In this document: positions 1 through 22,014 of the stretch, piece by piece
How the letters are laid out: every line of letters starts with the position of its first letter
Position numbering within the stretch: position 1 is the stretch's first letter
Source: a virus
Direction: 5' to 3' (one strand)
Virus record (IMG/VR): IMGVR_UViG_3300031951_001337
Span: 1 to 22,014 of that record
Length of the DNA stretch: 22,014 nt
Program-made: the position numbers and the translations under genes
The notes under the pieces: generated by a model
What the model was told of the DNA's origin: nothing
Databases searched by the model: none
The model's input: only the letters and a program-made list of their open reading frames with translations

Positions 1-1
1 C

Positions 2-130
2 ATGGCCGCAGCCGCACACGATTCGGCATTCGCTAAACGCGCAGGCATCCCCCAGAGCGTAGCCCGCGAGTACAACCAAGCGGATAGGGGCAAGAAACTG
101 GCAGAGGCATTGAAGCGAGGCAAACGGTAA
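2..130 (+). CDS. Small conserved phage protein, possibly the 3' end of a longer gene
   Basis: The frame from ATG at 2 encodes 42 residues, rich in Ala, Lys and Arg, with the segment FAKRAGIPQSVAREYNQADR followed by a basic tail. Short proteins or C-termini with a 'GIPQSVA.EY..AD.GKK' pattern recur in phage genomes next to the terminase, with no known function. The frame is open up to the window edge, so the ATG at 2 may be internal. The stop (128-130) overlaps the next start as TAATG, which supports co-translation. The basic, helical composition could suit nucleic-acid binding, but that is speculation. Confidence 0.5.
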   Translation: MAAAAHDSAFAKRAGIPQSVAREYNQADRGKKLAEALKRGKR

Positions 131-486
131 TGCCGTACAAGCCCAAAAAGATAGCCGACGCGCTGCGGAATTATCGTTGGGAAAACCGCGCCATGTTCGA
201 CCAAACAGAGCCGGGTAACATCAACCTCAACGAAAGGCTCGGCGTAAAGAACGAAATCCCCGGCGAAGGCGGCATCAGCACCATTCGCAGCATGGGCGTT
301 AACATCGACGGCGAAGAGGTGCTTATCCCGACCGTGGTCAACGGGCGCATCGTCAGCGAGGACGAGGCCATCGCCCATTACCGCAGAACGGGAGAACATC
401 TCGGCAAGTTCAAAACCGCTAAAGGCAGCGACCGATTTGCGCAACGGCTTCACCAAGAAGAAGCAAAAAGGGTTAACGCAAAGTAA
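130..486 (+). CDS. Conserved phage protein of unknown function (118 aa)
   Basis: The protein has a compact conserved core, roughly residues 28-100: 'PGNINLNERLGVKN', 'GGISTIRSMGVNIDGEEVLI', 'PTVVNGRIVSEDEAIAHYRR' and 'TGEHLGKF'. I know this core from many phage proteins, both as a stand-alone small protein and as a domain inside large internal virion proteins. Its molecular role is not established. The start is fixed by the TAATG overlap with the preceding gene. The C-terminus is basic and helical. Because it sits just before the terminase genes, it could be a minor virion component or a packaging accessory. The gene is visibly less G+C-rich than the capsid genes downstream. Confidence 0.75.
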   Translation: MPYKPKKIADALRNYRWENRAMFDQTEPGNINLNERLGVKNEIPGEGGISTIRSMGVNIDGEEVLIPTVVNGRIVSEDEAIAHYRRTGEHLGKFKTAKGSDRFAQRLHQEEAKRVNAK

Positions 487-497
487 CACCCAAGTGA

Positions 498-538
498 TTG
501 ATTAACCCAATAAACAATCGTGATATATTAACCACGGT
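498..538 (+). promoter_or_regulatory. Candidate promoter in the only sizeable intergenic gap
   Basis: The 52-bp gap 487-538 is AT-rich in a G+C-rich genome. It contains TATATT at 524-529 as a possible -10, with TTAACC at 502-507 sixteen bases upstream as a weak -35. TTGATT at 498-503 is a closer -35 match but lies 20 bases away. Transcription would begin around 535-538, just ahead of the small-terminase ATG at 539, and no clear Shine-Dalgarno sequence precedes that ATG. A leaderless or nearly leaderless message is therefore possible. This is inference from sequence only. Confidence 0.3.
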
Positions 539-799
539 ATGCCAGCAGGTCGCCCTAAAGGAAGCCCAAACAAGTCAACCCAAGCCGCAAGGGAGGCCAT
601 CTCTCGTTTTGTAGACGGCAACGCAGACCGCTTGCAAGGCTGGCTCGACGAGATACACCGAGAGAAGGGCGCAGAGGCGGCGTTCAGTTGCTTCAGCAGC
701 CTGCTGGAATACCATGTCCCGAAGTTGCAGCGCACAGAACTGACGGGCAAGGACGGCGGCGATCAGGTGGTGGTCTACCGTTGGGGTGAGCCGAAGTGA
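539..799 (+). CDS. terS: Terminase small subunit-like protein
   Basis: The 86-residue protein lies immediately before terL and overlaps it (GTGA at 796-799). Its N-terminus GRPKGSPNKST (residues 4-14) is an AT-hook-like basic segment typical of a small-terminase group. A helical domain follows (about 15-65), then the motif 'LLEYHVPKLQRTEL' (about 54-67), also typical of these proteins. The presumed role is recognition of the phage genome and handing it to TerL for packaging. It is short for a small terminase (often 100-180 residues), but short relatives of this pattern are common. The start lacks a good ribosome binding site. The call rests on motif resemblance and on position. Confidence 0.72.
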   Translation: MPAGRPKGSPNKSTQAAREAISRFVDGNADRLQGWLDEIHREKGAEAAFSCFSSLLEYHVPKLQRTELTGKDGGDQVVVYRWGEPK

Positions 800-2118
800 C
801 CGAGGTGCTGCTGCCCTACGAACCCCGTAGGCAGTTTATGCCCTTCCACAACCGCACCCAAAGGTGGGCCTGCCTCATCGCGCACAGACGCGCAGGCAAG
901 ACCGTAGCGGCAATCAACGACATCCTGCGGGCAGGCATCATGTACCGGGGGCCGAATGGCCTCTTTGGGTATGTCGCCCCGTTCCTGAACCAAGCCCGCC
1001 GCATCGCATGGGACTACTTCAAGTTCTACGGTGCGCCGCTCATCGCTGACGCCAACGAGCAGCAGATGACCCTGACGCTCAAGAACGGCACGAAGGTCAG
1101 CCTGTTCGGAGCCGACAACGCCGATTCGATGCGCGGCCTCGGCTTCAGCGGCATCTACCTCGACGAGTACGGGGACTTCAAGCCCTCGGTGTTCGGCAAT
1201 GTCATCCGTCCTGCCCTGTCGGACAAGCAGGGCTGGTGCGTGTTCGCCGGAACGCCGAAGGGCAAGAACGCCTTCTGGGACATCTACCAGACGGCGCAGC
1301 GACTTCCTGACGATTGGTTCTTGCTTCGCCTGCCAGCATCCACCTCGCACCTCCTTCCTCTGGGTGAACTTGAGGCGGCGCGGGCGCAATTGTCCGAGGA
1401 TCAGTACCTGCAAGAGTACGAATGCTCGTTTGAAGCAGCCATCCTCGGAGCCTTTTTCGGTCGGGAAATGCGCGAGGCCGAACCCAGAATCAAGCGGGTG
1501 GACTATGACCCCGCCCTGCCCGTCTACACGGCGTGGGACTTGGGCTACCGGGACGATACCGCTATTTGGTTCTGGCAGCAGGCCCGGGGCGAGCTGCGGG
1601 TCATCGACTTCTATGCCGTCAGCGGTGCAGACATACGCGATATTGCGGGTGTCGTGTTGGGCAAGGGATACCGTTATGAGCGGCATTTCTTACCGCACGA
1701 TGCCCGCGCCAAGTCGCTACAGACGGGCAAGAGCATTGTGGAGCAGTTGGCGGCGCATCTGGATGTCGGCAAACTCGCTGTCGTGCCGGACATCGGCATC
1801 CAGTCGGGCATCCAAGCGGTGCGCCTGATGCTGCCAAAGGTGTGGTTTGACGCGGATCGGTGTCGCGACGGCATCGAAGCCCTGCGGCAGTATCAGCGCG
1901 AGTGGGACGAGGACAAGAAAGCGTTCCGGCAGTCCCCCCGGCATGATTGGACTTCCCATCCTGCCGACGCTTTCCGTATGATGGCGGTAGCGTGGGGCGA
2001 GCGGTTGGAACCTGCCCGCCCTGCCGAACCCCGACCGCTGATGGTCGGCCCCGAGAACACGGTGACCCTGAACGATATGTGGGCCACGCATCGGCCCAAC
2101 AGGAGTGCGAGGATATGA
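796..2118 (+). CDS. terL: Terminase large subunit (packaging ATPase and nuclease)
   Basis: TerL pumps DNA into the procapsid at the portal and cuts the concatemer. The ATPase signatures are in order: Walker A AHRRAGKT at residues 29-36, Walker B IYLDE at 120-124 with catalytic Glu124, and the coupling motif FAGTPKG at 150-156. The C-terminal RNase H-like nuclease shows its acidic residues: Asp248 in 'AWDLGYRDD', Asp302 in 'LPHDAR' and Asp391 in 'HPADAFRMM'. At 440 residues it is complete and of normal length. It starts with GTG at 796, overlapping the small-terminase stop, and ends in an ATGA overlap with the next gene. The only AGCT tetramer of the window (1592-1595) lies in this gene. Confidence 0.97.
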   Translation: MTEVLLPYEPRRQFMPFHNRTQRWACLIAHRRAGKTVAAINDILRAGIMYRGPNGLFGYVAPFLNQARRIAWDYFKFYGAPLIADANEQQMTLTLKNGTKVSLFGADNADSMRGLGFSGIYLDEYGDFKPSVFGNVIRPALSDKQGWCVFAGTPKGKNAFWDIYQTAQRLPDDWFLLRLPASTSHLLPLGELEAARAQLSEDQYLQEYECSFEAAILGAFFGREMREAEPRIKRVDYDPALPVYTAWDLGYRDDTAIWFWQQARGELRVIDFYAVSGADIRDIAGVVLGKGYRYERHFLPHDARAKSLQTGKSIVEQLAAHLDVGKLAVVPDIGIQSGIQAVRLMLPKVWFDADRCRDGIEALRQYQREWDEDKKAFRQSPRHDWTSHPADAFRMMAVAWGERLEPARPAEPRPLMVGPENTVTLNDMWATHRPNRSARI

Positions 2119-2420
2119 GCGGCGTAATGAATCCCTACCGCTATGCTTACGAGGCTGTAGCGGCTTCCCAGACCGATCAGGCGTTGGGTACGACGGGCGG
2201 CACGGGTGACTACCTGCATCGCCTCCTCATCAGCGTCTCGACGGCATCGACGGCATCGGTTACGCTGAAGGACGGTGCAACGACCATCTTCACGACCCCT
2301 GCTGCGACCCCCATCGGCGTGTACAGCGTCGAGGTCAACGCCGTCTCGCGCAACGGTGCGTGGAATGTCAGCACCGGGTCGAATGTCACGGCTGTCGGCG
2401 TTGGCGTGTTCAGCGCGTAA
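2115..2420 (+). CDS. Small beta-rich virion-type protein (101 aa)
   Basis: The start is the ATG at 2115, which shares ATGA with the terL stop and has AGGAG at 2101-2105. The open frame extends further upstream, but only inside terL. The protein begins 'MSGVMNPYRYAYEAVAASQT'. A Thr/Val/Ser-rich all-beta domain follows, with 'LISVSTASTASVTLKDG' and a terminal 'GAWNVSTGSNVTAVGVGVF'. Similar small beta-sandwich proteins are frequent in phage head modules and are taken to be virion decorations or head-fibre pieces. No function is proven. The stop overlaps the portal start as TAATG. Confidence 0.8.
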   Translation: MSGVMNPYRYAYEAVAASQTDQALGTTGGTGDYLHRLLISVSTASTASVTLKDGATTIFTTPAATPIGVYSVEVNAVSRNGAWNVSTGSNVTAVGVGVFSA

Positions 2421-4672
2421 TGGAACAGGCCAGTCAGGAACTAGAGCAGTACCTACGCACGGTCGGTGCGTATGACAGCGAGTTCGCCAAGTGGAATGCG
2501 CGGGTCAAGAAGGTACTGAAGCGATACCGCGATGACACCCGTGGGCAGTCGCTGACCGAAGGCGCGAAATTCAACATCCTGTGGTCGAATGTCCAGACGC
2601 TCATCCCTGCCGTTTATGCACGACTGCCGAAAGCCGATGTGCGGCGCAGGTTCGGTGACAGCGATCCGGTGGGCCGTGTTGCCGCCTCGCTCGTAGAACG
2701 CGCCCTCGACTTTGAGATAGAGCATTACCCCGACTTCCGCAGCACGATGGGCCTTTCCGTTGAGGATAGGTTCTTGGGCGGTCGCGGCACGGCGTGGGTG
2801 CGGTATGAGCCTCATGTGGCCCCTGTCGGCATTGAGGACGATGGCGTTGCCATTACCTCTGACATCGAACAGGGCGAGGGTGCGCCGCCTGACCTAGAGC
2901 GCATTGACTACGAGTGCGCCACGACTGACTATGTGCATTGGAAGGACTTTGGACACTCCCCCGGGCGCACATGGGAGGAAGTCACCTGTGTATGGCGATG
3001 GGTCTATATGACCCATGATGCCGTTGTGGAGCGGTTTGGCGAGGATGTAGCGCGGCAGATACCCCTCGACAGCGGCCCCGAGCCGTTGAACGCTTACAAC
3101 GACAAGAAGCGCATCTACAACCGAGCGAAAATCTGCGAGTTGTGGGACAAGGAACGCAACAAGGTCGTGTGGTTCAGCAAGGGGATGCCGTCCATCATCG
3201 ACGAGCGCGATGACCCGCTCGGCCTTGAGGGGTTCTTCCCCTGCCCGAAGCCGCTGTATGCGACCACGACTAGCGACACCCTCGTCCCCGTCCCGGACTT
3301 CGTGCTGTATCAGGATCAGGCGCAGGAACTCGACATCCTGTCCGACCGCATTGACGGACTCGTTAAGGCTCTGCGTGTTCGCGGCGTGTATGACGCCTCG
3401 CAGCCTGCCCTACAGCGACTCTTGACCGAGGGCGACAACAACGCCTTGATTCCGGTCGACAAGTGGATGGCCTTTAGCGAGAAGGGCGGGTTGAAGGGGT
3501 CGATTGACCTGCTGCCGCTCGACACGCTCGCCGCTGCCCTCCTGCAATGCTACCAAGCACGGCAGGACATCAAGGGGCAGATATACGAAATCACGGGCAT
3601 CGCTGACATCATCCGTGGGCAGACTGCGGCGAGTGAGACAGCGACGGCGCAGCAGATCAAGGGCCAGTACGCCGGGTTGCGCTTGAGGTCGATGCAGGAG
3701 CAGGTTGCCCTGTTCGCGTCGGAACTCATCAAGTTGAAGGCACAGGTCATGTGCCTGAAGTTCCAGCCCGAAACCATCCTCGCCTACGCTGCGGCAGACC
3801 AGATGTCGCCTGCCGACCAGCAGTACATCCCGCAGGCCATCGAACTCATCCGCAACAAGCCGCTACGCAACTTCCGCGTGGACATCGCTGCGGATAGCCT
3901 CGTCCAGTTGGACGAAGCGCAGATGAAGCAGGATCGGATGCAGTTCCTACAGGCATTCGGCGGCTTCATGAACCAGACGCTTCCTGTAGCGCAGGCGGTT
4001 CCGCAGTTGGCCCCTGCCATCGTGGAACTGATGAAATTCGGCATCCAAGCGTTTAAGGAGAGCCGCAGCGTGGAAGGTGTGCTGACGCAGACGATTGAGC
4101 AGTTGCAGGAGAGCGGTGCGCCCAACCCGCAGGATGCCATGCAGCAGCAGGCCGAGGCAGCGGCGCAGGCTGAACAGGCGAAGGTTCAGGCGCAGATGCA
4201 GGCCGAGCAGACCAAGATGCAGATGGAGCAGGCCAAGACGCAGGCCCAGATGCAGTTGGAACAGGCCAAGATGCAGCAGGAAATGGCGTTGGAGCAGCAG
4301 CGTCAGCAGTTCCAGCAGCAGTTGGAAGCCCAGAAGATGCAGCAGGAGGCCGAACTTGCCAAGTTCAAGGCCAACCTCGACGCCGCTACGAAGGTGATGG
4401 TTGCGCGTATCTCTGCCAACCCCGGCTTGGACATCCCCATGTTTGAAGCGCAGCAGCAGGTCAACGAGAAAGTCGTACAAGACTTGGGCGCGGGTGTGAT
4501 GGCGCAGATGGACAGGCTTGCTGCGCTCTACGCGCAGATGGCGAATGACCAGCGCGGCAACATGGCGCAGATCACGGCGGCTCTTGCGGCCCTGTCTGCC
4601 CCAAAGCGCATCATCCGTGGGACAGACGGTCGAGCGGTAGGCGTTGAGCCTGTGCGCGAACAACTGAATTGA
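2420..4672 (+). CDS. Portal protein (large, P22-like size)
   Basis: The portal forms the dodecameric ring at the DNA-entry vertex that docks TerL and later the tail. I place the start at ATG 2420 (TAATG overlap) rather than at an in-frame GTG at 2360 that lies inside the previous gene. The 750 residues compare with about 725 in P22. Recognisable portal features include the N-terminal helical part (about 1-60), the central 'VPVPDFVLYQDQAQELDILS' and the 'GIADIIRGQTAASETATAQQ' region, which is typical of this portal group. Residues about 575-655 are an almost pure Gln/Ala/Met/Lys/Glu helix with heptad-like units (MQAEQTK, MQMEQAK), likely forming a C-terminal helical barrel inside the head as in P22. 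A short linker leads to the next gene. Confidence 0.92.
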   Translation: MEQASQELEQYLRTVGAYDSEFAKWNARVKKVLKRYRDDTRGQSLTEGAKFNILWSNVQTLIPAVYARLPKADVRRRFGDSDPVGRVAASLVERALDFEIEHYPDFRSTMGLSVEDRFLGGRGTAWVRYEPHVAPVGIEDDGVAITSDIEQGEGAPPDLERIDYECATTDYVHWKDFGHSPGRTWEEVTCVWRWVYMTHDAVVERFGEDVARQIPLDSGPEPLNAYNDKKRIYNRAKICELWDKERNKVVWFSKGMPSIIDERDDPLGLEGFFPCPKPLYATTTSDTLVPVPDFVLYQDQAQELDILSDRIDGLVKALRVRGVYDASQPALQRLLTEGDNNALIPVDKWMAFSEKGGLKGSIDLLPLDTLAAALLQCYQARQDIKGQIYEITGIADIIRGQTAASETATAQQIKGQYAGLRLRSMQEQVALFASELIKLKAQVMCLKFQPETILAYAAADQMSPADQQYIPQAIELIRNKPLRNFRVDIAADSLVQLDEAQMKQDRMQFLQAFGGFMNQTLPVAQAVPQLAPAIVELMKFGIQAFKESRSVEGVLTQTIEQLQESGAPNPQDAMQQQAEAAAQAEQAKVQAQMQAEQTKMQMEQAKTQAQMQLEQAKMQQEMALEQQRQQFQQQLEAQKMQQEAELAKFKANLDAATKVMVARISANPGLDIPMFEAQQQVNEKVVQDLGAGVMAQMDRLAALYAQMANDQRGNMAQITAALAALSAPKRIIRGTDGRAVGVEPVREQLN

Positions 4673-4680
4673 GGTAGTCC

Positions 4681-6390
4681 GTGCCTGACAATGTTGGCTA
4701 TACACCGGGCGTAGGCGCAACCGTCGCTGCCGATGACATCGGCGGGGTACTGCACCAGCGCGTCAAAATCGGCGTGGGATCGGATGGCACGGCGGTAGAT
4801 GTCTCGTCGGCTAATCCGATGCCGATTACCGCCCCCTCGGCGTTGCCCATCAGCACCCCAAGCGCGATTGATGTCAATGTGGGGAACTTCCCCGCTTCGC
4901 AGGCTGTCACGGGGCCGCTGACCGACGCGCAGTTGCGGGCCACGGCTGTCCCGGTGAGTGCGTCGGCGTTGCCGCTGCCTTCGGGTGCTGCGACCTCGGC
5001 CCTTCAGCCTGACATTCGCACCACGCACCCGCTATATGGCGACCGTGGGTCGGTCGTGCGTCAGGCTCCCGCCGACATCTGGTCGGTAGGCTTTGCGGAT
5101 TCTGGGTCGGGCTTGCTTGCGACCGAGTTCACGCAGCGTCGGGCGGGTACGGGTGTCACCGTATCGCAGTCCTCGTCTAACCTCGTCATCGCGGCGGGCA
5201 CGACCGCCAACGCCGAGTACCTTGCCCGTAGCACGACCGCATTCCGTGGCGCGTTTATCGGGCGGCACAAGACCATCCTTTCGCAGCGCATCGCCAACAA
5301 CAACTTTGCGGTGATGATGGCCGATAGAATTGGCGAGGGCTTGTCCTGCACCATCAACAGCGCGACGAGTATCACCGTCACGAAGGTGGCTCACGGCTAC
5401 ACGGCGGTGAATGTCGGGCAGTTCATGATGGTTGGCGCGATCAGCGGCGCAAACGGTGTGCCGGGTCGTTATGCCATCGCGTCCGTTCCGACCGCCGACA
5501 CCATCAACTTTACGGTTGCGGGGTGGCCTGCGTCGGGTTCCTGTACCGTCGACCTGTTCGGGTGGAACTACATCTGGACGCAGTACAGCGGCACGACGGC
5601 GACCAACGCCAGCATTGACGCGCAGCGGCGCGGTTGGAATTCGGGCCTTACCACGGCGACCGTCAACACGACCGCATCGCCCGGTCATGTGATGAACACC
5701 TACGCCGATGGTCGCAATGTCGCGTGGTCGGACGCGCTGGTAGCGTCTGCGACCACGCCGACCATCACCACCCGCGCAAGCCGCATCGAATCGCTTCCTG
5801 ATGACGATGTGGAACTGTATGTGTACCTTTGGGCGTACAACGGCACGACAAACCCCGCCAGCACGACAACTTGGACGATCGGATTTGTGTCGGTTGAGGA
5901 CAACGCCAATGTCCCGACATACATCGCAGGCGCAAGGCCGACCGGCTCTGCTGCCCCGCTTCCGATTTCTGGCACGGTATCTTTTACGCAGCCTGCATTG
6001 GTGGCGGGTACTGCGGCGATTGGCGATGTCGGCATCCAGTACCGAGCCAGCGCGACGGGTGCGGGTACTCCGACCATCATCAACTCCCCGGCTACGCCAG
6101 CGGTGCAGACCATCAAAGGCACGGCGGGCAGACTGTTGGGCGTGGTGCTGAACAACACCAACGCAACGGCCCGGTTCTTCAAGGTCTTTAACGCCACGGC
6201 CCCGACGCTTGGCACCACGGCAGCAATACTTGATATTCCGCTGCCGCAAAACCAACCTGTTGTAATCACCTTCGAGGGCGGCATCGGCTTTGCTACCGCC
6301 ATCACTTGCGCGGTGACTGGCGGCAGAGGGGCGACCAACAACTCTGTCATCACGCTTGATGATGTCACGGGCTTCACGCTTCACGCATAA
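4681..6390 (+). CDS. Large virion protein, adhesin or head-fibre-like
   Basis: The start is GTG at 4681, preceded by TGAGGT that overlaps the portal stop; no ATG fits. The 569-residue protein has three visible parts. The N-terminal stalk-like segment (about 20-105) carries 'RVKIGVGSDGTAVDVSS' and 'VTGPLTDAQLRATAVPVS', motifs shared by many phage fibre-like proteins. A Thr/Ser/Ala-rich middle domain (about 105-420) is probably all beta. The C-terminal domain (about 430-569) is a separate beta unit ('LLGVVLNNTNATARFFKVFN', 'FEGGIGFATAITCAVTGG') that is also found alone in phage virion proteins. Lying between portal and scaffold rather than in the tail module, it may decorate the head or vertex, but a tail-attached role cannot be excluded. 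Confidence 0.75.
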   Translation: MPDNVGYTPGVGATVAADDIGGVLHQRVKIGVGSDGTAVDVSSANPMPITAPSALPISTPSAIDVNVGNFPASQAVTGPLTDAQLRATAVPVSASALPLPSGAATSALQPDIRTTHPLYGDRGSVVRQAPADIWSVGFADSGSGLLATEFTQRRAGTGVTVSQSSSNLVIAAGTTANAEYLARSTTAFRGAFIGRHKTILSQRIANNNFAVMMADRIGEGLSCTINSATSITVTKVAHGYTAVNVGQFMMVGAISGANGVPGRYAIASVPTADTINFTVAGWPASGSCTVDLFGWNYIWTQYSGTTATNASIDAQRRGWNSGLTTATVNTTASPGHVMNTYADGRNVAWSDALVASATTPTITTRASRIESLPDDDVELYVYLWAYNGTTNPASTTTWTIGFVSVEDNANVPTYIAGARPTGSAAPLPISGTVSFTQPALVAGTAAIGDVGIQYRASATGAGTPTIINSPATPAVQTIKGTAGRLLGVVLNNTNATARFFKVFNATAPTLGTTAAILDIPLPQNQPVVITFEGGIGFATAITCAVTGGRGATNNSVITLDDVTGFTLHA

Positions 6391-6400
6391 GGGTAAACAG

Positions 6401-6562
6401 ATGACGATTGCAGAACTGATCCAGTTGGCTGAACGGCGCATCGCTTACCTTGAGCAGCGTAAGGTCGCCGCGCAGGACACGGGCGATGTGGACATGATTG
6501 CCCGCTGTGACCGAGACATCACCGAAACGCAGACCACGCTGAACGCGCTTCGCGGCCTCTGA
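6401..6562 (+). CDS. Small helical protein of unknown function (53 aa)
   Basis: ATG 6401 follows AAGGG at 6389-6393. The product is a short two-helix protein ('TIAELIQLAERRIAYLEQRK', then 'DVDMIARCDRDITETQTTL'). Its pattern recurs in small phage proteins located near fibre or head genes. The frame continues upstream into the preceding gene's DNA, but the ATG at 6401 with its ribosome binding site is the natural start. The stop overlaps the next gene as TGATG. A helical hairpin of this size could be a chaperone or minor structural part; nothing in the sequence decides this. Confidence 0.75.
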   Translation: MTIAELIQLAERRIAYLEQRKVAAQDTGDVDMIARCDRDITETQTTLNALRGL

Positions 6563-6897
6563 TGTTCCTGACGCTCCTACAATCGCAAGGAGAGCCACCA
6601 CCGCCGCCAATCATCGACATTGACACGCACGACGGCGACAGGCATCGCAAGCGCATCCGCAAGGTGCGCGACGAGCGCGAACTGCGACGGGAACAGGTCA
6701 TCGCGGCTTATCAGACGCTGCTAGAGGCCCGCCCGCAGGAAGCGGCAGAGATAGTGGCAGAGTTCGCCACGCCCGCCACAACGCTTCGTGCGCCGTCCGT
6801 GGACTTCGATGCGCTGTTGGCAGACTTGGACGCTGCCGAGCGGCTGTATCAGTTGTACTTGGACTTGGACGATGAAGAAGTGCTGCTGCTGATATGA
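6562..6897 (+). CDS. Hypothetical protein (111 aa)
   Basis: I do not recognise a characterised family. The sequence begins with a short hydrophobic stretch and a proline run (EPPPPPIIDIDTHDGD). A strongly basic patch 'RHRKRIRKVRDERELRRE' follows (about 27-44), then an Ala/Leu/Glu-rich helix, ending in an acidic and hydrophobic tail 'LDLDDEEVLLLI'. Proline-rich starts followed by an Arg/Lys helix occur in several small phage proteins near scaffold genes. It is coupled at both ends: TGATG with the gene before and ATGA with the gene after. Confidence 0.75.
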   Translation: MFLTLLQSQGEPPPPPIIDIDTHDGDRHRKRIRKVRDERELRREQVIAAYQTLLEARPQEAAEIVAEFATPATTLRAPSVDFDALLADLDAAERLYQLYLDLDDEEVLLLI

Positions 6898-7241
6898 AGA
6901 AAACCTACATCCTCATCGACAACGAATGGGTCGAGCGCAAGCGTGACAAGCGCGGGCGGTATCACTATGTGATGCCTGATATCCAGCCCTACAAGAGCAT
7001 GATTGACGGTCGGATGGTCACTTCCCGGTCGGAGCATCGGGCGCATCTGAAGGCGCATAACTGCGTCGAGGTGGGGAACGAAGACCCGACCAAGCATGGC
7101 CCGAAGCGCAAGGTTGACCGTTCCCGGCTTGAGCGCATCAAGTGGGAGGTCAACAACAACATGACCAACGAGCAGGCAGACCGTGTGCTGCGCCAGATTC
7201 GGACGGAACTGAACTTCACCAATCCCCACAGGAGAGGCTAA
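6894..7241 (+). CDS. Conserved phage protein of unknown function (115 aa)
   Basis: The central segment 'MPDIQPYKSMIDGRMVTSRS' followed by 'EHRAHLKAHNCVEVGNED' (about residues 27-64) is a pattern I recognise from many phage genomes, where it sits just upstream of the scaffold or capsid gene. No function is assigned. The protein is basic and rich in Arg, Lys, His and Asn. Its C-terminal helix 'NNNMTNEQADRVLRQIRTEL' could be an interaction segment. The start overlaps the previous stop (ATGA) and the end overlaps the scaffold start (TAATG), so its expression is probably tied to the scaffold. Confidence 0.8.
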   Translation: MKKTYILIDNEWVERKRDKRGRYHYVMPDIQPYKSMIDGRMVTSRSEHRAHLKAHNCVEVGNEDPTKHGPKRKVDRSRLERIKWEVNNNMTNEQADRVLRQIRTELNFTNPHRRG

Positions 7242-8209
7242 TGGATACCCCACAGGTAGAGACTGATGACCGCCGTGCCATTCTGGAGCAGGGCTTTGAC
7301 GCTGCGGAGAAGGGCGAACCGATCCCGAGCGTAGCCCGGGACGAGGCAGGGCGATTTGCCCCGAAGCCGCAGGAAGCCGCAGAGCCGCCTGCCGACCCCC
7401 CGGTGTGGGAGCGTCCCCCGGCATCGTGGAAGAAGGACTACCACCAGCAATGGGGAACCATTGACCCGAAGGTGCGGGAGTATGTCTGGCAGCGCGAGGA
7501 GCAGATGCGGAAGGGGGTGGAACCCCTACTGACGAAGGCGCAGTTTGCCGACGCGATGCATCAGGCCATTGAGCCGTACCGCGAGACTATCCGTGGCCTC
7601 GGCATCCCCGAGCATGAGGCGGTCGCCGCCTTGATGAAGGCCGACTACACCCTACGCACCACAAACGACCCTGCCGCCCGTGCGGCGTACTTTCAGCAGT
7701 TGGCACAGGCGTATGGGGTGAACCTCGGAGGCTCCCAGAACGCCCCGCAAGCGAATACGCAGCAGGGGGTTGACCCCGTGGTGTGGCAGTTGCAGAATGA
7801 ACTCAACAAAGTCCGTGGCGAAGTCATGGGCTGGAAACAGCAGCAGGAAATGGTCGAAAACCAAGCCCTGTTGGGTGAGATTGAGAGTTTCAGTCAGAAG
7901 GCCGAGCATTTTGAGGATGCCCGTCCGACCATGATCCAACTCCTACAGAGTGGCATGGCCCAGACGCTTGACGAGGCATACGAGAAGGCCATCAGACTTG
8001 ATTCTGCGTTGTTTGAGCGCGTGAACTCGGCCCGACAGGCCGAAGCGCAGGCGAAGGCAGCGCAGGACGCTAATCGGGCAGCGAAGGTCGCCCGTGCAGC
8101 AGCGGTCAGCGTCAGAAGTGCCACACCCGGCACAAACACGGCTCCGAAGGCAGCAAACCGTCGCGCGATGTTGGAAGAGGCGTTAGCCGAAACCGAGTCG
8201 CGTTTGTAA
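7241..8209 (+). CDS. Scaffolding protein
   Basis: This gene precedes the major capsid gene and encodes a 322-residue, charged, Gln/Ala/Glu-rich, mostly helical protein, as expected for a scaffold that guides procapsid assembly and then leaves. I chose ATG 7241 (TAATG overlap, GGAG at 7231-7234); the longer open frame upstream lies within the previous gene. The proline-rich region with 'WERPPASWKKDYHQQWGTID' (about residues 52-71) and the long helical stretches after it resemble scaffolds next to P22-type capsid genes. The last 60 residues are Ala/Arg/Lys-rich ('AQAKAAQDANRAAKVARAAA'), suitable for contacting the inner capsid surface. No protease motif is seen. Confidence 0.88.
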   Translation: MDTPQVETDDRRAILEQGFDAAEKGEPIPSVARDEAGRFAPKPQEAAEPPADPPVWERPPASWKKDYHQQWGTIDPKVREYVWQREEQMRKGVEPLLTKAQFADAMHQAIEPYRETIRGLGIPEHEAVAALMKADYTLRTTNDPAARAAYFQQLAQAYGVNLGGSQNAPQANTQQGVDPVVWQLQNELNKVRGEVMGWKQQQEMVENQALLGEIESFSQKAEHFEDARPTMIQLLQSGMAQTLDEAYEKAIRLDSALFERVNSARQAEAQAKAAQDANRAAKVARAAAVSVRSATPGTNTAPKAANRRAMLEEALAETESRL

Positions 8210-8232
8210 CCAATCTGATTCAGGAGTAACAA

Positions 8233-9252
8233 ATGGCTTTTGCCAATTCCAGTATCAGCGACATCATTGCTACGACCATCCAGAGCCGTAGTGGTGAACT
8301 CGCTGACAACGTGACGAACAACAATGCGTTGCTTCGTCGCCTCAAGGAGCGTGGGAACGTCAAGACGTTCTCGGGCGGTAACGTGATTTTGCAGGAAATC
8401 ATGTACACCGACCCGACCACGAACAACACCAACTCGTACAGCGGCTATGAAGTGCTGAATGTTGGTCAGAACTCGCCCATTTCGGCGGCGCAGTTCTCCA
8501 TCACGCAGTACGCTTCTGCTGTGACCATTTCGGGTCTGGAAATGATCCAGAACTCGGGCAAGGAGGCCATCATTGACCTCCTCGACGGTCGCATGGAAGT
8601 TGCCGAGGCGCAGTTGGCGAACCGCATCAGCGGCGACCTTTACGGCGACGGCACGGGCAACGCGGGCAAGAACCTGACGGGTCTTGCTGCGGCTGTGCCG
8701 GATGACCCGACCACCGGAACCTACGGCGGCATCAACCGCGCCGTGTGGACTTTCTGGCAGTCGGTTCGCTACCGTGGTGTCACCGATGGTGGCGCGGCGG
8801 TGTCGGCTTCCAACATCCAGCAGTACATGGACGCGCTGGCGGTGCAGTTGATCCGTGGTACGGATAAGCCCGACCTCATCGTGGCTGACAACAACTACTA
8901 CCGTCTGTACCTCCAGTCGTTGCAGGCCATCCAGCGTATCTCGGACTCCGGTTCGGGCATGGCTGGCGCGGGCTTCGCTTCGCTGAAGTACTACGGTGCT
9001 GGCATGGCGTCCGATGTCGTGCTGGACGGTGGTATCGGTGCTTCGTCGTACAACAACGGCGCGGGCAACGCGAACCACATGTGGTTCCTCAACACCAAGT
9101 ACCTGCACTTCCGTCCCCACAAGGATCGGAACTTCGTCCCCATCGGTGGCGAGCGGCAGGCGGTCAATCAGGATGCCGTCGTGAAACTGATCGGCTGGGC
9201 TGGCAATCTGACCTGCTCCGGTTCGCAGTTTCAGGGCGTCCTCATCGCTTAA
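8233..9252 (+). CDS. Major capsid protein (HK97-like fold expected)
   Basis: This is the main shell protein, 339 residues. It starts at ATG 8233 behind CAGGAG (8220-8225). It begins 'MAFANSSISDIIATTIQSRS' and has 'NNALLRRLKERGNVKTFSGG' and the helix-like 'NSGKEAIIDLLDGRMEVAEA'. The C-terminal part is 'KYLHFRPHKDRNFVPIGGER' and 'VKLIGWAGNLTCSGSQFQG'. This arrangement is typical of major capsid proteins in podovirus-like phages with a separate scaffold. There is no N-terminal protease-cleaved domain, which fits the separate scaffold gene. Oddly, four of the six ACGT tetramers of the window lie at 8309-8384 near its 5' end. Confidence 0.95.
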   Translation: MAFANSSISDIIATTIQSRSGELADNVTNNNALLRRLKERGNVKTFSGGNVILQEIMYTDPTTNNTNSYSGYEVLNVGQNSPISAAQFSITQYASAVTISGLEMIQNSGKEAIIDLLDGRMEVAEAQLANRISGDLYGDGTGNAGKNLTGLAAAVPDDPTTGTYGGINRAVWTFWQSVRYRGVTDGGAAVSASNIQQYMDALAVQLIRGTDKPDLIVADNNYYRLYLQSLQAIQRISDSGSGMAGAGFASLKYYGAGMASDVVLDGGIGASSYNNGAGNANHMWFLNTKYLHFRPHKDRNFVPIGGERQAVNQDAVVKLIGWAGNLTCSGSQFQGVLIA

Positions 9253-9264
9253 AGGGAGATCATC

Positions 9265-9753
9265 ATGCCTGTTTCTACTTCGGGAATCATTGGCGTTGCT
9301 CTGGGCGATGTCAGCCCTACGGCAACTTTTCAGGTCGGCACGGTGGTCAATCTGGATGATGGCGGTCAGGCCATGTTTGTTCAGGCGGCTTCTGACATTT
9401 CGCAGTTCGCTGCGGTGTCCGTCCGTTCGGACGAAACGGCTGTCCCGCTCACCACGACCAACGCTGCCAACAGCAAGCGTGTCGCTTTCGCGCAGGCTTC
9501 GATTGCCTCTGCCCAGTACGGGTGGGTGCAGTTGGGTGGCGTGGTCAAGGTCAACCTGCTGACTGGTTGCGCTCCGAATGTCCCCCTGTTCACCACGGCG
9601 ACTGCCGGGTGTCTGGATGACGCTACGGTGTCGGGCAACGGTGTGGGCCTTGTGGTCGGCGTGACCAACGCGGGTAGCACCGCGTCGGGTACGACGGCTC
9701 TGACCTGCATCGCGGCCTATCCGCACATCAGCGGCGGCGCAGGCGCGGTGTAA
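9265..9753 (+). CDS. Probable capsid decoration protein
   Basis: The gene follows the capsid gene directly, with GGGAG at 9254-9258 before ATG 9265. The 162-residue product is rich in Ala, Val, Thr and Gly with almost no charge, which suggests an all-beta surface protein. Segments such as 'RVAFAQASIASAQYGWVQLG' and 'NGVGLVVGVTNAGST' are of the kind seen in small proteins after the capsid gene in many phages. These are generally considered head decoration or stabilisation proteins. There is no enzymatic motif. The TAATG overlap couples it to the DUF115-like gene. Confidence 0.75.
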   Translation: MPVSTSGIIGVALGDVSPTATFQVGTVVNLDDGGQAMFVQAASDISQFAAVSVRSDETAVPLTTTNAANSKRVAFAQASIASAQYGWVQLGGVVKVNLLTGCAPNVPLFTTATAGCLDDATVSGNGVGLVVGVTNAGSTASGTTALTCIAAYPHISGGAGAV

Positions 9754-10529
9754 TGCACCCGGTGGAGATCACGGTTCAGGCGGCGGGTACACCGGAAGAA
9801 CTGGTGGGCAATATCCGTTCCGCTCTGGGCCGTGGCCTCCCCGAATTGCAGACCGTTCCTTTCACGCACGATGGGACTTTCGTTTGCGTAGCCTCGGGCT
9901 GGTCGATGCCCGACTTCGTGGACGAAATCCGCGCTCACAAAGCCTGTGGGCGTCCCATCGTGGCTGTGAAAGCCGCGCACGACTTCTTGATGGAGCGCGG
10001 CATCGTCCCCGACCTGTGGGTCAATCTTGACCCACGGGATCGGCGGGACGGTATCCAGAAGGCGAATGACCACACGGTGTATCTGGTCGCCTCGCGTTGC
10101 CCCCCGGTCATCTTCGACCACCTTCAGGGGCGCAATGTGGTGCTGTGGCATTCGTGGTCGGCGGGGCCGGAACATGACTCCCTGCCTCCCGGCAAGATTG
10201 CGATTGGTGGCGGCACGACCTCGGGTCTGCGGGCCATCAACATCGGCTACACCCTCGGGTTCCGCAAGTTCGTGTTGTACGGCTACGATTCGTGCAACCG
10301 TGCGGATGGGGTGAAGCGTTTCACGGGTGCGATGACAGGCCCGACCATCGACATCCATGTTGGACACACGGGCAAGAAGTTCATCTGTAACATGGCGATG
10401 GCTCAACAGGCCACGGAGTTCCAGAAACTGTTCGCTGTGATGGCTGACCTGCAACTTGACATCAAGGGGCCGGGACTGCTGGCGGCGATCATGGAAGCGC
10501 GTAAACACTTGGCGGCAGACGCCGCGTAG
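9753..10529 (+). CDS. DUF115 / MptE-Maf-like protein (putative transferase)
   Basis: The 258 residues match the DUF115 pattern. Residues 66-95 read 'GRPIVAVKAAHDFLMERG' followed by 'IVPDLWVNLDPR'; 'PD.....DP' is the signature. Residues 151-181 read 'IGGGTTSGLRAINIGY' then 'TLGFRKFVLYGYDSC', matching the family's 'GGGSV...A...A..LGF..I.L.G.D'. The usual N-terminal 'GPSL' is replaced by 'SGWSM' (48-52). Known members are archaeal 6-hydroxymethylpterin pyrophosphokinase (MptE) and Maf factors that transfer nonulosonic acid to flagellin. In a capsid operon, glycan transfer to a virion protein is an attractive inference, not a demonstrated function. There is no signal peptide or membrane segment, so it acts in the cytoplasm. 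It lies in a TAATG overlap with the decoration gene. Confidence 0.8.
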   Translation: MHPVEITVQAAGTPEELVGNIRSALGRGLPELQTVPFTHDGTFVCVASGWSMPDFVDEIRAHKACGRPIVAVKAAHDFLMERGIVPDLWVNLDPRDRRDGIQKANDHTVYLVASRCPPVIFDHLQGRNVVLWHSWSAGPEHDSLPPGKIAIGGGTTSGLRAINIGYTLGFRKFVLYGYDSCNRADGVKRFTGAMTGPTIDIHVGHTGKKFICNMAMAQQATEFQKLFAVMADLQLDIKGPGLLAAIMEARKHLAADAA

Positions 10530-10538
10530 GAGATTGAC

Positions 10539-10895
10539 ATGGCTTTTCCCTCACAGATTCTCGGTTCGGGCAATGCCGCCGCTTCGTCCATCGCCATCAC
10601 GGGCGAGGTCACGGCGTCGGTGACGGCTGCGGGTACGACCGCTGCTGATGCCACGGTGGTTTCGGCCCCCAATGTGCGTGTGGCGACCGCTGCGGCGTCC
10701 ACGGGCATCCGTGTGCCGCCTGCGGAGACGGGTGCGCTCATGTTCATCCGCAACGACGGCGCGAACACCGTGACGGTGTACCCGGCGACGGGTGGAACCA
10801 TCAACGGTTCGGCCTCGACCACCATCGCGGCGGCGAAGGCGGCTCTGCTGCTCGGCACTAGCCCGACCACTTGGGTGTCTCTGGCGGGCGCATGA
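10539..10895 (+). CDS. Small beta-rich virion protein, copy 1 of a tandem pair
   Basis: The 118-residue protein is rich in Ala, Thr, Val and Gly, and begins at ATG 10539 behind AGGAG (10528-10532). It aligns along its whole length with the next gene product. Shared blocks are 'LGSG' near the start, 'VxAAGT.A..AT' around 29-40, 'PPAETGALMFIRNDGA' (about 60-75), 'TVYPATGGTIN' (about 78-88) and a final 'W.SL.G'. The 'ETGAL.FI.N.GA' to 'TVYP..G..IN' segment is common in small phage virion proteins. I infer a decoration or minor head role from composition and location. The stop overlaps the next start (ATGA). Confidence 0.78.
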   Translation: MAFPSQILGSGNAAASSIAITGEVTASVTAAGTTAADATVVSAPNVRVATAAASTGIRVPPAETGALMFIRNDGANTVTVYPATGGTINGSASTTIAAAKAALLLGTSPTTWVSLAGA

Positions 10896-11254
10896 CGCTG
10901 CCTAGCCGGGTTCTCGGCAGCGGCATATCGGGCCTGTCCACGGTCGCCATCTGCGGCGATGGGCAGGACGATGTGGTTGCTGCCGGGACTTCGGCGGGTA
11001 ACGCAACGCAGTTGGTTGCGATTATGACCTCGGTGGACACCACGCCAAACGGGTCAGGCGTGAAGTTGCCCAAAGCAGAAACGGGTGCGTTGGTGTTCAT
11101 ATCGAACAGCGGCGCACATTCGTTGACGGTGTATCCCCAGACAGGGGACACCATCAACAACACGACATCGGCGGTGATTGCACAAAATCACTCGTCGTTG
11201 TATTTCGGGATCGCAAACAGCGGGTGGTACTCGCTGAACGGTCAACGCTCATAA
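10892..11254 (+). CDS. Small beta-rich virion protein, copy 2 of a tandem pair
   Basis: The start is ATG 10892 in the ATGA overlap; an in-frame GTG at 10871 lies inside the previous gene and is less likely. The 120 residues share with copy 1 the blocks 'LGSG', 'VAAGTSAGNAT', 'LPKAETGALVFISNSGAHS' and 'LTVYPQTGDTIN', plus the closing 'W.SLNG'. Between blocks the two differ strongly, so the duplication is old. A pair of this kind could occupy two distinct positions on the capsid surface, or one could have specialised. No enzymatic motif is visible. Confidence 0.78.
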   Translation: MTLPSRVLGSGISGLSTVAICGDGQDDVVAAGTSAGNATQLVAIMTSVDTTPNGSGVKLPKAETGALVFISNSGAHSLTVYPQTGDTINNTTSAVIAQNHSSLYFGIANSGWYSLNGQRS

Positions 11255-11272
11255 TCCCCACAGGAGAAAAGC

Positions 11273-11803
11273 ATGGCTCTTGACAGCGACATCAACAACG
11301 CAGACTCCCAACTTCATGTCGAGTTCTATCTGCGCGAGGACGGCCCGAGCGCGGGTCAGACCTATGTGCGTATCCAAGCCCCCGGCGACAAGACCAATGT
11401 GGTTGACCAGCCGCTGCGGGAGGATCACAAGGCCCGGTTCCCCCGTCAGTATTTGCACTTCCAGATTCAGCAGAACGAGGGTGCGGCATCGACCATCGGG
11501 ACGCCGCTTACCGACTGGTTCAAGGCTGCGCCCGAGGAAATCACCCGCGATCAGATTGCGGAACTTGGCATCCTCAAGTTTGTGACCGTCGAGCAGTTGG
11601 CGTTGGCCTCTGACTCGCAGTTGCAGCGCGTCGGGATGGGTGGCGTTGGCCTGCGCGAGCGGGCGCGGATGTATCTGAACCGCAAGAACCGTCAGGAATC
11701 CTCTGCGGAACTTGAGGAAACGAAGGCGCAGTTAGTTGCGCTTCAGCAGCAGATGGCTGAACTGCTCGCGGAGAAGCGGCGCGGCAGACCGCCGAAGGAG
11801 TAA
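11273..11803 (+). CDS. Conserved phage head-module protein with coiled-coil C-terminus
   Basis: The 176-residue protein starts at ATG 11273, preceded by CAGGAG (11260-11265). Its first half contains 'NNADSQLHVEFYLREDGP' and 'VRIQAPGDKTNVVDQPLRED', patterns I associate with a conserved, uncharacterised protein encoded between capsid and adaptor genes in podovirus-like phages. Residues about 95-135 ('ITRDQIAELGILKFVTVEQL' to 'GVGLRERARMYL') look like a small helical domain. The last 40 residues form a Glu/Gln/Leu helix ending in 'KRRGRPPKE', an AT-hook-like tail that could touch DNA. Its exact role is unknown; a minor head or vertex protein is likely from position. Confidence 0.75.
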   Translation: MALDSDINNADSQLHVEFYLREDGPSAGQTYVRIQAPGDKTNVVDQPLREDHKARFPRQYLHFQIQQNEGAASTIGTPLTDWFKAAPEEITRDQIAELGILKFVTVEQLALASDSQLQRVGMGGVGLRERARMYLNRKNRQESSAELEETKAQLVALQQQMAELLAEKRRGRPPKE

Positions 11804-11806
11804 GAC

Positions 11807-12718
11807 ATGGCGACGATGCTTGAACTCATCCAGCAGTCTACCCGTGAACTCGGCATCCCCACGCCGACCACGGTAGCGGGCAACAACAGCCAAGATGTCG
11901 TGCAGTTGCTCGCGCTGATGAACGCCTGCGGGTATGAGTTGATGCGTCGGGCCGACTGGCAGGGGCTGACCAAGCAGCATACCTTCTACACCGAAGCCCT
12001 CACGACCACGGGGACTTGGACGGATACCGCGTACACCATCACCGGGATTCCCTCGACGGCTACGCTGTCAACAGACTATCAAGTGCAGGGCGTCGGCATC
12101 CCGAATGCCACCTACATCATGTCGGTGGACTCGCTCACGCAGGTCACGCTGAACTATCAGCCGACCGAAGCACAGACGGGCGGCGCGTTGGTGTTCCAGA
12201 AGGTCAAGTACGACCTGCCGTCCGACTACTACAGCACGGTCAACCGGACGCATTGGGACAAGAGCAAGCGTTGGGAAATGCTCGGCCCCGAGAGCGCACA
12301 GCAATGGGAATGGCTCCTGTCGGGGTATATCTCGACCGGGCCGCGCATCCGTTGGCGCATCTTCGGGCGGCAGTTCCAGATTTGGCCCGGCATGAACGCG
12401 GGCGAACTGCTCGGTTTCGAGTACCGCAGCAACGCATGGGCCGAGAGCGTGGCGGGGGTTGCCAAGACCTCGTTGACGGCTGATGACGATACCTGCATCT
12501 ACTCGGATCGCCTCATGGTCTTGGGTACGAAACTCAAGTATTTCGAGGCGAAGGGCTTTGACACGACCGCCATCTACCGCGACTACCTGATGGAACTTGA
12601 AACCGCCATCGGTCAGGACACCGCATCGCCCAACCTGTCGTTTGCCCCGAGGCCGGGAACGGTTCTCATCGGCTACGACAACATCCCCGACAGCGGATAC
12701 GGGACTGACTCGCAGTAA
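11807..12718 (+). CDS. Head-tail adaptor-like protein
   Basis: The 303-residue protein begins with a helical segment 'TMLELIQQSTRELGIPTP' followed by 'QDVVQLLALMNACGYELMRR', a start typical of podovirus adaptors (tail tubular A-like or gp4-like) that bind under the portal. The middle is beta-rich ('YQVQGVGIPNATYIMSVDSL'). The C-terminal helical part 'YSDRLMVLGTKLKYFEAKGF' (from residue 232) is also usual in this group. It lies before the nozzle gene, as expected for an adaptor, and is joined to it by a TAATG overlap. The start is three bases after the previous stop. The assignment rests on pattern and gene order. Confidence 0.75.
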   Translation: MATMLELIQQSTRELGIPTPTTVAGNNSQDVVQLLALMNACGYELMRRADWQGLTKQHTFYTEALTTTGTWTDTAYTITGIPSTATLSTDYQVQGVGIPNATYIMSVDSLTQVTLNYQPTEAQTGGALVFQKVKYDLPSDYYSTVNRTHWDKSKRWEMLGPESAQQWEWLLSGYISTGPRIRWRIFGRQFQIWPGMNAGELLGFEYRSNAWAESVAGVAKTSLTADDDTCIYSDRLMVLGTKLKYFEAKGFDTTAIYRDYLMELETAIGQDTASPNLSFAPRPGTVLIGYDNIPDSGYGTDSQ

Positions 12719-14295
12719 TGGCTAGCCCTCGTCGCCGTCGCCTTGTTCAGCGCACGACCAACAATGTGGCGTCCCTGCCTGCCCCTGTGGGCGGGTGGAA
12801 CGCCCGTGATGCGTTGGCGAACATGGCTCCGACCGATGCGGTGACGCTCGACAACCTGTTCCCGGGCGTGTCCAGCGTGTCGTTGCGCGGCGGGTATGTG
12901 AACCACGCAACGGGGATGTCGGGGCAGGTCGAAACGCTGATGACCTTCAACGGCGGGGCGACGGATCGGATGTTCGCCATCGCGTCGGGCAGCGTCTACG
13001 ATGTGACGAGCGCGGGCGCGGTCGGTTCGCCTGTCGTGACGGGCCTGACCAACTCCCGGTGGGAGTCTGCCAACATCACGACTTCGGGCGGTTCGTTCAT
13101 GTACATGGCAAACGGGGTGGACTCCCCCCGCCTGTACAACGGATCGACGTGGACAACCATCACGGGCGCGTCCTCGCCTGCCATTACCGGGGTCACGACC
13201 TCAACGCTGCACAGCCCGACGCTGTTCAAGAATCGGATGTGGTTCTTGCAGCAGGACACGCTCAAGGCGTGGTATCTGCCGACTTCCAGCGTCGGCGGGG
13301 CGGCGAATGTCCTTGACCTGTCTGCTGTGGCGCGGCTCGGCGGCAGTCTGGTCGCTATGGCGACATGGACGATTGACGCCGGGTATGGCGTGGATGACAA
13401 CCTTGTGTTCGTCACGGATCAGGGCGAAATCATCGTCTACCGTGGTACAGACCCGTCGAGCGCGGCGACTTGGGCGTTGATTGGCATCTGGGTGGTAGGT
13501 GCGCCTGTTGCTGACCATCGTGGGCTGACGAAGTACGGTGGCGACCTGCTCATCCTGACGCTGGACGGGCTTATGCCGCTCGCCTCGGCCCTTCAGTCCT
13601 CGCGCCTTGACCCGCAGGTAGCCCTGTCGGACAAGATTCAGGGCGCGTTTGCGGCGGCTACGCGCACCTACAAGGGCAATTTCGGGTGGGCGGTGCTGTA
13701 CAACCCCCTGAACAATGCCCTTATCGTCAATGTCCCGGTCGGGGTGGGGTCGCAGCAGCAGTTCGTGATGAACAACATCACGAAGGCGTGGTGTCGGTTC
13801 ACGGGCTGGCCTGCGAACTCATGGACTTTGCTCGACTCGACCCCCTATTTCGGCGGGGACGGGGTGGTGGCGAAGGCGTGGACAACCGAAAGCGGGGCAA
13901 ACGGCTATGCCGACAACGGGGCGGCGATTGCCACCCGGGCGTTGCAGGCGTTCAACTACTTTGAGACACGCGGGGTGGTGAAACAGTTCACCCGTGGGCG
14001 TCCGACCATCTACAGCAACGGTACGCCTGCCATCAACATCGGCATCAATGTGGACTTTCAGACCGCCGACCTTGTGGGGCCGCTGTCGTTTTCGGCCACC
14101 TCCTACGGGCTGTGGGATGTGGGGCTGTGGGATCAGGCCATCTGGGGGTCGGACTTGGTGGTATCCAACAACCTTGTAGGGTTGCAGGGCATTGGGTATT
14201 GTGGGGCGGTGAACTTCAACAGCAGCAGCAAAAACCTGTCGTTGGAGTGGGCGTCCACCGACATCGTGTACCAACTCGGATGGGCGGGCGTATAA
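12718..14295 (+). CDS. Tail nozzle/hub protein, propeller-like (P22 gp10 type)
   Basis: The 525-residue protein has a basic start (SPRRRRLVQ) and the motif 'PAPVGGWNARDALANM' at about residues 21-36, then 'LDNLFPGVSSVSLRGGY'. These openings are usual for the beta-rich tail proteins of podovirus-like phages that correspond in place and size to P22 gp10 (472 residues). Repeating short strands with Asp/Asn/Gly turns ('MYMANGVDSPRLYNGSTW', 'DNLVFVTDQGEIIVYRGTD') fit a beta-propeller. It would extend the portal-adaptor tube and carry the fibres. One of the six ACGT sites lies here (13147-13150). The 3' end overlaps the acetyltransferase start by 16 bases. Confidence 0.8.
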   Translation: MASPRRRRLVQRTTNNVASLPAPVGGWNARDALANMAPTDAVTLDNLFPGVSSVSLRGGYVNHATGMSGQVETLMTFNGGATDRMFAIASGSVYDVTSAGAVGSPVVTGLTNSRWESANITTSGGSFMYMANGVDSPRLYNGSTWTTITGASSPAITGVTTSTLHSPTLFKNRMWFLQQDTLKAWYLPTSSVGGAANVLDLSAVARLGGSLVAMATWTIDAGYGVDDNLVFVTDQGEIIVYRGTDPSSAATWALIGIWVVGAPVADHRGLTKYGGDLLILTLDGLMPLASALQSSRLDPQVALSDKIQGAFAAATRTYKGNFGWAVLYNPLNNALIVNVPVGVGSQQQFVMNNITKAWCRFTGWPANSWTLLDSTPYFGGDGVVAKAWTTESGANGYADNGAAIATRALQAFNYFETRGVVKQFTRGRPTIYSNGTPAINIGINVDFQTADLVGPLSFSATSYGLWDVGLWDQAIWGSDLVVSNNLVGLQGIGYCGAVNFNSSSKNLSLEWASTDIVYQLGWAGV

Positions 14296-14714
14296 TCACA
14301 GGCGCACCCGTTGGTGCGTGGGTTGCAGGAGTTTTAGGACGAGGCTACTTCGCGGAAAGGTCGCAAGCGATTGGGCTGGAGCGTGATGGCATCCAAGCGG
14401 GTGTCATCTACGAGGACTGGTCAGGGCGCAGTATCGTGTGCCACATCGCAATCGCAGGGCGGCTCACATCATGCTTTGTGGCAGCAATTTTTGACTATCC
14501 GTTTCGGGTTTGCGGCGTTGAGAAAATCATCGCCCCTATCTTGAGTGGAAATGCCAAAGCGTTGCGGCTAGTCAAGAACATGGGCTTTGTCGAGGAAGCG
14601 CGGTTGCGGTTCAGCGATGAAGATTTGTGCATGATGACGATGAATCGGGATCAATGCCGATTCTTGGAAGCGAAGTATGTCAAAAAAGTCTCCGGCTCCT
14701 CCTCCGGCTCCTGA
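14280..14714 (+). CDS. GNAT-type N-acetyltransferase
   Basis: The earliest sensible start is ATG 14280, inside the end of the tail gene, giving 144 residues; the frame further upstream is only tail-gene DNA. Diagnostic parts are 'QAGVIYEDWSGRSIVCHIAI' (39-58, the central strands), 'FDYPFRVCGVEKIIAPI' (71-87) and 'SGNAKALRLVKNMGFVEEAR' (89-108), the last being the GNAT C-terminal signature with an Asn and a Gly-Phe. The usual acetyl-CoA loop Q/RxxGxG/A is not clear. Phage GNATs of this type often sit between tail and ejection genes; substrates are unknown. It could modify a virion or host protein. The 3' end overlaps the next gene by 38 bases. Confidence 0.82.
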   Translation: MGGRIITGAPVGAWVAGVLGRGYFAERSQAIGLERDGIQAGVIYEDWSGRSIVCHIAIAGRLTSCFVAAIFDYPFRVCGVEKIIAPILSGNAKALRLVKNMGFVEEARLRFSDEDLCMMTMNRDQCRFLEAKYVKKVSGSSSGS

Positions 14715-17700
14715 CTACGCAGGGGCGGCACAGCAGCAGGGCGTTGCCAACCTTGAGGCGGCGCGTCTTACTGCGCGGCTCTCCAATCCCAACATCCGCA
14801 CCCCGCTCGGTGGTCAGCGTGTGTCGTGGGGTCGCTCGCAGTTTGACCAGCGAGCGTATGACGCTGCGATGGCTGATTGGAACCGCCGCAACCCGCAGCA
14901 GCCGTCAGGTGTGCAGAATGGCCTGTCGTTCTCGGGCGGTCAGTCAACGAAGCCCAATCGTCAGCCGCCCGGTGGCGAAAGCATGGGGTCTTACGGCAAG
15001 CCGAATGCCGTCCCGCCGACTGCCGACATCGGTGGTGGCGCACAGATGCCCACGGGTGGGCAGGACTTGAAGGTGGGCGGTGCGCCGCTGCGCGAAGGGT
15101 TTGAGCCGATGCGCGGCGGGTTTGAGGACAGGGAATACGCGATGGGTGGCCCTGCCCAACAGAGAGCCGCGCAGATGGGCGGCGATATGTTCCGCGATAC
15201 GATGATGCGCGACACCGGGATGCGCGGCGGTCAGACGGGCAGAGACTTTGCTGAGTTCGACGGCTTTACGGGGCGCGGCCCCGGTGGTCGTGCGGGGCAA
15301 AACTTCGGCGGCTACATGGGCGATGTCATGCCGACCCGCGAAATGTTCACGACCATGACGGACTTGGACACCCCGTTCATTGAGCAGTACCTGACCCCCG
15401 AGGCGCAGGCGACCCTTGAGGCGCAGCAGCGCGTCGAGCGGGCGTTGGCGGGACTCGGTGAAGGCGCGATCAACCGTGTGCAGGACATCTACGGGCAGAA
15501 CTTCACCCCGACCGGGCTTCCGGCGCAGCAGTTCTCGTTTGACCGTGGCGCGTTGCCGACGCTTGGGCCGCTTGAGGGTCGGGCGACGGCTGATGTGTCT
15601 GCGCTCCCGGTCAACTTCGGGCCGACTGCGGGGCAGTTCGGCATGGCGACGGGTGGCCCCGGTGGGTTGAACCTTGCAGGCTTTGATGCCTCCCGCGTTG
15701 GCGGCATCGCTGCGGCTCCGACCGGGGGTCAGTTTGGTGCAGCAACGGGTGGCCCTGCGGCGGGCCAGTTTGGCATGGCTGCGGGTGGCCCCGGTGGGGT
15801 CAACTTTCAGGGCTTGGATGTGTCTGGGGTTTCGCCTGTTCAAGCGGGCGTGGGTCAATTTGGCACAGCGCAGGGTGGGCCTGCTGCGCCGACCGTGCAG
15901 GGATTGAACCTTGCGGGCGTTGGCGGCGTGGGGCCGACCACGGGCGCAGGATTGTACGGATTCGCAGGCGGCGGGCCGGGTGGCGTGTCGTTGGGCGGGT
16001 TGGACACCTCGGGGCTTGGTGCTGCCGCAAGCGGCCCCGGTGGGCAGGCGTTTGGAACGGCGACTGGCGGCGTGGCTGCGCCCCGATTGGCGACCCAGTA
16101 CGATTTGACCGGGGTTGGCAACGTGACCGCCGCGCCGGGGGCGTTTGACCGTGCGGTGTCTGGCCCTGCTGCGCCGACGCTTCAGGGGCGGCTTGACACC
16201 TCCAACCTCGCCGCGATGCCTGTGAATGCGGGCATGACGGCGCAGGAGGCTATCCTGTCGCGGCTTGATCCGTCGTTGCAGCGTCAGCGGTCGCAATTGG
16301 AAACCCAGTTGGCGAATCAGGGTCTAGTCCGTGGGGGCGAGGCTTACGATGTCGCCATGCAGGAGCAGGGGCAGCGCGAAAACGACCTACGGACGCAGGC
16401 TGCGCTACAGGGTCTACAACTCGATATGGCGGCGCGTCAGCAGGGCTTGGGCGAGGCGCAGGCTCTGGGTGGGTTTGCCAACCAAGCGGCTCTGTCGGGC
16501 TTTGGCGCGGGCCAGCAGGCCACCCAAGCGCAGAATGTCGCCGCGCAACAGAACTTCCAGAATGCGTTGGCGCAGCAGCAGGCGGCGAATCAAGCCCAGC
16601 AGCAGGCGTTCACGCAGCGGGCGCAATCTGGGCAGTTCGGCAACGAAGCGCAGATGGCGGCTTTCAATGCAGCGATGGCGAGTCAGGCGGCGGGCAATCA
16701 GGCAATCGGGCAGAACTTTGCCCAATCGCAGGCCGCGCAGCAGTTGGCGAACCAATCGCAGGCGCAGAACTTCCAACAGCGCGTGGCGGCGGGTGAGTTC
16801 GGGCGGGAAGCGCAACTGGCAGCGTTCCAGACCGGGCAAGCGGCGCAGGCGATGCAAAATCAGGCGGTTGGTCAGAACTTCGCGCAGGCTCAAGCGGCAG
16901 AACAGGCTGCGCGGGCGGCGCAGGAGCAGCGGTTCAATCAGGCGGTACAAGCCGCGCAGGTTGGGGCGGGGCTGACTGGACAGCAGTTTTCGATGGGTCA
17001 GCAGGCTACCCAAGCCCAGAACGCCGCGATTGCCCAAAACGCGCAGTTGGCGTTGCAGAGCGGTCAGTTTGCCAACGCGGCGCAGGCGCAGCAGTTCGCG
17101 CAGCGTCTTGCGGCTGGCGAGTTCGGGCGCGAGGCGCAGATGGCGTCCTTCCAGACGGGGCAGGCGGCGCAGGACGCTGTAAACCGAGCAATTGCCCAGA
17201 ACTTCGGGCAGGCGCAGGCGGCGGGGCAGATGGGCAATCAAGCCATCGGGCAGAACTTCCAGCAGGCTTTGGATGCACAGCAGGCGGCGTTGCAAGCGCA
17301 GGGACAAGGGTTCAATCAGCAGATGGCGGGCCAGCAGTTTGGTCGAGAATCAGCCTTGCAGGGCTTCCAATCGCAGCAGGCGGCACAGGAAGCGGCAAAC
17401 CGTGCCATCGCGCAGAACTTTGGACAGGCGTTGCAGGGTCAGGGCGCGTACAACGCGGCGGCGGCGCAGCAGTTCGGGCAGGGCATGGATGTGCAGGCTG
17501 CGCGAAATGCGGCGGTCATGGCGAACCAGCAGACGCAGTTGCAGCAGGCGCAGGCGATGGCGGCATTGCAGGCGCAGGGGTTCAACCAGTCGCAGGCGGC
17601 GGCAGCGTTCCAGAACGCGCAGCGTCAGGCGGCGTTGCAGGAGCAGTTGGCGTTGCGGAATCAGCCGCTAAACGAGATCGCCGCTCTGATGGGTGGGTCG

Positions 17701-17925
17701 CAGATTCAGATGCCGCAATTCCAAGCCTATCAGGGTGCTGAAGTCGCGGCGGCTCCCATCTTCGGGGCTACGCAAGCGGCGGGTAACTTCGCGCAGCAGA
17801 ACTACAGCAACCAAGTTTCTGCGAACAACGCCAAACTTGGTATGTACGGCTCGCTGCTCGGCGCGGCGGGTACTGCCGCTGGCGGCGGGTTCTTTGGCAA
17901 TCCGTTTGGCAAGCCGGGAGGCTGA
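14677..17925 (+). CDS. Giant internal/ejection-type virion protein with two repeat arrays
   Basis: The start is ATG 14677, with a weak purine-rich site (GGAAGCGAAG) before it. The 1,082 residues fall into parts. Residues 1-51 ('KSPAPPPAPDYAGAAQQQG') form an opening common in podovirus internal proteins. Residues about 52-285 are Gly/Met/Gln-rich and probably disordered. A Gly-rich repeat array with about 32-residue spacing covers 288-515. A conserved helical box 'SRLDPSLQRQRSQLETQLAN' runs to 'GEAYDVAM' (about 520-561). An Ala/Gln-rich helix with Phe every 18 residues covers 609-978. The C-terminus 'NQPLNEIAALMGGSQIQMPQ' (from 995) ends in a Gly/Ala-rich tail. The box and C-terminus resemble proteins injected with phage DNA. 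A role in forming a conduit through the envelope is inferred. Confidence 0.85.
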   Translation: MSKKSPAPPPAPDYAGAAQQQGVANLEAARLTARLSNPNIRTPLGGQRVSWGRSQFDQRAYDAAMADWNRRNPQQPSGVQNGLSFSGGQSTKPNRQPPGGESMGSYGKPNAVPPTADIGGGAQMPTGGQDLKVGGAPLREGFEPMRGGFEDREYAMGGPAQQRAAQMGGDMFRDTMMRDTGMRGGQTGRDFAEFDGFTGRGPGGRAGQNFGGYMGDVMPTREMFTTMTDLDTPFIEQYLTPEAQATLEAQQRVERALAGLGEGAINRVQDIYGQNFTPTGLPAQQFSFDRGALPTLGPLEGRATADVSALPVNFGPTAGQFGMATGGPGGLNLAGFDASRVGGIAAAPTGGQFGAATGGPAAGQFGMAAGGPGGVNFQGLDVSGVSPVQAGVGQFGTAQGGPAAPTVQGLNLAGVGGVGPTTGAGLYGFAGGGPGGVSLGGLDTSGLGAAASGPGGQAFGTATGGVAAPRLATQYDLTGVGNVTAAPGAFDRAVSGPAAPTLQGRLDTSNLAAMPVNAGMTAQEAILSRLDPSLQRQRSQLETQLANQGLVRGGEAYDVAMQEQGQRENDLRTQAALQGLQLDMAARQQGLGEAQALGGFANQAALSGFGAGQQATQAQNVAAQQNFQNALAQQQAANQAQQQAFTQRAQSGQFGNEAQMAAFNAAMASQAAGNQAIGQNFAQSQAAQQLANQSQAQNFQQRVAAGEFGREAQLAAFQTGQAAQAMQNQAVGQNFAQAQAAEQAARAAQEQRFNQAVQAAQVGAGLTGQQFSMGQQATQAQNAAIAQNAQLALQSGQFANAAQAQQFAQRLAAGEFGREAQMASFQTGQAAQDAVNRAIAQNFGQAQAAGQMGNQAIGQNFQQALDAQQAALQAQGQGFNQQMAGQQFGRESALQGFQSQQAAQEAANRAIAQNFGQALQGQGAYNAAAAQQFGQGMDVQAARNAAVMANQQTQLQQAQAMAALQAQGFNQSQAAAAFQNAQRQAALQEQLALRNQPLNEIAALMGGSQIQMPQFQAYQGAEVAAAPIFGATQAAGNFAQQNYSNQVSANNAKLGMYGSLLGAAGTAAGGGFFGNPFGKPGG
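15538..16221 (+). repeat. Gly-rich ~32-residue (about 96-bp) tandem repeat array
   Basis: Within the 1,082-residue protein, aromatic anchors fall at residues 288, 321, 353, 395, 427, 459 and 490 (spacings 33, 32, 42, 32, 32, 31). The 42-residue interval holds a 12-residue insert with an extra 'GQFG' (F365). The unit is approximately 'GQFGxAxGGPAAPxLQGLDx' followed by 'SGVGxVxAxPG'. The first and last units share 'FDR' and 'PVN'. Units diverge considerably at DNA level, so this is an ancient protein-level repeat, not a recent slippage product. It is likely an extended or beta-rich flexible stretch. Confidence 0.8.
16501..17583 (+). repeat. 54-bp (18-residue) in-phase array encoding Phe-anchored Ala/Gln helix
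   Basis: The Phe codon at 16501 (residue 609) is followed by Phe codons at exact 54-bp steps up to 17581 (residue 969). Nineteen of the 21 grid positions are Phe; residue 789 is Ala and 951 is Gln. The remaining Phe in this part (600, 654, 708, 798, 816, 888, 978) all lie 9 residues from the grid. A motif 'N(Q/R)A(I/V)(G/A)QNF' repeats at N680, N734, N788, N842, N860 and N914, mostly 54 residues apart, giving a second-order period of three units (at N788 the final Phe is Ala). No indel breaks the phase for 360 residues. The DNA copies are well diverged. Confidence 0.9.
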
Positions 17926-18245
17926 TGATGTACCGATACACCCCCGACCGCCCGCAGCGCATGGCGCAAATGCTTGCAATGCAGGAGCGCAACCAGAGCC
18001 TGAACGCCCCCGCTGGACAGCGCGACGGTATGCCCGCGATGCGTCCGTCCCTCGCCTACGCGGGGGCCACGCCCAACACGGCATCGGGTATGCCGCCGCA
18101 GGCGATGAACTTCAACGGCCCACGGATGACCCGTCAGCCGGGCATCGCCCCGCAGTTGGGTCAGCGTCCCCGGCGCGTGAGTCCGGCAGGCATCAACACG
18201 CCGCAGGGCGGTGCGGATCGCGGAGACTTCGACTATGGCGGGTAA
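17925..18245 (+). CDS. Small Pro/Gln/Met-rich hypothetical protein (106 aa)
   Basis: I do not recognise a family. The sequence is rich in Pro, Gln, Met, Ala and Arg, with low complexity and probably mostly disordered ('MAQMLAMQERNQSLNAPAGQ', 'QLGQRPRRVSPAGIN'). The start could be ATG 17925 (TGATG overlap) or ATG 17928. The latter has better spacing from GGGAGG (17916-17921), so one Met is uncertain. It lies between two ejection-type genes and overlaps the next gene by 11 bases. A small internal virion protein, like the third ejection protein of other podoviruses, is possible but not shown. Confidence 0.65.
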   Translation: MMYRYTPDRPQRMAQMLAMQERNQSLNAPAGQRDGMPAMRPSLAYAGATPNTASGMPPQAMNFNGPRMTRQPGIAPQLGQRPRRVSPAGINTPQGGADRGDFDYGG

Positions 18246-19440
18246 CACGGTCTTTCGCGTTTCGACTGATTACGACCGTCAGGCCGCAGATGCTCGAAAG
18301 CGTCGGCGCATGGCTGACCTACTCGCGCAACAGGTTGTGGAGCCTACGCAGTACGGCCCCGGCCCAACCCCTGCCGCCGCCCCGCTTGTGCAGGGTCTAC
18401 AGGCGTTCCTTGCCGCCCGTGCTGGTCGCAAGGCAGACGAGGCCGAGGAAGGCGTTGCGTCGGCGCAGGCCCGTGCCGGTGAGCAGATTTCTAACTATCT
18501 CTTTGGCGGCGGGCGTATGCCAAAGACCGCTGCTGACCTTACGGAAGTAACCCCGGCTGGGCGGCTTGGCCCGCAGACGGCGGCAGATTTGACCGAAGTA
18601 ACCCCCGAAGGCGCGTACATCAAGCCGTATGAAAAAGATTCGGCAGCGGCTTTGCGTCTTGCGCTGACCCCTGCGGGTGGCGCGGCCATGAAGGGCAATC
18701 CGATGCTTGCGGCGATGTTGGCAAACCAGATGAAGGAGCCGACTGCCGAGCAGTTTGGCACTACGCCTGTTCGCACGAAAGATGGCGCAGTATTGATTGG
18801 CGAGCGGGGGACAGTTCGCCCGTTGGGTGTGGAACTTGCCGACGAACCCGCAAAACCGGAAAGCAGGTCATCGCTCGCCAAGTTGCTTTCTGAACGCGAA
18901 GGGTTGCCGCCAAACAGTCCGTTGCGAGCGGTCTACGATCAAGCAATTGCAAAAGAAACGCGCATTGCCCCCGGCCCGCGCATCAATGTCGATACTGGGT
19001 TGAGCCGCAATCAGCAGTTTTCTAACGAAAACACTTTGCGCGATGAGTTTTTGCAGCAAACGAGTGATTTTAGAACCATCCGCAGCGCGTACAACAAAAT
19101 AATGTCTACCGCTGACAATGGCGCGGGCGATATGTCGCTGTTGTATCAGTATGTGAAATTGCTTGACCCCGGCTCTGTGGTCAGAGAAAGCGAGTTTGCA
19201 ACGGCAGCGGCGTCTGGCTCGTTTGGCGAGCAGATTCAAGGTGCGGTGCAGAAACTTCAATCTGGTGCGCGATTGGCAAGCACTTTGCGAGACTCGTTCA
19301 GAGCAGAAGCAAAAAACATCTATGAACAGTCTCAATCGTCTGCACAGCAAACAGAGCAGCAGTATCGCAATTTGGCAAAGGATTACGGGCTTGATCCTAA
19401 CCGAGTCATTCCCAACACATCGTCGCGGAGCAAGTGGTAA
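18235..19440 (+). CDS. Probable internal/ejection virion protein (401 aa)
   Basis: The start is ATG 18235 with GGAGA at 18222-18226; an in-frame GTG at 18211 is less likely. The N-terminal region is basic and helical ('DYDRQAADARKRRRMADLLA'), followed by 'PLVQGLQAFLAARAGRKADE', a start typical of podovirus internal proteins. The C-terminal part 'SLLYQYVKLLDPGSVVRESE' (about 301-320) with the helices around it is a conserved motif in proteins ejected with phage DNA. Residues 98-107 and 115-124 are an exact ten-residue duplication (TAADLTEVTP). The last third is visibly less G+C-rich than its surroundings. The stop overlaps the next gene (TAATG). Confidence 0.75.
   Translation: MAGNTVFRVSTDYDRQAADARKRRRMADLLAQQVVEPTQYGPGPTPAAAPLVQGLQAFLAARAGRKADEAEEGVASAQARAGEQISNYLFGGGRMPKTAADLTEVTPAGRLGPQTAADLTEVTPEGAYIKPYEKDSAAALRLALTPAGGAAMKGNPMLAAMLANQMKEPTAEQFGTTPVRTKDGAVLIGERGTVRPLGVELADEPAKPESRSSLAKLLSEREGLPPNSPLRAVYDQAIAKETRIAPGPRINVDTGLSRNQQFSNENTLRDEFLQQTSDFRTIRSAYNKIMSTADNGAGDMSLLYQYVKLLDPGSVVRESEFATAAASGSFGEQIQGAVQKLQSGARLASTLRDSFRAEAKNIYEQSQSSAQQTEQQYRNLAKDYGLDPNRVIPNTSSRSKW
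18526..18606 (+). repeat. Internal duplication of a ten-residue segment
   Basis: Residues TAADLTEVTP are encoded at 18526-18555 and again at 18577-18606, 51 bases (17 residues) apart. The protein copies are identical, whereas the DNA copies differ at several third positions (for example gctgctgac against gcggcagat). The repeat is therefore old enough for synonymous drift yet kept at protein level. The unit with spacer is 'TAADLTEVTPAGRLGPQ', followed by a second partial unit. Confidence 0.85.
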
Positions 19441-21203
19441 TGCCCAAGAACATCACCGTTACGCTGCCCGATGGTCGGACGCACACTTACGAGGATGTGC
19501 CTGACAATGTGACGCAGGAGCAAGCGCAAGCCCGTGCCGCGCAGGAGTTTGTATCGCGGCCTGTGCAGCCCGGTAGTCCCACGGCTGCTGCTCTGACGCA
19601 TACCGTATCCACCCCGCAGTCAAACGAGCCTGCGCGTGGGCCGACACCGTTCACTATGGACAGGGATACGGGAGCCATGCGCCCACTTACGGGCATGGAA
19701 AAGTTCCGCTACGGGTTTGGACTCGGTGCGCGAAACATTGGGTTGAACGCAGCGGAAATGGTCGGCCTAACCTCGCCCGAGCGCGTCCGTGAAGCGCAGA
19801 CCGAAGGTGCGCCGATTACGGGGCAGTTCCCCGGTAATGTCGGCGCGTTTACGGGCGAGGTGGCTACGCTTGCCCCGCTTGGCATGGGTGTAGCGGGCGT
19901 GGCTACACGGCTCGGGATGCCCGCCCGTGGCGTATTGGCAGGCGTGACGGAGGGTGCGGCGCAGGGTGCTGCCGCTGCTGGCCCTGATGATCGGCTTGGT
20001 GGCGCAATCACGGGCGGCGTTACGGGTGGCGCGTTGCCTTCGGCGCAGCGCATGGCGCAGTTGCTTGGGCGCGGCATGGAAATGACGCCCAACGCTCGAC
20101 GCTTGACGCGGCGCGGCGTTGAATTGACGCCGGGGCAAATGAACCCTGAAGGTAATTGGGCAATGATGGAGGAAGTTCTACAGGGCTTACCCGTTATTGG
20201 CCCCAAAATCCGCGAGGCTCGCGGGCGCGGATGGACGCAGACGCAGAATGTCATCGCGCAAGAGGCCGCGCCTCCCGGCGTTGTGTTGCAGCCTCGGCAA
20301 GACCCGCAGGATATGTTCCGCGACCTCTTGAAAGCCTATGACACGGCTTACGATGTCGGCAAGGGCTACCCCATGTTGCCTGTCATCCGTCCTGCGACGG
20401 GGCCGGATGTGCCGCTGTCACAGGCGTTGCAGGTTCCGCGTACCGCAAAAGGAACGGATGAGGGGCGCAAGTACGCCGCATCGGTGCTAAACAACGAATT
20501 GTCGAGCATCCGTGGTCTTGGCGCACGACTGTCAAGTGATGACCTGCTTGCGATGCGGTCGCGTATCCGTACAGAAGTTCGTGAACTGCGTAGAAAACCA
20601 AATGCCCCTCTTGGCGCGGATGAAATTCTGACCAACGCGGAACAGAAAATCACCGCTGCGCTAGATTCGCAGTTGCCGCCGAATGTAGTGCAACAGGTTC
20701 GCGCTATTGATGCCAAGTATGGCAATTTTGTGGTGTTAAGGGACGCTCTTGACCGTGCTATAGATCGGCCCGAGGGATTCACTCCGTCGCAGTTTTCGCA
20801 GGCTGTTCGCGCTGGCACAACCTCAAAAACACAGTACGCGGCGGGCGGCGGTCGGATGCGCGATGTATCTCGCGCTGCAACGGATGTGTTTCAGCCGCGT
20901 CAGCCTGCAACGGGGCGGCAGTTGGGTGCGCTGATGGCGTTGGGCGTCCCGGCAAGCGCAGCGGTCGTTGGTGGCCCTGCAACGCAAGCGGTGGGCGCAG
21001 GAATCCTCGGCATGAGTGCGTTTCCGTATCTGTCGGGCGGTGTTGGGCAATCGGCGCGGCGGGTGCTGACGGGGCAAACGCAAGCGCAACAGGCTATCCG
21101 CAACGCAGAACGGGCGGCGCGGCGTAAACTTACCCCGCAAGAACGCGAATCTATCGTGCGCTTCATGCAGACGATGGGCGTTGCGGCGCAGGATCAGGAG
21201 TAA
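19440..21203 (+). CDS. Probable internal/ejection virion protein with membrane-like segments (587 aa)
   Basis: ATG 19440 sits in a TAATG overlap and has GGAG at 19427-19430. Residues 5-29 ('ITVTLPDGRTHTYEDVPDN' then 'VTQEQA') are a small domain shared by many large phage internal proteins. Residues about 144-182 are Gly/Ala/Val-rich and hydrophobic ('LAPLGMGVAGVATRLGM'). About 226-275 hold 'RRGVELTPGQMNPEGNW', a motif common in phage ejection proteins, then helices. Residues about 496-537 ('LGALMALGVPASAAVVGG') are a second glycine-zipper-like hydrophobic stretch. Such segments suit insertion into the host membrane during DNA entry. No lysozyme or transglycosylase catalytic motif is seen. It corresponds in place to the ejection genes of P22-like or T7-like phages. 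Confidence 0.75.
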   Translation: MPKNITVTLPDGRTHTYEDVPDNVTQEQAQARAAQEFVSRPVQPGSPTAAALTHTVSTPQSNEPARGPTPFTMDRDTGAMRPLTGMEKFRYGFGLGARNIGLNAAEMVGLTSPERVREAQTEGAPITGQFPGNVGAFTGEVATLAPLGMGVAGVATRLGMPARGVLAGVTEGAAQGAAAAGPDDRLGGAITGGVTGGALPSAQRMAQLLGRGMEMTPNARRLTRRGVELTPGQMNPEGNWAMMEEVLQGLPVIGPKIREARGRGWTQTQNVIAQEAAPPGVVLQPRQDPQDMFRDLLKAYDTAYDVGKGYPMLPVIRPATGPDVPLSQALQVPRTAKGTDEGRKYAASVLNNELSSIRGLGARLSSDDLLAMRSRIRTEVRELRRKPNAPLGADEILTNAEQKITAALDSQLPPNVVQQVRAIDAKYGNFVVLRDALDRAIDRPEGFTPSQFSQAVRAGTTSKTQYAAGGGRMRDVSRAATDVFQPRQPATGRQLGALMALGVPASAAVVGGPATQAVGAGILGMSAFPYLSGGVGQSARRVLTGQTQAQQAIRNAERAARRKLTPQERESIVRFMQTMGVAAQDQE

Positions 21204-21209
21204 TCACAG

Positions 21210-22014
21210 ATGTCCTTCAACGGTTCCGGCACATTCGTCATCAACTCGTCAGGCCAGCCTGTCGTTGCCAACACCGTCATTTCCTCGACGGTGTTCAACG
21301 CGCTGACGGCTGACCTTGCCACGGGTCTTTCAACCTGTATCACGAAGGACGGTCAGACCACGCCCACGGCGAACATCCCGATGGGGACTTTCAAGTTCAC
21401 CAATCTTGGCGTTGGGTCTGCTGCGACCGACTCTGCCACGCTTGGTCAGGTACAGGCATCCACGACCAAACTGGTGACGGTCACGGGTACTGACGCCATC
21501 ACCGGGACGATGATTCCTGCGCTGACGGCGTATGCCTCTGGGCAGATGTTCTACTTCGTCGCGGGTGGTGCAAACACGGGTGCGGTCACGCTGAACATCG
21601 ACGGTCTGGGTGCGCGGAATGTGACGCGCCACGGATCGGTTGCCCTTGTCGCGGGTGACATCCTCTCCGGTGAAGTCTGCGTGGTGGTGTATGACGGTAC
21701 GCGCTTTCAGTTGCTCAACCCCGGTTCGTACACAAACCTTAATGTGTCGGGTGCGCTTACGCTGAACGGCGGCACCGCCAATGGCGTCCTTTACCTCAAC
21801 GGGTCGAAGGCGGCGACGAGCGGGAGCGACCTGACCTATAACGGCACGAACCTCGGAGTGGGGGGCAGCATTGGCACGACGCCCTCGCTGAACAAAGGCG
21901 TTTATCTTCAGTCCGACAGCAACAACGCCGTCATCGGGTTCTCGCTCAATGTCAACGACGGCGCCAACAACCGTCGCGGGTCGATGTTCCTCGACGATTC
22001 AGCGGGGCTGTGGG
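21210..22014 (+). CDS. Tail fibre/spike protein, N-terminal part (cut by window end)
   Basis: The start is ATG 21210 with AGGAG (21196-21200) nine bases upstream. The visible 268 residues begin 'MSFNGSGTFVINSSGQPVVA' and continue 'NTVISSTVFNALTADLATG', an N-terminal pattern shared by many phage tail-fibre proteins that serves as the virion-attachment end. A repeat-like 'GTFKFTNLGVGSAATDSATL' comes next, followed by a beta domain ('MFYFVAGGANTGAVTLNIDG'). 'NLNVSGALTLNGGTANGVLY' then leads into a region resembling shafts with a C-terminal chaperone or receptor-binding end. The receptor-binding part lies beyond the window. Expected role: host recognition. Confidence 0.85.
   Translation, partial: MSFNGSGTFVINSSGQPVVANTVISSTVFNALTADLATGLSTCITKDGQTTPTANIPMGTFKFTNLGVGSAATDSATLGQVQASTTKLVTVTGTDAITGTMIPALTAYASGQMFYFVAGGANTGAVTLNIDGLGARNVTRHGSVALVAGDILSGEVCVVVYDGTRFQLLNPGSYTNLNVSGALTLNGGTANGVLYLNGSKAATSGSDLTYNGTNLGVGGSIGTTPSLNKGVYLQSDSNNAVIGFSLNVNDGANNRRGSMFLDDSAGLW

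Follow-up and report, generated by a model that had tools for sequence, protein, structure and literature searches.

A virion protein of 1,082 residues, encoded in the window (the whole 22,014-nucleotide stretch analysed here, positions 1 to 22,014 of IMG/VR record IMGVR_UViG_3300031951_001337), carries phenylalanine on an 18-residue grid. Across its homologues this array changes length in 18-residue steps, and the Gly/Pro-rich segment that precedes it grows and shrinks with it in close linear proportion. The best explanation, to which we give about an even chance, is that a helical leg and an extended leg run antiparallel in a rod, and that the protein is a virion component from the IVPB slot that probably serves in DNA ejection. 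The features are listed in Table 1.

Table 1. Coordinates, strand and assignment of the features discussed, in window positions.
Feature	Position	Strand	Remarks
GNAT-like gene (IVPA), upstream	14112..14714	+	phrog_4470, E=1.3e-26; weak Pfam GNAT match
CDS of the 1,082-aa virion protein	14677..17925	+	phrog_6121 family; IVPB position, Mx8/phiGT1-lineage podovirus
N-terminal head, residues 1–238, with PAPPPAPDYAGAAQQQG motif	14677..15390	+	Alignment A3; length untied to array
Gly/Pro-rich leg, residues 239–528, starting at LTPEAQ helix	15391..16260	+	Length locked to array
Helical hairpin, residues 528–590, inferred tip where the chain would turn	16258..16446	+	AlphaFold2; alignment A1
Phe grid, residues 600–978	16474..17610	+	18-residue array, 23 units by anchor count
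Example hinge unit SGQFG, residues 652–656 around Phe654	16630..16644	+	AlphaFold2 helix breaks
C-terminal part, residues 987–1082, with LALRNQPLNEIAALMGGSQ anchor and Gly-rich hydrophobic end	17635..17922	+	Alignment A3
106-aa ORF, downstream	17925..18245	+	Like small ORFs after many relatives' array genes
Putative ejection protein, IVPC position	18211..19440	+	phrog_13634 in common with Mx8 p56
589-aa ORF, IVPD position	19434..21203	+	No family match

Counting positions bears out the preliminary description, which had reported Phe on a strict 18-residue grid with the rest 9 residues away. Phe occupies 19 of the 21 positions 609+18n up to residue 969 (the exceptions are Ala789 and Gln951), and the off-grid Phe at 600, 654, 708, 798, 816, 888 and 978 each lie 9 residues off. 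The stretch from residue 600 to 978 contains 26 Phe, and all of them share one class modulo 9, an outcome with a chance of ~1e-24 for 26 randomly placed residues. The autocorrelation of Phe positions, run as that description had proposed, peaks at lags 18, 36 and 54, at 12–13 times expectation, and is zero at most other lags. A 9-residue pseudo-repeat underlies the 18-residue period. The 9-offset Phe belong to Gly-flanked AG[EQ]FG motifs, a second kind of unit (hinge units) beside the plain ones, with Gly at −2 and +1 in 58% and 51% of cases, respectively, versus 1% and 13%. Besides the example in Table 1, hinge units occur around Phe708, Phe798, Phe816 and Phe888.

The register is old, because TRF did not detect the array as a tandem repeat in the window DNA and the 18-residue units share a mean identity of only 46% at the nucleotide level (35% in amino acids). 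Together with low dN/dS values, these observations led us to reject a recent DNA tandem repeat or an assembly artefact. That the grid might be unique to the window was also rejected, as homologues carry it too.

We assembled homologues from IMG/VR and one Acidobacteria MAG, and measured array length from the preceding ND...L motif to the following PLNEI motif. Array length falls in a single class (13 modulo 18) in 44 of 54 homologue clusters, with arrays of 2–42 units, and a scan of moduli 5 to 39 gave no peaks besides those at 18 and at two of its divisors, 6 and 9. Array lengths in these 44 clusters differ by multiples of 18, the pattern that the preliminary description had suggested looking for; a fixed 54-residue unit was rejected, as the steps are of 18. 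On a tree of the flanks, at least 41 array-length changes compare with 7 phase changes, and the preceding segment of the same proteins, used as a control, takes 61 distinct lengths, with every one of the 18 classes represented. Off-phase exceptions are mostly of 4, 7, 11, 14 or 15 residues, near whole helical turns; a +1 exception, in the array of L067, is a Gly insertion. In pairs of equal length, array dN/dS is mostly ~0.02–0.1, and nearly all Phe are retained even at dS near 1. The array is therefore under purifying selection, and the earlier proposal that selection acts on its phase is supported by the single length class, the excess of length over phase changes and the low dN/dS.

The preliminary description overlooked the behaviour of the Gly-rich segment before the array, which we call the leg. 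Measured from the LTPEAQ helix to the SRL hairpin, leg length G equals 0.586 × array + 42 residues (r = 0.99982, residual SD 2.3 aa, 42 clusters, with L070 set aside and Mx8, Mx9 and Ruegeria 45A6 left out), and the relation spans a 16-fold range. Phylogenetic contrasts between leg and array give r = 0.9994, with 27 of 27 of the same sign. The line also finds the segment in most clades that did not enter the fit: in ten of them (L014, L021, L045, L072, L161, L085, L086, L088, L090 and L091), which include phages with almost no array, it predicts the helix-start anchor within a few residues. A hand count suggests positions ~18–20 aa below the line for Mx8, Mx9 and Ruegeria 45A6. The lone strong outlier, L070, has a leg 32 aa (one Gly repeat) above it; this ORF extends to the contig end, so that it may have undergone a recent deletion or its repeat may have been collapsed. 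The N-terminal head and the C-terminal part show no comparable scaling with the array (for the C-terminal part, a weak rho of 0.35). A literature search confined to open papers found no description of this 18-residue Phe repeat, and we are not aware that a two-array length lock in one virion protein has been reported before.

Could such co-variation arise without selection? Duplicating an 18-residue unit automatically keeps the phase, blocks of modules recur, and coordinated recombination might make both arrays drift together. Such neutral expansion is strongly disfavoured, to the point of being close to negligible: the units have diverged at the DNA level, dN/dS is low in most pairs, the adjoining segment takes indels freely, and two segments built from different units are locked to within the SD given above.

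The match also holds for individual changes in length. Between close pairs, array and leg differ by +54/+32 (L006 to L003), +18/+11 (L003 to the window) and +144/+83 residues (L055 to L020), such that 54 aa of array correspond to ~32 aa of leg and single 18-aa steps to 9–12 aa. Repeats in the leg are ~31 aa long in the window (FGxAxGGP...LDxS), and in L052 the leg consists of tandem 11-mers (YGQAGGVNAGQ), nearly one per array 18-mer. Arrays that are longer by 7 or 11 residues, equivalent to two or three helical turns, have legs longer by ~3–4 or 6–8 residues (array to leg lengths of 67 to 81, 78 to 89 and 89 to 95 in one series, and 85 to 90–93 and 92 to 95 in another). Because off-phase arrays are matched proportionally, the lock concerns linear length and does not count units.

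This proportionality bears on a beta-solenoid or amyloid-like stack, in which the 18-mer would supply two 9-residue strands of one rung and the 10–11-residue leg unit one strand per rung. The 9-residue pseudo-repeat, with its alternating conserved positions 0, 2, 4 and 6, the Asn/Gln ladders, the almost 1:1 ratio of 11-mers to 18-mers in L052 and the moderate dimensions that would result (~11 nm here) all fit such a stack. We nevertheless regard it as quite unlikely: the proportional leg changes of the +7 and +11 arrays are not predicted by a count of rungs, a composition of 26% Ala, 29% Gln and 4.8% Val+Ile+Thr without Pro is ill suited to it, and AlphaFold2 placed no strands in the array.

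The 18-aa steps weigh on an accordion of helical hairpins, in which the chain would fold back at the AG[EQ]FG hinges and each 54-aa module would pair with one 31-aa Gly repeat. Such an arrangement is unlikely, as leg changes of 9–12 aa accompany even single 18-aa steps, and hinge spacing in the window varies from 18 to 90 aa. It would accord with the enrichment of Gly around the 9-offset Phe, with the ratio of 54 aa of array to ~32 aa of leg and with AlphaFold2 breaks near the hinges, mostly ~50 aa apart.

An alpha-helical array paired with the leg in a linear, length-matched manner is strongly indicated. Composition favours the helix: Gln makes up 29% and Ala 25–26% of array residues, Pro, Cys, Trp and His are absent from all 11,723 of them, and mean helix propensity in the window array is 0.36 kcal/mol. 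On a helical wheel the conserved positions form two arcs, Phe0/Leu4/Asn11 and Ala or Phe9/Ala13/Gln2/Gln16. A hydrophobic-moment test for a one-faced amphipathic helix did not find a dominant peak at 100 degrees; the peaks at 80, 120 and 160 degrees mirror the 9-residue pseudo-repeat and are compatible with a two-faced helix, and by themselves they do not rule out beta structure. AlphaFold2 modelled the array in the C-terminal half of the window protein entirely as helix (pLDDT 50–70, pTM 0.28), interrupted near AG[EQ]FG sites, and a 6-unit homologue likewise as helix with low confidence. Over both models array pLDDT is 40–70, the strand content is zero and the Gly-rich leg has no fold, so that prediction favours the helix weakly and does not prove it. 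The ~54-nm straight helix of the preliminary description thus survives in part. Its helical character is favoured by composition and, weakly, by the monomer prediction; a single unbroken straight helix is not supported as stated, in view of the low-confidence breaks near AG[EQ]FG and of relatives that would imply rods of 5–113 nm.

We hypothesize that each 18-residue unit forms exactly five turns of alpha-helix and that the extended Gly/Pro-rich leg runs antiparallel to it, the two joined at the tip by the conserved hairpin, with both chain ends returning to the base. The legs would grow and shrink together because both must cover the same distance: at 1.5 Å per helical residue, 18 residues advance 27 Å, which ~10.5 extended residues would cover at 2.56 Å each. 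Rod length would then be programmable as n × 2.7 nm, giving ~62 nm here if straight and 5–113 nm across relatives. Phe/Leu faces may pack on the Ala faces of neighbouring helices, leaving amide side chains towards solvent or a lumen. The hairpin is predicted with a pLDDT of ~86–96 over most of its length, and the majority of invariant columns in alignment A1 fall within it. When hinge and leg motif patterns were compared, antiparallel register gave 44% agreement and parallel register 32% (maximum 27% in 100 permutations). A second peak lies at a distance of one 54-residue repeat and the values are uncorrected for phylogeny; the test lends weak support to antiparallel pairing. Several observations count against the rod: 2.56 Å per residue is a non-standard conformation, a length of 62–113 nm is more than a Gram-negative envelope or most podovirus capsids measure, the Gly on either side of some Phe hints at kinks, array confidence in AlphaFold2 is low, and the 9-residue pattern also fits two-strand beta layers. 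A fuller version, in which the helical 18-residue and Gly-rich 10–11-residue arrays gauge each other, are selected for equal physical length and form a conduit or stalk tunable to the envelope, is one that we hold only tentatively.

The gene neighbourhood suggests where such a rod might act. The major capsid protein (MCP) and portal of the window are closest to those of Myxococcus phages Mx8 and Mx9, Stenotrophomonas phage BUCT555, Bradyrhizobium phage ppBjS10J-1 and a few others, a lineage placed among ejectosomal podoviruses, in which the GNAT-like gene is named IVPA (Hardies et al. 2023, PMC10386132) and is the positional equivalent of P22 gene 14 and T7 gp13 (PMC10386132). In each annotated relative examined, a positional homologue directly follows the GNAT acetyltransferase gene, and most of these align over the head, hairpin and C-terminal part; the equivalent slot in phiGT1 holds gp17. 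Reading the gene order in this way, the gene after IVPA is IVPB, and the array gene of the window lies between the GNAT gene (IVPA) and the IVPC and IVPD genes. Mx8 p56, two genes further on, also matches phrog_917 (the P22 gp20 family). The protein belongs to phrog_6121 (virion structural protein; E=4.8e-16), which relatives match with E values of 1e-65 to 1e-121, and some relatives also match phrog_4287, a DNA-ejection PHROG. The designation as an ejection-type protein in the preliminary description agrees with this neighbourhood of podovirus ejection proteins (gene order, PMC10386132). From the gene slot, the PHROG links and the composition, we infer that the likeliest role is in the DNA-ejection apparatus, as a component that would span or extend across the cell envelope. 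The antiparallel fold-back, oligomerization and a role as conduit or stalk are likewise our reading of these data.

The window protein has no Pfam match, no relatives in the PDB and, in the Pfam search, no Peptidase_S74 domain, which many relatives do have. PDB matches of the relatives are confined to S74 chaperone regions, and Foldseek searches against viral models returned only relatives and S74-domain proteins. S74 in relatives argues for oligomerization or for an outward trimeric fibre, needle or stalk: a length-quantized rod fixed to the tail, reaching through surface layers and trimerized by S74. This reading, which we consider somewhat unlikely, draws on the C-terminal position of this endosialidase-type chaperone in several relatives, on PHROG tail-fibre matches and PDB matches to tail-fibre chaperone domains, and on a 20-fold length range more in keeping with an appendage than with a trans-periplasmic tube. 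However, conservation is highest at the inferred tip, which sets it apart from a receptor-binding tip; the gene occupies the slot between GNAT and IVPC/IVPD, and a separate tail-fibre-like ORF begins at 21210; one protein with S74 is annotated as internal virion protein D, and the phrog_4287 profile runs through the S74 region of relatives.

Known systems resemble the antiparallel rod in part. Siphophage tape measures have Trp or Phe at fixed spacing, with a period of 11 or 11-11-18 (PMC3271669), and share with the window protein regular aromatics at fixed helical spacing (here Phe at 18 and 9), helical repeats and length change by unit duplication or loss. In contrast to a tape measure, the array does not accompany a long tail: the gene set is that of a short tail, tubeA and tubeB lengths are near constant while the array varies ~20-fold, and no scaling with tubeA, tubeB or IVPC lengths is visible; the array instead matches a segment of its own protein. 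The tube of phiX174 pilot protein H, which delivers DNA, is built of long Gln/Asn-rich alpha-helices (PMC7354561). An H-type amide-lined barrel would be compatible with the composition of the array, a likeness without sequence relation; H has 7- and 11-residue repeats with charged residues, whereas the array units are nearly uncharged and 18 residues long. T7 gp14 and P22 gp7 are similar in position among IVP genes and in Ala/Gln-rich composition, and hhalign profile comparison did not find homology (probability below 1%); T7-like gp14 is reported to be ~200 aa long and nearly constant in size (PMC8954989). Members of phrog_6121 (Mx8 p54, phiGT1 gp17 and the S74 protein of RHph_I3_18) have a homologous N-terminal head, hairpin and C-terminal part and occupy the slot after the GNAT gene, but the isolate members checked are 280–450 aa with no or minimal array, whereas as many as 42 units are present among the window and environmental relatives.

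That two unlike low-complexity segments obey a linear length law means that rod geometry can be read from sequence where structure prediction does not see it, and that tight metric constraints can act on low-complexity phage proteins that are dismissed as disordered. If the rod exists, it would be the tape measure's counterpart within a single molecule, a conduit or stalk adjustable in 2.7-nm steps to the host envelope. Its homologues would then form a clean natural length series in which to test how envelopes of unequal thickness are bridged by podoviruses, and the principle could be used to design rods whose length is programmable.

Several smaller features accompany the array gene and its surroundings. 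The PAPPPAPDYAGAAQQQG motif of the N-terminal head is common to short homologues (alignment A3), and five relatives (L175, L168, L189, L191 and L195) have a hydrophobic, Gly-rich and possibly membrane-active N-terminal extension before a PAPxAPDY motif. The true start of the upstream GNAT-like gene is probably further 3′ than given in Table 1. Small ORFs with a QRMAQMLAMQERN-type motif come after many array genes; in the window, this motif of the 106-aa ORF resembles the start of the next protein (RRRMADLLAQQ). In L187, L190, L160 and L164, an ORF of ~230 aa that begins MLxLAFSGGKDSLACWY and looks like a PP-loop or PAPS-reductase-like enzyme separates the array gene from the next ejection gene. 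Elsewhere in the window, the portal ends in a Gln/Met/Ala-rich tail (4194–4282) whose DNA contains short tandem repeats with units of 21 and 33 nt, and a 258-aa ORF (9753–10529; weak phrog_2111 match, E=6.5e-4) is inserted after the MCP region. Adjacent ORFs of 118 and 127 aa (10539–11254), which lie after the MCP region and before the tail genes, resemble paralogues and share the pattern xxAETGAL.FI.N.GA...TVYP.TG.TIN.
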